Of a stretch of 64,000 nt of DNA, positions 1 to 64,000 are shown one piece after another. This stretch comes from Natronomonas salinimetallica (GTDB lineage: Archaea > Halobacteriota > Halobacteria > Halobacteriales > Haloarculaceae). The stretch lies in NCBI RefSeq assembly GCF_013839515.1, contig NZ_JACDNQ010000009.1, positions 1 to 64,000 of the forward strand, given 5' to 3'. A model generated the notes under the pieces. That model saw only the letters and a program-made list of their open reading frames with translations. It ran no database searches and was not told where the DNA came from. The translations under genes and the position numbers were made by a program. Positions within the stretch are counted from its first letter, which is position 1. Each line of letters starts with the position of its first letter.

Positions 1-86
1 TTCCCCTTCATCCAGATGCCGGACAATCTCGATCCGACGATCTCCACTCATTACCTTCCAGTCTCATTCCATGCCCATAACTTCCG

Positions 87-911
87 TCACTCATTATAAC
101 TCGCCGCCTGCGTCAGGTTATGGATGATGCACTTCCGCGTGAGCTCCCGGAACTGGCCGTGCCAGCTCCGGGAGCGTAGCTTCTCGCCGTCGTCTTCCTT
201 CAATTGCGAGAAACCTGTTTCACTCATCCACCGCTGGTTGTAGTCTTCGTTCATTCGGGCGTTATGGGCCTTCTGCAACGGCGTTTGCTCTCTGTGCTTG
301 ATCAACGGGCGCGTTGACTCGGAGCGACACTCTTCACGGAGTTCTCCCCACGAGTAGTTCGCGTCAGCAGACAACACACGCAGGTCTTCCGCGTTGCGGC
401 GGAAGACCTGCATCCCGATGTGGCCGTCCCACGCCTTCTGCGTCGTGAAATGAACGTCCTTGATCGCCAGTGAATTCACGTCGATCAAAATCGTTGTCTT
501 CATCGACTGGAACGAGTAGTTTGCGCGGTCGCGGTAGTGGTAGCTGGTCTGATCACGCTGGAAGCCACTCGCGTCAATCGCGGCTTCGCCACTCCAGCCC
601 GCCTGCTCCGCCGAAGCGCGGAGCAGGCGGCGCAGTTCCCGCATCCGGTACTCTTGTTCCCACCGGCAGAACGAGCTGTAGTGCGGTGCCTCGTTGAGTC
701 CGAACACTGCGAGGATCCCGGGCATCTCGTTGAGGTAGTCCTCGGTCTCGCGGAGGCTCTTCTCCAGTTCGACGCGATACAGAATTAACGCGATCTGCAC
801 CCACTTGGCGTACCCGCCCGCGCCGTCCGGCGCGGCGGGTACGTCCGGATCGTCAACGTGCTGTTTGGCTAGCTTTCGACACATCCAGGCAAGCCGTCTC
901 AGCGATACCAT
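87..911 (-). CDS. IS5-type DDE transposase
   Basis: A 274-residue transposase that would cut and join the ends of its insertion sequence. The catalytic triad is readable as D113 (in AIDASGF), D183 (in SADANYSW) and E231 (in SETGFSQLK), with the usual IS5-type spacing and a K seven residues after the E. The N-terminal 100 residues are the helical DNA-binding part. The length is normal for haloarchaeal IS5-group enzymes, so it looks intact. The insertion sequence probably ends near position 970, where an unrelated reading frame opens. The left end lies within the first 80 bases or outside the window; I could not find convincing terminal inverted repeats. Confidence 0.9.
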   Translation of the reverse strand: MVSLRRLAWMCRKLAKQHVDDPDVPAAPDGAGGYAKWVQIALILYRVELEKSLRETEDYLNEMPGILAVFGLNEAPHYSSFCRWEQEYRMRELRRLLRASAEQAGWSGEAAIDASGFQRDQTSYHYRDRANYSFQSMKTTILIDVNSLAIKDVHFTTQKAWDGHIGMQVFRRNAEDLRVLSADANYSWGELREECRSESTRPLIKHREQTPLQKAHNARMNEDYNQRWMSETGFSQLKEDDGEKLRSRSWHGQFRELTRKCIIHNLTQAASYNE

Positions 912-1052
912 ATCGCCAGACGGCGTCCATTTCCCGGTTAGCTTGACGGAATCTTCCCGTGAGAGCGGCTATAGCTGCCGTCAGTCGGTGGCAAAACAAG
1001 GCAAGGCAACTTCGAAGCAATCGAGCGTGAAATCGGAGCACAAATCGAGTTA

Positions 1053-1358
1053 TTGGATGGAAAGCAATTCACGACGCACATCCGCGAATCGCTCGATACG
1101 TTGTACGACCAATACGAGGTACAAACACCGCTCGAAGGTGTTGTTGATGAGTACTACGCGCAGTATATGGACGAGTTGGAAGTCAGACTCGTGTTAAGTG
1201 AGGATGAGCCGATGTCGGTCGAGGCGATTGCCGAAGAGCGCGGTCTCGATCGGAGTCACGTTGTAGAGCAGTTAGAGCAACTCGAAACGTACGGGTACGT
1301 CGAACAGACCGACTCAGGGTTTGTTGATACGGGGAAGCGCGATGCGTTTAACGAATAA
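1053..1358 (+). CDS. Winged-helix protein, probably a 5'-truncated remnant
   Basis: 101 residues from a TTG codon, with a C-terminal winged-helix domain (about residues 45-95: PMSVEAIAEERGLDRSHVVE followed by a wing). The same frame is open from 975 and the upstream part also reads like protein (acidic, amphipathic: NFEAIEREIGAQIELLDG), yet it holds no ATG or GTG. I infer that the real gene was longer and lost its start when the neighbouring IS5-type element inserted near 970. It converges with the next gene, only two bases lying between their stop codons. No specific function can be assigned; a DNA-binding regulator is likely. Confidence 0.55.
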   Translation: MDGKQFTTHIRESLDTLYDQYEVQTPLEGVVDEYYAQYMDELEVRLVLSEDEPMSVEAIAEERGLDRSHVVEQLEQLETYGYVEQTDSGFVDTGKRDAFNE

Positions 1359-1360
1359 AT

Positions 1361-1708
1361 TCAGGAATTACGGGCTGTTTCCCGCTCTTGGAGAAGTTCT
1401 CGAAGGTAGGCGGTTGCTGCGACACCAACGTTGATTCCCCAGACATAGTCCTCCTCACCGAAGGCAGCCGTGCCTGCCATTCGGTGCGTATAGCCGTCAA
1501 CAAGGGTAAGACGGATACAGTTGACCACGTCATCTTCACCGAATCGGTCGAGAGCATCCCTGATGTACCGATCGAAATGACCATTTGGATGATCGGTTGG
1601 TCGCGGATCAGCAGCTCGTTCTAACGCCCGACTGATGACCGTATCAACCGATGGGTGTGCTGGAACCTCCGTATTCTCTCGAACACGATACTCCTCGTCA
1701 GAATCCAT
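1361..1708 (-). CDS. Conserved haloarchaeal hypothetical protein
   Basis: 115 residues, acidic, soluble, with no membrane segment and no motif that I can name. Predicted helices cover most of the chain: VDTVISRALERA, FDRYIRDALDRF and a C-terminal NVGVAATAYLRELLQERE. The mid-part contains NCIRLTLVDGYTHRMAGTAAFGEEDYVWGINVG, here cited only for its position near residues 63-95. It sits among toxin-antitoxin remnants, so an accessory role is plausible, but nothing in the sequence shows one. Confidence 0.6.
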   Translation of the reverse strand: MDSDEEYRVRENTEVPAHPSVDTVISRALERAADPRPTDHPNGHFDRYIRDALDRFGEDDVVNCIRLTLVDGYTHRMAGTAAFGEEDYVWGINVGVAATAYLRELLQERETARNS

Positions 1709-1759
1709 ACCGACACGTACGAGTGCGTTGTCTAAAACTGGTAAGGATACATTCTCTCC

Positions 1760-1995
1760 TCAGATACCCTGATGGCGGGCGATGAAGACGGCGGGACGTT
1801 CGTACGCTAACCTTACAGCCTCGATGAGGTCTGCAGCGTTCTCTTTGGCGACTTTAGATCCTCGTAGTTCTCTATTTCGCCATGGACGAACGCGGGTGTC
1901 AAAAGGTCGGGTTCGGGCGTGACGATGAGTTCCCGCGTTTTCGAATCAGCGATGAGTCCAGAGATGACGACGTTAGCGTCGATGACCAGCTTCAT
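1760..1995 (-). pseudogene. Truncated PIN-domain toxin (VapC-like) joined to a foreign 3' fragment
   Basis: The N-terminal 45 residues are a clear PIN domain start: MKLVIDANVVISGLIADS carries the first catalytic Asp, and a conserved TPAFVHGEIENYEDL follows. The frame then breaks and stops at 1813, after only 60 residues; PIN toxins are normally about 130-140. In another frame, 1858 to 1760, a 32-residue stretch (SKVAKENAADLIEAVRLAYE...) reads as the end of a different protein and stops at 1760. The simplest reading is a deletion or recombination that fused the toxin start to another gene's tail. The missing acidic residues make it inactive. It lies 9 bases behind the antitoxin gene, the usual vapBC order. 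Confidence 0.7.
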
Positions 1996-2004
1996 TCGTC
2001 GAAC

Positions 2005-2235
2005 TTACCCCGATTCCTCATCAACGCGCGTTCGTCCACTTTCGTTGATTTTGTCTGCAATCTCCTGCACGTCACTCTCGGTGAGTTCGCTCTCGCTGGT
2101 GAGCTCATCCATCACTTCGAGCGTCCCGATTTTCTCCTGGATGGCCTGCCGCGTGACCTCACTCCAGTTGATTTCTGGGTGCCTCTCCATGCGCTTCTTG
2201 AGATCGTCGTCCACGTTGACGGTGATAGTTGGCAT
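2005..2235 (-). CDS. VapB-like antitoxin (ribbon-helix-helix)
   Basis: 76 residues. The N-terminal part (PTITVNVDDDLKKRMERHPE, then NWSEVTRQAIQEKI) is a ribbon-helix-helix DNA-binding fold, and the acidic C-terminal tail would wrap the toxin. It is full length for the family and lies just before a truncated PIN toxin, so it is an orphaned antitoxin that may still repress its own promoter. Translation starts at the ATG at 2235. The upstream 200 bases hold a strong palindrome (2361-2384). Confidence 0.75.
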   Translation of the reverse strand: MPTITVNVDDDLKKRMERHPEINWSEVTRQAIQEKIGTLEVMDELTSESELTESDVQEIADKINESGRTRVDEESG

Positions 2236-2360
2236 ACAGAAGGCTATGCGAACACAGAATACTGTATCTTTCGGTATACCTCAGAACTGTCGAATTTGGC
2301 CCCCTCACGCCTGAACGGTCGATTCGTTCGACCTTCGCCTCGTGGTACACTCCTATGTAC

Positions 2361-2384
2361 GTACTCACGTACATACGTGGGTAC
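2361..2384. repeat. 24-bp palindrome, possible operator or terminator hairpin
   Basis: Arms GTACTCACGTA and TACGTGGGTAC (10 of 11 Watson-Crick, one G-T) are separated by two bases. It sits in the 205-base gap between the antitoxin gene and the gene ending at 2441, both on the minus strand. It could end the upstream transcript or bind a regulator. Confidence 0.4.
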
Positions 2385-2440
2385 ATGAGAGAACCTACGT
2401 AGTGCAAGTCCACTATTCAGGCAGTTCTGCAGACACCAGT

Positions 2441-2704
2441 CTACTCCGAATCAACGTCGGACTTGCCGCTCGCTTCGAGGATCTCGGCCGCTACATCTTT
2501 CACGTGTTGCTGATGTGCCGCCGAGGTCTGTACGCTTTGGGTCGCATCGAGTTGGTCGTCGACGACCGCGTTCTGCCGCGGTCCCCACGTCTCTGGTGGC
2601 TCTGATTTGATGTACTCGGCCCAGCGTTTGATGCCCTCGATGCGCTGCTGACGGTTGCGTTTATGCTTCGCGTCGAGGTGCTCACGCGTGTTTGAGTCGC
2701 TCAT
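2441..2704 (-). CDS. Partner protein of an AbiEii-like nucleotidyltransferase
   Basis: 87 residues, highly charged and helical (NTREHLDAKHKRNRQQRIEG, then KRWAEYIKSEPPETWGPRQN), with no cysteines or membrane segment. Its ATG lies 23 bases inside the end of the upstream nucleotidyltransferase fragment, so the two were translated as one unit. I recall this pair from other haloarchaea, where the long gene is an AbiEii-type (type IV toxin) nucleotidyltransferase. The role of the small protein, antitoxin or accessory, is inference. Here its toxin partner is broken. Confidence 0.6.
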   Translation of the reverse strand: MSDSNTREHLDAKHKRNRQQRIEGIKRWAEYIKSEPPETWGPRQNAVVDDQLDATQSVQTSAAHQQHVKDVAAEILEASGKSDVDSE

Positions 2705-2920
2705 ATTCGTCTTCGATGTCGAGTCGCGTTACCCACTCTTCGAGACGGGGTACACTAAGACTTTCCTCGAAGAGCGTGTAGAGGTGAACCGCGTCCTCGA
2801 TGTCCTTCTGTGCGTTGAGGTGGAGCTTGTATGCGATCTGGAGTTCTAACGGCCCAATCGGGATCGCCTCATCACCGATCCTGGCTGTGATCGCGTTTTC
2901 GAGGGATGCGCGGTCGAACA
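2682..2920 (-). pseudogene. C-terminal fragment of an AbiEii-like nucleotidyltransferase
   Basis: The last 80 or so residues of a nucleotidyltransferase-fold protein: SLENAITARIGDEAIPIGPL, then IAYKLHLNAQKDIEDAVHLY and a helical end. The 5' two thirds, with the GS and DxD catalytic motifs, are absent. Upstream of about 2920 the frame reads as low-quality sequence and the opposite strand carries a HEAT-repeat gene end, so the junction is there. The piece is probably untranslated or inactive. Confidence 0.7.
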
Positions 2921-3025
2921 GCCGAAGACGCACTAGAGCGGTTACGAGACATCGAGGAAACAGATCCAAACGAGGAGGTACGACACGCTGCGTCGGTCGC
3001 AATCGACGAAATTGAGGAGCGGTAG
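2906..3025 (+). pseudogene. 3' end of a HEAT-repeat protein gene
   Basis: An open stretch of 39 codons, from an ATG at 2906 to a TAG at 3023-3025. From 2924 on it encodes a typical HEAT repeat end: EDALERLRDIEETDPNEEVR followed by HAASVAIDEIEER. The repeat spacing and the DPNEEVRHAA turn are diagnostic. Only one repeat remains, abutting the nucleotidyltransferase fragment on the opposite strand; the rest of the gene has been lost. Confidence 0.55.
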
Positions 3026-3046
3026 CGAACCGGCCACGAGGACTTG

Positions 3047-4411
3047 TTAGAGGCCACCGATGCTGACGAGTATCCCGAGCAAGGCGAGTACGATGATAAC
3101 GACTGTGCCGACGGTGAGTGGCGTGTTTTCCATCGCTTTCTCGTAGAATGGCATGGCTTCGTACTGTTCGCGGAACGCGTCTCGGTTCGCCTCGTCGTAG
3201 AAGTACTTCGTTTTGAATGCGAAGCGCTCGGTCACCGCGCACCCGGTACAGACCGGTGTGTCCTCTAATCGCTCGGTTTTGATGTGCGAGTCACAGTTGA
3301 TACTTCCGCAGTTCGCACAGTACGTGTAGGTGTTGTCGGTGCCTGTTGTGTCGCAGTGGACGCACTGGTGGATTCCGTCTTCGCTCGCTACGCGTGATGG
3401 TCCTGCTGCGAAATACTCGTACGGATACGAGTACTCCTGTAGGTCAGTCGTGTGACGAACCTGCGGCAGGTACACCGGTTCGATTGACTGTACTGAGATG
3501 TCGGCTCGATTCGGTTCACACGTTTTCGTGTACGTGACGTTGTTGTCTCCGGTGTAGGAGACGGTCGTCGTGTGATGGTCTCGGAGTCGTTCAACGGTCC
3601 AGTCTTTGTATTCGGTCTGGGTTTGCCCGAACCGCCGATCTTCAACTGCATCGAACGAACTCTCGAACTGGTCTGCGTCGAGATCAACAGTCGCGTGGAG
3701 GTTCTCCAACACGAGGGTCGAAACATCATCTGACGCAGTTTGGGGGCGTCCGCGTTCGGCGTGGACGACGAACCGGGACCGTTCGTTGATCCGGTGAATC
3801 ACGCCAACCGACGTTTCAAAGACTGCGTTCGTATCCGCAGTCACGGCGACGACTGGTCGGAACGTGACGGTGGAATACGACGCGGGAAGATTCGATGACT
3901 GGATGTTTTCGATGTCTTGGAACGCTTCTTTGACAGGCGCAGTCACCGACGTCGCTGGGTCATACGGTCGGAGCGTTTCGTCGCACAGGATCTCGATTCG
4001 ACCGTTGTAGAGGTCGAGTCCGATGTCGTCAGCGATCTCACGGAGGTCTTCACCGTCAATGAGTTCAATCGGATACGGGTCATCATTGCGCTGGAGTCGC
4101 TGAGCATACTCGATAGCCGGATTAGTGAATCGACCAGTCGTGACCACCATCCCACGCTTCGGTCCGTCGAACTCGAAGGTCGCAATCGCCGAGTGAAGTT
4201 TCTGCACCACCGGTCGCCCGACAGTTCCTGTATGCTTACACTCGACAACGATGGCTCGGCGAGTCCCGTCCACGACCTCTTCCATGAGGATGTCGCGTCC
4301 TTCGTCAGCCGTCCGTTCTGCTTGTCGAACGTTCTCGTAGCCAAGATTCCGGAACACATCCTCGATAACGTCCTCAAACTCGAATCCGGAGAGATCGTCC
4401 AGAACAGCCAT
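3047..4411 (-). CDS. Membrane-anchored Mrr-type restriction endonuclease
   Basis: 454 residues from the ATG at 4411. Residues 1-110 form an Mrr/restriction-like nuclease: D40 in EGRDIL, E57 and K59 in VVECKH, and Q70 in RPVVQKLHSA make the PD-(D/E)xK site with the Mrr-type Gln. The middle (about 150-330) is an unassigned beta-rich domain. A zinc-ribbon region follows (CVHC, CANCG, CTGC around residues 345-400), and the last 20 residues are one hydrophobic helix (TVVIIVLALLGILV). It probably cuts foreign or modified DNA while tethered to the membrane. An upstream in-frame ATG at 4483 would add 24 residues, but that sequence belongs to a MITE, so I reject it. GC is lower than in the core genes. 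Confidence 0.8.
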   Translation of the reverse strand: MAVLDDLSGFEFEDVIEDVFRNLGYENVRQAERTADEGRDILMEEVVDGTRRAIVVECKHTGTVGRPVVQKLHSAIATFEFDGPKRGMVVTTGRFTNPAIEYAQRLQRNDDPYPIELIDGEDLREIADDIGLDLYNGRIEILCDETLRPYDPATSVTAPVKEAFQDIENIQSSNLPASYSTVTFRPVVAVTADTNAVFETSVGVIHRINERSRFVVHAERGRPQTASDDVSTLVLENLHATVDLDADQFESSFDAVEDRRFGQTQTEYKDWTVERLRDHHTTTVSYTGDNNVTYTKTCEPNRADISVQSIEPVYLPQVRHTTDLQEYSYPYEYFAAGPSRVASEDGIHQCVHCDTTGTDNTYTYCANCGSINCDSHIKTERLEDTPVCTGCAVTERFAFKTKYFYDEANRDAFREQYEAMPFYEKAMENTPLTVGTVVIIVLALLGILVSIGGL

Positions 4412-4459
4412 TTTGATGTTTTTATTTGTTGGTTGTTCGTCGTATATACGTTCCCTTGG

Positions 4460-4540
4460 ATTATGGTAGAGATCGGAAGACAATACACACTCGATCGCAC
4501 GGCGGCAGTGCGATCGATGTGTAATAATTGCGATGTTTAC
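4460..4540 (-). repeat. MITE copy A, interrupted by the TnpB element
   Basis: On the minus strand this matches copies at 19766-19855 and 46493-46580 almost base for base. It has the palindromic core ACACATCGATCGCAC...GTGCGATCGAGTGTGT and the end TCTTCCGATCTCTACCATAA. Its other end is cut after TTTAC at 4540 and resumes at 6167 with TATAGTAG, on the far side of the TnpB element. It carries no coding sequence. Confidence 0.8.
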
Positions 4541-4607
4541 CTGAATTGAGGCGCTAAGGCCCCTTCCTCAACGAACGAGCGAAGCGAGTGAGTAGGGAGG
4601 GGATACA

Positions 4608-4663
4608 GCGTTCACAAGAGCGAAGCTCTTGTGTGCGGACGAGACGCCGCGTCTCGTCAACGC
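4608..4663. repeat. Nested double hairpin in the element's left end
   Basis: An outer stem GCGTT/AACGC (4608-4612 with 4659-4663) encloses two hairpins: ACAAGAG/CTCTTGT (4614-4620 with 4626-4632) and GACGAGAC/GTCTCGTC (4638-4645 with 4651-4658). This makes a three-way junction in single-stranded DNA or RNA. Similar structures occur alone at 21066-21140 and 45532-45623. Confidence 0.6.
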
Positions 4664-4752
4664 CGCACGGTTCTCAAACGCGTTCGACGCTCGGCCCACA
4701 GGCCCACGCAATCGAAACAACTATGCGCATAAATACGCATAGTGCGTATGTA

Positions 4753-4872
4753 GTGAGGCGGAAGAACATCACCATCCGCGAAGACCAAGCCGAGTGGGTC
4801 GAGGATAACCATCTTAACCTCTCGTCGTTCGTTCGCGGACAACTTGACGAACTCATCGAAGAACGCTCGTGA
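4753..4872 (+). CDS. Small ribbon-helix-helix protein upstream of tnpB
   Basis: 39 residues from the GTG at 4753: MRRKNITIREDQAEWVEDNH, then LNLSSFVRGQLDELIEERS, a beta strand plus two helices typical of ribbon-helix-helix repressors. An in-frame ATG at 4723 would give 49 residues but lies in a palindromic AT-rich promoter stretch (CTATGCGCATAAATACGCAT). The stop codon overlaps the GTG start of tnpB (GTGA), so the two are translationally coupled. I infer a regulator of tnpB expression; haloarchaeal tnpB genes are often preceded by such a protein. Confidence 0.7.
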   Translation: MRRKNITIREDQAEWVEDNHLNLSSFVRGQLDELIEERS

Positions 4873-6161
4873 ACTACAACTACAGGTATCGACTCCGACC
4901 GTCCGACGCTCTCGAAGAACAGTTAGCGTGGACTGTCGATACCTGTAGACAGGTCTACAACCACTTTCTCCACCGACTCAACCGCACCGACGACACCTCG
5001 GCATACTCCGAGCAGAAGCTCCTGCCGAGTCTCAAGAAGTGGTGGAGCGACCTGGAAGGCGTTCACTCGAAGGTACTACAGAAGGTCGTGCAACGGCTGT
5101 ACGACAACCTCTCGACACTACGAGAGCGCAAAGAGAACGGCTACCGCGTCGGGACGCTCAAGTGGAAGGCACCGGGCGAGTACCGCAGTTTCACCTACAG
5201 TCAATCCGGCTTCAAGCTCAAGAACACGGGCGGTCGGACGCGACTGTGGCTCTCAAAACTCGGAGAAATCCCGCTCACCTTCCACCGCGACCTCCCCGAC
5301 GACGCCGACATTAAGACCGTCACGGTCAAGCAAGAACCTACCGGGAAGTGGTACGCCATTCTCGGCATCGAGACGCCCGACGACCCGCCGGAGAAGCCGG
5401 AGAATCCCGAGAACTGCGTCGGTATCGACGTGGGGATTCTCAAGTACGCCCACGATACCGACGGAACCGCCGTCGAATCCCTCGACCTGTCCGACGAACG
5501 CGAACGTTTGGAACGCGCACAGCGCGACCTCTCGCGGAAACAGCACGGGTCGGACAATTGGGAGAAACAGCGTCGGGTCGTGGCAGAACGCCACGCCGAG
5601 TTGAAGAACAAGCGCCGCGACTTCCTTCACAAGCTCTCGAACTACTACGCTCGGGAGTACGACTTCGTGGCCGTCGAGGACTTGGACGCGAAGGGGTTGG
5701 TCGAACTACCGGGCAACTCGCGGAACCGGGCAGGTGCGGCGTGGGGGACGTTCCTGCGGATGCTCAAATACAAGTGCGAACGCGAAGGAACGCACTTCGT
5801 TGCTGTGAATCCGCGCGGAACGACGAAAGAGTGTGCGTCCTGCGGCGTTTCGACCGAGAAACCGTTGTGGGTGCGCGAACACTCCTGCCCGGCGTGTGGG
5901 TTCGAGGCGGACAGAGACGCGAACGCAGCGTGGAATATTCTTTCTCGCGGTGTGAAGAAGCAGTTAGGAGCGGGACGCTCCGAATCAACGTCCCCAGAAA
6001 TCTTCGATTTCTGGTGTGCGAACGAATCGCAGGGCGATTCGTTAACGCCTGTGGAGACTGCGTTCCCTGTGTCCTTGGTTGTGGATGCAAAGCGCGTCGT
6101 GGAAACAGGAAGCCCCACCCTCAAGCGCGAGGGCGTCAGCCCGAGCGGTAGGGTGGGGTAG
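4869..6161 (+). CDS. tnpB: RNA-guided nuclease TnpB
   Basis: 430 residues. TnpB proteins are RNA-guided DNA nucleases that help their element persist. The split RuvC site is complete: D187 (VGIDVGI), E270 (FVAVEDL) and D350 (EADRDANAAWN). A zinc ribbon lies between the last two (C322, C325, C340, C343). The N-terminal helices and wedge region (1-180) are intact, so the enzyme is probably active. The reading frame runs on for about 75 residues beyond the last catalytic residue, through the 3' hairpin to the element end; that tail probably reflects overlap with the guide RNA rather than folded protein. Start is the GTG at 4869, overlapping the stop of the small RHH gene. Confidence 0.92.
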   Translation: MNYNYRYRLRPSDALEEQLAWTVDTCRQVYNHFLHRLNRTDDTSAYSEQKLLPSLKKWWSDLEGVHSKVLQKVVQRLYDNLSTLRERKENGYRVGTLKWKAPGEYRSFTYSQSGFKLKNTGGRTRLWLSKLGEIPLTFHRDLPDDADIKTVTVKQEPTGKWYAILGIETPDDPPEKPENPENCVGIDVGILKYAHDTDGTAVESLDLSDERERLERAQRDLSRKQHGSDNWEKQRRVVAERHAELKNKRRDFLHKLSNYYAREYDFVAVEDLDAKGLVELPGNSRNRAGAAWGTFLRMLKYKCEREGTHFVAVNPRGTTKECASCGVSTEKPLWVREHSCPACGFEADRDANAAWNILSRGVKKQLGAGRSESTSPEIFDFWCANESQGDSLTPVETAFPVSLVVDAKRVVETGSPTLKREGVSPSGRVG

Positions 6162-6166
6162 TTCAC
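6040..6166 (+). ncRNA. Probable omega (right-end) RNA of TnpB
   Basis: TnpB uses an RNA made from the 3' end of its own gene and the element's right end, with the guide lying just outside. Here the right end carries a 9-bp stem (6113-6121 with 6150-6158) holding an inner GGGC/GCCC hairpin, followed by TAGTTCAC and the element boundary at 6166. The guide would then begin at 6167 (TATAGTAGCG...). Only the 3' border is well set; the 5' limit is a guess. Confidence 0.5.
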
Positions 6167-6182
6167 TATAGTAGCGAAGCAC

Positions 6183-7574
6183 TCAGGACGGCGTGAGTAG
6201 GTCGTCGATGTCCGCTACGCTGAACAGGGACCACGAGTCGTCGAGTTGTGCTTCGAGTCCGTCGACGAACCCGTTTTTCGAGAACAGGGCGAACTGCTCG
6301 TCTCGATCCGACGGTCCCCATCGGACGTTCTCCGCCTTTGCTCGCAGACTCTCGACGAGGTCTTCCCCAACCGAATCCGTCGTCCACTTACATTCGGCGA
6401 GGAGGACTCGGTCGTCGTTCGGTGCCAGCCCGACGATATCGATTTCCGCTTCTCCGTACCACCAGCGACCGACTTCGGAGTACGGTTCGAATGCACCGCG
6501 TCGAATTCCTTCCCAGACGGCTTCTTGACACATGTCCTCGAATGTGGTTGCGACGTGCGTTGGGAGGTCCGGTTGGATCGTCCCGTCGTACACGATCTTC
6601 GGTGCTTCCTCGATACTGGATCGATGCGGCTCGACATACCGAAACCAGAACCGAAGGAACTCGTCCGCAACCCGGTACCGTGACCGCTTCGATTTCTTCC
6701 CCGAGGCCGTGACTGGGACATCCCGTTCGATGAGGCGGAGTCGGCGAAGTGTCTGTAGGTACTTCGAGAGCGGTCCCGGATCGATCCCTGTTGCGCCGGA
6801 GATCTCGTTCGGTGTCGTATGGCCCAATGCGACTGCTTCGAGGATGCTCATATACCGGGCTGGGTTTCGGAGCTCGGTGCGCAGGAGAAACTCGGGTTCG
6901 TTATACAGTACCGCAGATGGTGACAGGACGTGTGATCGAATGTTCGCCGCGAGCGACTGGTCGTAGTCGAACAGCGTGAGGTACATCGGGGTACCACCCG
7001 TGACGGCATACGAGCGAACCGCGTCCCTGAAGTCGTACGAGATGACCTCTCGGGCCTGTTGAAACGAGAACGGCGTTACGTCGAGTTGGGCCGTTTGTCG
7101 CCCGTACAGTGGGCTTTCGTGCCCCAGGATCTCTGACTCCATCGTGCTCACGCTCGACCCACAGAGCACCAGCATCGAGTCCGTTCCATCGAGCGCCTGG
7201 TCGACGAATGCTTGCAGGTACGATGGAAGCGAGTCGTTCTCGTCGACGAGGTGCGGGAACTCGTCGATGACGACGACAAGGTCCTCCCGCTGGAGGCTCT
7301 CGCCGAGGTATTCGAACGCTTCGTCCCACCTGTCGATTCGAGGGACGCGCTCGTCGAAGTAGTCCGCAACTTGCTCGAGGAACTTCTCGCGCTGTCGATG
7401 CTCGGCTTCCTGCGCGGCAAGGAAGTACATGTGGGGACGGTCAGCACAGAATGCTTTGAGGAGTTCCGTTTTCCCGACCCGACGCCGGCCATAGACGACA
7501 ACGAAGTCCGAACCGGGGGACTCCACCGCACCCGTGAGTGTATCGAGTTCTTCCTCCCGGTCGTAGAAGGTCAT
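6183..7574 (-). CDS. Archaeal AAA+ ATPase with DUF234-type nuclease-like tail
   Basis: 463 residues. The N-terminal ATPase has Walker A GRRRVGKTE (residues 29-37) and Walker B LVVVIDEFP (near 100). A winged-helix segment follows (about 245-295: HTTPNEISGATGIDPGPLSK). The C-terminal 110 residues form a DUF234-type domain with a PD-(D/E)xK-like signature: AEIDIVGL, then LLAECKW. Such proteins are common in archaea, in clusters of mobile or defence genes; the biochemical role is unknown. Start is the ATG at 7574. The insertion cassette that begins at 7713 lies upstream of its promoter region. Confidence 0.85.
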   Translation of the reverse strand: MTFYDREEELDTLTGAVESPGSDFVVVYGRRRVGKTELLKAFCADRPHMYFLAAQEAEHRQREKFLEQVADYFDERVPRIDRWDEAFEYLGESLQREDLVVVIDEFPHLVDENDSLPSYLQAFVDQALDGTDSMLVLCGSSVSTMESEILGHESPLYGRQTAQLDVTPFSFQQAREVISYDFRDAVRSYAVTGGTPMYLTLFDYDQSLAANIRSHVLSPSAVLYNEPEFLLRTELRNPARYMSILEAVALGHTTPNEISGATGIDPGPLSKYLQTLRRLRLIERDVPVTASGKKSKRSRYRVADEFLRFWFRYVEPHRSSIEEAPKIVYDGTIQPDLPTHVATTFEDMCQEAVWEGIRRGAFEPYSEVGRWWYGEAEIDIVGLAPNDDRVLLAECKWTTDSVGEDLVESLRAKAENVRWGPSDRDEQFALFSKNGFVDGLEAQLDDSWSLFSVADIDDLLTPS

Positions 7575-7704
7575 ACGTAGGATAATGATTACTGCGATAA
7601 TGACTTAAGAATTCGGGTGGCATCCCCCACCGGAGTGTTTCTCGCACTGCAACCAAGACACCGAATCTGACGAGGGATGCAGGCGAGATGGGAACTGGAT
7701 GTAC

Positions 7705-7712
7705 GGGAAACT
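7705..7712. repeat. Left target-site duplication, GGGAAACT
   Basis: The 8 bases directly before the left inverted repeat are repeated exactly at 9496-9503, directly after the right inverted repeat. Confidence 0.85.
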
Positions 7713-7727
7713 GGCTCTGCTGAAACC

Positions 7728-8060
7728 CTTTCTTCAGACATAATACAGGATGAAACAGCCAGTCGCTGAAAACTACGTATTGACTATCATGGAATCTGCC
7801 AGTTTGCGTAGATCTTCAGAAAGTCGTGCTGAATGCAGCACGCGTATCGGTCACCGGATGATTGGCATTCCGCGAGTACTTGGATTGGTAGAGACTGATC
7901 CAGCAGAGATCGGTTAGCCCAAGGCTACTGACCGTTACAAAACCGGCACAGACCCGTAACGACAAACTGGTGCTCGACCGATCCTGTGGCCGACTTGCTG
8001 GATCTGCTGGTAAAGATATGAGGAGCAATATATTATTAACAAGCGACCTAAAGGACGGTA
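7728..8060. other. Non-coding left arm of the cassette
   Basis: 333 bases without a credible gene. There is a hairpin CGTGCTG-AATG-CAGCACG near 7827-7844, which could end transcription or translation. An AT-rich promoter stretch stands before the glycosyltransferase. I see no decayed transposase. Confidence 0.5.
8026..8037 (+). promoter_or_regulatory. TATA element of the glycosyltransferase gene
   Basis: CAATATATTATT is centred about 30 bases before the ATG at 8061, the position expected for a leaderless or short-leader haloarchaeal transcript. It means the cassette carries its own promoter. Confidence 0.55.
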
Positions 8061-9272
8061 ATGGACTATCAGCTGGCGAATTTGCTTTTCACACTGTTCG
8101 CTTGGACAGTGCTGACGATCTTCTTTGTTGCTACGGTTTTCTGGCTCATTGAGATTGTGATTATTGGCCGTGCTCGCCGTGGGGAGATAGAGCACGAACC
8201 GGCAGAGGTTGAGGTTCGAGTGATGACCGTAGCGGCTGAACGTGTCGTCCAAGCCACCGTCGACCAACTACCCACAGAGTTGGACACTATTCGGGTCATT
8301 GCCGAACGACCGATTACCATCGATGGTGCAGAGGTGTGTGTCGTCCCTTCCGAGTTCGAGTGTGAGGCCACACGGAAGGGTCGGGCGCTGGAGTGGGCTA
8401 GACGAGAGTTGAACTGCAATGCATCGTATATCCTGTATTTAGACGAGGATACGCTCTTGCGAGAATTCTATGGGCTGCCAGATGCCGACATTGTCCAACT
8501 TTCCGAACAGCCGATCCGGAGCGACTCGTGGCTCACGTACTTTGCGGAGATATTCAGGATGGGTTTCCAGTTGGAACAAGCCGTGTTCCCGAAGTTTCGT
8601 TATCCATTGTATGCATGGGGAGGGGGAATCGCTGTCAGGAAGGAACTTGAAGATCAGATTACTTGGGACGTGAACACCGTCACTGAAGACACGAACTTCG
8701 TCTGGCGGGCCTTCCAAGCTGGTGAGTGTGACTTGCAGTTTCTCAACATCCGCGCTATGAACCAAGCCCCGCCATCAGTTCGAGAGATGATCTACCAGCG
8801 TCGTCGTTGGATCTCCGGGGCGGCCCGTGATTCCCATCTCTTGCCCCGGCGGTATCAACTGTTGTCGTTAATGCGTAATGCCGCCTGGGGACTGGTTTTC
8901 GTGTCACCACTGCTCGCGCTGCCGCTGGTGACGCCGGTGACTGTCGTGCTGTTCCCTGTCGTCTACGGCTATGGCATTCTGTTTCAGTTAGTGGGACTGT
9001 TCGGATGGGCTATCCTCGGATACTGGTACTATGGCGAACGCCCATCCGTTTTAGTGGCCCTGCTCGTGACTATCCCACTGGTAGCAATCATCCACGCAGC
9101 AGGTGCATTTTGGGCGATCTTTCAACCGACGACTGAGTTCCGTGTTACCCAAAAGGTGCCACCTGCCGAAGTTGAGGATAGTAGGACTGCCGAGATCGCC
9201 GTCACTGAGAAGCATACCGATTCCGAACAGACTACTGAGGAAACCGAGCCCGTCGAACCCCGTCAGCCATAG
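8061..9272 (+). CDS. Membrane glycosyltransferase, GT2 family
   Basis: 403 residues. An N-terminal transmembrane helix (about 9-36) is followed by a cytoplasmic GT2 domain with DxD D128-E-D130 (LYLDEDTL), the acid pair E209-D210 (TVTEDTNF) and QRRRW at 246-250, the (Q/R)xxRW motif of processive beta-glycosyltransferases. Three or four membrane helices follow (270-365), then an acidic tail rich in E and T. The layout resembles egghead/BRE-3-like and hyaluronan/cellulose-synthase-like enzymes, so it probably adds or polymerises a sugar on a membrane acceptor. Donor and acceptor are not readable. It is the sole cargo of the cassette and may alter cell-surface glycans. Confidence 0.85.
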   Translation: MDYQLANLLFTLFAWTVLTIFFVATVFWLIEIVIIGRARRGEIEHEPAEVEVRVMTVAAERVVQATVDQLPTELDTIRVIAERPITIDGAEVCVVPSEFECEATRKGRALEWARRELNCNASYILYLDEDTLLREFYGLPDADIVQLSEQPIRSDSWLTYFAEIFRMGFQLEQAVFPKFRYPLYAWGGGIAVRKELEDQITWDVNTVTEDTNFVWRAFQAGECDLQFLNIRAMNQAPPSVREMIYQRRRWISGAARDSHLLPRRYQLLSLMRNAAWGLVFVSPLLALPLVTPVTVVLFPVVYGYGILFQLVGLFGWAILGYWYYGERPSVLVALLVTIPLVAIIHAAGAFWAIFQPTTEFRVTQKVPPAEVEDSRTAEIAVTEKHTDSEQTTEETEPVEPRQP

Positions 9273-9495
9273 TACCCATCCTACTGTAGATGGCCAATAC
9301 GCACACTCACTGAGCGGTTGGTTCAGCCGAGGATTATTCAAAGAACGGTTCGTATCTGCTGACTGTAAGCTCTGTATCTCGCACCGCAGTCTTAACAGAT
9401 AATGAGTGATTCGACGATCTGATCGATACGTGAGCCCTCTGTACTGGCCGTAATCGAGGTGAAATATATCACCGGCAGAGAATTTCAACAGAGCC

Positions 9496-9503
9496 GGGAA
9501 ACT
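9496..9503. repeat. Right target-site duplication, GGGAAACT
   Basis: Exact copy of 7705-7712, directly adjoining the right inverted repeat of the cassette. The joined empty site would lie in the gap downstream of the helicase operon. Confidence 0.85.
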
Positions 9504-9525
9504 GTTTTCGCGTGGTGCCGACGAT

Positions 9526-12500
9526 TCACTCCTCGAGCCCGGGACCGACGGTAACGGAGGCCGGCGCGCAGGGGAGTTGGTTGTGCTGACACCACCGGCA
9601 GTGCTCACCCGAAGTGTACCGACTGAACGAGAACGCAGCAATATCGTTCATCGACGACGTCACGTCATCTCTGACTGCTTCCAGATCACTATCGCTGAAT
9701 GTTCGGGATTCGACTTTTGGCCCAATGTTTCCAACATAGGCATATCCCGCGCGTGCGACAGGCTCATCGTACAGGTCACGGCACGCTAACAGGTAGATCG
9801 GGAGTTGCTTATCGTCCTCCAAGTCGCGGTGACGTTCGGTCGCCTTGTAGTCGATGACGACCAGTTCGTCGTCAGGCGTCCGGTAGACGGCGTCAATGTA
9901 GCCGACGAGTTCGTGCCCATCGATGTCGAGTTCGAACTCCCGTTCCGCATCGATGAGCTCGTAGCTGGGGAGGTCTAACTCGAAGTACCGGTCGATACAC
10001 TGTTTCGCCGCCGGGAGTGCGTCCTCGGCTCGGCGTTGACTGGCCAGGCGCTCACAGATTTCGTACCACTCCTCACGCCGTTCCACAGCTTGGTTCGCGG
10101 CTTGCTCTGCAGTGTCGTGGAACAGCAACCCGATCTCACGTTGCGAAACACCATCCCGGGCTTCATTCGTCGCGTCCTGATAGTCGGGGAATGCGTTGAC
10201 CACGTAGTCCAGGTAGTGGCTCCGCGGGCATTCCTCGTAGGCTGCCAGCGACGTGTAACTGTGCGAGAGCGGCGGCGAGGGCGTCGACGGGCCGGTTAGC
10301 GACGTCACTTGGAGTGTCTCTCGTTCGGCTCTCGGTGAGAGATCCCCGTCGAGGGTGGCTGTTGCGAGGTCTAGCACGCGGTCGCGCGCAGCTTCGACTG
10401 CGAGTTCGTCGCCGTCGTGCTGGACGGTCCCACCAACGCGCCCGACAGTCTCGTTCGCCAGCGTGTCAGTCCAATCTGCCGCATCATCCGGGAGACACTC
10501 CTGAACGTCGGTCCAGAGTGGGAGCTGCCCGCGCGCTGGCTGCCACGGGATTTGGGGTGGAAGAATCTCGTCGACGGCCTCTGAAACCGGGTGCACGTCC
10601 GTAGCATCGTCGTCGTCCTCGGTACCGCCCTGGAGGACAAGGACGTCTTCGGCGCGCGTGATTCCGACGTGGAACACGCGCCGGGTTTCACGCGCGTCAC
10701 GCTCGACGAAGTCCTCGGCGAACGCCGCCTCCGCGCCATCCGAGAGCCCCGTTTCGAGTGCGTCGTAGGTACGTGAGCTCGGTGCCCACTCGTCGGCTGT
10801 AACTTGTGGGGTGAGGACGACCGGGAAGTCCAGGCCTTTGCTCTTGTGGATGGTCATTACGTTGACCGCGTCGTCGGCGACGTCCGGCTGACTCGTCGGT
10901 GTCGAGCCGCTCTCGTCGAACAGGGAGTCGTAGTGTTCGAGCGAGTTGATGAACTCTGGGGTGAGCGGTGGTTGGACAGCACTGTCACCGTATTGTTCGA
11001 TGACGTCCTCCAGCTGGGCGAGATCCCGGCGCTCCTGTTCGCTGAGGTACCACTCGATGTTCGTGATGTCCGTGAGTTCGCGGTACAGGTGACTGAGCGA
11101 CGCCGAGTCACGGATGGCGAGGAGCTCTGTGACGTGTTCGTGGGCTTCTGCGACGCGGTCGGGTTCCTCGAACTCGTCGAGCGGCGTCTCGCGCAGCGTG
11201 TCCACGAGCGAGTCGTCGCCCGCGTTGAGCGTACGGAGATCCGCGTCGCAGAGCCGGTACCGCATCAGGAGGACGCGATTCCAACTCACCTCGTCTTCGG
11301 GCCGCGCGAGCGCCTTCAGGTAGGCAGTCACGGTGCCGACGCCGACTGATTCCGTCGCCAGATCACCAGCAACCTGGTACGGGATGCCGGCATCCTCGAA
11401 CTCCTCGATGACCGGCGTCGCGTGGTCGTTCTTCCGGACAAGCAGGGCGATGTCGCCCGGGTCGTACGCCTCGTCGAGGTTGTCTGCTGCGCCGCTCAGA
11501 AGATTCTGGACGACGGTGCGAAGCTGGGTCGCGCCGTCCGCATCGTCCTCGTCCGGCAGTTCGACGGTTGCGACGGTGTCGCCGTCGTACGCAGGTTCGT
11601 CGACGCGTTTCAGTGTCTTGTGTCGTTCGCGGTGATCGAGCTTCTGAATTGCTTCGTTCGCCAGGTTGAGGATCGGCTGTCGGGACCGGAAGTTCTCTTC
11701 TAACGGTTCATCTTCGAGTGCGGCGAATGCGCGGTCGAGTTCGTCGGTGATGTTGGCGACGTTCGCGCCGCGCCATTCGTAGATCGCCTGATCGTCGTCG
11801 CCGACGACGAACAGATTATCGTCGGTGACGAGGGACGTGACGAGATCGAACTGCAGCCGGTCGGTGTCCTGGAACTCGTCACAGAACACGTAGTCCCACC
11901 GCTCGGCGATCTCCTCGCCGACCGACGAGTCCATCAGCGCAGCCGTCTCGACCACCAGGCCGTCGAAGTCGATGAGATTTCGCTCGTCCAGTTCTCGCTC
12001 GTACGCAGCGTACCCGGCGGTGAGATCTCGGGCAGCAAGACAGTCGGACACGAACGAGTCGAGGTGGTCCGTGAGTTCGAGGCCAAGATCGTCCGGGATT
12101 CCTTTCGGCGCACCGCTTGCGTACCCGCCGAACAGGTACTTCGGGAGTTTGTACACGTTGTCTGGCAGGTCACGCTCGCCAGCCTCGTGGGCCTCGAACG
12201 CGGTTTCAAGCGCGTCACACAGGTCGACGAGCCGGTCGAGGAAATCACGGGTGCTGGCCTCGATCCCGTCCGTTCCCAACCCGTCGCGTTCCGCGGCGAG
12301 TTCATCGCGCACCTCGGGAAGTGAGTCCAGCACGCTTGCCACGGACCGGCCACCGAGATGGTCGCTGGCGATTGCTTCGATGCGCTCCGGCAGGTCGGCG
12401 AGGTCATAGACGCGGTCGGCGGGCCCGAGGAACGCGTCGATGTCGTCCGGCGAGATGCCGCTGCGCTTCATCGACCCGATGAAGTTGAGCAGCTTCGACG

Positions 12501-12978
12501 CGGCTCCGGACGCGTACCCGTCGCTGCCGTACACGTTCGGTTTGACCGACCGGTACTCGATGTCGTCAAGAACGTCCAGTACGATAGCGTACTTCTCGGC
12601 GTCCGTGGCAACCTCGAAGTCCGGGTCGATCCCGGCTTCGTAGGCGTAGTCGGTGAGGATCTCGTTACAGATCGAGTGGTACGTGTACGCGTCGATGTCG
12701 TACCCTGCTGTCCCGAGTTTCGCGTTGAGTTTCTCCCGCATCGAGTCCGCCGCGTTGTTCGTGAACGTCAACGCGAGAATCCGGTCCGGCGAGACGTCTT
12801 CCTCGTCGATGAGATGCTCAATCTTCCGCACCATCGTGAACGTCTTTCCCGTCCCTGCACCGGCGAGGACACGCATCGGGTACGCGTCGGAGTTGATGAT
12901 TGTCCGCTGTTGAGGCTCTGGGGACACGTCTTCTTCCGGCACCGGGAACCACGACGGGTACTCGGACTCGTCGCTCAT
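9526..12978 (-). CDS. UvrD/AddA-type helicase-nuclease
   Basis: 1,150 residues. The SF1A helicase has Walker A GAGTGKT at 40-46, motif II DEFQDTD near 370 and GDDDQAIYEWRG soon after; the C-terminal helicase half contains NVMTIHKSKGLDFPVVL. The last 270 residues are a RecB/Cas4-like PD-(D/E)xK nuclease (GYIDAV, then LVVIDYK and a Q a few residues on) with the Cys set of a 4Fe-4S cluster: one Cys in YEECPRSHY and three in GEHCRWCQHNQLPC. It thus looks like a complete AddA/AddB-style motor plus nuclease. It is the last gene of a four-gene operon; its ATG overlaps the stop of the preceding nuclease gene by four bases. Confidence 0.9.
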   Translation of the reverse strand: MSDESEYPSWFPVPEEDVSPEPQQRTIINSDAYPMRVLAGAGTGKTFTMVRKIEHLIDEEDVSPDRILALTFTNNAADSMREKLNAKLGTAGYDIDAYTYHSICNEILTDYAYEAGIDPDFEVATDAEKYAIVLDVLDDIEYRSVKPNVYGSDGYASGAASKLLNFIGSMKRSGISPDDIDAFLGPADRVYDLADLPERIEAIASDHLGGRSVASVLDSLPEVRDELAAERDGLGTDGIEASTRDFLDRLVDLCDALETAFEAHEAGERDLPDNVYKLPKYLFGGYASGAPKGIPDDLGLELTDHLDSFVSDCLAARDLTAGYAAYERELDERNLIDFDGLVVETAALMDSSVGEEIAERWDYVFCDEFQDTDRLQFDLVTSLVTDDNLFVVGDDDQAIYEWRGANVANITDELDRAFAALEDEPLEENFRSRQPILNLANEAIQKLDHRERHKTLKRVDEPAYDGDTVATVELPDEDDADGATQLRTVVQNLLSGAADNLDEAYDPGDIALLVRKNDHATPVIEEFEDAGIPYQVAGDLATESVGVGTVTAYLKALARPEDEVSWNRVLLMRYRLCDADLRTLNAGDDSLVDTLRETPLDEFEEPDRVAEAHEHVTELLAIRDSASLSHLYRELTDITNIEWYLSEQERRDLAQLEDVIEQYGDSAVQPPLTPEFINSLEHYDSLFDESGSTPTSQPDVADDAVNVMTIHKSKGLDFPVVLTPQVTADEWAPSSRTYDALETGLSDGAEAAFAEDFVERDARETRRVFHVGITRAEDVLVLQGGTEDDDDATDVHPVSEAVDEILPPQIPWQPARGQLPLWTDVQECLPDDAADWTDTLANETVGRVGGTVQHDGDELAVEAARDRVLDLATATLDGDLSPRAERETLQVTSLTGPSTPSPPLSHSYTSLAAYEECPRSHYLDYVVNAFPDYQDATNEARDGVSQREIGLLFHDTAEQAANQAVERREEWYEICERLASQRRAEDALPAAKQCIDRYFELDLPSYELIDAEREFELDIDGHELVGYIDAVYRTPDDELVVIDYKATERHRDLEDDKQLPIYLLACRDLYDEPVARAGYAYVGNIGPKVESRTFSDSDLEAVRDDVTSSMNDIAAFSFSRYTSGEHCRWCQHNQLPCAPASVTVGPGLEE

Positions 12979-13880
12979 CGGTGCACCTCCGTGGACAGTC
13001 GGTCAGCACACATCTCTCGATAGTCGCAGTCCGGGCACGCCTCCTCAGTAATAAGGTCGAGCGGTTCCGGCTCGTACGTCTCACCCGTGATACCATCGTG
13101 GGCCTCCCGGATGAGCGCCCAAATCGTGTCGTAGTGGTTCTCATATATTTCCGTGGTTTCCCGAGGCCAGCCACGCGCGGACACGTCGTATCCGCTCGGG
13201 GTGCTCTCGAACGACGTGCTGTTGAGGATCCCGTAGAAACTGAACCGAACCTCCATCCCGTCCTCGTAGAACGGTTCGTTCTTCACGCCTTCGACGTATG
13301 TCGCCGTCTGGAACGCGTTCCGAACCCGCTTCGGTTCGTGGGCCTCTCCGTCGAAATGGTCGCCAAGGTACTCGGCCGTCCCCGACGAAAGAACCCCGTC
13401 CGTGTTCCGCTTGTAGTCGAAAATGTGCAGCCCGTCATCAGTCCGGACGACGTTGTCAGCTCTCCCGTGGAGTTCTCGACCATCCACTTCGCACTCCACC
13501 CAACATTCCGTAGCGACCGAGTAGCGAGCGTGCTCGATCCCATCACCGCCGTCCGGATCGAAGAACGACGCGATGGCAGCGCGGTTCTCAGCTCGTTGGT
13601 ACTCCTGATGCGCAGCGGATTCGTAGTCATCCGGGGTACTGTGTTCGTCCCACTTCGCATCGAAGACCTGCATCGCCCGGTTGTGTATCGTCTCCGGGTC
13701 GTCATCGCGGTCAGTCGCATCACACACGTCCTCGATAGTCTCGTGGTAGATCGTCCCTTGGTTGAGATACAGTTCTGTACGGTCCGGCGCGTTCACGCCC
13801 TGTACGTACCGGTAATCGTATAACCGCGGACACGTCGCGTAGTTCGCCAACCGCGACGGAGAGAGCGATTCCGAGCTCAT
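12975..13880 (-). CDS. RecB/Cas4-like PD-(D/E)xK nuclease with Fe-S cluster
   Basis: 301 residues. SPSRLANYATCPRLYDYRY gives the first cluster cysteine and CPDCDYREMC near the C-terminus the other three. The nuclease residues are H in GTIYHETIE, D in LHGRADNV and D-x-K in LHIFDYKRN, with Q in FQTATYVEG. This is the full active-site set of Cas4/AddB-type exonucleases. No CRISPR genes or arrays are nearby, so a Cas4 role is unlikely; the ATGA overlaps on both sides tie it to the AddB-like protein and the UvrD helicase. I infer that the three form one DNA-end processing complex. Confidence 0.88.
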   Translation of the reverse strand: MSSESLSPSRLANYATCPRLYDYRYVQGVNAPDRTELYLNQGTIYHETIEDVCDATDRDDDPETIHNRAMQVFDAKWDEHSTPDDYESAAHQEYQRAENRAAIASFFDPDGGDGIEHARYSVATECWVECEVDGRELHGRADNVVRTDDGLHIFDYKRNTDGVLSSGTAEYLGDHFDGEAHEPKRVRNAFQTATYVEGVKNEPFYEDGMEVRFSFYGILNSTSFESTPSGYDVSARGWPRETTEIYENHYDTIWALIREAHDGITGETYEPEPLDLITEEACPDCDYREMCADRLSTEVHR

Positions 13881-15934
13881 CGCTGCACCTCCCCGGTAGC
13901 GAACTCGACACGTGCACGCAATGCCTTGCGGAGCTCCTCCCCACGCGCCCCGCTCTTATCGAGCACGTCCTGAATCTCTCCGAGTTCCGCTTCGACCTCG
14001 TCGAGCGACACCGTCACGTCCTGACTGTTCGCGCGCCGCACCTCCGCAAGCGCGTCGTCGACCCGCGACAGCAGGTACTGCTCCGCCGCTTGCTCGCTCG
14101 TAACCTGTGGCTCATCGGCCTCGGTTACCCACGGAAGATCCGCATACGCTGCTGTGAGGAACCGCGACGCCTGTGCACGCTCTTCGAGCGCCGTGTCTTC
14201 GTACTCATAGAGACAACAGTAGAGCCGCTCCGCCGCCGCACCCGAACCGACAGCCAACCGTCGCCGCGCGTGCTCCGCGTGGTACTGCGCGAACGGTCGT
14301 CCTGACGCCGTCGACGTCGTCGGGAACGTCGTATCCACGTCCGCTCCATCCAGTTCCGTAACACCGGGGTAGTCCAGCATCGACGCGACTCGCTCGCTCG
14401 GGAACAACCGTGTCAGGAACGGGTCGCCCGGGTACTCGCTGTCGACGAGATTCACGAGGAACACCGCGCGGAACGACTCGTTCTTAATCGCTTGCAAGTG
14501 ATCGACGCGGACCCCGCCGTCGAGGTCCGTCGCACTCGTCTGATTCTGCTGTGGTGCGTACTCGTGAGCGCGTTCGAGCATCTGCTTGAACGACTTCCAC
14601 GTCGCATCCACGAACTCGGTCTCTTCGAGGAACCCGGCCATCCGGAACGCCCGTCGGACGTTCCCGAACTGCGCCCGTGCATCCAACGGGACCGCCCGTT
14701 CCGCGATCCGCTCTTTCAACCCAGCGTCCGTCGCCCACCAGTGAATCGCGTCTTCGAGGCTGTCCGTCTCGCTGACTCGGTCCAAGCGGTCCGTATCGAG
14801 TTCCGGACCGTGGTCGGGCCCATCATCTTCCTCGTCGGCGAAGTACCGGACGGCCGCGAGGAGTTCCCGAATCGCAGGATCGTCACCGAACCCGGTGACG
14901 GTTGTCGATTCCGTCGGAATCCCGGTGCCTTCGAACGCTTCGATAGCGTCCGTCACAGCACTCCCGCTTTGCTTCGTGGCGACAGCGATGTCGTCGTACC
15001 CCCAGTCCGGCTGCGCGACGAGCGCTTCGATCTCGTTCGCAATCTCGGCGAGTTGTTCGTCACCGGAGTCTGTGGCGAGGACGGACACCGACCCGGCATC
15101 CGGATCTTCCTTGACCGTTTCTTCGGCGAAATAGGCTGCCGTTGCAGCTGGTCGCGTCGACGGCGTCCCCGATGCCCCACGTCGGGATTCGCTGAACGAG
15201 ACGTAGTCCGTGACTGGCCCTGTCTCGACCCACGTCCGGCGCACACTCGCGTTCTCTTCGGCGACACAGACGAGCTCGCAGTCTCCCGCGAGCGCGTCGA
15301 GATACGCGCGATCAAGCGGGAAGAACTCCTCAAACTCGACTGCGAGCACCGCGTCGAAATCAACGACGTCGCCGCGGGCATCCCCGGTGAGAACATCGAG
15401 CGCTTCCGAGATGAGTTGCCCGCGCTCCATGTGCCCGTGCGCCGCGAGCCAGCCGTAGAACGCGTCAAGCGCAGCCGTGATGTCACGGAGTTCCGGAGTA
15501 TCGTCAGGCGTGACCATCTGCCAGGAGATCGTGCCCATCACGGCATCCACGTCCTCAATGAACGACGGTTGCGCAGACGCCCGTTGGAGGTACTCCGTGT
15601 CCCACTCGTAGTCTTCGAGGAACCGGTATAGGAGTTCCCGCCGCAGGGCGTCGGAGAGAATGACGCGGTCATCGGTCTGGTTGAGGACATCGGTCGCGTG
15701 GACCACCGACGACGTCACGTACGGCGTCGCTGCGCCCGGCAGTTCCTCACCTAACGCTTCACGGAACGTGTCCGCACTCGTCGGCGCACCGGTGATGACG
15801 AGCACATCCTCTGAATCGTGCTCGTCGAGAAGCATTCGGTATTCGTTTCGCGCTGTTCGTTCGACGTTTTCGCCCCCGAACGGTACCGTGACTAACGTCC
15901 CGTCGAACCGCCGGTGAGATGAGTGATCAGACAT
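13877..15934 (-). CDS. AddB-like protein with degenerate helicase fold
   Basis: 685 residues. The overall layout (N-terminal nucleotide-binding-like fold, long middle, GVRVDHLQAIKNESFRAVFL near residue 490 resembling helicase motifs V/VI) is that of AddB or RecC-type inactive helicase subunits. The Walker A position reads FGGENVERTARNE, with no GKT, so ATP hydrolysis is unlikely. It lacks the C-terminal nuclease and Fe-S cysteines of bacterial AddB; those may be supplied by the separate 301-residue nuclease encoded next. Stop and start overlap (ATGA) with that gene. Functional assignment is by architecture and context. Confidence 0.7.
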   Translation of the reverse strand: MSDHSSHRRFDGTLVTVPFGGENVERTARNEYRMLLDEHDSEDVLVITGAPTSADTFREALGEELPGAATPYVTSSVVHATDVLNQTDDRVILSDALRRELLYRFLEDYEWDTEYLQRASAQPSFIEDVDAVMGTISWQMVTPDDTPELRDITAALDAFYGWLAAHGHMERGQLISEALDVLTGDARGDVVDFDAVLAVEFEEFFPLDRAYLDALAGDCELVCVAEENASVRRTWVETGPVTDYVSFSESRRGASGTPSTRPAATAAYFAEETVKEDPDAGSVSVLATDSGDEQLAEIANEIEALVAQPDWGYDDIAVATKQSGSAVTDAIEAFEGTGIPTESTTVTGFGDDPAIRELLAAVRYFADEEDDGPDHGPELDTDRLDRVSETDSLEDAIHWWATDAGLKERIAERAVPLDARAQFGNVRRAFRMAGFLEETEFVDATWKSFKQMLERAHEYAPQQNQTSATDLDGGVRVDHLQAIKNESFRAVFLVNLVDSEYPGDPFLTRLFPSERVASMLDYPGVTELDGADVDTTFPTTSTASGRPFAQYHAEHARRRLAVGSGAAAERLYCCLYEYEDTALEERAQASRFLTAAYADLPWVTEADEPQVTSEQAAEQYLLSRVDDALAEVRRANSQDVTVSLDEVEAELGEIQDVLDKSGARGEELRKALRARVEFATGEVQR

Positions 15935-15939
15935 GTCTA

Positions 15940-16257
15940 TTATCCTCGGACGAGCCGCGTGACCCGAGACAGCACACCGGTGTCGTCAGCGGCTGTCTCG
16001 GTATCGCGTCGTGCATCTTCAATGACACTGGGCTCATCGATCCAATGCTGGAACCTGTTCGTGCTTTCAAACTGAACCGCCGGCGCGTAAATACCCACCC
16101 GATGGGGTGGCGTGGCCTTCTGGAACTCCCAGCACTGCTGTTGGTCCAGATGTGCCGAGAAATCAGCGACGATCCGCCCGTCGTCCTTGAAATCGAGTTC
16201 ACACAGCCCGTCGGACAGCGCACTGACACTCCCGCAACAACGACGGAGACGCCGCAT
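15940..16257 (-). CDS. Small unknown protein leading the AddAB-like operon
   Basis: 105 residues from the ATG at 16257, ending five bases before the AddB-like start, so it is probably the first gene of that operon. It has two adjacent cysteines near the start (RRCCGSVSAL), a beta-rich middle (LCELDFKDDGRIVADFSAHL) and an Arg-rich end. Upstream in-frame ATGs would add up to 21 residues of poor composition. I do not recognise the family; it may be an accessory subunit. Confidence 0.5.
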   Translation of the reverse strand: MRRLRRCCGSVSALSDGLCELDFKDDGRIVADFSAHLDQQQCWEFQKATPPHRVGIYAPAVQFESTNRFQHWIDEPSVIEDARRDTETAADDTGVLSRVTRLVRG

Positions 16258-16483
16258 ACAGGGACGCCGACAGCAATAGTGGAACATATTCGCTCCCGGA
16301 CGGCACCCGGAGAGACGCACTCGATTTGGCGACTGCGGGCGGGGCCGCCGCCTCGGAAGACGGTGGTCCGTCCACGAACGCCGGTCTCCGGCACGCTCCG
16401 ATCCCGGCGTCTACTGCCGGGGGCGGCCCGAGGGGGCGTTCCGGTCGCGCCGGAACTATATCGATCGGGGGCGGACGAGGGGT

Positions 16484-17407
16484 ATGACGCTCCGATTGCC
16501 GAGCGAGATCGTCGTCGAACAGTTCTTGCCGACGGCGCGGGCGATGCTGGCGACGGCGCTCGTCGAACGGGGGTTCACCCAACGGGAGGTCGCCGACCGA
16601 CTCGGCGTCACCCAGGCACAGGTGAGCCGCTACGTCGGAGGCGACGTCCCTATCGAGGAGCGATTCGCCGACGACGAGCGTATGCGGACGACCGTCGATC
16701 ACATCGCCGACGGCTTCGCCTCCGGCGGGATGGACGAGTACGAGGCGCTGGCGGAGTTGCTTTCTCTCGTCCGGGCGTTCGAGGACCGGGGACCGATCTG
16801 TGCCGCCCACGAGGCGGCCGTCCCCGCGCTGGAGGGGTTGGGCTGTGATCTCTGTGTCCGCGGCACCGACGCCCAACTCGAAGCCGAACGCACCGTCCTC
16901 TCGAACGTCCGGCGCGCGCTCAGAACGATCGAGGCCGAACCCGCGTTCGTCCCGCTCGTCCCGAACGTCGGAACGAATCTCGGGATGGCGCTGCCCGACC
17001 CGGTGGACGCGACGGACGTCGCGGCGGTTCCTGGTCGCGTTCACGCGATGCGTGGGCGCGTCCACGTCCCGTCGAACCCCGAGTTCGGTGCATCCGAACA
17101 CGTCGCGACGGCGCTTTTGGCCGCGACGGCCGCAGACCCCGAGGTCCGCGGTGCGATCAACCTCGCGACGAGCGAACCGTTTCTCGAAGCGGCTCGGACG
17201 GCGGGTCTCTCCCTCCTCGAGTTCGAGCCGAGTTACGAAACCCGCCGCGAACGCCTCGAATCTCGGTTTCGGGAGGACGGACCGGTCCCGCGGATCTGTT
17301 ATCATCGGGGCGACTTCGGCGTCGAGCCGATCACGTACGTCCTCGGCGAGTCGGCACTCGCGGCCGCCGAGTTGGCGACGGATCTCGCCGCGGCGGCCGC
17401 GGAGTGA
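16484..17407 (+). CDS. thiR: ThiR-type thiamine-phosphate-sensing regulator (HTH-ThiN)
   Basis: 307 residues. An N-terminal helix-turn-helix (FTQREVADRLGVTQAQVSRY, 30-49) is fused to a region with two cysteines (CAAH, CDLCVRG near 107-130) and a C-terminal ThiN domain (about 140-300: VPLVPNVGTNLGMALPD, CYHRGDFGVEPITYVLG). ThiN alone is a thiamine-phosphate synthase; the HTH-ThiN fusions are archaeal repressors of thiamine genes that bind thiamine phosphates. No thiamine genes are adjacent, so it would act in trans. A TATA-like ACTATATCG lies about 30 bases upstream. Confidence 0.8.
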   Translation: MTLRLPSEIVVEQFLPTARAMLATALVERGFTQREVADRLGVTQAQVSRYVGGDVPIEERFADDERMRTTVDHIADGFASGGMDEYEALAELLSLVRAFEDRGPICAAHEAAVPALEGLGCDLCVRGTDAQLEAERTVLSNVRRALRTIEAEPAFVPLVPNVGTNLGMALPDPVDATDVAAVPGRVHAMRGRVHVPSNPEFGASEHVATALLAATAADPEVRGAINLATSEPFLEAARTAGLSLLEFEPSYETRRERLESRFREDGPVPRICYHRGDFGVEPITYVLGESALAAAELATDLAAAAAE

Positions 17408-17558
17408 CGCTCGGACGGACTGCCGTCGTCGGCTCTCGGCGCTCGCCGACCCGGTCGGCCGTTCGCCGCGAGCGCGGTAGGACGGTCCCTCCCAGCCGCC
17501 GTCGACGCTGCGGTTCCGCGTGGCGGCGGACGGGAGCGCGACCGCCCACGGATACTCA

Positions 17559-18881
17559 TCAGTCCGCCGGTTCGGGGGCGGCGCTGTCCGACCCGAGCCG
17601 TTCGAGGACGTATTTCACGAACAGTCCGATCATCGCGAGCGCGAGGAGAACGGCGAACGCCAGAACGGCTCCAGAGAGCGGGCCGAGGCCGCCTGCGGCC
17701 TGCCCGCGGAGGAAGTTCGCCGCGAGCACCCCCGAGACGGAGAGCAACGCGAGGCCGCCGACGTTCGTGAACGCGGACGTCGGGCGCGAGACCGCGGGGG
17801 AGTTCAAGAGATACACCACGATGGCGATGGCGAACGGTGTTCCCACCGTCCCCAACGCGAGCACGAGAACGAGCTGGCCGATGACTTGGCCGCCGATGAC
17901 GGCGCCGGGGGCCGACAGGAGCGCGACCGCCGCCAGCAGCCCCCGATAACGCGGGTCCTCGACCGTCGTTCCCCAGCCGAGTTTGTCCGCGAGGACGAAC
18001 GGCGTGACGATGGTGTTCCCGCCGAGCGTCGAGACTGCCGCCCCGCCGAGTCCGAACAAAAAGAGCCACCGGGCGTTCTCGCCGACGAGCGGGCCGAGTG
18101 CCTGTGCGGCCCCGACGGTGCTGAGATCGGGATCCGAGAGGACGCTCGCCGCAACGAGGAAGATGGCGACACTGTAAACGCCGAAGGCGACGAGCATCGA
18201 CGCGCCGACGTCGAACGTCGCAAGCCCGTATTCGCGTTCGGTCCATCCCTTCGCGCGCATCGTATACGAGTGCATCGTGATGAGCGTGATGTGGACCGCA
18301 CCACCGAGGATGCCCGCGGCGACGAGCGCGCTCCCACCGGGAAGCGTCGGGACGAGCCCGATCGCGGCCGCACCGGGATCGACCGGAACGACGAACAGTG
18401 ACGCGACGAACGCGAGGACGACCCCGGCAACGAGAAGTTTCGCCGCCGCTTCCAGGAGCCCGTACCCCCGTCCGGCGAGCCCGAGTGCGAGGACGACGGC
18501 CCAGAGCAGCCCCCAAAGCCAGGCGTCGACGCCCGTAATAGTCGCGGAGACGCTCGCGAGCGTGTTCATGATTACCAGCTGGGCGACCCCCGAGGCGAGG
18601 ACGACGTCGGCGACGAGGAGCCACGCCCACCACTCGCCGAGATACTCCTCGACCACGGAGACGATCCCGCGCTCCGTGAGCAACCCGAGTCGCATTGCGA
18701 GATACTGAGCAAGCGCTCCGGCGAACGCCGAGAGGACCACGACCCACAGCAGGTCGTAGCCGTAGGCCGCGCCGCCGGTGACGAGACTGGCCATCGTCGC
18801 CGGGCCGGCCGCGATGGCACCCGCGACCCACGACGGGCCCATCTCACCGGCGTAGCCACGGATACGCCCGAGGTCGGCCAT
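17559..18881 (-). CDS. Nramp-family transporter, divergent
   Basis: 440 residues with about eleven membrane helices. The first helix begins EMGPSWVAGAIAAGPATMAS, where Nramp metal transporters carry GPG...DPGN; the metal-binding Asp and Asn are absent. In helix 6 the site reads ITLITMHSYTM, keeping the Met and His but not MPH. So the fold is Nramp but the substrate may not be Mn2+ or Fe2+; Mg2+ or an organic substrate is possible, as in other DPGN-less relatives. Its ATG at 18881 overlaps the stop of the upstream PhyH gene by one base (TGATG), so the two are co-translated. The in-frame extension further upstream lies antisense of nothing real and inside the PhyH gene, so I exclude it. Confidence 0.82.
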   Translation of the reverse strand: MADLGRIRGYAGEMGPSWVAGAIAAGPATMASLVTGGAAYGYDLLWVVVLSAFAGALAQYLAMRLGLLTERGIVSVVEEYLGEWWAWLLVADVVLASGVAQLVIMNTLASVSATITGVDAWLWGLLWAVVLALGLAGRGYGLLEAAAKLLVAGVVLAFVASLFVVPVDPGAAAIGLVPTLPGGSALVAAGILGGAVHITLITMHSYTMRAKGWTEREYGLATFDVGASMLVAFGVYSVAIFLVAASVLSDPDLSTVGAAQALGPLVGENARWLFLFGLGGAAVSTLGGNTIVTPFVLADKLGWGTTVEDPRYRGLLAAVALLSAPGAVIGGQVIGQLVLVLALGTVGTPFAIAIVVYLLNSPAVSRPTSAFTNVGGLALLSVSGVLAANFLRGQAAGGLGPLSGAVLAFAVLLALAMIGLFVKYVLERLGSDSAAPEPAD

Positions 18882-19654
18882 CACACACACCCCGGAAACG
18901 CCTCGCCGGCGATCGACAGACTGTCGACCCACGCCGGCCGATCGTCGGTGCTGAACCGCGATCGAGAGCGCATGTAGGCGACGATCATCGCTCGCCGCCA
19001 TCGGTCGCTCCCGTTGGGGGCGGTGTAGTGCGGCAACAGACAGTGTTGGAACAACGCGTCGCCCGGTTCCATCGGCAGCGCAACGGTGTCGCTTTCGTCG
19101 TAGTCGCGTTCGGCGACCGTGATATCGGTGTCGTATTCCAGGGCCTCGTGTTCGAGCAGGCCGTCGGTATGCGCCCCGGGGACGACCTGCATGCAGCCGT
19201 TCCCGGCCGTCGCCTCGTCGAGTGCGACCCAGACGGTCACGTGATCCATCGGATGGATCGGGTAGTAGGCCGCGTCCTGGTGGAACTTCTTGGCGCTGCC
19301 GACGCCTGGCGGCTTGAGCATCCCCGCACACCGTAGCAGCTTCAGGTTTGGTCCCTGCAGTCGAGAGACCGCATCGACGATCCCTTCGTGGGTCGCAAGG
19401 TCGCCGAAGACGTCGTCCTCGCGGGCCATCCCGACCCCTTCGAACTTGCGGACCGGTTGGCCCTCGCCCTCGAAGTCCGCCGGGTCGACGGACGGCTCGA
19501 GCATTCGCTCGAACCCGCTCGCCTCGCGGTCGCCGCGGACGTACTCCCGGAGGCGTGTTCGTATCGCCGCCACCTCGTCCTCCGAGAGGACGTCCTCGAC
19601 GACGACGTAGCCGTCCCTCTGATACTGTTCGAACTGCTCGTCCGTTAGCGACAT
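18881..19654 (-). CDS. Phytanoyl-CoA dioxygenase (PhyH) family enzyme
   Basis: 257 residues, the normal length for this Fe(II)/2-oxoglutarate oxygenase family. The iron ligands are H and D in KKFHQDAAYYP and a distal H in QHCLLPHYTAPN; the 2-oxoglutarate-binding Arg is probably in WRRAMIVAYM. The substrate cannot be read from sequence; family members hydroxylate fatty acyl-CoAs, ectoine or small natural products. It heads a two-gene unit with a divergent Nramp transporter, suggesting that the transporter and the oxygenase serve one compound or that both respond to metal supply. Confidence 0.85.
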   Translation of the reverse strand: MSLTDEQFEQYQRDGYVVVEDVLSEDEVAAIRTRLREYVRGDREASGFERMLEPSVDPADFEGEGQPVRKFEGVGMAREDDVFGDLATHEGIVDAVSRLQGPNLKLLRCAGMLKPPGVGSAKKFHQDAAYYPIHPMDHVTVWVALDEATAGNGCMQVVPGAHTDGLLEHEALEYDTDITVAERDYDESDTVALPMEPGDALFQHCLLPHYTAPNGSDRWRRAMIVAYMRSRSRFSTDDRPAWVDSLSIAGEAFPGCV

Positions 19655-19765
19655 ACCACCTAGTACTATTCAGTCGTAATAAATCGCCGTGTTCCGGGGA
19701 TATCGGTGACACCAACGGGCCGCTACGGGGGCGGTGACGTTTCCGGAGGCGGGAAAAATATACGG

Positions 19766-19855
19766 ACTATATAGTAAAAATCGCAACTATATACACATCG
19801 ATCGCACGGCGGCCGTGCGATCGAGTGTGTCTTGTCTTCCGATCTCTACTATAGT
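19766..19855 (+). repeat. MITE copy B
   Basis: 90 bp. The ends are ACTATATAGTAAAAATCGC on the left and, read inward from the right, ACTATAGTAGAGATCGGAAG, an imperfect terminal inverted repeat. The core is a long palindrome CACATCGATCGCACGG/CCGTGCGATCGAGTGTG. The right end reaches into the Mrp gene and provides its stop codon (TAG read from 19851 to 19849). Confidence 0.8.
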
Positions 19856-20970
19856 TTCGGCCCGGGGCCGCCTTGCGGGGACTCCTCGACCGGGCTCTTG
19901 TCCTCTTTGCGCCCGCCGAGTTCGAGCATGTCGGCCACCTTCCGGCGGTTGACCTCGCCGACGCGGTCGGCGATCGAATCGACCAGTTCCACGATCGGCT
20001 CCCGGACGGGGCTGCCCTCGAGTTTGACGGCCGGGTCGTCGGTGCCGTCGGCCCCGAAGTCCTCGTGAATCGGGATCTGACCGAGCAGATCGACGTCGTA
20101 CGAGTCGGCGATCTCTTCGGCACCACCACGGCCGAACGGGTCGTGGGTCTCCTCACAGCTCGGGCAGTGATAGAGGCTCATGTTCTCGACGATGCCCAGG
20201 ACGGGCGTGTCGTGTTTCTCGAAGAGCCGAAGCCCCTTGCGGGCATCGTCGACGGCCATCTGCTGGGGCGTCGTCACGATGACGACGCCGGCGACGGGCA
20301 GCGTCTGGACGAGGTCCAGGGAGGCGTCACCGGTTCCCGGCGGCAGATCGACGACGAGGTAGTCGAGTGCGCCCCACTCGACGTTCTCGAAGAAGTGCGT
20401 CATCACGTTGTTGACCATCGGTCCACGGAGGATCGCCGGGTCGTCCTTTTCGCCCATCAAGAAGCTCATGCTCATGACCTTCACGCCGTCGGCGGTCGGC
20501 GGGACGATCTTCTCCTGTGGCGTCACGCCCGGCTCCTCTTCGACGGGGAGGACACGGGGGGCGTTCGGACCGTGGATGTCGGCGTCCAGCAGACCGACGC
20601 GTGCGCCCATCTGCTCTAACCCGGCCGCGAGGTTGGCCGCGACCGTCGTCTTCCCGACGCCGCCTTTCCCGGAGGCGACGGCGACGACGTTGCGGACGTT
20701 GGGCATGACTTCCTCGTCGAAGCCGTGTTCCGCGCCGGCCTCGGCATAGAGGTCCGGTTCGAGACCGACGTCCCTGACCGCCTCACGGATCGCGTTGCCT
20801 AATTCGAGTTCTGCGGGCGCGAAGGGGGTGTTAAACGCGAGCGAGATCGAGGCCGTTCCGTCCTCGATCTCCACGTCGTTTATCAACTCCATCGTCACGA
20901 CGTCCTCGCCGACGAGGGGATCTTCGATCTCCCGGAGCCGCGTTTCGAGTTCCGCTTCGTGTTCGGTCAT
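19849..20970 (-). CDS. mrp: Mrp/NBP35-type Fe-S cluster carrier ATPase
   Basis: 373 residues. An N-terminal DUF59/MIP18-like domain (1-85) precedes a P-loop ATPase with deviant Walker A GKGGVGKTT (near 101-109), DADIHGPNAPR and VVDLPPGTGDASLD. The CxxC in LYHCPSCEE bridges the cluster in the dimer. It delivers 4Fe-4S clusters to apoproteins, such as the Fe-S subunit encoded nearby at 22789-24243. The last residues are GPGPKL, and the stop codon is contributed by MITE copy B, so the original C-terminus may have been altered. Confidence 0.92.
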   Translation of the reverse strand: MTEHEAELETRLREIEDPLVGEDVVTMELINDVEIEDGTASISLAFNTPFAPAELELGNAIREAVRDVGLEPDLYAEAGAEHGFDEEVMPNVRNVVAVASGKGGVGKTTVAANLAAGLEQMGARVGLLDADIHGPNAPRVLPVEEEPGVTPQEKIVPPTADGVKVMSMSFLMGEKDDPAILRGPMVNNVMTHFFENVEWGALDYLVVDLPPGTGDASLDLVQTLPVAGVVIVTTPQQMAVDDARKGLRLFEKHDTPVLGIVENMSLYHCPSCEETHDPFGRGGAEEIADSYDVDLLGQIPIHEDFGADGTDDPAVKLEGSPVREPIVELVDSIADRVGEVNRRKVADMLELGGRKEDKSPVEESPQGGPGPKL

Positions 20971-21065
20971 CTGATCGGCGAGGTTACGGCGGGCGAACGT
21001 ATGAGGCTTTATTTTCCCACGACCGGCTGCCGGTGTGGCGGTCTACAAAAAGAGCAGGCCGAGTG

Positions 21066-21140
21066 CCTCGGGGTCGGACGGAAGACGACGTCTTCCGTGA
21101 TGACGAGAGACGGCGTCTCTCGAACCACTTGACCCCGAGG
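21066..21140. repeat. Solo nested-hairpin element, IS605 left-end-like
   Basis: An outer 10-bp stem CCTCGGGGTC/GACCCCGAGG (21066-21075 with 21131-21140) encloses ACGGAAGAC/GTCTTCCGT (21078-21086 with 21090-21098) and CGAGAGAC/GTCTCTCG (21104-21111 with 21115-21122). The linker CCGTGATGACGAGA and the flank TACTTCAC recur in the element at 45532-45623. It fills most of the gap between mrp and the small membrane gene. It resembles palindrome-associated elements (PATEs) derived from IS200/IS605 ends. Confidence 0.6.
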
Positions 21141-21221
21141 TACTTCACTCGAGCTACCTACCGGTTGGTTTTCTCCTGCATTTTTATAAAACAGAACCGC
21201 AAAACCGTGACCGCCGACCGC

Positions 21222-21452
21222 CTACATCGCGGCCGGGAAGATCACGCCGATCAGCACGGTGAGGATGTAGAATCCGACCCACATCGAGACGATGAAGCCG
21301 ATCAGATACGTAAGCGCCATCAGCGCCTTCTCCATGTCACGGGGTTTCCCGAGGAACCATCCGAGAATCGCGGTGTACACCGGGGTCCCGATAATGATGA
21401 AGATGACCCATGTCCCTGGGTACAGGAAGTTCCACGCATCGAACTCCACCAT
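21222..21452 (-). CDS. Small membrane protein of the NrfD module
   Basis: 76 residues with two membrane helices (about 14-31 and 45-70) and a short basic loop (GKPRDMEK) between them. Its ATG overlaps the stop of the nrfD-like gene by one base, so it belongs to the same three-gene unit. It is probably a structural subunit of the membrane complex; I do not recognise a named family. Confidence 0.65.
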   Translation of the reverse strand: MVEFDAWNFLYPGTWVIFIIIGTPVYTAILGWFLGKPRDMEKALMALTYLIGFIVSMWVGFYILTVLIGVIFPAAM

Positions 21453-22789
21453 CAGTCATCACCCTCCACGGGGGCGTGGCCCTCGCCACGCAGCTCCTCG
21501 ATCGCGTGTAACTCGATCACCGGGATGACCTTCAAGATCACGAGGAAGAAAAGCGTACACAGGCCGATAGTTCCGGCCAGCGAGGCCAGTTCGACCGGGC
21601 TCGGGAAGTAGTGACCCGGGGTGTTGTAGTACATCGAGAACGTGGGGTATTCGAGCCCCTCGACGACGAACAACACCTTTTCGGTCAGCGTGCCGGCGAG
21701 CACCATCACCGACGCCGCGAGCGAGCGGCGGACGCTGAAGATGTGCGGTTTGACCGACTGTGCGAAGATGTACGCAAGCGCGATCAGGACGACGCCGATC
21801 GCGAACTGGTAGTAGGGGTTGGTGACCTTCGCCGCTGCGAGGGTCCGCTGGTCCAGCGGGGCCGCGTACACGCCCGTGATGACCTGTTGGAGCTGCAGCC
21901 AGAGGAACAGCAGGCTGAACAGCCCGAGCCACAGCGTCAGTCCGCGGATCACGTCGTCCGTGAGGATGTGATACCAATCGTACGCGCGACGCACCGTGAG
22001 CGCGAGGATGATCACGCCCGCGATCGCCGAGGTGAGCGCGATCGTGAGGAACTGCGGACCCTGGATCGCGCCCTGCCAGCCGGGCATCGACGGCAAGAGC
22101 GCGAAGAGCCACGGAATGACACCGCCGTGCAGCAACAGCGGGGCCATCACGATGACGCCCAGTGCGAGCCACCAGACGATCCGCTCTATGACCTCGTCTT
22201 CGGCCTCGGAGTAGCCGATCGTCGCGACCTTGTACACCGGCTCCAGGATGTTCGGAAGGTCATCTCGGAGTCGGGCGAGGTCGTATCTGACGGTCAAGCC
22301 GAGGTACGTGAGTGTCATCACCATGTACATCGTGATGACGGTCACGTCCCATACCAGCGGCGACTGATGAACCGTCACGGGGTACGCCTGCACGACGCTC
22401 GTAACGAGCCGGTCGGGTCGCCCGGCGTGGATAACGATGTAGAACCCGGCCATACTCAACGCGCCGATCGTCAGCAGTTCGGCGAGGCGGGCGACCGGCA
22501 GATACCGTTTCATCCCGAACAGCCGAACCGCGGCAGAGAGGATGATCCCGCCGTGGGCGATACCGACCCACCAGATGAACGCGCCGATATAAAGGCCCCA
22601 GGTGACGCCGCCGGCTGACCCCCAGTCGGCGAGGTTCGTGACCGCCAGTCCGCGATCCAGTTGAAGCGCCCAGAGGCCGAGCCAGACGACCGAAAGCAGG
22701 CTCGCGATACCGAAGACGATGTAATACCCCGCCGAGGTACTCTGCATCGGACGGACGATGTCTTCTGCGGAAGGTGTTCTCGAACTCAT
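21452..22789 (-). CDS. nrfD: NrfD/PsrC-type membrane quinone oxidoreductase subunit
   Basis: 445 residues with nine or ten membrane helices. The motif region GLYIGAFIWWVGIAHGGIIL near residues 68-88 is typical of the long PsrC/DmsC/ActC branch that exchanges electrons with menaquinone. The ATG overlaps the stop codon of the upstream Fe-S protein gene, so the three genes 24243-21222 form one translationally coupled unit. No molybdopterin or other catalytic subunit is encoded next to it. Confidence 0.85.
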   Translation of the reverse strand: MSSRTPSAEDIVRPMQSTSAGYYIVFGIASLLSVVWLGLWALQLDRGLAVTNLADWGSAGGVTWGLYIGAFIWWVGIAHGGIILSAAVRLFGMKRYLPVARLAELLTIGALSMAGFYIVIHAGRPDRLVTSVVQAYPVTVHQSPLVWDVTVITMYMVMTLTYLGLTVRYDLARLRDDLPNILEPVYKVATIGYSEAEDEVIERIVWWLALGVIVMAPLLLHGGVIPWLFALLPSMPGWQGAIQGPQFLTIALTSAIAGVIILALTVRRAYDWYHILTDDVIRGLTLWLGLFSLLFLWLQLQQVITGVYAAPLDQRTLAAAKVTNPYYQFAIGVVLIALAYIFAQSVKPHIFSVRRSLAASVMVLAGTLTEKVLFVVEGLEYPTFSMYYNTPGHYFPSPVELASLAGTIGLCTLFFLVILKVIPVIELHAIEELRGEGHAPVEGDD

Positions 22790-24243
22790 TAGTCGTCACC
22801 CGCTCCAAACGTGAACTGGTCGAGGTGGTGTTTGCGATTGTCCTCGACGCCGATCTGTTCGTACGTGACCGGTCCGTCGATCTGTTCGGCCTCAGGTCCG
22901 GGTTCGTTGCCGAGGTAGGTAACGTTCGGCTGGGTACCGAGGTCCTCGAGCAGTTTGAACGCCGAGAGCTTCCCCCACGGCGTGACCGTCTCGCCCCACT
23001 GCTCGCCGTTGTCGAGTTCGGTGTCGCGTTCGAACTCCTGTTCGGCGCGCTGGCGGAGATACTGTCGGGGACGGCTCTCGGGGTCGTTGACGTCGCCGAA
23101 GTGGATCGCACTCATCCCGGCCGCGTCACACGCGTCCATACAGGCGACGGTGCCGACCTTCTCCTCGCCGTTGTGGCCGTCCTGGCGGGAGGGGCAGTAC
23201 GTACATTTGCCCATGACACCCTGGGGCGGCCGGCTGTCGTTCCACTGGCCGCGCTCGTCGTGGATGTGGTCGTTGTTTTCGGTGAGGAGCTGGTTTCGCT
23301 CCTCGTAGTCCATCTCCTTGAGTGACTCGTGGTCGTAGTCGACGTCGGAGCCCATAAGCTCCTCGCGCGGTACCTCCGGTTCGCCCCACTGGAAGTAGTT
23401 GACACCGTACGGGCACGCGACCTGACAGTACCGACAGCCGATACAGACCTCGTAGTTCGTGAGAACGATGCCGTCTTTGTCCCGCGTGTGTCGCGCACGG
23501 ACCGGACAGACCTTCTCACACGGGGCGTTGGTACAGTGTTGACACGGCCGGACGAGGAAGTTCTCCTGTTCGGACTGTTCGTCCTCGTAGGTGAGGACGT
23601 ACATCCAGTTCGCCCCGGTGGACGTCTGGTTCTCCTCGATGCAACCCGTGACACACTCGAGACAGCCATCACACCGGTTGAGGTCGATGACCATCCCCAA
23701 CTGCGGCCCCTCGTCGGCGGTATCGCCGACCGGTTCCGCGCCGTACCCATCGTCTTTGGGGTCGCTCGAACTCTGTGCCGACGCCACGCCGCCGAGACCG
23801 AGCGCCGCAGCCCCGGCACCCATCTTCTTCATCGTGTCGCGGCGGCTCTGATTCATCTCGGTGTCGATTCCCGAGAGCTGGTCGACGAGGCTTTCGTCGC
23901 CGGTCAGCCGCTCGAAGATGCCGTCGTGTTCGTCATCCTCCTGTTTCGCTTGCATCTCCTCGAAGGCTTCGACCGTCGGCCGGTCGTCGACTTCGAACTC
24001 CTCTACGACCGCTTCGTTGTACTTCTCGTGGAACTCCGCCTCGGAGATCTCACCTTGGATGAGCCGCATGGCGTCCTCCGCCATGTCCATCCCGAGTTCG
24101 GTGTCATACTCGGTCTCATCGAGCATTTCCCGCATCTCGGACTCGTGATCGGCCCCCATCGGGTGGAACGATTCGTCCGCTGTGTTGTCGTTGTCCCCGC
24201 AGCCACAACTGTCGTGGTCACAGGAATCGTCGTCTCTACTCAT
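22789..24243 (-). CDS. Four-cluster ferredoxin subunit (PsrB/NrfC type) with internal Tat motif
   Basis: 484 residues. The C-terminal two thirds carry four 4Fe-4S motifs: RCDGCLECVTGC, PCQHCTNAPCEKVCP, CIGCRYCQVACP, and KCTYC plus a distal ACMDAC. A twin-arginine-like stretch SRRDTMKKMGAGAAALGLGG stands near residue 132, behind about 130 acidic residues; this could make the cluster domain extracellular, though an internal Tat signal is unusual. The extreme N-terminus is Cys-rich (CDHDSCGCGD). It would pass electrons between NrfD and an unseen catalytic partner. Start is the ATG at 24243. Confidence 0.85.
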   Translation of the reverse strand: MSRDDDSCDHDSCGCGDNDNTADESFHPMGADHESEMREMLDETEYDTELGMDMAEDAMRLIQGEISEAEFHEKYNEAVVEEFEVDDRPTVEAFEEMQAKQEDDEHDGIFERLTGDESLVDQLSGIDTEMNQSRRDTMKKMGAGAAALGLGGVASAQSSSDPKDDGYGAEPVGDTADEGPQLGMVIDLNRCDGCLECVTGCIEENQTSTGANWMYVLTYEDEQSEQENFLVRPCQHCTNAPCEKVCPVRARHTRDKDGIVLTNYEVCIGCRYCQVACPYGVNYFQWGEPEVPREELMGSDVDYDHESLKEMDYEERNQLLTENNDHIHDERGQWNDSRPPQGVMGKCTYCPSRQDGHNGEEKVGTVACMDACDAAGMSAIHFGDVNDPESRPRQYLRQRAEQEFERDTELDNGEQWGETVTPWGKLSAFKLLEDLGTQPNVTYLGNEPGPEAEQIDGPVTYEQIGVEDNRKHHLDQFTFGAGDD

Positions 24244-24931
24244 TTGATAATCACCGTTGAAATCCGAACCCGTGGGTTCGCCACGGCCGCGCCCTCGTCC
24301 GGACGCTGGTCCCCCGTCGTTCGACGACAGCCGTACGTCGACGAGCGTACGGATGAGGTCCCGGATAGTGCAAATAGATACCGCTCGCGCCGAGGACGTG
24401 ATCCCGCAGTGGGTCCCACTCCGGAGCCGCTACCGGATCGCCCTGCAACGACGGTCAACCCCCTGGCAACCTCGATGGCTGGAGGTTCGGGGACGGACCG
24501 GTCGTCCGTTTCGGCGGTTTCGTTCAGTATCCGAACGTTGCGTTTGCCCGTGTCGCCGGCGAACGGTCCCGTGCCGGCCGCTCCGACCCCATCGGCTCTC
24601 CTCGGAGCCGTCGAGCGGAACGCCGGGGAGACACCGCAGACGTCCCGACGGCGTCGGGCGCTCGAATCGGCCGTAACCGTCCGGCGTCCGTCAGTGGATT
24701 TTCGTCTGTCGGCACCGGGCACTGCCATCAAGATGAGCCTTTGACCGAACGGTAATAAAGACTCCCCATTACCCGTGATAGGAGGCTGGAGTCCGCCGTT
24801 TTGGGCTTCGGCAGGCTTATTATTCTGTGCTACATACGGGCGCAGCCGATCCCCCGACTGGATCGCCGCTGGACGGGGGCCGACCCCGTCGAACGGCGGG
24901 TTTAACCGCCCCCGACACACAGACGACGACG
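24244..24931. other. Intergenic stretch of about 690 bases
   Basis: It separates the Fe-S/NrfD unit from the divergent deoxyhypusine synthase gene. Open frames here lack coding character (Arg/Pro-rich shadows). AT-rich parts near 24240-24250 and 24755-24830 may be promoters. I see no small gene, repeat or RNA that I can support. Confidence 0.5.
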
Positions 24932-25942
24932 ATGACCGACGAGGACAGCCACCCGGAACGGGAGGCGTTCGACCACGACCCGATCGACCACGTAGGGATC
25001 TCCGCGGGTATGAGCGTCGCCGAACTGGCCGCCGAGTACGGAAACGCCGGCATCGGCGCGGCCGACGTCGCCGAGGCGATCGACGTGACATCGGAGGCCT
25101 TCGGCCGCGAGGAGACGACCGTCTTTCTCGGACTGGCCGGCGCGATGGTCCCCGCCGGAATGCGGGCGATCGTCGCCGATCTCATCCGTGCGGGCCACGT
25201 CGACGCGTTGGTGACGACCGGTGCGAACCTCACGCACGACTCGATCGAAGCCATCGGCGGTAAACACCACCACGGCAGCCATGACCACCCCGACTACGAC
25301 GAGCGGGCGTTCGACGAACGGCTCAGAGACGAGGGTGTCGACCGCATCTACAACGTCTATCTCCCACAGGAGCACTTCACGCTGTTCGAAGAACACCTCC
25401 GGGCGGAGGTCTTCGATTCGATCGGTGAGGACGTCGTCTCGATCGCCGAGTTCACCGCCGAACTCGGGCGGGCGAACGCCGAGGTCAACGACCGGGAGAA
25501 CGTCGGGGAGGATCCGGGGATCGCGGCGGCGGCCTACGAGCACGACGTCCCGATCCACGCTCCCGCCATTCAGGACTCCGTACTCGGCCTGCAGGCGTGG
25601 CTCCACTCGCAGGTCAGCGGCTTCTCGCTCGACGCGCTCGCCGATATGTCGCCGCTGAACGATCTGGCCTACGAAGCCGACTCGACCGCGGCGATGGTCG
25701 TCGGCGGCGGCGTCCCGAAGAACTACGTCCTCCAGACGATGCTCGTGACGCCCGGAGCCTACGATTACGCGGTCCAGTTGACCATGGATCCGCCACAGAC
25801 CGGTGGGCTGTCGGGGGCGACACTCGACGAGGCCCGCTCGTGGGGGAAATTAAAGAAGGACGCCAGAAACGTCTCGGTGTACGCCGACGCGACGATCACG
25901 CTTCCTCTGGTTATCGCCGGCGCGCTCGATGCGATCGAGTGA
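24932..25942 (+). CDS. Deoxyhypusine synthase family protein
   Basis: 336 residues from the ATG at 24932. The enzyme transfers the aminobutyl group of spermidine (or agmatine in archaea) to a lysine of translation factor aIF5A. Recognisable are LAGAMVPAGMR, LVTTGANLTHD (NAD-binding region), IHAPAIQDSVLG, and VVGGGVPKNYVLQ, whose Lys matches the imino-forming lysine of the family. A His-rich loop HHHGSHDHPDYDERAF near residues 111-126 is a local insertion. Upstream in-frame codons are poor, so the ATG after GACGACGACG is chosen. Confidence 0.88.
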   Translation: MTDEDSHPEREAFDHDPIDHVGISAGMSVAELAAEYGNAGIGAADVAEAIDVTSEAFGREETTVFLGLAGAMVPAGMRAIVADLIRAGHVDALVTTGANLTHDSIEAIGGKHHHGSHDHPDYDERAFDERLRDEGVDRIYNVYLPQEHFTLFEEHLRAEVFDSIGEDVVSIAEFTAELGRANAEVNDRENVGEDPGIAAAAYEHDVPIHAPAIQDSVLGLQAWLHSQVSGFSLDALADMSPLNDLAYEADSTAAMVVGGGVPKNYVLQTMLVTPGAYDYAVQLTMDPPQTGGLSGATLDEARSWGKLKKDARNVSVYADATITLPLVIAGALDAIE

Positions 25943-26084
25943 TCGTCGTCGTATCGGTACTCCCGCACCCGGGACACTGCGTCAACTCCCCGAGCGGCGG
26001 ATGCTGGACCGATTCCCAGACGTCGTCGTTCGGCGGTGCCTCGAACCCACACTGCCGGCAGCGGTGAATAGCGTCGGCAGCCAT
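25911..26084 (-). CDS. Small zinc-finger protein
   Basis: 57 residues: HRCRQCGFEAP and TQCPGCGSTD give a CxxC...CPxCG zinc site, as in the many small zinc-finger proteins of haloarchaea. The ATG at 26084 is supported by a TATA box 26 bases upstream, giving a leaderless mRNA. It converges with the deoxyhypusine synthase gene and the two coding regions overlap by 32 bases. No target is known; such proteins often act in regulation or protein contacts. Confidence 0.75.
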   Translation of the reverse strand: MAADAIHRCRQCGFEAPPNDDVWESVQHPPLGELTQCPGCGSTDTTTITRSHRARRR

Positions 26085-26105
26085 GTGTGACACTCACTCG
26101 CCATA

Positions 26106-26115
26106 GTATATAAAT
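26106..26115 (-). promoter_or_regulatory. TATA box of the small zinc-finger gene
   Basis: Minus-strand TTTATATACT is centred 26 bases before the ATG at 26084, placing the transcript start at or next to the start codon. Confidence 0.6.
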
Positions 26116-26607
26116 CTGGGCGATGTGTTTCGATGAGGAGAACTCCGACGCTCGCGGCGTCGACGGGGCGCAGTTGTCCCGTTCGCGCGAGTGAACTGAA
26201 CGGAGCCGAGAGGGGATGCCAGAACGGAGCCGAGAGGGGATGCACCGTCCGTATGGGCGTTTCATCCGGTTTCCGGTGCAGTCAGACTGCCGGCGGCCCC
26301 GACGTCACGCGGTTCGTTCGCCGGTGCCGAGACCGCGTCACGGACGTACGTTCGTGAACATCCGACTCGGTACATGTCCGAACCGCCGATCGAACGTGCG
26401 TGTCGACTGCCCCGCGATTCGAGTCGGTACGTCCGGCAGTATTAGGACCCCACCGATCAAACGAAACAGTTGGAGACCCGCCACGCGCTCGGCATCGTTC
26501 GCGCGTCAAAGAGCGTCTATCGTCGGTCGTGGTCGGGTATCGAACCGGCCGATGACGAGCACTCCCCCCGAGCCGGTATAGGCAGCCGGCGGTGACGAAC
26601 TCTATGA
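26116..26607. other. Intergenic stretch with a short tandem duplication
   Basis: About 490 bases without a supportable gene. A 22-base segment is duplicated at 26198-26219 and 26222-26243 (GAACGGAGCCGAGAGGGGAT plus GC, period 24). The rest has no clear structure. Confidence 0.5.
26198..26243. repeat. Tandem duplication, 22 bp with period 24
   Basis: Two identical copies beginning GAACGGAGCCGAGAGG lie at 26198 and 26222, separated by two bases. There is no third copy and no CRISPR-like spacing. Confidence 0.8.
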
Positions 26608-26769
26608 GTGCCGAGGCCGCCATTGTTGACGCCGAAAGACGTCGCGATCGCCTACGAGCACAGCGGATACGGACCCGCCGAAATCACGCAGCCGTATCCG
26701 GACCGCTCGTTGGGTGACGTCCACCGTGTACTCGCCTACGACGATCATATAGACGGCTTCCGCTCTCGA
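26608..26769 (+). pseudogene. DUF433-like gene fragment
   Basis: 54 codons from a GTG read LLTPKDVAIAYEHSGYGPAE, then ITQPYPDRSLGDVHRVLAYD. This is the C-terminal pattern of DUF433 antitoxin-like proteins (ExxY, P.LSL..V..AL.YY). The N-terminal half of that family is missing, and beyond 26769 the frame loses similarity and runs antisense into the UspA gene. I treat it as a decayed remnant. Confidence 0.4.
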
Positions 26770-26814
26770 TCTGGAGGGGACGGCCGCGTTCGTGGTCTGA
26801 CCGCGGTGGGGACC

Positions 26815-27216
26815 TCAAGACGTCGCGGTGATGATTTCACAGTCGAGTTCGCGCCGCAGAAACCCTTCGATGTCGGGGTCGTCGATCAGCCGGCGAACCA
26901 TCCGCCGCCACCGTCCGGCCTGTTTTTGACCGATCACGACGTAGTCGGCGTCCTCGGCCGCGACCTCGTCGAGAATCGTCTCCTCGACCAGGAAGCCGGG
27001 ACGAACGACGTATCTGGCCCGATTGAGACGGCCGAACGCCGCCTCGACCGCCGATTTGAGCTCCCTTCGAGTCACCCTCTCGTCGCCTTGATATACGTTG
27101 ACGTGTAGTACGGTGAGATCGGCGTCGTGCTCCGCTGCGACCTCCATCGCGCGTTCGAGCGTCGCCCGCGAGTGCCGTGAGAGCGGGTACCGGACGGGTA
27201 CGACGACGAGCGTCAT
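26815..27216 (-). CDS. Universal stress protein (UspA) domain protein
   Basis: 133 residues from the ATG at 27216, one UspA domain: TLVVVPVRYPLSRHSRATLE, DADLTVLHVNVYQ, and DYVVIGQKQAGRWRRMVRR where ATP-binding members have G-x2-G-x9-G. The glycines are only partly kept, so nucleotide binding is uncertain. It lies 77 bases behind the 5'-nucleotidase-like gene on the same strand. An in-frame ATG at 27297 would add 27 Pro/Arg-rich residues and is rejected. Confidence 0.75.
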   Translation of the reverse strand: MTLVVVPVRYPLSRHSRATLERAMEVAAEHDADLTVLHVNVYQGDERVTRRELKSAVEAAFGRLNRARYVVRPGFLVEETILDEVAAEDADYVVIGQKQAGRWRRMVRRLIDDPDIEGFLRRELDCEIITATS

Positions 27217-27293
27217 TGTCGGACGAAAGTACGCCCCCTGCCTGAAGCTTCCGGTCGGTCGGCCGACCCCCTCCGTCCCGCTGCGGCGTCCGT

Positions 27294-28652
27294 TCATACG
27301 CCGCTCCGGACGATCCGGCCCTCGACGGTTGGGTCGATCCCGACGGCGTCGGCGTACTCGATGAGGATCTCGTATTGGGTGTCGAGCCGTTCGACCACGT
27401 GCTCCTCCGTTAGCGTCGGGAACTCGACGTCGGTACAGAGCAGAAATGCCGAGACCGCCAGTCGGTACGGCTCGTCGTCCACGATCGGATCGCCGCCGAC
27501 GGTCGCTTCACATAGCCGGTCGTCGTCGTGATCATACCGCAACCGGGCCCCCGAGACGTGTGCATGCCACCAGTCGGCCTCCCCGAACCCGGGTGTGTCG
27601 GCCGCCTCGGCGAAGACCGACCGGAGTTCACGCCCCGTGAGCTCCGCGACCACGAGCGGTTCGTCGAACGGGACGAGGCTCACGAGGTCGGCGGCCGTCA
27701 CCGCGCCGGACAGCGGCGGGCCGGTCCTGATCCCGCCGCTGTTCTGGAGGCCGACCACGGGCCGGTCCGTCCCGAATTCGCGGGCCGCCGCCCACCGGTA
27801 GGCGTCGGCGACGAAATTCCCGACGCGGCTTTCGCCCCGGAACGCTTCCGTGTCGGTTCGGGCGATCGGCTCCGGGACGTGACCCACGACGGTGTCGAGA
27901 CCGGTATCGGCGATCCGATCGCGGTATCGAGCCGCCAGTTCGGCGTCGAAAGGACCCTCCGCGACGTCGTGGCGGGTCACCTCCCCGCTCGGGAGATCGA
28001 CCTCGAGTAGCGTCCGGCCACCGCTTCCCGGCCGGGTGAGAACGGTCTCGTGAATGCGTCCGATCCGCTCGGAGTGGACGTGTCCACCGAGGACGACGTC
28101 GACGTCACAGACCGCGGCGAGTCGGTCGTCCTCCCGGCCCAGATGCGACAGCGCGACCACGTAGTCGACATCCCGCTCGCGGAGCGACCCGACCGCCTCG
28201 CGGGCCGCAGCGATCGGATCCTCGAATTCGAGGCCCCCGCCGTCGCCGATCGACGGGGTCGTCGGATCCGTCACTCCGAAGAAGCCGACGCTATCGCCTC
28301 CGACGCGTTCGATACACCACGGATCGACCCCTGCGAACGGTTCGTCGGACTGGCGGACGTTCGCCGAGAGCCACCGCTGCGGCGAGCGCCGGACGATCTC
28401 GGCGGTCCGCTCGGGGCCGAAATCGAAATCGTGGTTTCCGAACGTTTCGACGTCCGGCGAGATGGCCTCGAAGAACGCCAGTGCGACCTGTCCCTCCGAG
28501 ACGAGCGGGAGGACGCCCGGAGCGACGTTATCGCCGGTCCCGCAGACGAGTGTCCGATCGTCACGGATCGACTCGATCGTCCCGGCGAGGCGGGCGATCG
28601 TGGCTGGGTCGTCGTGGGCGTTCTCGACGTCCGAGTAATGCAGCAGACGCAC
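27294..28652 (-). CDS. 5'-nucleotidase/UshA-like metallophosphatase
   Basis: 452 residues from a GTG at 28652 (VRLLHYSDVENAH matches the start of the fold). The N-terminal metallophosphatase has GDNVAPG, FGNHDFDFGPE, LSHLG and LGGHVHSE; the C-terminal domain has LQNSGGIRTGPP and LVPFDEPLVVAELTG. These are the marks of the UshA/CpdB group, which hydrolyses nucleotides and sugar nucleotides. There is no signal peptide, so it would act in the cytoplasm, unlike the exported bacterial forms. An open extension upstream is antisense to the next gene and is not used. Confidence 0.85.
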   Translation of the reverse strand: MRLLHYSDVENAHDDPATIARLAGTIESIRDDRTLVCGTGDNVAPGVLPLVSEGQVALAFFEAISPDVETFGNHDFDFGPERTAEIVRRSPQRWLSANVRQSDEPFAGVDPWCIERVGGDSVGFFGVTDPTTPSIGDGGGLEFEDPIAAAREAVGSLRERDVDYVVALSHLGREDDRLAAVCDVDVVLGGHVHSERIGRIHETVLTRPGSGGRTLLEVDLPSGEVTRHDVAEGPFDAELAARYRDRIADTGLDTVVGHVPEPIARTDTEAFRGESRVGNFVADAYRWAAAREFGTDRPVVGLQNSGGIRTGPPLSGAVTAADLVSLVPFDEPLVVAELTGRELRSVFAEAADTPGFGEADWWHAHVSGARLRYDHDDDRLCEATVGGDPIVDDEPYRLAVSAFLLCTDVEFPTLTEEHVVERLDTQYEILIEYADAVGIDPTVEGRIVRSGV

Positions 28653-28778
28653 ACCGATCGATAGGGTGTGCGGCGGCAAAACCGTGTCGTCGCACCGACC
28701 AGACTCCCTTTCGACGGACTCCCGTCCCGGCGGGGCGGCGACCGTGAGCGTTTTGGCTTCCCACGCCCCACCGTGCGT

Positions 28779-29015
28779 ATGGACGAACGAGTCGGTCCCG
28801 ACGAGAAGACGCTGTATCTCTCCTCGGAGACCGAAAAGGGCAACAAAGGTCCCTTCCGCGTCGTCTACGCCGATACCGACGGCGAACGCCGCTGGGGGTT
28901 CTTCTGTACGAACTGTGAATCCTTCGACACCGCCGTCGACTCGATGGGGCGCATTCAGTGTAACCGCTGTTCGAACTTCCACAAGGCCGAGGAGTGGGAC
29001 GCCGCCCACGAGTGA
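28779..29015 (+). CDS. DUF5816 small zinc-binding protein
   Basis: 78 residues. The C-terminal half FFCTNCESFDTAVDSMG, then IQCNRCSNFHKAEEWD shows two CxxC pairs forming a zinc ribbon. I recognise the haloarchaeal DUF5816 family from this pattern; the function is unknown. It diverges from the nucleotidase gene, with 126 bases between the two starts. Confidence 0.75.
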   Translation: MDERVGPDEKTLYLSSETEKGNKGPFRVVYADTDGERRWGFFCTNCESFDTAVDSMGRIQCNRCSNFHKAEEWDAAHE

Positions 29016-29089
29016 CGGCCGGTCCGGACGAGCGGTCGGCCTGACGCCGGAATACATATCACGTCGTCCCACAAATGGGGACGCAAAGA

Positions 29090-29707
29090 ATGGCCGATGG
29101 AGATGACCAGCCGACGGTTCTTGTCGTTGAGGACGAACGCGCACTCATAGAACTCTACGTACGGTGGCTGGAGAACGACTTCGAGGTATTGACTGCCGAG
29201 GGCGGTGAAGCGGCGCTGGAGCAGTTCGGCGAGGACGTCGACGTCGTGTTGCTCGACCGGCTGATGCCGGGCATGAGCGGCGACGAGGTCTTAGAAGCCA
29301 TCCGGGCGCAAACGTCGGACTGCAAGGTCGCGATGGTGACGGCTGTCGAACCGGATTTCGACGTCATCGACATGGGGTTCGACGACTACCTGACGAAGCC
29401 GATCGAACGCGAAGAGCTCCTCGAGACGATCGACCGACTGCTGTCGCGATCTGAGTTCGACTCGATCGAACAGGAGCTATATGCTCTCTCCTCGAAGCAG
29501 GCGGCCTTACGCGCCTCGAAGCCGAAAGAGGAACTCGACGAGAACGAGGAGTTCGCCGAGCTTCAAGCCCGGATCGACGAGCTTCAGGCGGACCTCGACA
29601 CGACGCTTCCCGAGATGGGCGACGACGAGTTCGTCGCGATGGTCCGGGACATCGAGGCCGACGACTCCGGGGGCGAGTCGCCGGATTCGGAGGGTGGAGA
29701 TCAGTGA
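29090..29707 (+). CDS. HalX-type response regulator
   Basis: 205 residues. The receiver domain (8-120) has the acidic pair VVEDE, the phosphorylated Asp in VVLLDRLMPGMSGDE (near residue 53), T in VTAVEP and K in YLTKPI. A helical HalX domain follows (125-190: YALSSKQAALRASKPKEEL, then a coiled coil), and the tail is acidic. HalX proteins are haloarchaeal regulators of unknown output with no DNA-binding domain in view. An ATG at 29075 is an alternative start, since a TATA-like ATACATAT stands about 25 bases before it. It overlaps the next gene. Confidence 0.85.
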   Translation: MADGDDQPTVLVVEDERALIELYVRWLENDFEVLTAEGGEAALEQFGEDVDVVLLDRLMPGMSGDEVLEAIRAQTSDCKVAMVTAVEPDFDVIDMGFDDYLTKPIEREELLETIDRLLSRSEFDSIEQELYALSSKQAALRASKPKEELDENEEFAELQARIDELQADLDTTLPEMGDDEFVAMVRDIEADDSGGESPDSEGGDQ

Positions 29708-30291
29708 GCTACCGGACCGGCGACTTCGATGGTGCGTCGGCCTTCGACGATGGCGTGAGCCTGTTGATAACGGGACCCTCGACGGTGACCACCGAGGGCT
29801 TACTCGACGCCGTCGCGCCCGATGATGGCGAACGGGCCGTACTCATCACGATGAATACCGGGCCGAAGACGATCGTCAAGGAACTCGAACGGCGCGGGGC
29901 CGACCGCGACCAGATCGGTATCATCGACTGTACGAACGCCGAGACCGACGTCGAAGGCGTTCCGGTCCGTCGCCTGAACTCGCCGGGAGATCTGACCGGG
30001 ATCAGCCTCGAATTCGCGAAGCTGCTCGGGCAGAACGACGACGAGTCGGTCCGGGCCCGCGTCGGCGTCGCGTCGGTATCGACCGCGCTCATGTACACCG
30101 AACCCCGGACGATGTTTCGGTTCCTGCACGTCTTTACCGCCCGGATCAGGTCGGGCGAGATGTTCGGGGTCTTCTCGCTCGATCCGACGATGCACGACGA
30201 GAAGGCGTACAATACGATCCGGTCGGTCTTCGACTGCGAGGCGGAGATGACCGCCGACGACGTCTCGCTGTCGGGGACCGGCTACGAGTGA
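29704..30291 (+). CDS. Haloarchaeal RecA-like signalling protein of unknown function
   Basis: 195 residues from a GTG that overlaps the stop of the HalX regulator gene (GTGA). The chain shows alternating strands and helices (VSLLITGPSTVTTEGLLDAV, RAVLITMNTGP, QIGIIDCTNAE, RVGVASVSTALMYTEPRT, MFGVFSLDPTMHD), like a RecA/KaiC core without an intact Walker A (GPSTVTTE). Proteins of this kind often sit beside haloarchaeal response regulators. The coupling suggests that it is the partner or output of the HalX protein; that is inference. Confidence 0.65.
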   Translation: MSYRTGDFDGASAFDDGVSLLITGPSTVTTEGLLDAVAPDDGERAVLITMNTGPKTIVKELERRGADRDQIGIIDCTNAETDVEGVPVRRLNSPGDLTGISLEFAKLLGQNDDESVRARVGVASVSTALMYTEPRTMFRFLHVFTARIRSGEMFGVFSLDPTMHDEKAYNTIRSVFDCEAEMTADDVSLSGTGYE

Positions 30292-30313
30292 GCCGGACAT
30301 ACCTCCGGGCCGG

Positions 30314-31129
30314 CTACATCTCGATTCGCTCGACCAGTCCCTCGTCGCTGTGAGTGTTGACCGCGACGATCCGGACACACGCTTCGATTCCCGAGTCCTG
30401 GAGTTTGTGTTTCAACAGCTCGTCGACCTGATAGACGCCGGCGGCGTCGGTCATCTCGATCTCGACCAGTATTGGGGTGTCCTCACCGGCCTGTAGCGAC
30501 ACGCGCCGGATCGCGCGGCTCGAAACGGTGTTGATCCCGCGTCCACCCTCCTCGTAGGGGATCCGGGACCGTCCGCGCTCCATATCGAGCCCGTCGGCGA
30601 CTCGGACGACGCCGGCTTCCCGCGTCAACGGCGTCTCCTCGGTGTGGTGACAGAGGATCGCGTGGAGAACCTCGCCTTTGATCCGGACGGCCGAAGCGGT
30701 ATCGTATCGGCCCAGCTCCCCGAGGATCCGGTCGATGGCGTCCGCCGCGAGCGGGATGGAGTAGTAGGGGTGATCGTGACGGTGGACGACGTGGCCGATA
30801 TCGTGAAGCGTGGCCGCGAGCGCTATGATAACGGCTTCGTCAGCCTCTTCGAGGCCCTGTCCGAGAGCGCCGTCGAACTGGACGTCGCTGGCCTTTAAGA
30901 GATCGTAGAGCCGGAGGGCGGCGTTCCGGACGATCTCGACGTGTTTCCGGCCGTGATCGTTGTACCCCAGCCGCGAGACGGGGTTGACGTTCTGTGCGTC
31001 GAGGTACGCGAGGACCTCTTCGTCGGTGCGAAGCACGTCGAGGACGTCGTTGACCGGGCCGTCCGGGAACGCGTGGTCGGTGGCTGGATCGTATCGGTTC
31101 CCGTTCGCGTCGTCGGTGGGGTCGTTCAT
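30314..31129 (-). CDS. HD-domain phosphohydrolase
   Basis: 271 residues from the ATG at 31129. Metal ligands are H in GYNDHGRKHVEIV, the HD pair in ATLHDIGHVVHRHDH and H in LHAILCHHTEE, followed by D in VRVADGLDMERGR. This is a full HD hydrolase site; the family acts on nucleotides or cyclic nucleotides, but the substrate is unknown. The C-terminal 90 residues form an extra beta domain. It lies 41 bases behind the peroxiredoxin gene on the same strand and may share its transcript. Confidence 0.82.
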   Translation of the reverse strand: MNDPTDDANGNRYDPATDHAFPDGPVNDVLDVLRTDEEVLAYLDAQNVNPVSRLGYNDHGRKHVEIVRNAALRLYDLLKASDVQFDGALGQGLEEADEAVIIALAATLHDIGHVVHRHDHPYYSIPLAADAIDRILGELGRYDTASAVRIKGEVLHAILCHHTEETPLTREAGVVRVADGLDMERGRSRIPYEEGGRGINTVSSRAIRRVSLQAGEDTPILVEIEMTDAAGVYQVDELLKHKLQDSGIEACVRIVAVNTHSDEGLVERIEM

Positions 31130-31170
31130 ACGCGAACGAAAGACGGGATCGCGCAAAAACTGTCCGGCGA

Positions 31171-31650
31171 TTACGCGTCGGCGGCGGCGGTTTCGAGTTC
31201 GTCGTAGTCGGGTTCGACGCCGGGGTCATCGGAGACCCACGAGTACGTGACCGTGCCGTCCTCGTCGACGACGAACACCGAGCGTTTTGCGACACCGGAG
31301 ATTCCGAGATCGGCGAAGTCCATGACGACGTCGTAGGCGTCGATGACGTCCTTGTTCGTGTCGCTGACGAGGGGGAAATTGAGCTCGTTTTGCTCCGCGA
31401 ACTCGCCGAGCGAGAACGGCGAATCGATGCTGACACCGTACAGCGATGCGCCCGCGTCGGCCAGCGCGTCGAGGCGGTCGCGCAACGTGGTCATCTCGCC
31501 GGTACAGACGCTCGTGAACGCGCCCGGGAAGAACGCCAGCACGATCGGCCCGTCGTCGAGGGCCGACGAGAGCGTGAACTCGGTGATGTTGCCGTCGGGT
31601 GTTCGCATCGGTGCGGTGAAATCGGGGGCGGCGTCGCCTTCTCGTACCAT
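31171..31650 (-). CDS. Peroxiredoxin (AhpE/Bcp-like)
   Basis: 159 residues from the ATG at 31650. The peroxidatic Cys sits in FFPGAFTSVCTGEM (P-x3-T-x2-C), and the supporting Arg lies downstream in ISGVAKRSVFVV. No second conserved Cys is present, so it is of the 1-Cys type. It reduces peroxides in the cytoplasm. The upstream in-frame extension is Arg/Pro-rich and rejected. It diverges from the tatA gene at 31890. Confidence 0.88.
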   Translation of the reverse strand: MVREGDAAPDFTAPMRTPDGNITEFTLSSALDDGPIVLAFFPGAFTSVCTGEMTTLRDRLDALADAGASLYGVSIDSPFSLGEFAEQNELNFPLVSDTNKDVIDAYDVVMDFADLGISGVAKRSVFVVDEDGTVTYSWVSDDPGVEPDYDELETAAADA

Positions 31651-31889
31651 ACCCGCTCGGAGGTCCGGAGCCACCCTGGGCGTTTCGGTTCCGAGCGAAC
31701 TACGTACGTCGATGAGAGACGACCGGTCCCCCGGCGGACGGGACACGTCGACGCCCGACACGGTAGTCGCGCGCTGACAGCACACGGACGCGGTCCGAAC
31801 GGCGAACGGACGCGGTCCGAACGGCGAACGCCCCACGGGTTACCACTACGCGGCGAAAGGCCTACATGTACCGGCGCGAATCGGCATAT

Positions 31890-32183
31890 ATGACACTCCC
31901 CCTGTTCATCGGTGGGTTGGGCCCACCCGAACTGCTGTTGATTGCCGGCGTGTTGATCCTGCTGTTCGGGGCGAGCAAGCTGCCGAAACTGGCGCGTTCG
32001 ATGGGAACAGCCACCGGCGAATTCAAGAAGGGCCGCGAGGAGGTCGAAGAGGAACTCGAAGAGCTCAGAGACGACGGTACCGCCGAGACCGGCGACGAAC
32101 CGACCGTCGAAGCCGACTCGGAGTTCGAATCGGAGGCCGATACCGCCGACCCCGAGCACGACCCCGAACAGTCGGGCGCTTGA
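31890..32183 (+). CDS. tatA: Twin-arginine translocase subunit TatA/E
   Basis: 97 residues from the ATG at 31890. One membrane helix (GPPELLLIAGVLILLFGASK), the hinge FGASKLPKLARS and an amphipathic helix GTATGEFKKGREEVEEEL are the TatA signature; the tail is very acidic, as usual in haloarchaea. TatA builds the pore for folded proteins, which most haloarchaeal exports use. A second tatA-like gene follows 256 bases later; no tatC is in the window. Confidence 0.92.
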   Translation: MTLPLFIGGLGPPELLLIAGVLILLFGASKLPKLARSMGTATGEFKKGREEVEEELEELRDDGTAETGDEPTVEADSEFESEADTADPEHDPEQSGA

Positions 32184-32233
32184 GACTGGCGGCCGTCCGT
32201 CCGCGACGGGCAGGGTCCCACGGGGGAGGGATA

Positions 32234-32269
32234 TCCCGAGACGTGGTAGTTTCCCGAGACGTGGTAGTT
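32234..32269. repeat. Tandem duplication, 2 x 18 bp
   Basis: TCCCGAGACGTGGTAGTT occurs twice head to tail between the two tatA genes. Confidence 0.85.
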
Positions 32270-32439
32270 TCTGCAGCGCGTACGTAACCACCGCCGACAG
32301 TATACGTCGAAGATCGGGTCCATTACGGCTGTGGAGACGTCGGCCCGTCGTCGGATAGTCACGTGTGTACCGTTTTCGGAGCGCTCGGCGGCCCCGAGGA
32401 AAAAGCCTATAATCTCCACTAAACTACCACCAAACAGCG

Positions 32440-32823
32440 ATGGTATCCACATTTCCGCTACAGTTCGGGATCCCCGGCGGACCGGAACTGCTCGTCATTC
32501 TGTTGATCGCCGTCCTGTTGTTCGGCGCAAACAAGATTCCGAAGCTCGCACGCTCGACCGGCGAAGCGATGGGCGAGTTCCAGAAAGGCCGTGAGGAAGT
32601 CGAACAGGAACTCCAAGAGATGCGCGAGGGGGCCACGGAGGTCGAGAGCGAGTCCGAAACGGTCGAGGATGGCCCCGAGGTCGAGACGGCCGGCGACGCC
32701 GACGCATCCGACGCTGCGGTAGACGGTGACGCCGGGACGGGCGATGGCGAGACGGACGACGAAGCGGCGGACGAGGAGGAGCTCGAGATCGCCGACGCCG
32801 AGACGGACGACGAAGCGAACTGA
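32440..32823 (+). CDS. tatA: Second TatA-type translocase subunit
   Basis: 127 residues: membrane helix PGGPELLVILLIAVLLFGAN, hinge FGANKIPKLARSTGE, amphipathic helix GEFQKGREEVEQELQEMREG, then about 65 residues of acidic tail rich in D, E, G and A. It is closely similar to the upstream TatA in the first 60 residues, so the pair probably arose by duplication. Haloarchaea often keep more than one TatA paralogue for different partner TatCs. Confidence 0.92.
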   Translation: MVSTFPLQFGIPGGPELLVILLIAVLLFGANKIPKLARSTGEAMGEFQKGREEVEQELQEMREGATEVESESETVEDGPEVETAGDADASDAAVDGDAGTGDGETDDEAADEEELEIADAETDDEAN

Positions 32824-32870
32824 GCGCGTTTTTATCAGCGGTCAAGGCGAATATCCCGAGGCGACTCACA

Positions 32871-32944
32871 GGGCGTGTGGCCTAGCGGATCAGGGCGAGA
32901 GGTTCCTAACCTCTAGATCGTGGGTTCGAATCCCGCCACGCCCG
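32871..32944 (+). tRNA. tRNA-Arg (anticodon CCT)
   Basis: The acceptor arms GGGCGTG/CACGCCC pair fully. The anticodon arm AGAGG-TTCCTAA-CCTCT places CCT in the loop, and the T arm GTGGG-TTCGAAT-CCCGC is canonical. No intron; CCA is not encoded. A TATA-like TTTTTATC lies about 40 bases upstream. Confidence 0.95.
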
Positions 32945-32973
32945 TACAGCGACCGAAGGGAGCGAACTGGCAT

Positions 32974-33042
32974 GGCGGGATTCTAATCAGAGAGGTCGCG
33001 CGCAGCGGAGCGAGCACGTCCGACCGTGGTTCGAATCGGGCC
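32974..33042. repeat. Inverted and direct copies of the tRNA-Arg T-arm
   Basis: GGCGGGATTC at 32974-32983 is the exact reverse complement of the tRNA T-arm/acceptor stretch 32928-32937. GTGGTTCGAATC at 33026-33037 is a direct, slightly decayed copy of the T arm. The spacer has AGCGGAGCGAGCACG-type sequence. It may be the trace of tRNA-targeted integration or an RNA-processing structure. Confidence 0.55.
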
Positions 33043-33044
33043 GA

Positions 33045-33305
33045 TCAGACAGCCAGCGGGTCACTCGGCGTGTCTTCGCCGTCGGCGAGGTGGTAGTTCG
33101 ACTTCCGTGCGTCCATGAGGTAGACGGACTCCTCGACGACGTCCACGGATTCGAGCTTTTTCAGCGCGTGTCTGACGGTTCGCTGTGGGAGCAGCGACGC
33201 GTCCGCGAGTTGGGCCTGTGTCATCGCTCCCTCGTATTGAAGCGTCTTATACACGAGCTTGGCGCTCGGTGGGAGCGACGCGACTGCTGATTCGGTATCC
33301 GGCAT
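33045..33305 (-). CDS. Small MarR/TrmB-like winged-helix regulator
   Basis: 86 residues, one winged helix: SAKLVYKTLQYEGAMTQAQL, then LLPQRTVRHALKKLESVDVV and a wing ending at KSNYHL. A DNA-binding regulator of unknown target, of a size common in haloarchaea. A long AT-rich stretch with TATA-like ATATATATTTATAC lies near 33370, upstream of the gene. Confidence 0.78.
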   Translation of the reverse strand: MPDTESAVASLPPSAKLVYKTLQYEGAMTQAQLADASLLPQRTVRHALKKLESVDVVEESVYLMDARKSNYHLADGEDTPSDPLAV

Positions 33306-33425
33306 ACATCACTCGACGCTTCCCATCGGATTAATTGTCGGTCGGTCAGGTGTGACCGACACATTACCACCATATATATTTATACTACCGCTATGTTTGG
33401 GCTGAAACCTCCGGAAAAGCGGGGT

Positions 33426-33635
33426 TCATCTCTCCAGGAGACCCAGATCCGCCGCGACGTGGTCCGCGAGGTGATCGAAGACGTCGGGATCGACCGAGGC
33501 GACCGCCTCGCCGTCGTGGAGCCGTTCGTTGTGCCCGGCGACCGCGTCCTCGACGTCCGAAAACGGGATTCGAGATCGGGTTTCACACTCCGGACAGACG
33601 ATCGGTATCTCCGGAAGGTCGGATTCGTCGCTCAT
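33426..33635 (-). CDS. Small zinc-binding haloarchaeal protein
   Basis: 69 residues. IPIVCPECETRSRIPFSDVE shows a CPxC pair near the start; only one pair is present, so metal would need dimerisation or other ligands. The remainder is acidic and helical (VFDHLADHVAADLGLLER). The function is unknown. It lies 54 bases behind the CheC-like gene on the same strand. Confidence 0.65.
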   Translation of the reverse strand: MSDESDLPEIPIVCPECETRSRIPFSDVEDAVAGHNERLHDGEAVASVDPDVFDHLADHVAADLGLLER

Positions 33636-33689
33636 ACCCCCGATATCGCGCCCGAAGATAAAACCGCCCCGGTTGCCGTGTCGTGTCTG

Positions 33690-34862
33690 CTACGCGTGTC
33701 GTGCCGGAAGCGCGGCCAGGGCCTCCGTGAGTTCTTTCGTGTTCGGGAGGACGTACAGCTGTACCTCGGCCTCACGGTCGTCAATCTCGATCGTCGTATC
33801 GATGGTAAACGCGTACTCTTGGTTCCCGGGAAGGCGGCGTCGGACGGTCCGGATCACCTCCGTTCCGGAATCCCGGACGAGTTCCGGCGGGGTGTGTTCG
33901 ATACTGCTCTGGAGCGTGTTCGCCCAGCCGTCGATGAACCCGCTCGTGACGATGTTTCCGAGTTCTTTGATCGCCTCGCCGGTCATGTTGCTTTCGTCCG
34001 GATCGATCCCGTTCGGCAACATCGCGGCCGCGACGCGGTCGGCCGACGCCTCGCTGAACATCGCGATGAAGAATCCGCTCGGCAGCCCGGTCAACTCGAA
34101 GACGACGCTGACGCACTGCCCGGAGCCGACCGCCGCGGACATATCCGAAAACGAGAGAAATCGGAGCTGGCTCACGGAGACGTCGGTCCGAAGCCCGGTC
34201 AACTGCGAGATCTGTTCGGAGGCTCGCCCGGCGCTTCGAGCCGCGAACCCGTTGAAAACGGCGAGCTTTTCGGCCGGTACCGCGAGACGGTTCGGCTGTG
34301 CTTCGAGCAGCGTGAGAAACTCCTCGTACTCCGGGATCAGGTAGATCGGGACGGAGAGATCGTGATCGACCGCTTCGAGCGTACTCTCGAAGAGGAAGAC
34401 GCCGGTGTTGGACGCCTCTTGCCGGGTCATCCGTGGGAGGATCCGTGTTCCCGCCGCCTCGATGTACGTCGGGGGCGTCATATCGATCTGTGTTCCGACG
34501 TGGTTCGCCCAGCCGTCGACGAACCCACCGATCATGATGTTCCCGAGTTCGGCGAACGCCCCGCCCGCGAGGGCGTTGGTGTTCCCTCGCGAGTCGAACC
34601 GTTTCCGTAGTTGCCCGGCCGCGTCGGGGTCGAATATCAACACGGTCTCGCCGGAGAGGCCGCCGGAGAGGCCGACCTGGACCCCGACGTAGCGACCCTC
34701 GGTGAAGATGTCGTCGAGCGTCCCATCCGAGACGAGACTGACCCCGGTCACGTTCTGGCGGGTTCGGATGCCGATCATCTGTGAGAGCGCCCGCGAGGCC
34801 TGTCTGGCTCCGTCGGCAGCGAGATGGTTGTACTCCTCCAGTTGGCTGATCGCGATTCTCAT
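33690..34862 (-). CDS. cheC: Double-domain CheC-type chemotaxis phosphatase
   Basis: 390 residues with two CheC domains in tandem. Each keeps the E-x2-N phosphatase helix twice over: FAELGNIMIGGFVDGWANHV near residue 102, and IKELGNIVTSGFIDGWANTL near 297. CheC-type proteins dephosphorylate CheY and bind CheD. Two full copies in one chain mimic the FliY/CheX dimer. No other che or archaellum genes are close. The ATG at 34862 is strong. Confidence 0.85.
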   Translation of the reverse strand: MRIAISQLEEYNHLAADGARQASRALSQMIGIRTRQNVTGVSLVSDGTLDDIFTEGRYVGVQVGLSGGLSGETVLIFDPDAAGQLRKRFDSRGNTNALAGGAFAELGNIMIGGFVDGWANHVGTQIDMTPPTYIEAAGTRILPRMTRQEASNTGVFLFESTLEAVDHDLSVPIYLIPEYEEFLTLLEAQPNRLAVPAEKLAVFNGFAARSAGRASEQISQLTGLRTDVSVSQLRFLSFSDMSAAVGSGQCVSVVFELTGLPSGFFIAMFSEASADRVAAAMLPNGIDPDESNMTGEAIKELGNIVTSGFIDGWANTLQSSIEHTPPELVRDSGTEVIRTVRRRLPGNQEYAFTIDTTIEIDDREAEVQLYVLPNTKELTEALAALPARHA

Positions 34863-35100
34863 CGGGCGTGGATTGCGTTCGGCCGGTTCGGGGACGATCG
34901 GTTCGGGGACGGTCGCCCCGGAGTCGGTCCATCCGGGACGGGCCGACCGTTCCAGAGCGCCACGTCGGGGCGGGAATGTTTCGATGAATCCAGTACGGTC
35001 ATACGCGAGCGTCGACGCGCCCCCGTAGTAATCCCCGGCTCGATACAGCGCTCGAAAGACGCACGTTTTCGCCGAACCGAGCCAACAGCCGGGGAGGCAC

Positions 35101-36090
35101 TCACTCGAAGAGGCCGGTCGACATATACCGTTCCCCGGAGTCCCAAAACACGGTGACGATCAGGGGGCACGCCTCGTTGATCGGCTCCCGATCGCTCGGA
35201 CCGTCGTCGAGGATACCGACGTCGTTGTTCGGCCCCGGACAGCGACCGGGATCGATTCCGCGCTCGTCGGCCAGCCGCCGGGCAACGCGCTTTGCGGCGA
35301 CCAACGATCCGCCGGAGGACTGCCCGACGAGGATCCCCTCCTCGCGGGCGAGCCGCCGACACTCCGCCTCGGCGGCGTCGATGCCGACCGTCTCGACGTC
35401 GGTCAAACGCTCCCGGTCGAGGTTCGGCGAGACGAACCCGGGGCCCATCCCCTGAAACTCGTCGTCGTTCGGCTCGCCGCCGGAGAGGACGGCGTTCGCC
35501 TCGGGCTCGACGCCGACGACGTCCATCCCGGGGAACGCCTCGGTGAGCCGCCTCGCGGTCCCGGTGACCGTCCCGCCCGTACCGATTCCGGCGACGAGGG
35601 CGTCGACCCGCCGGTCGCCGACCTGTTCGAGGATCTCCGCCCCGGTCGTCCGGTAGTGGGCTTCGGGGTTTGCCGGGTTCTCGAACTGCCCGAGCTGGAC
35701 CGTCCCGGCCTCGGATTCGAGTTCATCCGCCCGGGCTTTCGCGTCCGAGATCGTCCCGTCGACGAGTTCGATGTCGGCCCCGTAGGCCGACATCAGCCGT
35801 CTCCGTTCGGGTGACTTCGACGCCGGCATCACGATGGTGACGTCGTATCCCTTCGCGGCAGCGACGACCGACAGGCCGATTCCGGTGTTTCCGGAACTCG
35901 GCTCGACGATCCGATCGCCCGCATCGAGTTCGCCGGCCGCTTCGGCCGCTTCGACCATCGCCAGCGCCGGGCGATCCTTCGCCGATCCACCGGGGTTCTT
36001 CGACTCGATCTTCGCGGCGATGGCGGATCCCGGTGGCGACTCGACCTGTACCAGCGGTGATCCGATCGTATCGAGGATACCCCGTTTCAT
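35101..36090 (-). CDS. cysK: Cysteine synthase / PLP-dependent beta-replacing enzyme
   Basis: 329 residues from the ATG at 36090, which follows a TATA box TTTATATC by 25 bases. The PLP lysine is in NPGGSAKDRPA, the substrate loop is VEPSSGNTGIGL, and the phosphate loop is GIGTGGTVTGTAR. It condenses O-acetylserine (or O-phosphoserine) with sulfide to make cysteine. A C-terminal extension with PGRCPGPNNDVG resembles that of other haloarchaeal paralogues. It is monocistronic. Confidence 0.9.
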   Translation of the reverse strand: MKRGILDTIGSPLVQVESPPGSAIAAKIESKNPGGSAKDRPALAMVEAAEAAGELDAGDRIVEPSSGNTGIGLSVVAAAKGYDVTIVMPASKSPERRRLMSAYGADIELVDGTISDAKARADELESEAGTVQLGQFENPANPEAHYRTTGAEILEQVGDRRVDALVAGIGTGGTVTGTARRLTEAFPGMDVVGVEPEANAVLSGGEPNDDEFQGMGPGFVSPNLDRERLTDVETVGIDAAEAECRRLAREEGILVGQSSGGSLVAAKRVARRLADERGIDPGRCPGPNNDVGILDDGPSDREPINEACPLIVTVFWDSGERYMSTGLFE

Positions 36091-36238
36091 CGTCCGGGTT
36101 TTGGCGCGCTGATATAAAACCCCGATGGATCCCGCCGTCGACCTCCTCGATTCGGTGCCCCGTCGTCCCCCTCGATTCGGTGCCCTGTCGTCGGGTGGAC
36201 TCCTCCCCCCCACCGCCAGCAACGCGGTCACGGGATGG

Positions 36239-36751
36239 CTATCGATCCCGGCCATCGAGACGCACGGAACGCTCCAGATGGCGTCGTGATAGCTCGACGT
36301 ACCGATCGCCCGCACTGGCCCACCGTGAGTCCTCGACCTCCGTTATGAACTCGGCGGGGACGCCCGCGTACAGCGCGTTCGCTTCGACTTCCGTGTCCTC
36401 CGTGAGGAGACTGTTCGCCCCGACCATCGCCCGCTCGCCGACGACCGACCGATCGAGTACGGTCGCGCCCATCCCGACGAGCGCCCGTTCTCGTACCTCG
36501 GCGGCGTGAACGATCGCGGTGTGGCCGACGGTCGCGTAGGGGCCGATCTCGACGCCCTCGTGAACCACCGCGTTGTCCTGGACGTTTGCCCCCTCCGCGA
36601 GCCGGATCCGTCCGTGATCGCCCCGCAACGTCACGTTCGGCCAGACGCTCGCGTCGGCTTCGACCGTCACCGCGCCGATGACGACCGCGCTCGGATCGAC
36701 GTAGGCGTCCTCGTGGATCTCCGGCTCCTGCCCCTCGAAGCTCCGTATCAT
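36239..36751 (-). CDS. Gamma-carbonic anhydrase-like hexapeptide protein
   Basis: 170 residues. A left-handed beta helix is built from repeats such as VIGAVTVEADASVWPNVTLR, ANVQDNAVVHEGVEIGPYAT and ERALVGMGATVLDRSVV. Zinc-ligand histidines are in AVVHEGV and VGHTAIVHA, with R and D in LRGDHGRI. This is the CamH/YrdA-like group; carbonic anhydrase activity is likely but not certain. Many members instead act in assembly of other complexes. Confidence 0.85.
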   Translation of the reverse strand: MIRSFEGQEPEIHEDAYVDPSAVVIGAVTVEADASVWPNVTLRGDHGRIRLAEGANVQDNAVVHEGVEIGPYATVGHTAIVHAAEVRERALVGMGATVLDRSVVGERAMVGANSLLTEDTEVEANALYAGVPAEFITEVEDSRWASAGDRYVELSRRHLERSVRLDGRDR

Positions 36752-36843
36752 ACGTTCTCACGGTGTCCGCCGGAAATAAAAACCCTACCTGCCGGTGAGG
36801 TCCGCGGACTGCGGTGGTCGATACCCCGGGATAGCGGCTCCGT

Positions 36844-37821
36844 TTACAGTTCGTCGGCGATCTCGTCGGCGTCGATGTCGGCTTCTTCGAGGGCCTCCTC
36901 GATGTCGACGTCGCCCGCGCCGCCGCCCATGCCGCCCATCATGCCGCCCATGCCCATTCCCATGCCGCCGCCATCGAGGATCTCCTGGATCAGGATACGG
37001 TCGATGTCCGTGAGATCGATGAGCTGCTGTGCGATCTGTTGTTTCTGCATCATCCACTGTTGGTTCATCGAAAGCTCCGGCGTCGATTCGACGTAGAGGG
37101 TACGCTTCTCGACGGTCTCGGTGACCGTCTCCGGCTCGGCCTCCTCCTCCTCGTCGTCCTCCTCGGGCTCCTCAATTCGGGTCTCTTCGACCTCGTCGGT
37201 CTCGACCCACATCTCGAGGTCGAGATCGAGGAACATGTTTAGAAGGCCGCGGGCCTGTTCGAGGTCGCCCTCGACGGTGTCGAGCAGCTCGTACTCGTAC
37301 TCGATGTCCTCGCCGGCGAGGGGGTGATTGAAGTCCACGCGGGCGCGGCCACCGATGATCGTCTCGAGGACGCCCTGTTGGCCGTCGACCTGGATGCGTG
37401 CGCCGGGGTAGCGGTCGTCCTCGTCGATCTTGTCGGCGGAGACCGTCTTGAGTTCCTCCTCATCGTAGGTCCCGAAGGCCTCCTCGGCGGAGACGACGAC
37501 GGTGCCCTCGTCGCCGACCGCCTTGCCCCGGATGTCGTCCTCGACGGCCGGGAAGAGGTGGCCCTCACCGAGGACGATGGTTCGGGGTTCGAACTCGCCC
37601 TGGTCGGCGACGCCTTCCTCCTCGGCGACCGACTCGTCCGTCGTATCGACGAGCTGGCCGTCGTCGACGGTTCGGGCGGTGTAGGCGATACGAACGAAAT
37701 CGCCGTCCTGGAGCCCTTCGGCTTCCTCTTCGGCTTCGGCCGCTTCGTCCTCGGTCTCGGGCTCGGTTACGTCTTCGTCGACCGTCTCGGTCTCCTCGAC
37801 CTCATCGGATTCATCGCTCAT
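36844..37821 (-). CDS. SlyD-like FKBP peptidyl-prolyl isomerase
   Basis: 325 residues from the ATG at 37821. An acidic leader (1-37) precedes the FKBP domain (VRIAYTARTVDDGQLVDTTD, IVLGEGHLFPAVEDDIRGKA, then an IF-type insert and ARVDFNHPLAGEDIEYEYEL). The C-terminal 100 residues are acidic and end in a Met/Gly run (GGGMGMGMGGMMGGMGGG) before a short acidic tail. Long FKBPs of this type act as chaperone-isomerases in archaea. The Met/Gly run may bind metal or hydrophobic segments; that is inference. Confidence 0.87.
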   Translation of the reverse strand: MSDESDEVEETETVDEDVTEPETEDEAAEAEEEAEGLQDGDFVRIAYTARTVDDGQLVDTTDESVAEEEGVADQGEFEPRTIVLGEGHLFPAVEDDIRGKAVGDEGTVVVSAEEAFGTYDEEELKTVSADKIDEDDRYPGARIQVDGQQGVLETIIGGRARVDFNHPLAGEDIEYEYELLDTVEGDLEQARGLLNMFLDLDLEMWVETDEVEETRIEEPEEDDEEEEAEPETVTETVEKRTLYVESTPELSMNQQWMMQKQQIAQQLIDLTDIDRILIQEILDGGGMGMGMGGMMGGMGGGAGDVDIEEALEEADIDADEIADEL

Positions 37822-37959
37822 ACTCCTCACGACAGCCGTCTCACCCTTAACAATCACGTTTCGCTGCCGCAAGCGTCGGGACGCGTTCGGACGGGCGCCG
37901 AACGCACGCCGTGCTCGGAAGCCACGGCGTTTTTCCCCGCTCGCGGGGTTCACTCCGGT

Positions 37960-38493
37960 ATGTACGAAGTCGAACTGAAGGTCCGCGCCGGACACGACCG
38001 GGTCCGAGAGCGGCTCGACGGAATCGACGCGGAGTCGATGGGTACGGTGACACAGGTGGATACGTATTACGACCATCCCGTCCGGGCGTTCGCCGAGACG
38101 GACGAGGCGCTTCGAATTCGCCGGGAGACGGACGGTTCGGACGAACACACGAAAATAACGTACAAGGGCCCGCTCGTCGACGCCGACTCCAAGACCCGCG
38201 AGGAACTCGAGACGGGCGTCAACGACGGGGAGACGATGGCGTCGGTGCTCGAATCGGTCGGCTTCGACCCCGCGGCAACCGTCGAGAAGACGCGCGAGCG
38301 CTTCGGCTACGGCGAGTACGTCGTCACGCTGGATACCGTCGAGGGGCTCGGCGAGTTCGTCGAGGTCGAAACCGAAGCCGAGGAGATCGATCCCGCGCGA
38401 GCGGGGGCGGTCGACGTACTCGAACGGCTCGGACTCGATCCGGACGAGGGGATCCGTACGTCGTATCTCGGTCTCCTGCTCGATGACGGATGA
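37960..38493 (+). CDS. CYTH-domain protein (CyaB/thiamine-triphosphatase type)
   Basis: 177 residues. The ExExK signature is present at the start (MYEVELKVRAG), followed by TYYDHPVRAF, ALRIRRE, KITYKGP and an acidic EVETEAEE, the tunnel residues for triphosphate and metal. Archaeal class IV CYTH proteins are mostly tripolyphosphatases or adenylate cyclase-like; the activity cannot be told here. It diverges from the FKBP gene. Confidence 0.88.
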   Translation: MYEVELKVRAGHDRVRERLDGIDAESMGTVTQVDTYYDHPVRAFAETDEALRIRRETDGSDEHTKITYKGPLVDADSKTREELETGVNDGETMASVLESVGFDPAATVEKTRERFGYGEYVVTLDTVEGLGEFVEVETEAEEIDPARAGAVDVLERLGLDPDEGIRTSYLGLLLDDG

Positions 38494-38568
38494 TATGCTT
38501 AGCGGTAATCAATTTTTTCTATTTGGTTTCCGTAAGTTATAGAACCGGCCCAACGGTACCCGTGAGTA

Positions 38569-39774
38569 ATGACCGACCGAAATATCCGCGTCGAACCGGT
38601 CGACGGTCGCGCGGTCGAGGCCCAAGACGTCGAGATCGTCGAGCGAAAGGGGCTCGGCCACCCCGACTCGCTCTGTGATGGAATCGCAGAACACGTCTCA
38701 CAGGCGCTCGCACGCGAGTATCTCGACCGCGTCGGCAAGGTACTCCATTACAACACCGACGAGACCCAGTTAGTCGCCGGCCGCTCGGTGCCCGCCTTCG
38801 GCGGCGGCGAGGTCGTCGATCCGATCTATCTGCTCATCACGGGCCGGGCGACGAAAGAATACGAGGGGACGAACATCCCCGCGGAGACGATCGCGCTCCG
38901 GGCCGCCCGCGAGTACATCCAAGAGCAGTTCCCGTTCATCGACTTCGGCACGGAGGTCGTCGTCGACGTGAAACTCGGTGAGGGCTCGGGAGACCTCCAG
39001 AACGTCTTCGGCGAAGACGGCACGCAGATCCCGATGTCGAACGATACGTCCTTCGGGGTCGGCCACGCGCCGCTGACCGAAACCGAACGGATCGTCCTGG
39101 AGACCGAACGACAGCTCAACGGCCGATACAGCGACGACAACCCGGCTGTCGGACAGGACATCAAGGTGATGGGCAAACGCGAGTCCGACACGATCGACGT
39201 GACCGTCGCCGTCGCAGCCGTCGACCGATTCGTCGCCGATCTCGACGAGTACGAGGCGGTCATGGAAGGCGTTCAGGCGTTCGTTACGGACCTCGCGGCC
39301 GGGTACACGGACCGTTCGGTTCGGGTACACGTCAATACCGCCGACGACTACGATGCGGGCTCTATCTATCTGACGACGACGGGGACGAGCGCAGAGCAGG
39401 GCGACGACGGCTCCGTCGGCCGCGGCAACCGCTCGAACGGCCTCATCACGCCCAACCGCTCGATGTCGATGGAGGCGACCTCCGGAAAGAACCCGGTCAA
39501 CCACATCGGGAAGATCTACAACCTGCTCTCGACGGAGATCGCCCGAACCGTCGTCGCGGAGGTCGACGACATCCGAGAGATCCGGATCCGCCTGCTTTCA
39601 CAGATCGGTCAGCCCATCGACCAGCCCCACGTCGCCGACGCGAACCTCGTCACGGTCGAGGGTGTCGACGTCGGCGACATCGAAGCGGAGGTGCGAGCGA
39701 TCATCGACGCCGAACTCGAAAACGTGACCGACATCACAGAGCGTGTGATCGACGGCGAACTGACGACGTTCTGA
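38569..39774 (+). CDS. mat: Archaeal S-adenosylmethionine synthetase
   Basis: 401 residues, normal for the archaeal MAT family. [51 protein letters not shown] and [20 protein letters not shown] are characteristic. It makes S-adenosylmethionine from methionine and ATP for all methyltransferases, including the one at 44849. Promoter: TAAGTTATAG sits about 28 bases before the ATG, so the transcript is nearly leaderless. Confidence 0.95.
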
Positions 39775-39876
39775 TCGGCGCGCCGGCCCGCACTCGCTCG
39801 CGGAGCCGTATTCCCCCTCCACCACCTTGGACCGGCCGAGCGAAACCGCTTTTTCCGTCGGTCCGTATGTCGAGTC

Positions 39877-40329
39877 ATGACGCGAGTGTGTCTCGTCGGC
39901 GACGACGACGTCGAGTTGCGGTACGAACTCGTCAGCCACGAGACGTCGCGGGAGGCGCTCGCGACGTACGACCTCGTTGCCCCCTACGAGAACACGGTCG
40001 CCCTCGAGACGGTTTCGTTGGGCGCTGCCGTTGCGCTGTTGAACGATCTCAACTGGTATCTCGTCCGGTTCGCCCGCGAGGCATTCGTTTTCGAGTCCTC
40101 CGTGAGCGGCGAGGAGTGGCTCTCGCGTGCGCTCGCGACCGCGATCCGCGACGACGGCCTGGACCACGCCGATTCGGGCCGGTTTCTGAAGGTGTTCGGC
40201 GTCGACGAGGGCGAGCTTCTCGAACCGATGTTCGTGACGCGTACCGGGCCGGACATCCCGGCGTACGACCTCCGAGACGTCGACGAGACCCTCGTCGTTC
40301 GGGTGACCGAATCCGAATTCGGTGCCTGA
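39877..40329 (+). CDS. DUF5804 haloarchaeal protein
   Basis: 150 residues, acidic, without membrane segments or cysteines beyond position 5. I recognise the DUF5804 pattern (MTRVCLVGDDDVELRYELVS; FGVDEGELLEPMFVTRTGPD). Function unknown. It follows the S-adenosylmethionine synthetase gene by about 100 bases on the same strand. Confidence 0.75.
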   Translation: MTRVCLVGDDDVELRYELVSHETSREALATYDLVAPYENTVALETVSLGAAVALLNDLNWYLVRFAREAFVFESSVSGEEWLSRALATAIRDDGLDHADSGRFLKVFGVDEGELLEPMFVTRTGPDIPAYDLRDVDETLVVRVTESEFGA

Positions 40330-40391
40330 CGTCCGGAGGCCGCGCTCGGATCGGGCGGTGATCGAAAAAACGAAGCGGAACCGCCCCGCGC

Positions 40392-40838
40392 TCAGATTTC
40401 GACGCCGCTCGGGATGAGACTCCGCTCGCGGAGTAACTCGCCGTCGCCGTCGTAGACGAGAAGCGTCGATTTGTCGTAGGCCGCCAGCCGGGTCCCGTCG
40501 TCGGTCTCGATCACGAGCCGATACTGACCGCTCTCCGCTTCGCCCCCCGCGGCGTCGGTGACCGCGATAATCGGTTCGGCCTCGGCGTTGAGCTCGAGGA
40601 CGTATTCGCCCGTGACCCGATCCGACACCGCGAAGACGCCCATCGGCGTCTCGGCTTCGAGTGGATCACGCAGCCGGTAGGTTACGTCGACCGCCTCGCC
40701 GTCGAGGCGGCCACCGCCCCGCTGGAGTCGCTCTTCGAACTCCTCGGTCGGCCCCTCGTATGCGACCGATATGACTGGCTGGTCCGGTTCGTCGGCCGTC
40801 ACGCCTGCCGCCTCTAGAGTGAAGTAGTCACGCCGCAT
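40392..40838 (-). CDS. DUF5793 haloarchaeal protein
   Basis: 148 residues, mostly beta (YFTLEAAGVTADEPDQPVIS, then VLELNAEAEPIIAVTDAAGG and RLVIETDDGTRLAAYDKSTL). The MRRDYFTLE start is what I remember of DUF5793. Function unknown. It diverges from the pilus operon, with 211 bases between them. Confidence 0.72.
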   Translation of the reverse strand: MRRDYFTLEAAGVTADEPDQPVISVAYEGPTEEFEERLQRGGGRLDGEAVDVTYRLRDPLEAETPMGVFAVSDRVTGEYVLELNAEAEPIIAVTDAAGGEAESGQYRLVIETDDGTRLAAYDKSTLLVYDGDGELLRERSLIPSGVEI

Positions 40839-41049
40839 CCCTGTTTGGTGTCATGTACGTGCGCCGTACGCATGAACGTAACGCCCCTGTCCAAGCCGTC
40901 CGGGTGTTCTCGTCCTGTCGGGCCGTTCGGTCGTCCCGGCCCTCGCTTTTTGAGGCCCGCCCGACGGTACGGGTCCCTCGGTCGCCACACCGGACGAACG
41001 CGCCGGAGCTTTATTCTGTCGGCTCCTCCATCTACCGGTAGACGAGGCC

Positions 41050-42729
41050 ATGGAACGAGACGATCCGTCCGCTCGGTCGCGGGAGCGTAGCGCCCAATCC
41101 CTCCGACAGCGACTCGCTCGGACGATCGAATCGTTCCGCGGGTCGGCGGTTCCGGACGTTCCGTACCGCCCCGACGAGCACGACCGGATCGTCGAAGAGC
41201 GCACCTTCGAGGGGACCCGCGTCGAGCGATACTGGCTCAACGCGCCGTTCTCCTACGCCGTCATCACCTACGACGAGACGGACAACCAACACCTGTATCA
41301 CGCCGTCGAACCCGACCTCGATCGGTTCGAACGGGACGTCCTCGAGACGCTTTATGACGACGTTCGGGTCCCGCTGTTGTACACCGAACACGACGGCGAA
41401 CCTCACGAGGTCCTCCGAGTAGAGCTCCGAAAGCGGCTCGAACGGTACGGGGTCGACGTCGACGCCACCGGGTTCTACCGGCTGTATTATTATCTATATC
41501 GGACGTTCCGGGGGTTCGGCAAGATCGACCCGCTCATGCACGACCCCGACATCGAGGACATCTCGTGTGACGGATACGAGGTCCCGCTGTACGCCTACCA
41601 CGATCGATACCAGGACATCGAGACGAACGTCTCCTTCGGCGAGGCCGACCTCGACAGTTACGTCGTCCGGATGGCCCAACAGGCCGGAAGACACATTTCG
41701 GTCGGCAACCCCATCGTCGAGACGACACTTCCGGACGGGTCGCGCGCCGAGTTGGCGCTCGGCGAGGAGGTGACACCGCACGGATCCGCCTTCACGATCC
41801 GGAAATACAGCGACGAGCCGTTCACACCCATCGACCTGTTGGAGTTCGGGACGTACTCGCTCGATCAGATGGCGTACCTCTGGTTGGCGATCGAGCACAA
41901 CAAAAACATCGTCTTTGCCGGCGGGACCGCATCGGGCAAGACGACGTCGTTGAACGCCATCTCGATGTTCCTCCCGCCGCAATCGAAGCTGATCACGATC
42001 GAGGATACCCGCGAGCTATCGCTGCATCACGACAACTGGCTCTCGTGTGTGACGCGAGAGCGGCTGGACGAGGCGGCAAACGTGACGATGTACGATCTCC
42101 TTCGGTCGGCGTTGCGACACCGCCCCGAGTACATCATCGTCGGCGAGGTCCGTGGCGAGGAGGCGATCACCCTGTTTCAGGCGATGAATACGGGTCACAC
42201 GACGCTGTCGACGATGCACGCCGACTCGGTCCAGACGGTCATCAACAGACTCGAAAACGAGCCGATCAACGTCCCGCGACCGATGGTCCAATCGCTCGAT
42301 ATCCTCTGTGTCCAGCGGCTCGCGCGGTTCGGCAGCGAACGGGTCCGGCGCGCGGGGACGATCGCCGAGATCGAGGGGATCGACCAGCGAACCGGCGAGC
42401 TCGATTACACGGGCGCGTATCGCTGGGACTCGGCGACGGACAGCTTCGAGCAGGGGACGAAGAACCTGACCGAGGAGATCCGCGAGGAGCGCGGCTGGTC
42501 GAAATCGGAACTGCTTCGCGAACTACAGCATCGCCGGCAGTTCCTCGGGTTCCTCAAGGATCGAGGGATCACCCAATACCAGCAGTTCACGGCGATGGTG
42601 AACCGATATTACGCCACCCCCGAGGAGGTCATGGCACGGATCGACGCGGCCGAAGCGGACGAACGGGACGACCCTGGAGCGGGGTCGACGTCCGGGGGTA
42701 CTTCCGGTGCGGACCTGCGGAGCGGGTAG
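41050..42729 (+). CDS. Type IV pilus/secretion ATPase (PilB type)
   Basis: 559 residues. Walker A FAGGTASGKTTSLN near 294-307, Asp box IEDTRELSL, Walker B YIIVGEVRGEEA and His box GHTTLSTMHADS are all intact. The N-terminal 220 residues form the archaeal N-domain (DVTGFYRLYYYLYRTFRGFG; DPDIEDISCDG). It powers assembly of archaeal type IV pili (PilB3-like) and is followed, without a gap, by its membrane partner. No pilin gene with a class III signal was noticed nearby. Confidence 0.92.
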   Translation: MERDDPSARSRERSAQSLRQRLARTIESFRGSAVPDVPYRPDEHDRIVEERTFEGTRVERYWLNAPFSYAVITYDETDNQHLYHAVEPDLDRFERDVLETLYDDVRVPLLYTEHDGEPHEVLRVELRKRLERYGVDVDATGFYRLYYYLYRTFRGFGKIDPLMHDPDIEDISCDGYEVPLYAYHDRYQDIETNVSFGEADLDSYVVRMAQQAGRHISVGNPIVETTLPDGSRAELALGEEVTPHGSAFTIRKYSDEPFTPIDLLEFGTYSLDQMAYLWLAIEHNKNIVFAGGTASGKTTSLNAISMFLPPQSKLITIEDTRELSLHHDNWLSCVTRERLDEAANVTMYDLLRSALRHRPEYIIVGEVRGEEAITLFQAMNTGHTTLSTMHADSVQTVINRLENEPINVPRPMVQSLDILCVQRLARFGSERVRRAGTIAEIEGIDQRTGELDYTGAYRWDSATDSFEQGTKNLTEEIREERGWSKSELLRELQHRRQFLGFLKDRGITQYQQFTAMVNRYYATPEEVMARIDAAEADERDDPGAGSTSGGTSGADLRSG

Positions 42730-44739
42730 ATGCTCTGGTCGCTCCCGCTTCTCGCCGCGCTCGCCATGCTCGGAGCGCTCGCGTCCGCGCCGTTCAGCCC
42801 CCTGATCGACAGGGTAACCTCGCGGATCGCGTTTCGGTTTTTTGGCCGCCGCGGGATCGAACACGACCTCGAACGGGAGCAGCTACTCCGGTCGGCGTCG
42901 ATCGGCATCCCGTACCGTGAGTACGCCGCAAAGACGTACGTCTACGTCGGAGGGGCCGGCATCGCCGGTGCCGTAGTCGGCGTCTACGCGGGTGCCGGGG
43001 GACTGTTGCTCGCCTCGACCGTCGGGATCGGCATCGAATCGGGGACGATCGCCGAACTCCCCGATCCCGTCCTGTTCGCGTTGTTTTTGACTACCGGCGG
43101 GGTCGTCGGCGCGGCGTCCGCCGCGACGACCCACGCCGCCCGGTGGCAACTGCCATCTATCCGGGCCGACGGACGCGCCAGGCAGATCGATGCCGGACTT
43201 CCCCGCATGGTCGCGTTCGTCTACGCGCTCACGCGTGGCGGCATGTCGTTTCCGGACGTGCTTCGCACCCTCTCGGCCAACGAACGGGTGTTCGGCGAGG
43301 GGGCCGCCGAAGTCGACATCGCCGTCCAGAACATCGACCTGTTCAACGTCGACCTCGTGACCGCAGTCCAGGACCTCTCGGAGAACACGCCCTCAGAACA
43401 GTTCGGCACGTTCACCGAAAACCTCTCGAGTGTGCTCCAAAGCGGCGGCGACGTCTCGGAGTTCCTCCGCGAACAGTACGAGCGATACCGCGACGAGGCC
43501 GAAGAACAGCAAGCGGAGATACTCAACGTCCTCGCGACGACGGCGGAGGTGTACGTGACCGTCATCGTCGCCGGGATGCTGTTTCTCATCACGATCCTGT
43601 TGATCATCGGGCTCACCGCCGGCGATACGCTCTTTTTGATGCGAGTACTGACGTACGTGGTTGTTCCGGCTGCCAACGTGTTGTTCTTGGCGTACCTCCT
43701 CGATGTCACCCGGCCGCTTCGAGCGACGAGCGAGAAGCGCGGATACGGGGACGGAACGGCCACAGCCGACGGACGGGGCCCGGAGAGCAACGGCGGCTAC
43801 GAACGATCCGAGTCGGCGGCCAACCACGAGCGGCTGTCCGCCTACCGGCGACTCCGATCGGTCAGGGAGACGCTCGCCTCACCGGTCAGATCCGCGATCG
43901 ACCGGCCGCGGCTCGTGTTGTACGTCACCGTCCCCGTCGCCGTGATCGTGACCGCGATTCGGCTTCCGACGGTCGTTTCCGGTGGCGTCGACGTCCGGGC
44001 CCTCGACGATCTGCTCATCCAGGCGACGATCCTCCTGACGGGAACGTTCGCGGTCGTCTACGAGTACAGCCGCCGTCGTCTGAAGCGGCTCGAGGCGGCC
44101 GTACCGGACCTCCTGGAGCGTCTCGCCAGCCTCAATGAGGCCGGGATCTCGATCGTCTCCTCGTTCGACCGGGTTCGCCGGAACGACATCGGCGCGCTCG
44201 ACGGCGAGGTCGACCGGATCTGGCGGGACGTCAAGTGGGGAGCAACCACCGAGGAGGCGCTGTCGAGGTTCGAAACACGCGTCCGAACCCCCTCCGTTAC
44301 CCGCGTCGTCACGCTCATCACGAACGCGATGCACGCCTCGAACGAGATCGCCCCCGTCCTTCGGATCGCGGCCGAACAGGCCCGATCGGACCTCCAACTC
44401 CGGAGAAAACGAAGACAGGAGATGTTCACCTACATCGTCGTGGTGTACATCTCGTTTCTCGTCTTCCTCGTCGTCATCGCCGCCCTCGAGAACGTCTTGA
44501 TACCGAGTCTGCCGGACGCGAGCGCCTTCAGCGGGGGCGGCGGGGCGGGCCCGATCAGCGGGGTCAGCGGCGGGGACAGAGACGCCTACCGGCTCGTCTT
44601 CTTTCACACTGCGGTGATCCAGTCGGTGCTGTCGGGGATCGCTGCCGGCGTCATGGGCAACGGCTCCCTCGAGGACGGGATGAAACACACGACGATCATG
44701 CTCTCGATTACCTACGTCGTGTTGGTGTTCGTCATCTGA
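42730..44739 (+). CDS. Type IV pilus membrane platform protein (PilC/TadC type)
   Basis: 669 residues with two T2SSF domains (about 150-320 and 440-620), each followed by membrane helices; nine or so helices in all. FVYALTRGGMSFPDVLRTLS and LLERLASLNEAGISIVSSFD begin the two cytoplasmic F domains. A disordered linker around residues 338-368 separates the halves. The ATG directly follows the stop of the ATPase gene (TAGATG), so the two form one operon. Confidence 0.9.
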   Translation: MLWSLPLLAALAMLGALASAPFSPLIDRVTSRIAFRFFGRRGIEHDLEREQLLRSASIGIPYREYAAKTYVYVGGAGIAGAVVGVYAGAGGLLLASTVGIGIESGTIAELPDPVLFALFLTTGGVVGAASAATTHAARWQLPSIRADGRARQIDAGLPRMVAFVYALTRGGMSFPDVLRTLSANERVFGEGAAEVDIAVQNIDLFNVDLVTAVQDLSENTPSEQFGTFTENLSSVLQSGGDVSEFLREQYERYRDEAEEQQAEILNVLATTAEVYVTVIVAGMLFLITILLIIGLTAGDTLFLMRVLTYVVVPAANVLFLAYLLDVTRPLRATSEKRGYGDGTATADGRGPESNGGYERSESAANHERLSAYRRLRSVRETLASPVRSAIDRPRLVLYVTVPVAVIVTAIRLPTVVSGGVDVRALDDLLIQATILLTGTFAVVYEYSRRRLKRLEAAVPDLLERLASLNEAGISIVSSFDRVRRNDIGALDGEVDRIWRDVKWGATTEEALSRFETRVRTPSVTRVVTLITNAMHASNEIAPVLRIAAEQARSDLQLRRKRRQEMFTYIVVVYISFLVFLVVIAALENVLIPSLPDASAFSGGGGAGPISGVSGGDRDAYRLVFFHTAVIQSVLSGIAAGVMGNGSLEDGMKHTTIMLSITYVVLVFVI

Positions 44740-44757
44740 TCGGTTCGCCGTCTCTCC

Positions 44758-44803
44758 GTTTCGCCTCGACATCCCGTCTCGTTTCGCCTCGACATCCCGT
44801 CTC
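44758..44803. repeat. Tandem duplication, 2 x 23 bp
   Basis: Two head-to-tail copies beginning GTTTCGCCTCGACATCCCGT lie between the pilus operon and the methyltransferase gene. Confidence 0.85.
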
Positions 44804-44848
44804 GTCCCGCATCGCCGCCCTCTTGTCGGTTCCCGAGAAACGCCGGAT

Positions 44849-45481
44849 ATGGACGACCGATCCGGCGTCCGCGCCACGTACGAGCGCATCGCCGCCCACT
44901 TTTCGACGACGCGGGAGTACGCCTGGCCCGAGGTCGAATCGTTCTGTGCGGGGCGACGCGCCGACACCGCACTCGACGTCGGCTGTGGGAACGGCCGGCA
45001 CGCGGACGTACTCGCCGGGCACGCGGAGAGGGTCGTCGGTCTCGACGCGAGCCGCGCCTTGCTGTCGGCCGCCCGCAGGCGGGTCCCGGACGCCGACCTC
45101 CTCGAAGGCGATGCGTCCTCGCTACCGATCGCCGGCGATACCGTCGGTCTCGCGGTGTACGTCGCGACGCTTCATCACCTCCCCTCGCGTGGACTTCGCC
45201 GCCGAAGCCTCGACGAACTCGCCCGCGTTCTCACTGCCGACGGCGTGGGGCTCGTCAGCGCCTGGAGCACCGCCCACGACCGCTTCGAGGCCGGTATCGA
45301 CGCCGATTCCGGGTTCGATACCGAGGTCGACTGGACGCTTCCGGGCGGCGAGACCGTGCCGCGGTACTACCACATCTACGCGCCCGCGGAGTTCGACGCG
45401 GACCTCGGAGCGAGCGACCTCGCGGTCGTCGAGTCGTTTCTCTCCAGCGGAAACTGCTACGCCGTCGTCGAGCCGGCGTGA
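44849..45481 (+). CDS. Class I SAM methyltransferase (Trm9-like)
   Basis: 210 residues. SAM-binding motif I LDVGCGNGRHADVL (residues 41-54), then VVGLDASRALL and LLEGDASSLPI; the catalytic region has YVATLHHLPSR, as in the ALKBH8/Trm9 group that methylates wobble uridines in tRNA. The shorter length and weak C-terminus leave room for a small-molecule methyltransferase. The start codon follows ACGCCGGAT directly, giving a possible leaderless transcript. Confidence 0.8.
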   Translation: MDDRSGVRATYERIAAHFSTTREYAWPEVESFCAGRRADTALDVGCGNGRHADVLAGHAERVVGLDASRALLSAARRRVPDADLLEGDASSLPIAGDTVGLAVYVATLHHLPSRGLRRRSLDELARVLTADGVGLVSAWSTAHDRFEAGIDADSGFDTEVDWTLPGGETVPRYYHIYAPAEFDADLGASDLAVVESFLSSGNCYAVVEPA

Positions 45482-45531
45482 TCGGCGGCACTGATGCGAG
45501 GGGACACGCCGGATGCCGATTCGCGTACGCT

Positions 45532-45623
45532 GGTGAATCGCCTCGGGGAGCAAGTGCTTCGAGACGCGGAGCGTCTCGTCATCACGGAAATCTCCGATTT
45601 CCGTACGCCTCCGGGTATTCGCC
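45532..45623. repeat. Solo nested-hairpin element, second copy
   Basis: An outer stem GGTGAAT/ATTCGCC (45532-45538 with 45617-45623) encloses CGAGACG/CGTCTCG (45560-45566 with 45572-45578) and ACGGAAAT/ATTTCCGT (45584-45591 with 45597-45604). Read on the minus strand, it shares CCGTGATGACGAGA and CACTTG...CCCCGAGG with the element at 21066-21140. It sits between the methyltransferase gene and tRNA-Gly. Confidence 0.6.
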
Positions 45624-45731
45624 GTGACAGCCGATAAAAAACAAAAAGACCCTTATACGGCGTGGTGTTACGGAGGAGTGAACGCCGGCGGTGAGCGGGT
45701 CAGACGGAGCCGCAAACCTCGGTGTGGACGA

Positions 45732-45802
45732 GCGCCGGTGGTCTAGTGGCAGGACCTGAGCCTTCCAAGCTCATGGCCCGGGTTCAAATCCCGGCCGGCG
45801 CA
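45732..45802 (+). tRNA. tRNA-Gly (anticodon TCC)
   Basis: Acceptor GCGCCGG/CCGGCGC, anticodon arm TGAGC-CTTCCAA-GCTCA with TCC, and T arm CCGGG-TTCAAAT-CCCGG all pair. Discriminator A at 45802; CCA is not encoded. A TATA-like CTTATAC lies about 80 bases upstream. Confidence 0.95.
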
Positions 45803-45837
45803 TTTTCTGTCGAACGAAGTGAGGCGAAAATCATCAC

Positions 45838-45916
45838 GGGATTTGAATCACGGCAGAGCAACACGAGCGAAGCGAGTGACCGTCTGGCATCGGGTTCAAA
45901 CCCCGGCCGGCGCATT
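45838..45916. repeat. Inverted and direct copies of the tRNA-Gly 3' end
   Basis: GGGATTTGAATC at 45838-45849 is the reverse complement of the T-arm 45781-45792 with one mismatch. A direct copy of the tRNA 3' end (45779-45804) recurs at 45891-45916 with 25 of 26 bases identical, ending CCGGCCGGCGCATT. Between them lies ACGAGCGAAGCGAGTG. Confidence 0.75.
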
Positions 45917-45990
45917 CCCCGTACCTCCGAACGAGAAGCGACGGCGGCGAGCGATACTGCCGGCTGTAGCTTGAAGTCGAGCCGACAGTA

Positions 45991-46437
45991 TCAGTACTCC
46001 TTTTCGAACCCGCGGAACTCGGTACGGTGTGCTTCCTCGTCGGCGAGGATCGTCACGGCGAGGTCCTCGGTGACGGGGTCGTTCGCCGCTTCGGCGACCG
46101 TTATGAGCTCCCGGTAGGTATCGATCGCGTCCTCCTCGGCATCGAGGACGCCCCGAATGACCGCGAGGACGTCCGTCGAATCCTCCGGCGGTTGGAGAGA
46201 GCCCTGTCGGGCGACGAACTCCTCGGAACCCGGCGGGCGGGCGTCGAGTTGCTTGAGTCGTTCGCCGAGCTGTTGGGCGTGGGTCAGCTCCTCTTGGATA
46301 TCCGTCTGGAGGCTCTGTTTGATCTCTTCGGCCCGCACGCCGTCGAGGACGATCGCGTTCGTCTGGTAGTTCATGACCGTCTCGATTTCGTCGCTGTACG
46401 CCTTCCGGAGGATGTCGACGACACGATCGCTTGTCAT
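45991..46437 (-). CDS. Ferritin-like diiron protein
   Basis: 148 residues from the ATG at 46437. A four-helix bundle with E in YSDEIETVMNYQ, ExxH in QEELTHAQQL, E in LDAEEDAIDTY and ExxH in LADEEAHRTEF gives the complete diiron site of the bacterioferritin/rubrerythrin group. It could store iron or reduce peroxide. The frame is open further upstream, but that part is MITE copy C and intergenic sequence. Confidence 0.85.
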   Translation of the reverse strand: MTSDRVVDILRKAYSDEIETVMNYQTNAIVLDGVRAEEIKQSLQTDIQEELTHAQQLGERLKQLDARPPGSEEFVARQGSLQPPEDSTDVLAVIRGVLDAEEDAIDTYRELITVAEAANDPVTEDLAVTILADEEAHRTEFRGFEKEY

Positions 46438-46492
46438 AGCAGGTCGGCATACGTCGGTTCCACTAAAGGTTCTTGCGCAGATTCCAACGGTC

Positions 46493-46580
46493 TCTATAAT
46501 AAACATCGCAACTACGTACACATCGATCGCACTGCCGCCGTGCGGTCGAGTGTGTCTTGCCTTCCGATCGCTACTATAGT
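46493..46580 (+). repeat. MITE copy C
   Basis: About 88 bp, from CTATAATAAACATCGCAA to CTTCCGATCGCTACTATAGT, with the same palindromic core as copies A and B (three central differences). It is intact, in the gap between the ferritin-like gene and the end of carA. Confidence 0.8.
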
Positions 46581-46611
46581 CCCGTTCCGGTGACGCGAGA
46601 CCGTGTCACGG

Positions 46612-46662
46612 TCGTCACTATCGATGTCGGCGATCGTCACTATCGATGTCGGCGATCGTCAC
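46612..46662. repeat. Tandem duplication, 2.3 x 22 bp
   Basis: Units beginning TCGTCACTATCGATGTCGGC start at 46612 and 46634, and a partial one at 46656. It adjoins MITE copy C. Confidence 0.85.
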
Positions 46663-46714
46663 GAAAGCATGGCATGGCATCGGGGACCGGGGCGTCCGCC
46701 TTCTCCGCCCGTAT

Positions 46715-47776
46715 TCACCGTTCGGCCGTCGGCGGGGTCTCGACCATCCCGATCACGTCGTCGAAAAACCCGAGCGTGTCGTGAGGACCGGGGTTGGCCT
46801 CGGGGTGGTACTGGCGGGTGATGACGTCCAGCTCGTCGCTTTCGAGGCCTTCGGGGGTCTCGTCGTTGACGTTGACCTGCGTCACGTCGAGGTCACCGGG
46901 CTCCGAGACCGTGTAGCCGTGGTTCTGTGTCGTCATGACGACCTTGTTGGAGCGGAGATCCCGGACCGGCTGGTTGACACCCCGGTGGCCGAACTCCATC
47001 TTTTCGGTCTCGCCGCCGAGGGCGTTTGCGATGACCTGCTGGCCGAGGCAGATCCCCGCCAGCGGGATGTCACCGACGTACTCCTCGACGAGCGCCGCTG
47101 CGGCCTCGAAGTTCTCCGGGTCGCCGGGGCCGTTCGAGACGAACAGCACGTCGGGACCGACCGACTCGACGTCCGCGACGGTCGCATCGTAGGGGAGCTT
47201 CTCGACGACCGCGCCGCGCTCGACGAGCGAGCTCGCGATCGACCCCTTCGCACCGCAGTCGACGAGTGCGACCGTGGGGCCGTCGCCGTCGGGGTTGTAC
47301 GTGACCGACTCCGTGACTGACACCCGCGATCCGATGTCGGTGTGTTCGCTCATCCCCTTGCAGGCGTCGAGCTCTGCCTCCGCGTCGGCGGCGCTCGCGT
47401 CGGGGCCGGCGGCGATCCCACACCGCATCGCACCCTGCTCGCGGATACCGGTGACGAGATCCCGGGTATCCAGCTCGTCGACCGCGGGGACGTCCTCCGC
47501 CTCGAGCCACTCGGCGACGTCCTCGGTAAGCTCCCGGGCGACGACGCCTCGGGGGTGGACTCGTTCCGACTCGAAGCGGTCCTCCCGGACGCCGTAGTTG
47601 CCGATCAGTGGATACGAGAAGGTGAGTATCTGCTCTTCGTAGCTCGGATCCGTGAGCGATTCCTCGTAGCCGGTGTAGGCTGTGGTGAATACCAACTCAC
47701 CGCGGGTGCGGCCGGGAGCGCGGGTGCGTGCTTCGATGACCCGCCCGTCCTCCAGCGCCACGTAGGCCTTCGTCAT
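46715..47776 (-). CDS. carA: Carbamoyl-phosphate synthase small subunit
   Basis: 353 residues from the ATG at 47776. The glutaminase half has FVSNGPGDPENF, the nucleophile Cys in PLAGICLGQQVIANALGG and the catalytic His in TTQNHGYTVSEP and YHPEANPGPHD. It releases ammonia from glutamine for carbamoyl phosphate, used in arginine and pyrimidine synthesis. carB is not adjacent. A divergent Lrp-type regulator and a palindrome between the two suggest control by that regulator. Confidence 0.95.
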   Translation of the reverse strand: MTKAYVALEDGRVIEARTRAPGRTRGELVFTTAYTGYEESLTDPSYEEQILTFSYPLIGNYGVREDRFESERVHPRGVVARELTEDVAEWLEAEDVPAVDELDTRDLVTGIREQGAMRCGIAAGPDASAADAEAELDACKGMSEHTDIGSRVSVTESVTYNPDGDGPTVALVDCGAKGSIASSLVERGAVVEKLPYDATVADVESVGPDVLFVSNGPGDPENFEAAAALVEEYVGDIPLAGICLGQQVIANALGGETEKMEFGHRGVNQPVRDLRSNKVVMTTQNHGYTVSEPGDLDVTQVNVNDETPEGLESDELDVITRQYHPEANPGPHDTLGFFDDVIGMVETPPTAER

Positions 47777-47827
47777 TACGAGATCCGTACGACTCACCCG
47801 CCATTAACGCTTTTGTTCGAAGGATCG

Positions 47828-47842
47828 TTACGAAATTCGTAA
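47828..47842. promoter_or_regulatory. Candidate Lrp operator between carA and lrp
   Basis: TTACGAA-A-TTCGTAA is a perfect 7-bp inverted repeat about one base. It lies 51 bases before carA and 36 bases before the regulator gene, where it could cover both promoters. A role as the regulator's own site is inferred from position only. Confidence 0.5.
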
Positions 47843-47878
47843 TCGGTAAGTACCGGCAGCCGGAAGCGACACATCTCG

Positions 47879-48292
47879 ATGGACGACCTCGACCGCCGCA
47901 TTCTCGCCATCCTCCGTCGTGACTCCCGGACGCCCTACACGGAGATCGCCGATCGGGTCGGGACCTCCGAGGGGACCATCCGAAACCGCGTCGAACAGCT
48001 CCTCGAACGGGGCGTCATCGAACGATTTACGGTCGCCACGCGGACCGGGAACGTCAAGGCGATGATCGAGATCGGCGTCGCGGTCGACGTCGATACCGGC
48101 TCGATGTCCGAGCGGATGGCCGAGTGGACCGAGGTCGATTTCGTCTGGCAGGTCTCGGGCGAACAGGACGTCGTCGTCGTCGCAGATACGACCGACACGG
48201 GGACGCTCAACGACCTCATCACCCGCGCACGGGAACTCGATGACGTCGTCTCGACGAAGACGCGGCTCATCCTCGACGAAAAACGCGGGTGA
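47879..48292 (+). CDS. Lrp/AsnC family regulator
   Basis: 137 residues. The N-terminal HTH reads DDLDRRILAILRRDSRTPYT, then EIADRVGTSEGTIRNRVEQL; the C-terminal RAM domain (65-135) would bind an amino acid. Haloarchaeal homologues stand next to carA or glnA and respond to amino acids. Divergence from carA suggests regulation of that gene and of itself. Confidence 0.88.
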   Translation: MDDLDRRILAILRRDSRTPYTEIADRVGTSEGTIRNRVEQLLERGVIERFTVATRTGNVKAMIEIGVAVDVDTGSMSERMAEWTEVDFVWQVSGEQDVVVVADTTDTGTLNDLITRARELDDVVSTKTRLILDEKRG

Positions 48293-48342
48293 CCCCCGAC
48301 CGAGTCGAAGCCTCCTTAACGACGTCGTTCGTTGGAAAGCGC

Positions 48343-48942
48343 ATGAGTACGGACGACGCTGACCCCGCCGGATCGGGGTCGGACTCCGAGGACACGACCG
48401 AACACCGAAACGCCGGACAGGACGTGATCGCAGTCGACGCCGACGACACGTCCGAGGGACTCATCAACCGCCTCGATGCCCACACCGGGGACGGAATCCG
48501 CCACCGCGCGTTCACCGTCTTGGTCTTCGACGGCGAGGGGAACATCCTCCTCGCACAGCGGGCCCCGAACAAGCGCCTCTGGGACACCCACTGGGACGGG
48601 ACCGTTGCCTCCCATCCCGTCGAGGGCCAGACGCAACTCGAAGCGACCAGAGAGCGCCTCGAGGAGGAACTCGGCGTGACGCCCGGCCAGTACGACGACC
48701 TCCGGGTGACTGATAAATTCGAGTACAAACGCTACTACCTGAACGACGGCCTCGAGTGGGAGGTCTGCTCGGTGCTCCAGTGTACGCTCGACGATCGAAC
48801 GCTCGATCCGGACGAACGCGAGGTCGCGGGCGTGATGTGGGTTCCGTACGAGCGGCTCTACGAGCACCCGCGGTGGTACCGCCAACTTCGGCTCTGCCCG
48901 TGGTTCGAAATCGCCATGCGCCGCGATTTCGCCGACGACTGA
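48343..48942 (+). CDS. idi: Type 1 isopentenyl-diphosphate isomerase-like NUDIX protein
   Basis: 199 residues. A disordered acidic leader (1-35) precedes a NUDIX fold: HRAFTVLVFDGEGNILLAQR, NUDIX box EATRERLEEELGV, and LEWEVCSVLQC with the acid expected at E116 of the E. coli enzyme. The catalytic Cys of bacterial type 1 enzymes (SVCGHP) is replaced by Ala89 in TVASHP. Haloarchaeal proteins annotated as idi often look like this. It is therefore either an isomerase with a changed mechanism or a NUDIX hydrolase. An upstream in-frame ATG (48289) is not supported. Confidence 0.82.
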   Translation: MSTDDADPAGSGSDSEDTTEHRNAGQDVIAVDADDTSEGLINRLDAHTGDGIRHRAFTVLVFDGEGNILLAQRAPNKRLWDTHWDGTVASHPVEGQTQLEATRERLEEELGVTPGQYDDLRVTDKFEYKRYYLNDGLEWEVCSVLQCTLDDRTLDPDEREVAGVMWVPYERLYEHPRWYRQLRLCPWFEIAMRRDFADD

Positions 48943-49077
48943 CCGGCCGGCGGTGCGGGCCGACCGCACTGTTCTCGGGCGCGTCTTTCGACCGCTCGGT
49001 TCGCCCCCCGGAGGGCGGATACGTCGAGAGCAATCGAACCGACGCGCTGTCGTCCCCACCGGCGACCCGGCGCGCGG

Positions 49078-50703
49078 TCATTCGGTTTCGGTTATCGCTC
49101 GCACCGTGCCGACGCCCTTCGAGCGCCCCTCCCGGAAGACGAACCGCTGTCCCTCCTCGATCGCGTAGGGGTGGAACTTGAACCGGACCCGCGCGGTCCC
49201 GGTATCGCCGGGAAGCAGTTGGCCCCCTTCGGGGTGGATCGAGACCGTCTCGCTCACGGTTTCGAGGTGGACGACCGGCTCGTAGCCGTCGTGGATCCGG
49301 GTCGGGTGGTTCAACACCATCACGTCGGCTTCGAACTCCCGGGCTGCGGTCGGCTCCGATCCGCGGGGCAAAAGCACCATCCCGCGTTCGAGGTCCGCCT
49401 CGGTGATCCCTTTGAGCGCGATCCCGACGATCCGTCCCGCCGCGGCCTCGTCGACCCGGTGGTAGTGCATCTCGATCGACCGGACCTCGACCGGCCGGAA
49501 GGAGCCGTCGGAGAGCGGGCCGACGAGCAACTCGTCGCCGACTTCGACGCTGCCCGAGCGGATCGTCCCGGAGGCGACCGCGCCGACGCCGGTCACGTTG
49601 TACGTCCGGTCGATGTACATCGAGAACTCGCCCGCCTCCGCACCCGTCTTCGGGAGGTGTTCGAACAACTCGTCGAGGACGTCGAGGCCGGCTTTCGTCA
49701 CCGCGCTCGTCGCCACGATCGGGACGACCTGCTCGCCGATCTCGTCGATCGCGGCCGAGACGCCGTGTCGGTCGACCGACAGCGGCGTCCGCTCGGCGTT
49801 TCTGAGCAGCCGTTCGACGTCGCGTTCGACCCCCTGGACGCGGTCCTCCGAGACCATGTCCGTCTTCGTAATAGCGACGACCGTCGGCAGTTCGGTCGCG
49901 AGCAGGATGCCGAGGTGTTCGCGCGTCGTCTTCGTCGGACCGTCGTCGGCCGCGACGACGAGCAGGCCGTAATCGAGCTTCTGACCGACGAGCCCCCGGA
50001 TCGTCGTCCGCAGCCACGGCTCGTGGCCGACGGTGTCGACGAACGAAACCAGCCGGTCGGCCTCCTCGACGATGCGCGCCCGGTCGGACTTGCGGTGGGG
50101 GTTGTCCATCCGAACCGCGCCGTCGTCGTCGAAGCCGTAGACGCCGTAGGAGAGATCCGCCGACAGCCCCCGCTCCATCTCGTGGGGGCGAACGTCGAGG
50201 AACCCCCGGGTACCGCCCTGGCCGTCGTCGGCCGACCCGGTCACGAGCGAGCCGACGAGCGTCGACTTGCCGTGGTCGACGTGGCCTGCGGTTCCGACGA
50301 CGATGTGATCGTCGTCGGCTTCGAGGACGGACCCCTCCCGGAGCGTAGCGACGCCGACCAGCCCCTCATCGTGGGCGGCCGTCTCGCCGCCGTCGACGCC
50401 CCAGGTCTCTACGTCGTCGATGTGGGTACCCGCCTCGTCGGCCAGAAGCGAGAGGACGTCCATCGACTCCGAGAACGCGTCCGGGGAGATCCCGGCGATC
50501 CCGCCGTCGTCGGTGACGCCGACGACGTAGGTCGCCTCCCCGTCCCCCGAGAGGACGCGGTGTCGCAACTGGGCGACGAGCGATTCGAGGCGACCGTCCG
50601 CGAGGTGGGTTGTCCGAGTGAGCCGTTCTTTGAATTCGACGCTGCCGCCCTCCCGTTCGCCCCGTTCGAGGGCTCGTCGGAGTGCGACCCGGTCGGCGCT
50701 CAT
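49078..50703 (-). CDS. GTPBP1/GTPBP2-type translational GTPase
   Basis: 541 residues from the ATG at 50703. An N-terminal domain (1-120) precedes an EF-Tu-like GTPase: G1 GTAGHVDHGKSTLVG, G3 SFVDTVGHEPW, G4 AITKTDM. Domains II and III follow (MYIDRTYNVTGVGAVASGTI; VRFKFHPYAIEEGQRFVFRE). In eukaryotes GTPBP1 resembles eEF1A and helps surveillance of stalled ribosomes; the archaeal role is not settled. It is not linked to other translation genes here. Confidence 0.88.
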   Translation of the reverse strand: MSADRVALRRALERGEREGGSVEFKERLTRTTHLADGRLESLVAQLRHRVLSGDGEATYVVGVTDDGGIAGISPDAFSESMDVLSLLADEAGTHIDDVETWGVDGGETAAHDEGLVGVATLREGSVLEADDDHIVVGTAGHVDHGKSTLVGSLVTGSADDGQGGTRGFLDVRPHEMERGLSADLSYGVYGFDDDGAVRMDNPHRKSDRARIVEEADRLVSFVDTVGHEPWLRTTIRGLVGQKLDYGLLVVAADDGPTKTTREHLGILLATELPTVVAITKTDMVSEDRVQGVERDVERLLRNAERTPLSVDRHGVSAAIDEIGEQVVPIVATSAVTKAGLDVLDELFEHLPKTGAEAGEFSMYIDRTYNVTGVGAVASGTIRSGSVEVGDELLVGPLSDGSFRPVEVRSIEMHYHRVDEAAAGRIVGIALKGITEADLERGMVLLPRGSEPTAAREFEADVMVLNHPTRIHDGYEPVVHLETVSETVSIHPEGGQLLPGDTGTARVRFKFHPYAIEEGQRFVFREGRSKGVGTVRAITETE

Positions 50704-50882
50704 ACGCGAGTGAGTAACGACCACACCGTCAAAAGCTTTCCCCGAATACCGCCGAAAACACCCGTCTGTCGGCCCTTTGGCAGCTATATTTCGCTCGTTT
50801 GGCTCCCGTGTGCGATCGAGTCCTCTGTCCGGCTCCCGTGTGCAACAGACCCCTTTAGCTTACACCGGGGGCGTATGGAGAC

Positions 50883-51563
50883 CTATCGAGACGCTCGGAT
50901 CCGATCGAGCGCCTCGAAAAACCCATCGGCAAACCCGGCGTCGACCAGTTCGTCGGCGGCCTGCTTGGCGGTTTCGTCGGCGTTTTCGACCGCGAACGCA
51001 CGGCCGACGCGTCCGAACAGCTCGGCGTCGTTTTCGGAGTCCCCGACCGCGACGAACGCGTCCGGTGTCATTCCCAGCGCCGCGGCGACGGTTTCGAGAC
51101 CCCGGCCTTTGTCCACCTCCGGTGTCTTGACGTGGTAGGCGTAGCCGGTATCGACAACGACCATCCCGTGGTCGTCGGCGATGTCGACGAGCGGTTCGAG
51201 GGGCTGCTCGCGGGCGACGGCGAGTTCCGTCTCGCGCCAGCGGTTGACCATATCGATCGGTCCCCAGCCCAGTTCGTAGCCGGCCTCCACGTACGCGGTG
51301 CCGACGGCCTTTGCCCCCTCGGGATCACCGTTGTAGCGCACCGTTTCGGCCTCCTCGACGTAGACTGCGCCGCCGTTCTCGGCGATGACGTTTGTCGGGA
51401 TCCCGATGAACGCACACAGGCCGACGGGATAGGGAAAGGACTTGCCCGTCGCGATGACGACCGGGGCCTCCCAGCCACGGATCGCATCGAACACGCGGGG
51501 ATCGACCGACTCGTCGGGGCGCGTCAGCGTACCGTCGATGTCGACGGCGAGCGGTGGAACCAT
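50883..51563 (-). CDS. Archaeal phosphoglycolate phosphatase (HAD, Cof type)
   Basis: 226 residues from the ATG at 51563. HAD motif I AVDIDGTLTRPD, motif II VIATGKSFPY, Lys in VDKGRGLETVA and motif IV VAVGDSENDAELF form a complete site, and a Cof-type cap lies between. The overall pattern matches archaeal phosphoglycolate phosphatase, which removes 2-phosphoglycolate. Upstream residues in the frame are poorly conserved in character, so the ATG before VPPLAVDID is chosen. Confidence 0.88.
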   Translation of the reverse strand: MVPPLAVDIDGTLTRPDESVDPRVFDAIRGWEAPVVIATGKSFPYPVGLCAFIGIPTNVIAENGGAVYVEEAETVRYNGDPEGAKAVGTAYVEAGYELGWGPIDMVNRWRETELAVAREQPLEPLVDIADDHGMVVVDTGYAYHVKTPEVDKGRGLETVAAALGMTPDAFVAVGDSENDAELFGRVGRAFAVENADETAKQAADELVDAGFADGFFEALDRIRASR

Positions 51564-51683
51564 TGGGATCGTTTCGGCCGTCGAGAACATCAACCCCGCG
51601 ACTCCCGTATGGCCACGCCGGACCCCCGGCACGATCACGCCTCTCGGGGGTACTTTCAGGTCGGTTCGGATTCAACCCCCCGT

Positions 51684-51884
51684 GTGAACGTCGCAAGCAA
51701 CTGTGAGATCTGCGGCTCCAGCCCAGTCGAGGACGGCTGCGATCGCTGTGGACGACTCGTCTGTCCCGACCACTTCGACGAACGGACCGGCCTCTGTACG
51801 GCCTGTCTCGCGGAGTTCGGCGAGGACCCGTCGGTCGGGGACGGCCAGCGACGCCCCGACGGCGTCGACGAGTACCGCTTTTGA
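51684..51884 (+). CDS. Small multi-cysteine zinc-finger protein
   Basis: 66 residues from a GTG: NVASNCEICGSSPVEDGCDR, then CGRLVCPDHFDE and LCTACLAEFGE. Eight or so Cys/His residues (CxxC, CxxC, CxxH, CxxC) resemble HIT- or AN1-type double zinc fingers. An ATG at 51609 would lengthen it by 25 residues that lack conservation in character; either start is possible. The function is unknown. Confidence 0.7.
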   Translation: MNVASNCEICGSSPVEDGCDRCGRLVCPDHFDERTGLCTACLAEFGEDPSVGDGQRRPDGVDEYRF

Positions 51885-52008
51885 GCGGGGTCTCGCCCCC
51901 CGGCGGGATCGACGGGCTGGCGACCGTCTCCGGCGTCGGTTCCCGGCTTCAGCGCCGCCGACCGACGGATTCACACCGCTTTTGTCATAGGGGGATAAAA
52001 CCGTGCGT

Positions 52009-52713
52009 ATGTCGAATACGACGGTCGTAGAACTCCTCGAACGCAACGTACGACACGTCGAATCGCTCCCGGACAGCCACTTCGATACCGTCCAGGCCGA
52101 GCAACGCCCCGCCGTCGTCTCCGTCTCCTGTTCGGACTCCCGTGTCCCCCAGGAGGGGATGTGGGACGTCGACGAACCGGGGTGGCTCTTTACTGTGGCC
52201 AACATCGGCAACCAGGTTCGGGACCGATACGAGGGTGGCGACGTCCTCTGTGGGGACGTGCTCTATCCCATCCAGTGTACCGAAACGGACGTCGCCGCGG
52301 TCGTCGGACACACGGGGTGTGGAGCCGTCACCGCGGCGCTCCAGCGGGCCCAGTCCGGGGACTCGGGCTCGCTTTCCCCCGGCATCGAAAAGCGCGTCGA
52401 GTCGCTGATGCCGGTCGTCGAGGCGGGACTCGACGACGACCGGGTTACGGCGGACGGCGACGCCGGCCTCGTCGACCAGCTCGTCGAGTACAACGTCGAC
52501 AGACAGGTGGAGTTCCTCCGTACCGACGGTGCCGTCCCCGACTCGGTGACCGTCGCCGGGTTCGTCTACGACTTTCAGGGCGTCTACGGCGATACGTACG
52601 GTCGGTGTTACCTCGTCAACCGCGACGGTGATACCGGGATCGAATCGCTCCGTGCCACCGTCCCGAAGCGGTTCGAAGAACACGTCCGGCGGCTGTTGAA
52701 ATATAGTCAGTAG
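52009..52713 (+). CDS. Beta-class carbonic anhydrase
   Basis: 234 residues. Zinc ligands: Cys in SVSCSDSRVPQ (with the Asp-Arg dyad) and H-x2-C in VGHTGCGAVTAAL. The mid-part insert (SGDSGSLSPGIEKRVESLMP) is usual for haloarchaeal forms. It interconverts CO2 and bicarbonate, supplying, for example, carA-linked carbamoyl phosphate synthesis. A TATA-like GGATAAAAC lies only about 15 bases upstream. Confidence 0.92.
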   Translation: MSNTTVVELLERNVRHVESLPDSHFDTVQAEQRPAVVSVSCSDSRVPQEGMWDVDEPGWLFTVANIGNQVRDRYEGGDVLCGDVLYPIQCTETDVAAVVGHTGCGAVTAALQRAQSGDSGSLSPGIEKRVESLMPVVEAGLDDDRVTADGDAGLVDQLVEYNVDRQVEFLRTDGAVPDSVTVAGFVYDFQGVYGDTYGRCYLVNRDGDTGIESLRATVPKRFEEHVRRLLKYSQ

Positions 52714-52802
52714 CGCACAGTCCGGTCCCCCGTTCGGTGACGGTGCCGTCGCTACGGGGCGGAAAAATAAGATTGTTCGAAAGCGATTCGTGTAGTCGGC
52801 GT

Positions 52803-52997
52803 TTACAGGCGGGTCAGGTTCGTCGCGCGGGGGCCTTTGTCGGCCTCCTCGATGTCGAACTCGACTTCCTGTCCTTCTTCGAGGTCCGGGCCGCCGACAT
52901 CCTCCATGTGGAAGAAGACGTCCTCGTCCGCGTCCTCAGTGTCAATAAAGCCGTAACCGCCAGTGTCGTTGAAGAAATCAACCGTTCCGGTTGCCAT
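52803..52997 (-). CDS. cspA: Cold-shock domain protein
   Basis: 64 residues, the standard CSD: TGTVDFFNDTGGYGFIDTED holds RNP1 (GGYGFI) and DVFFHMED is RNP2. It binds single-stranded RNA or DNA as an RNA chaperone. Acidic surface residues are raised as in other haloarchaeal Csps. A TATA box (TTATATA on the minus strand, near 53022) stands 25 bases before the ATG, so the mRNA is leaderless. Confidence 0.95.
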   Translation of the reverse strand: MATGTVDFFNDTGGYGFIDTEDADEDVFFHMEDVGGPDLEEGQEVEFDIEEADKGPRATNLTRL

Positions 52998-53091
52998 CTC
53001 GTGAACGAAGTACAGCCATGTATATAATCCTTTCGAGACGCGTCCGGAACGGGGCGGTATACCTATTGTCGGTCCGACCGAGATCCGTCGT

Positions 53092-53406
53092 ATGTCCCTG
53101 AACGAACTCCCGGAGCTCGACCCCGACCCGGACGCCGTCGAAACCGCGGAACTCGTCGTCGAGGACGACGTGCTCGTGAAGCTGTTCGCCCTCGGCCCCG
53201 GCGGATCGTTCGACCCCCACGTTCACGACGACTGCGAGAACGTCTTTCATTTGCTCGAAGGCGAGGTCGAGATCACACAGGCGGGGGCAACCGAGACCGT
53301 CACCGCGCCGGCCGTCGTCCACAACCCCCGAGGCGTCGAACACGGCGCCGAAAACGAGGGCGACGGGCGGGCGCTCTTGACCGCGAGCCTCTGTCCGCTG
53401 CCCTGA
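53092..53406 (+). CDS. Small cupin-domain protein
   Basis: 104 residues in one cupin barrel. Motif 1 is GGSFDPHVHDDCENVFHLLE, with two His and one Glu as metal ligands; motif 2 is VVHNPRGVEHGAEN with the fourth His. Metal-binding cupin of unknown activity. It diverges from cspA. Confidence 0.82.
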   Translation: MSLNELPELDPDPDAVETAELVVEDDVLVKLFALGPGGSFDPHVHDDCENVFHLLEGEVEITQAGATETVTAPAVVHNPRGVEHGAENEGDGRALLTASLCPLP

Positions 53407-53501
53407 GACGGACCGCTGCCGTCGGCAACGTGTTCCGACCGCTCCGACGGGACCGTCGGCTGTCCGTCCCTTCCGGCTGAGACGCCGCTTCGGCGGGGAT
53501 C

Positions 53502-54086
<585 letters not shown>

Positions 54087-54136
54087 ACAGACGTCACGGC
54101 GATGCGGAGCAAAAAAGGCCGGTTCGGCGCGGCCGT

Positions 54137-54224
54137 ACACGTCGGACCCCACCCGGCCCGCATACACACGTCGGACCCCACCCGGCCCGCATACACACGT
54201 CGGACCCCACCTGGCCCCGCATAC
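54137..54224. repeat. Tandem duplication, 3 x 29-30 bp
   Basis: Three head-to-tail copies beginning ACACGTCGGACCCCACC start at 54137, 54166 and 54195; the third has one substitution and one inserted base. They lie between moaB and the divergent dehydrogenase gene, within the likely promoter region. Confidence 0.9.
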
Positions 54225-54308
54225 TGCTGGATCCCGCCCGGCCACGTACGCGTCGGTCCCCGCTCGGACTCCGCTAGTGTTTTGCATCCTCGGTACGCAA
54301 CAGCGTAC

Positions 54309-55364
54309 ATGAAAGCCATCTATTATGAAGAACACGGCTCGGCGGACGTTCTCGAATACGGCGAATTCCCGGACCCGGAGATCGGCCCCGAGGAAGTCCT
54401 CGTCGAGATCGAGGCCGGCGGATTAAACCACCTCGACGTCTGGACCCGCAAGGGGATGCCGAGTCCCGAGGAAATGCCGCACATCCCGGGCAGCGACGGC
54501 GCGGGAGTCGTAAGCGAAGTCGGCGAGCGCGTCACCCGCTTCGAGGCGGGCGACCGCGTCCTCGTCGACCCCGGGCTCTACTGCGGTGAGTGTGAGTTCT
54601 GCCGAAAGGGCGAACAGTCGATGTGTGTCGATTACAAGATGATCGGCGAGCACGTCCGTGGCGTCCACAGCGAACTCGCCGCGGTTCCCGAGGACAACCT
54701 CCTCGAACTCCCCGAGGGGATCGACTTCGCGACGGCCGCCTCGGCCCCGCTCGTCTTCCAGACCGCCTGGCGAATGTTGATGACCCGCGTCGGGATCGAC
54801 CAGGCCGACAGCGTCCTCGTGTTGGGGGCTTCCGGCGGCGTCGGCCACGCCTGCGTTCAGATCGCGGCCAACGAGGGCTGTGAGGTCTTCGCGACGGCTT
54901 CCTCCGAGGCGAAACTCGATCTCGCACGCGAGTGCGGCGCGGATCACCTCATAAACTACGAGGAGGACGACTTCGCCGACGCGGTCAAGGACCTGACCGA
55001 CGGCCGTGGCGTCGACGTCGTCGTCGACCACGTCGGCGAGGCGACGTGGGATACCTCCCTCAGCGCGGCCGCAAGCGGCGGCAGCATCGTTACCTGTGGG
55101 GCGACGTCTGGGGTCTCCCCCGAGACGAACATCCCGAAGGTCTTCTGGAAGCAACTCGATATACTCGGCTCGACGATGGGGACACCCGGCGAGATGGACG
55201 ACGTCATGGCGAAGGTGTTCGACGGCACGTTCGAACCCCACGTCCGCGAGGTGCTGCCGATGAGCGAGGTCCAACGCGCCCACGGGATGCTCGAATCCCG
55301 CGAAGGGTTCGGCTCCGTCGTCGTCGTTCCGGACGAGAAGTACGAGCCGGACGACGACGAGTGA
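54309..55364 (+). CDS. Zinc-dependent MDR alcohol dehydrogenase/quinone reductase
   Basis: 351 residues from the ATG at 54309. The GroES-like part has catalytic-site residues HIPGSDGAGVV and a structural-zinc-like set in LYCGECEFCRKGEQSMC; the Rossmann half has VLVLGASGGVGHACVQIA. The Cys of the classical catalytic zinc site is replaced (NHLDVWTRKG), as in quinone-oxidoreductase-like members. Reduces or oxidises a small alcohol, aldehyde or enone with NAD(P)H; substrate unknown. A 200-residue in-frame extension upstream is antisense to moaB and is rejected. Confidence 0.87.
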   Translation: MKAIYYEEHGSADVLEYGEFPDPEIGPEEVLVEIEAGGLNHLDVWTRKGMPSPEEMPHIPGSDGAGVVSEVGERVTRFEAGDRVLVDPGLYCGECEFCRKGEQSMCVDYKMIGEHVRGVHSELAAVPEDNLLELPEGIDFATAASAPLVFQTAWRMLMTRVGIDQADSVLVLGASGGVGHACVQIAANEGCEVFATASSEAKLDLARECGADHLINYEEDDFADAVKDLTDGRGVDVVVDHVGEATWDTSLSAAASGGSIVTCGATSGVSPETNIPKVFWKQLDILGSTMGTPGEMDDVMAKVFDGTFEPHVREVLPMSEVQRAHGMLESREGFGSVVVVPDEKYEPDDDE

Positions 55365-55404
55365 TGGCACACGGGAGCCACGGACACACCCACCGCGAGA
55401 CGTC

Positions 55405-55725
55405 ATGACAGACCACACGCGCGGCCCGACGTCGAATCGAGAGCAGGGTTCCGAACGGGACCCGACGACGGACGACTCGGACGTCGAGGCCGACGATCCG
55501 ATGATGGTCCATCCCGACGAGGCCGACCGGACCTTCGATTGGCGTGGCTGGTCGCTCGTCGGGGCCGTCTTCGTCGCGTTCCTCGTCGTCCCCGGTTTTA
55601 TTTACGTCTATCCGCGCATCCCTTCGAACGTCGGGCTGTCGTTTTGGGACGCCTACCTCGTCTTGCCGATGATCCCCGCGATCGTCCTCGGCACGCTCGC
55701 GGTGTGGGCGACGACCCGCCCGTAG
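55405..55725 (+). CDS. Two-helix membrane protein, unknown function
   Basis: 106 residues. A disordered acidic N-terminal half is followed by two membrane helices (GWSLVGAVFVAFLVVPGFIY and YLVLPMIPAIVLGTLAVWAT). It follows the dehydrogenase gene by about 40 bases on the same strand. No family recognised. Confidence 0.65.
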   Translation: MTDHTRGPTSNREQGSERDPTTDDSDVEADDPMMVHPDEADRTFDWRGWSLVGAVFVAFLVVPGFIYVYPRIPSNVGLSFWDAYLVLPMIPAIVLGTLAVWATTRP

Positions 55726-55777
55726 ATCGGTAACCGACCGCGGAACGCTTTTTTATACCCGCGTCGTCGCCTACGGT

Positions 55778-57028
55778 ATGACTTCGACGGACGAGATCGC
55801 CGACTTCGCGGCCGACGTCGAGTACGGGCAGCTTCCGGACGGGGTCCGCGAGGCCGCAAAGCGTCGGCTTCTCGATACCGTCGGCGTCGGCCTCGGAACC
55901 CGCGAGGACCGAACGGTGGACGCCGCCCGACGGGGACTGATTTCGGACGGACCTTCGGACGCCGGAGGGTGTCGACTCTGGGGGACGTCCGAGAGCGCCC
56001 CGGCCCCGCGGGCGGCGATGGGCAACGGCATCGCGGTCGCTTCGGGGAACGGGCCGACGTTTCTGTCTCCGACGCCCGCTCCGGTCGGCGGATCGATCGG
56101 GGCGGCCGTGGCCGCGGCGGACGCCACCGGATCGACCGGTGAGACGGCCATCGCCGCGATCGCGGCTGCCCTCGAGGTCCACGGCGAGTGTGCGTGGAAC
56201 GCGCCGCTCGACGGCTTCCATCCGGCGACGCACACGGCGGTCGCCGCGGCGGCCGGAGCGGGACGGGCGATGGGGCTCGATCCGGCAACGATGGCGGACG
56301 CCGTCGGCATCGCGGCGGCGCGGCTCGCACTCGACGCCGGCGACCGGGCCGATCCGGTCCCGACCGGGAACGCGGCGGCGGCAGCCATTCAGGCGTGTCG
56401 CCTCGCCGACGGCGGCGTCCCGGGGCCGGCCGCGTTCTCGGCGCCGAACGGCTGGCACGACCGCTTCGGGGCGTTCGATCTCGACTTCGACCCCGGGTGT
56501 GAACGCGTCCGTGACGCTGCCGTCCTCCCCTACGATGGACATCCGTACGAACAGCCGGCGATCGAGGCAGCGATCGGCCTCGCAAGCGAGACACCGATCG
56601 ATCCGGCTGATATCGATGCGATCACCGTCGAGACGTTCGAGACAGCGGTTCCGGCGGTCGATCCCGAGCGGGTCGCGGCCGCCATCGTCGACCGCGAGCT
56701 GGCCGTCCACCGAGGAGCCCGGACCGACATCGAGCCGATCGCCGAGTCGGTGACGGTCACGGCCGATGCGGAACTGACGGCGCGGCGCGAACGGGGGCTG
56801 GTCCCCGCCCGCCTCACCGTCGAGTCCCGCGACGGAGCTACCTCGGAGACGGCCGTCGAGGGGTTCGAGGGGCACCCGGCGACGCCGGCGTCGTGGGGGA
56901 CGGTCGAGGAGAAATTTCACGCGGCCGTCGAAGGCACGTACGACCGGGAGCGACGAGACGCGATCGTCGGAACGGTCCGGTCCTTCGAGGCCGAGAGCGC
57001 GGCCGAACTCGCCCGCCTGCTGAACTGA
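55778..57028 (+). CDS. MmgE/PrpD family protein
   Basis: 416 residues. The all-helical domain has RRLLDTVGVGLG and AAMGNGIAVASGNG; the later part IEAAIGLASETPIDPADIDA and VEEKFHAAVEGTYDRER belongs to the lid. Family members include 2-methylcitrate dehydratase and cis-aconitate decarboxylase. The PrpD catalytic Asp-His-x-D set is not clear, so activity is uncertain. It is Ala-rich and slightly short for the family (usually about 450). Confidence 0.82.
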   Translation: MTSTDEIADFAADVEYGQLPDGVREAAKRRLLDTVGVGLGTREDRTVDAARRGLISDGPSDAGGCRLWGTSESAPAPRAAMGNGIAVASGNGPTFLSPTPAPVGGSIGAAVAAADATGSTGETAIAAIAAALEVHGECAWNAPLDGFHPATHTAVAAAAGAGRAMGLDPATMADAVGIAAARLALDAGDRADPVPTGNAAAAAIQACRLADGGVPGPAAFSAPNGWHDRFGAFDLDFDPGCERVRDAAVLPYDGHPYEQPAIEAAIGLASETPIDPADIDAITVETFETAVPAVDPERVAAAIVDRELAVHRGARTDIEPIAESVTVTADAELTARRERGLVPARLTVESRDGATSETAVEGFEGHPATPASWGTVEEKFHAAVEGTYDRERRDAIVGTVRSFEAESAAELARLLN

Positions 57029-57268
57029 CACCGCTGGCTGTCCCCAGTGCACGCGAGTCGCGACCCCGCGGTGTTCGGTCGCGACGGACAGCCGGCAGTG
57101 TGATACCAGCGGCTATACCGACGCGAAGAGAGCCGACCCGACGAGGGTCGATCGTGCCCACGGGGCGAGTGCCGTCGGTACGACCGCCCCGCCGTTGTCC
57201 GTGGGGGCGTCGATGCCGTTGTCCACGAGAAGCGACGGCGACATCGTCCCGAGAGGGGCGGCCGGCAT

Positions 57269-57448
57269 TCACGCCGGCGGCTCGGAACTGTCCGACGACT
57301 CGACCGGGGAGGACACAACGAGTCCGGAGGTCCGAGCGTAGTACCGGAGCCTCGACCGGGGGATACCCGCCTGCCTGGCGGCTTCGGCTTCCGTCAGTTC
57401 CCCGCTGCAGTGCAACAGCACGGCCTGTCGGACCTTCGGGTCGTCCAT
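57269..57448 (-). CDS. Small HTH protein, 59 residues
   Basis: MDDPKVRQAVLLHCSGELTE, then AEAARQAGIPRSRLRYYART and a Ser/Pro-rich acidic tail. The central part is a helix-turn-helix. It resembles the short haloarchaeal DUF7317-type proteins, but I am not sure of the family. A TATA-like TTTACATAC lies about 33 bases upstream of the ATG at 57448. It is short enough to be missed by standard gene callers. Confidence 0.6.
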   Translation of the reverse strand: MDDPKVRQAVLLHCSGELTEAEAARQAGIPRSRLRYYARTSGLVVSSPVESSDSSEPPA

Positions 57449-57662
57449 GGTATCTGTCCTACCGTTGTGTTGAGGCGTATGTAAACCTTTCTCTCATACT
57501 ACGGGTTGTTTGGGTTGTATATTCCCATAGAATATCCGGTATTGTGATTTCTATAGCGCTACTGTATACAGACGGAGAATACCGTCGGTGGCGCTCGAAC
57601 GCTCCGACAACGCGAGCCGTTTCCCCGTGGTCCGACGCGTTGCGACCGTACCGCCGGCAGCA

Positions 57663-58337
57663 TCACTCGAGCGAGAGGACGTCCGGCATCCGATCGAGTT
57701 CGGGGAGGACGTGTGCCGGTTTCGGATCGGGCGATCGATCGCCCGGTCCCTCCGGAACCCACACGGACCGGAGGCCGGCGGCGTTCGCCCCGGCGACGTC
57801 AGTCCGGAGTGAGTTTCCGACGTGATAGCTCCGCTCGGCGCGGGCCGACATCGCCGACAGCGCGGCGTCGAACGGCTCCGGACTCGGCTTTGCGGGGGCG
57901 TCGTAGCCGGCGTGGACGACGACGTCGAAGGCGTCGGCCAGCCCGAGTGCGTCGAGTTTCTGGGCCTGCATGCCCGGTGCGCCGTTGGTTACGACCCCGA
58001 CGGGGACCTCCGACAGCGCCGAGAGCACGCGGTCGACGCCCGGAACCCGTTCGACGTTTCGGTGATCACGTTCGTCGGCGTAGGCCCGTGCGATCCGGCG
58101 GCCGTCTTCCGGGTCGTATCCCTTCTCCGCCGCGATCGTGGCGAAACATCGTTCGCGGAGGTCGACCATCGAGTCGCTGCCGTCGATGAACTCCGGATAC
58201 CGGCCGTAGTATTCCTCGGAGGAGACGAACGGATCCAGCCCCGTCGACTCGAAGGCGGTCACGAGCAACGACGCCCCGGAGCGACGGTACCGACAGAGCG
58301 TGTCGTCGAGGTCGAAGAGGACTGCGTCGGGTTCCAT
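57663..58337 (-). CDS. HAD-superfamily hydrolase
   Basis: 224 residues. Motif I VLFDLDDTLCRY, motif II GVVTNGAPGMQ, Lys in APAKPSPEPFD and motif IV YHVGNSLRTDVAGAN are intact, with a helical C1 cap (residues 20-95). A phosphatase or haloacid dehalogenase-like enzyme; the substrate is unknown. Confidence 0.85.
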   Translation of the reverse strand: MEPDAVLFDLDDTLCRYRRSGASLLVTAFESTGLDPFVSSEEYYGRYPEFIDGSDSMVDLRERCFATIAAEKGYDPEDGRRIARAYADERDHRNVERVPGVDRVLSALSEVPVGVVTNGAPGMQAQKLDALGLADAFDVVVHAGYDAPAKPSPEPFDAALSAMSARAERSYHVGNSLRTDVAGANAAGLRSVWVPEGPGDRSPDPKPAHVLPELDRMPDVLSLE

Positions 58338-58440
58338 GCGGACGGATTCGGGAGGAACAAATAAGTACCGTTCGGCGCGTTCGGGCCGGTTCGTACGGAC
58401 TGTCGTCCTCGGCGAGCGTTGGCCCGGTCACGGCGGCGCG

Positions 58441-58515
58441 GCGTCTCATCCGCCGTCGGCGCGCGGCGTCTCATCCGCCGTCGGCGCGCGGCGTCTCATC
58501 CGCCGTCGGCGCGCG
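58441..58515. repeat. Tandem repeat, 3 x 25 bp
   Basis: Three exact head-to-tail copies beginning GCGTCTCATCCGCCGTCGGC start at 58441, 58466 and 58491. The last copy overlaps the 3' end of the small open frame 58496-58738. Confidence 0.9.
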
Positions 58516-58738
58516 CGGACCGCACCCGCCGGACGCCCCGGTCGTCTCCCGACGGTCGGGGTCGAGCCGGGAGTTCGCGACCGCGGTTCGGACGCAGGTA
58601 GTGGGCGCTGTCGTCGGCCTCGACGGTCGTCCATTCGCCGCCAAAACGGCCGCGATACGGACACGAGACACGGAACAGCGTCCCGTTGGCAACGGATCGA
58701 TCAGGGGGTGTCACCTCCGCCGATGGCGTCTGAAACAT
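58496..58738 (-). CDS. Possible small haloarchaeal protein
   Basis: 80 residues from the ATG at 58738. The first 55 (GTLFRVSCPYRGRFGGEWTT, then VEADDSAHYLRPNRG) have coding character; the last 25 are Arg-rich and run into the tandem repeat, which supplies the stop codon. So the original C-terminus may have been replaced. Family uncertain. Confidence 0.45.
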   Translation of the reverse strand: MFQTPSAEVTPPDRSVANGTLFRVSCPYRGRFGGEWTTVEADDSAHYLRPNRGRELPARPRPSGDDRGVRRVRSARADGG

Positions 58739-58842
58739 ATGAGTGGAATAGCTCCGTATTCGTTCTTTGATCGTCGAGTAGCCGTGGTCCGCCGGGGACA
58801 TCCCCGGAGGGAGCCGATGCCGAGACCGGATGAGCGATCGAG

Positions 58843-59907
58843 CTACCGGTGTCGGTTCAAAAACGCGCCGAGCCGGGAGAGCCCTTCGTCGAGCTCTACC
58901 GCCGGAAGCCCGAAGCCGATCCGGACCCACTCCGGACGGCCGAAGGCCTCCCCCGGAGCGAGGACGACCGACTCCTCGGCGAGGAGGCTCCGGCAGAACG
59001 AGTCCCCACCGGCGAAGCCGTCGGGGACGTCCAAGAAGGCGTTGACGCCGCAGTCGGGGGCGGACCACCCGAGCCCGTGCTCTCCGAGGAACGTCTCGAC
59101 CACGGCGCGGTTCTCGGCGGCGTGTTTGCGGTTCTCCGAAAGGATCTCCTCGCGTCGGTCGAACGCCTGCTCGGCGACGTGGTGGCCGAAGGCGGGCGGG
59201 GAGATCGTCGTGTAGTCCTTCCAGTTCTCTGTGGCGGCCACGACCGCCCGCGGGCCACAGAGCCACCCGAACCGGAGGCCGGCGAGCCCGAACGCCTTCG
59301 AGACGCCGCCGGTCGAGACCCCGTAGCGACCGAAGCTTGCGACCGGCGCGATCGGCTCCGGCGCGAGAAGCCGATACACCTCGTCACAGAGCAGGTAGGT
59401 GCCGTTGTCCGCACAGCGTTCGTAGACCGCCCGCATCGTCGCCTCGTCGTGATACCGGCCGGTCGGGTTGTTCGGATTGACGACGACGACGAGGTCGGTC
59501 TCGGACCGTAACGCCCCCCCGACCGCGTCGGGGTCGAGCCTCCAGTCGGGCTCCGAAAGCGGGACCCGCGTCACGTCGCCGAGCGCCCCGGCGAGGCCGG
59601 GAAACGAGCCGTACGTCGGCGTCACGACGACGGCGTGCTCGTCGAGAAGCGAGAGCATCGCGAGAAGGTTCGCCTCCTGGGTTCCACAGGTGAGGACCGT
59701 CTCCTCGCCGTCCCGTCCGTGGTGGGCTCCGATCTCGGCTCGAAACCCGGGGTCGCCCGCCGTGGGAACGACGTAGCCCAACTCGCCGGGGTCGGTGTCG
59801 AAGCGGTCCGCCGAGAGCGGTCGGACACCGCTTTCGGCCAGCATCACGTCGGCGTCGGCCTCGACCTCGGCGAACCACCGTTCGAGCTCGAAGGGGGCGA
59901 TCTGCAT
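58843..59907 (-). CDS. Fold-type I aminotransferase
   Basis: 354 residues. PLP site: N in VVNPNNPTGRYHD, D in YLLCDEVYR, the Schiff-base Lys in TGGVSKAFGLAGLRFGW, and the substrate-binding Arg near the C-terminus in WVRIGFGLP. It belongs to the class I/II group (aspartate/aromatic-like). At 354 residues it is slightly short. The substrate is not clear from sequence, and it has no pathway neighbours. Confidence 0.87.
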   Translation of the reverse strand: MQIAPFELERWFAEVEADADVMLAESGVRPLSADRFDTDPGELGYVVPTAGDPGFRAEIGAHHGRDGEETVLTCGTQEANLLAMLSLLDEHAVVVTPTYGSFPGLAGALGDVTRVPLSEPDWRLDPDAVGGALRSETDLVVVVNPNNPTGRYHDEATMRAVYERCADNGTYLLCDEVYRLLAPEPIAPVASFGRYGVSTGGVSKAFGLAGLRFGWLCGPRAVVAATENWKDYTTISPPAFGHHVAEQAFDRREEILSENRKHAAENRAVVETFLGEHGLGWSAPDCGVNAFLDVPDGFAGGDSFCRSLLAEESVVLAPGEAFGRPEWVRIGFGLPAVELDEGLSRLGAFLNRHR

Positions 59908-59970
59908 ACCCGTCGCTCGGGGGCGGCGGACATAGGGGTTGTCGTCGCTCCCTCCCGTCCGGGCGCGTCG

Positions 59971-61395
59971 TCACTGATTCAGCGTGTGGAGGGCCGTCCC
60001 CGCCGCGTTCGCGGCCGCCTCCGCGACCGCCTCCGACAACGTCGGGTGAACGTGTATCGTCGCGGCGAGGTCGCCGAGGCGTGCGCCCATCTCGATCGCC
60101 AATCCGACCTCGGCGACGAGCTCGGAGGCCCGAGGGGAGACGATCCGAGCGCCGAGGATGAACCCCGTCTCGGCGTCGGCGACGATGCGGACGAACCCCG
60201 TCTCGGCACCGAGCGTGAGCGCCCGCCCGGAGGCGCCCATCGACATCTCACCGGTGACGGGATCGAATCCCTCGGCCTCTGCGTCCTCGGCGTTCAGCCC
60301 GACGGTTCCGATCTCGGGGTCCGTAAACACCGCCGCCGGGATCGCCCGGTGGTCGAGCCGCGCGGGCTCCCCGGCGACGACCTCCGCGGCGACGTGACCC
60401 TCTCGGTAGGCTTTGTGCGCCAGCATCGGCTCGCCCGCCACGTCGCCGACGGCGTGGACGTGGTCGACGGCGGTCCGTGTCGCGTCGTCGGTTTCGAGAA
60501 AGCCCTGTTCGGTCGGGTCGAGTCCGACGGCCTCGACGCCGCAGGTGTCCGCGGCCGGCTCCCGGCCGACGGCGACGAGGACGCGGTCGGCGGTATAGGT
60601 GTTCGTCTCGCCGTCCTCGGCGTCGGCCGTGACGCGGGCAGCGTCCCCGGTCTCCGTCCACTCCTGGGCCGCCTCGCCGAAGCGAAAGTCGATCCCGATT
60701 TCCTCGGCACGTTCGCGGACGACGCGCGTGACGTCGTCGCCGTATCCCGGGAGGACGTCCCCGAGCATCTCGAGGACGGTCACGTCGCTGCCCAACTTCG
60801 CGAACGTCGTCGATAGCTCCATGCCGACGTAGCCCCCGCCGACGACGAGAAGCGAGTCCGGCAGCGATTCGAGCGAGAGGGCGTCGCTCGACGCGAGGAT
60901 CCGCTCGCCGTCGAAGGCCAGCCCCGGGACCTCGATCGGTCGGCTGCCGGTGGCGACGACGGCGTGTTCGAACTCGATCGATTCGCTGCCCTGGCCTTCC
61001 CCCCTGTGGGCGACGCGGGCGGTATGGCCGTCGACGAACTCGGCGTGGCCCTCGATGAGGTTGACACCGTTGGCCGTACAGAGCGTCTCGACGCCCTCCG
61101 TCAGCCGTTCGACGATGCCATCCTTCCAGCCGACGAGCCCCTGCATGTCGACGTCCGCGCGCGCGTAAAGCCCCATCGTTTCCGCACCCTCGACCTCGTG
61201 GGCCAGATCGCTCACGTGAATGAGCGCCTTCGACGGGATACACCCCTCGTTCAGGCAGGTACCGCCGTAGGCATCGGCCTCGACGAGCGTCACGTCGAGG
61301 CCGAGTTGGCCCCCTCGGATCGCGGCCGCGTAGCCGCCGGGGCCGCCGCCGATCACCAACAGTTCGGTTCCGGTCGAGATGTCTCCGACGACCAT
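59971..61395 (-). CDS. lpdA: Dihydrolipoamide dehydrogenase
   Basis: 474 residues. FAD-binding VIGGGPGGYAAAIRGGQLG, the redox pair in YGGTCLNEGCIPSKALIHV, NAD-binding VVGGGYVGMELSTTFAKLG and the His-Glu catalytic pair in HVHPTLSEAVAEA are all present. It reoxidises lipoamide for 2-oxoacid dehydrogenase or glycine cleavage complexes. Haloarchaea usually carry lpdA with the pdh genes; here it stands alone. Confidence 0.94.
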   Translation of the reverse strand: MVVGDISTGTELLVIGGGPGGYAAAIRGGQLGLDVTLVEADAYGGTCLNEGCIPSKALIHVSDLAHEVEGAETMGLYARADVDMQGLVGWKDGIVERLTEGVETLCTANGVNLIEGHAEFVDGHTARVAHRGEGQGSESIEFEHAVVATGSRPIEVPGLAFDGERILASSDALSLESLPDSLLVVGGGYVGMELSTTFAKLGSDVTVLEMLGDVLPGYGDDVTRVVRERAEEIGIDFRFGEAAQEWTETGDAARVTADAEDGETNTYTADRVLVAVGREPAADTCGVEAVGLDPTEQGFLETDDATRTAVDHVHAVGDVAGEPMLAHKAYREGHVAAEVVAGEPARLDHRAIPAAVFTDPEIGTVGLNAEDAEAEGFDPVTGEMSMGASGRALTLGAETGFVRIVADAETGFILGARIVSPRASELVAEVGLAIEMGARLGDLAATIHVHPTLSEAVAEAAANAAGTALHTLNQ

Positions 61396-61492
61396 GCGTT
61401 GTCGATCACACGGCGCCGGGACTTAAAAACGCCGAGGGAGGCGATCACGGGTGGGGGGACTCACCCGCGGAGCGCGCTCGATCCGGAGCGAA

Positions 61493-62152
61493 TCACGCTT
61501 TTGATTCCGCCGACAGTTCGCGCATGACGCTGAATCCGTCGAGTTCGACCGTAATTCGTTCGGCGATCGTGACGAACACCTCGTGGTGGTCGCCGCCGGG
61601 ATCGATCCGGGTTCGGCTCTCGATGAGGCCGGCCTGCCGGAGCGTGTTGAGTCGACGATAGACGGTCGGTAGCGAGTAGCCGGTCAGGTTCGCCACCTCG
61701 CGTGCGCTCTTGACCTCGCCGTTGAGTACGCTACAACAGCGCCGGGCCTTCTCGTCGCCGAGGGCGTCGAGGACGTCGTTTGCGGTGTCGTCGGACGCCC
61801 GCACCAGCGCGCGTTCGACGGTCTCGAACAGTTCTTTCTTGTCGACCGGCTTGAGGACGTACTCGTCGAAGGGGAGTTCGACCATCCCCTCGTCGGGTTC
61901 GACCGCGGTCACCATCACGACCGGGCAGTCGTGGCCCGCCTCTCTGAGCGTCTCGAGGACTTCGTCGCCGGAGACGCCCGACATCCGGCGGTCGAGCAGT
62001 ACCAGATCGATCGAGCCATCGAACGTTGAGAGGGCCTCTCGACCGCCATAAGCGGTTCTAACGTCGTATCTGTCGTCGAACCACGCCTGGTAGATGTCGA
62101 CGAGTCCCCGCTCGTCGTCGACGGCCAAGATCGTTTCGTTCCCGGTCGGCAT
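61493..62152 (-). CDS. Response regulator with C-terminal winged helix
   Basis: 219 residues. Receiver (7-115): acid pair AVDDERG, phospho-Asp in LVLLDRRMSGVSGDE, T in VTAVEPD, K in VLKPVDK. A linker leads to a winged helix (VANLTGYSLPTVYRRLNTLR, then AGLIESRTRI), so this regulator, unlike the HalX protein at 29090, can bind DNA directly. No sensor kinase gene is adjacent. Confidence 0.87.
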   Translation of the reverse strand: MPTGNETILAVDDERGLVDIYQAWFDDRYDVRTAYGGREALSTFDGSIDLVLLDRRMSGVSGDEVLETLREAGHDCPVVMVTAVEPDEGMVELPFDEYVLKPVDKKELFETVERALVRASDDTANDVLDALGDEKARRCCSVLNGEVKSAREVANLTGYSLPTVYRRLNTLRQAGLIESRTRIDPGGDHHEVFVTIAERITVELDGFSVMRELSAESKA

Positions 62153-62399
62153 CGAGTACTTGTATCTTATGGCCGCCTGATATAATGGTTTGGAAGACGG
62201 CCGAGTGAACCGAACGACGTCGACGGGGGGAACACGACGCGGACCGTCTCATACGAACTGTCGTCGTACTGCCGGCGATACCGATTTCAGGGGATCGCGT
62301 CCCGGCGACCACGCCGTGAACGTATCGCTGACAGCATCGGCTTCCGGCGAGTGCCGGTCCGGGCTGGCGCTCGCCGGTCACGTGGTACGCCGATCCGTC

Positions 62400-63791
62400 T
62401 CAGTCGCCGAACGGCCCCATGCCGCCGAGGCCACCGCCGCCGCCGCCGCCGCCACCGCCCATCTGTTTCATCATCCGTTGCATGTCGCCCTCGCCCATCC
62501 CCTGGAACTGCTTCATCATCTGGCTCATCATCTTGTGTTGTTCGAGCAGCTCCCGGACGGTTTCTTCGTCCTTGCCGGAGCCACGGGCGATCCGTTCGAT
62601 CTGGCTCTGACCGATCGCGCGTGGGTGTTCGAGTTCGGCCTCGGTCATCGAGTCCATGATCACCTCGAAATCCCGAAGCCGATCCTGGGTCATGTCCATC
62701 GCGTCCTCGGGGAGTTGGTCTTTGATCCCGCCGCCGAGGCCGGGGATCATATCGAGCACTTGATCGAGCGGACCCATCCGGTTCATCGCGTTCATCTGGT
62801 TGCGCATGTCCTTGAGAGTGAACTCCCCTTTCATGAGGTCCTCGGGGTCCCAGTCTTCCTCTTCTTGGGTCTCCGCCATCGCACGCTCGACGCGTTCGGA
62901 GAGCTGTTTGAGGTCGCCCATCCCGAGCAGCCGGGAGATGAACCCCGAGGGCTCGAAGCGCTCGATGTCCTTGACTTCCTCGCCGGTACCGAGGAAGGCG
63001 ATCGAGGAGTCGGTCTGGTCGACCGCCGCGAGGGCACCACCGCCCTTCGCCGTCCCGTCGAGTTTCGTGATCACGACGCCGTCGATGCCGACCGCATCGT
63101 GGAAGCGCTCGGCTTGATCTTTCGCCCCCTGACCGATCGCAGCGTCGAGGACGAGCAGGTTCCGGTCGGGATCGGCGACGGACTCGATCTCTTCGAGTTC
63201 GTCGATGAGCGCCTCTTCGAGGGCGTGTCGCCCCGCCGTGTCGACGATGTGGACGTCGGCCTCGGCGGTCTCTTCGAGGCCCGTCCGGGCGATATCGACG
63301 GGATCGTCGTTGTCGGGGTCGCCGTAGAACGCGACCTCCGCGCGCTCGCACATCTCCTTTGCCTGTTCGTAGGCACCGGGGCGGAACGTGTCGGTCTGGA
63401 TCACGGCGGGCCGGAGGCCCTTCTTCGAGAACCACCACGCCATCTTCGCCGCGGTGGTCGTCTTCCCCGATCCCTGGAGTCCCGCGAGCACGATCGTCTG
63501 CTCTTCGAGCGGCAGGTCCGTCGACTCGCCGACCAACTCGACCATCTCCTCGTAGACGATCTTGAGGACGTGATCGCGCGCGGTCGTTCCGGCCGGCGGC
63601 TCCTCCTCTAGGGCCCGCCCGCGGATCGAGTCCGACAGCTCCATGACGAGGTCGACGTCGACGTCGGCCGACAACAGGGATCGCTGGATCTCCTTTACGA
63701 TCTCCTCGACGTCCGCCTCGCTGAGGGTCGTCTTGCCCTGTAGTTTGTCGAGCGTTCCCCGGAGGGAACTGCCCAAGTCGTCGAGTACCAT
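62400..63791 (-). CDS. srp54: Signal recognition particle GTPase SRP54
   Basis: 463 residues. N domain (1-90), G domain with G1 [18 protein letters not shown]3 IVDTAGRH, G4 [12 protein letters not shown], and an M domain (300-430) with Met-rich helices ([24 protein letters not shown]) that bind signal peptides and 7S RNA. It ends in a Gly-rich tail. It recognises nascent membrane proteins at the ribosome. Confidence 0.96.
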
Positions 63792-63924
63792 TTGGCGTTC
63801 GTAGACGGTCCAGACTAAAGGCTTTGTTCGTCCCGGGCCGGCCGCCCCCCGACGGCTGTCTCCGATCGGTCAACAGCGCCCCGGAACGGGTAGATTTATC
63901 CGCGCGGGAACGTTCCCATCCGGT

Positions 63925-64000
63925 ATGGCTAGCTTCGAGGAAGCAGAAGAGCGCATTCTCGACAAGATGATCTGTATGCGCTGTAACGCCCGAAACCCGA
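63925..64000 (+). CDS. rpl40e: Ribosomal protein L40e, 5' part
   Basis: The window ends 25 codons into this gene. [20 protein letters not shown], then NARNP is the beginning of archaeal L40e, a 50-residue zinc-ribbon protein of the large subunit; the first CxxC is visible. A TATA-like GATTTATCC lies about 30 bases before the ATG. Confidence 0.88.

Follow-up and report, generated by a model that had tools for sequence, protein, structure and literature searches.

A probable mobile insertion cassette with a membrane glycosyltransferase passenger in Natronomonas salinimetallica, and related cassettes in haloarchaea

Mobile insertion cassettes (MICs) have been described in bacteria, mainly for resistance genes. 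According to PMC3913671, bacterial MICs have inverted repeats, no transposase, and a target duplication, and MIC231 is mobilized in trans. Among haloarchaea, transposase-free MITEs and the ORF-bearing ISH2 have been described (PMC3119063), and Hlac_3088 of Halorubrum lacusprofundi, a predicted cell-surface protein carried as the passenger of a transposon, has been proposed to interfere with virus attachment (PMC10544981). We found no archaeal MIC in the open-access literature, which is no proof that none is published.

We analyzed a 64,000-nt stretch of the N. salinimetallica genome (contig NZ_JACDNQ010000009.1, positions 1 to 64,000; hereafter the window). The element at 7713-9495 is 1783 bp long and is bordered by an exact 8-bp duplication, GGGAAACT (Table 1). 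Its 15-bp inverted ends are imperfect, reading GGCTCTGCTGAAACC from 7713 and GGCTCTGTTGAAATT inward from 9495; they agree at 12/15 positions, and at 12/13 over the first 13, in the form GGCTCTG(C/T)TGAAA. We scanned the whole window for exact 8-bp direct repeats abutting inverted 13-mers (at most one mismatch, 0.3-3 kb apart), and the only match was the cassette site; the same scan of 40 first-order Markov sequences of window length returned zero such structures. The G+C content is 52.6% in the element, 58.8% and 62.8% in the 3-kb flanks, and 63.9% in the window. ORF and Pfam searches of 7713-9495 found no transposase or transposase fragment, and the sole substantial gene encodes a glycosyltransferase (GT). 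Only one copy is present in its own genome, and no further copy is known. The sequence-only reading had described the inverted ends, the flanking duplication, the lower G+C content and a GT2 gene as sole content, all of which we could read again from the DNA and the Pfam matches; the TATA box that it assigned to the gene corresponds to a TATA-like candidate, AATATATTATTAAC. Separately, a 75-bp stretch close to the right end (window 9369-9443) recurs alone, at 77-83% identity, in three plasmid records of haloarchaea; two of these (L214 and L216) were inspected, and in neither is it near cassette-type ends.

Table 1. Features of the cassette and its flanks in the window, and related elements elsewhere
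Feature	Location	Strand	Basis or remark
ATPase_2/DUF234 protein, flanking gene outside the cassette	window 6183..7574	-	adjoins the uninterrupted site in congeners
Target-site duplication, left copy, GGGAAACT	window 7705..7712	.	sequence; single target copy in congener G003
Left end, type A	window 7713..7780	+	profile from other elements, E 2.9e-14
Left terminal inverted repeat	window 7713-7727		within the type-A end
Candidate archaeal TATA box, AATATATTATTAAC	window 8027-8040	+	sequence and distance, ~20-35 bp before the ATG at 8061
GT2 membrane glycosyltransferase, 403 aa	window 8061..9272	+	PF13632, E 1.4e-14
Right end, type B	window 9427..9495	-	profile from other elements, E 7.6e-13
Right terminal inverted repeat	window 9481-9495		within the type-B end
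Target-site duplication, right copy, GGGAAACT	window 9496..9503	.	sequence
UvrD-like helicase/PD-(D/E)XK nuclease, flanking gene	window 9526..12978	-	insertion ~23 bp beyond its stop codon
Halorubrum GT cassette occurrences	L327 5578-7107; L354 4834-6362; L355 2971-4500
Sodium/bile-acid-type transporter	L124		transposase-less element, Pfam
GNAT acetyltransferase	L132		transposase-less element, Pfam
Antibiotic-biosynthesis-monooxygenase domain	L143		transposase-less element, Pfam
HNH endonuclease, 916-bp cassette, exact 8-bp duplication TGGTACTC	L210 9928-10843		viral-classed contig IMGVR_UViG_2554235474_000003
Mrr restriction nuclease	L212		transposase-less element on Halorubrum plasmid, Pfam
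Trypsin-like protease resembling candidate defence protein	L246		transposase-less element, Pfam
HVO_A0114/TumE toxin-antitoxin pair	L290		transposase-less element, Pfam
DUF6653	L296		transposase-less element, Pfam
AsnC-type regulator	L307		transposase-less element, Pfam
7TM histidine kinase	L320		transposase-less element, Pfam

The element occupies the gap between the UvrD-like helicase/nuclease gene and the ATPase_2/DUF234 gene, upstream of the latter, and breaks neither. In one congener (G003), the genes on its two sides are adjacent, and the alignment runs through the junction at 83% identity over 143 columns. At this empty site the target is present once, as GGTTTCCC (other strand), whereas the window has two copies of AGTTTCCC. 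As the congener joins both flanks around a single target copy, the cassette is an insertion; the sequence-only reading had taken it for a transposed unit and had pointed to an empty site as a check. Both flanking genes are likewise adjacent without the cassette in congener G018 (L188), where the intergenic sequence has diverged too far for the target to be read, and in congener G016 (L186) the downstream gene differs from that of the window. One gene from the cassette, at window 4588-6161, is a TnpB-like (OrfB_IS605) gene preceded by a short ORF.

A first search with the left end (7713-7800) and the right end (9350-9495) covered 146 genomes of the family, where both ends recur, often paired 300-700 bp apart. 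When the fetched places were tested for flanking 8-mers, many elements with exact duplications emerged. The search was then widened to 392 genomes of the order, and 80 more regions were fetched. In a control with the flanks shifted by 30-99 bp, 1/1365 passed at the looser one-mismatch setting. We distinguished 53 elements with exact duplications: 17 have a transposase homologue, 16 are MITE-like (no ORF of 95 aa), and 20 carry other ORFs as cargo and no transposase, one of these 20 (L264) being doubtful, with a poor left end and a TnpB-like gene. Mobile insertion cassettes of this end family are thus common in haloarchaea. These 20 elements represent the cassettes with matching ends but other cargo that the sequence-only reading had proposed to look for, and its description of such cassettes as rarely described in archaea holds in that they are little described but not in the sense of rarity, since the left-end sequence is present in 199/392 genomes of the order. 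Because the cargo is diverse (Table 1), with lipoprotein-like proteins in further transposase-less elements, the GT is one cargo among many. Look-alike ends on three contigs of the N. salinimetallica genome (C7, C13 and C23) had no second end with a duplication, and no type-B end was found in the viral-contig scan. An element of one congener (G005, L152 212-2978) is nested: an IS5-family element contains a lipoprotein cassette that has ends of the same family and no transposase, and the outer IS and the inner cassette each have an exact 8-bp duplication.

The transposase in elements with matching ends belongs to the IS5 family (NF033579, E 5e-64; PF01609) and is ~93% identical to proteins annotated ISHla2/ISHxa2. 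These parent-type elements measure 1.2-1.6 kb and have 8-bp duplications, the same length as in the window; minimal copies are 1238 bp, one of them on Halostagnicola larsenii plasmid NZ_CP007056.1. The inspected copies of ISHla2 and ISHxa2 have ends of the matching kind without an intact duplication. The IS5-family relatives of ISHla2/ISHxa2 therefore supply the parent IS, with a matching end and 8-bp duplications, that had been suggested as a check. The left end of the cassette, 76-85% identical to ends elsewhere, is by its sequence of type A, the transposase-distal end of this IS5-family parent; the end profiles were trained without the window, which is absent from all training sets. Full-length transposases of the ISHla2/ISHxa2 group occur in congener G005, in elements with duplications. 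The N. salinimetallica assembly, in which IS copies are collapsed at contig ends, contained no close parent transposase (best ~40% identical). A multicopy IS sharing the outer 12 bp (GGCTCTGTTGAAT...) breaks this assembly at six contig ends. These contigs (C3, C4, C10, C12, C13 and C28) end inside the multicopy IS, whose end is GGCTCTGTTGAATCACTAGACAGCGGCGGG; it is probably of the IS5 family and ~940 bp long, and 27 bases are identical between two of the flanks. An IS6-family parent, which was the first guess from the ends, was ruled out because matching elements encode IS5-family transposases; among 30 fetched IS6-type (PF13610) loci, such ends were present only at L067, where they belong to one small element. 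In Halorubrum alkaliphilum, the passengers of one IS5-family element (L074 2006-3613) are a DUF5615 (PIN-like) gene and a small ORF next to it, which may form a toxin-antitoxin pair.

The second ends fall into two kinds. A type-A end (TTCTTCAGACAT after the repeat) is present in 38/53 elements. The second end is of the 'IB' type (CAGAGAGTTACAT) where a close transposase is present (9/9) and of type B (CAGCAAGTGATAT) where there is no transposase (28/29), as in the window; the window right end matches the IB profile at only E 0.005, far poorer than type B. As second-end types split by the presence of the transposase, the cassettes did not arise from the IS by simple deletion, and they seem to form a distinct lineage that has a second end of its own. 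This bears on the possibility that the element arrived as a transporter IS with transposase and GT and lost the transposase after insertion, leaving a dead remnant. Copies with a transposase and a passenger do exist in the family (L157, PAS-domain; L234, phosphatase-like; and L244, the last two in G005), but no transposase trace lies between the ends, the right end is not the IB end of type-A elements with a close transposase, and the A+B pair is common to many independent transposase-less elements, indicating a replicating lineage. We therefore regard loss after arrival as unlikely. The unlike left and right ends could also be those of two different ISs bracketing the gene, a compound transposon reduced to its outer ends; this we consider very improbable, as 28 elements that have exact duplications and no transposase, ranging from a 178-bp MITE-like element to 2.5-kb cassettes, show this A+B pairing, which is thus a standing unit, not a local construction.

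The cargo enzyme has the DxD, TED and QxxRW motifs and the membrane helices of a processive-like membrane GT2, and D128-E129-D130, T208-E209-D210 and Q246-R247-R248-R249-W250 (QRRRW) are invariant in 15 aligned homologues. In its AlphaFold model (mean pLDDT 77), an N-terminal helix and long C-terminal helices flank a GT-A-like domain, and in fold comparisons the model came closest to bacterial cellulose synthase, hyaluronan synthase and the Pyrobaculum mannosyltransferase PcManGT; phmmer found no homologue in the PDB. A GH16 gene adjoins several GT homologues, and together with the fold matches of the model this makes a polysaccharide-synthase role likely. The nearest relatives (63-74% identical) are from Halorubrum, Halobaculum, Natronocalculus, Halobellus and a Natrialbaceae MAG. 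No close homologue was found in the congeners searched, and no homologue was found in phage records; a gene foreign to the genus is the best explanation that the sequence comparisons offer. The nearest GT by DNA (80%), L086 of Halobellus salinus, is truncated at a contig edge and is uninformative on the cassette. Members of the GT family occur widely on plasmids and chromosomes of haloarchaea, as would suit a gene moved by homologous recombination or within a larger island with coincidental repeats, but the empty site with its single target copy refutes this, and the exact boundaries at both ends, the 8-bp duplication and the empty result from the simulated windows leave it next to no credibility.

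A point beyond the sequence-only reading is that the GT family of the window is, judging from the ends around its homologues, also carried by other cassettes. A GT 41% identical to that of the window is bracketed by two decayed ends on plasmid NZ_CP030065.1 of Halorubrum sp. PV6 (L327). Each of these ends can be aligned with those of transporter cassette L124 for 55-70 bp, and no duplication is left. A PV6-type GT cassette occupies the same site in genome G402 (92.8% over 1966 bp), and another (90.8%) lies ~165 bp from this site in genome G440, where it is flanked by AAATATCT and AAACATCT, a 7/8 duplication; the G440 site is uninterrupted in G402. The two positions, one of them empty in G402, indicate that the Halorubrum GT cassette occupied two sites. 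Some GT cassettes elsewhere have lost the duplication. In genome G335 (L350 4563-7518), a type-A end (E ~1e-13) and a weak type-B end (E 0.0014) enclose a GT gene and a GH16 gene; no duplication was found around the pair, which is possibly a two-gene cassette. Over 61 GT loci excluding the window (181.5 kb of flank), we counted 15 ends within 1.5 kb of the GT gene, compared to 2 in 168.5 kb of controls, a count in which Halorubrum, rich in these elements, is over-represented and for which two GT loci had been widened because an end had been seen. At two loci the ends do not frame the GT: for the homologue at L074, a type-B end that faces the GT lies 559 bp upstream, with no second end found before the contig end, and at L076 the end upstream of the GT points away from it. 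That the transposase-less cassettes are a dedicated system common to haloarchaea and repeatedly shuttle this one GT2 surface-polysaccharide-synthase family (sometimes with GH16) between genomes, so that glycans and virus susceptibility vary, is a speculative reading that we think doubtful.

For the window itself, we conclude with high confidence, in agreement with the sequence-only reading, that the element is an MIC: a non-autonomous unit with a single GT2 passenger under its own putative promoter, for which an IS5-family transposase would be supplied from another copy. Its terminal inverted repeats are akin to IS ends, and it has a passenger that is not a transposase, a target-site duplication of the cognate-IS length, and an empty site. 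Whereas an IS5-family insertion sequence encodes a DDE transposase, 7713-9495 contains none, so the cassette is a dependent of the IS5 family and not itself an IS. We hypothesize that a transposase of the ISHla2/ISHxa2 group, expressed from another copy, would recognize both ends in trans, act on the unlike ends (type A on the left, type B on the right) and insert the 1783-bp unit whole, host repair then leaving the 8-bp duplication. The GT would be expressed from the internal TATA-like site. We infer mobilization in trans, to which the presence of the related GT cassette at two Halorubrum sites lends indirect support, the identity of the acting transposase and current mobility; the product of the enzyme, presumably a polysaccharide, may likewise affect surface glycans or virus receptors.

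As the census reveals, haloarchaea have a large family of IS5-linked cassettes, whose cargo includes enzymes, transporters, restriction nucleases, toxin-antitoxin pairs and regulators. Such a family provides a concrete way of transferring single genes among organisms that are known to exchange genes heavily, and it predicts that one transposase can move many unrelated genes. As a GT of this family has been captured more than once, a link between transposition and surface variation is testable; if the shuttling reading is true, cell-surface glycans and virus susceptibility would vary through cassette movement.

Compared to known systems, the cassette resembles MIC231 and related mic elements (the Bacillus cereus IS231 group; mic-qnrD, PMC3913671) in its inverted ends without a transposase, its target duplication and its passenger with its own promoter, and trans mobilization by the cognate IS, as for MIC231, is what we propose here. 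It differs from them in being archaeal, in having an IS5-family parent rather than IS231 and 8-bp duplications, in a second end that differs from the end of the parent IS, and in its glycosyltransferase cargo. With ISHla2/ISHxa2 (haloarchaeal IS5 family) it shares the outer inverted repeat GGCTCTGTTGAA, and with their close relatives the type-A subterminal region and the 8-bp duplications; unlike the cassette, however, these encode a transposase, and their transposase-proximal end is of another type than the cassette right end. The haloarchaeal MITEs and ISH2 (PMC3119063) are similarly transposase-free, with inverted ends matching known transposons, but are short and mostly non-coding, ISH2-type elements (PMC3119063) being ~520 bp with a small non-transposase ORF, whereas the cassette encodes a full 403-aa enzyme. 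Finally, Hlac_3088 (PMC10544981) is also a passenger gene of a haloarchaeal mobile element, but its transposon has a transposase, and its cargo is an S-layer-like protein rather than a glycosyltransferase.
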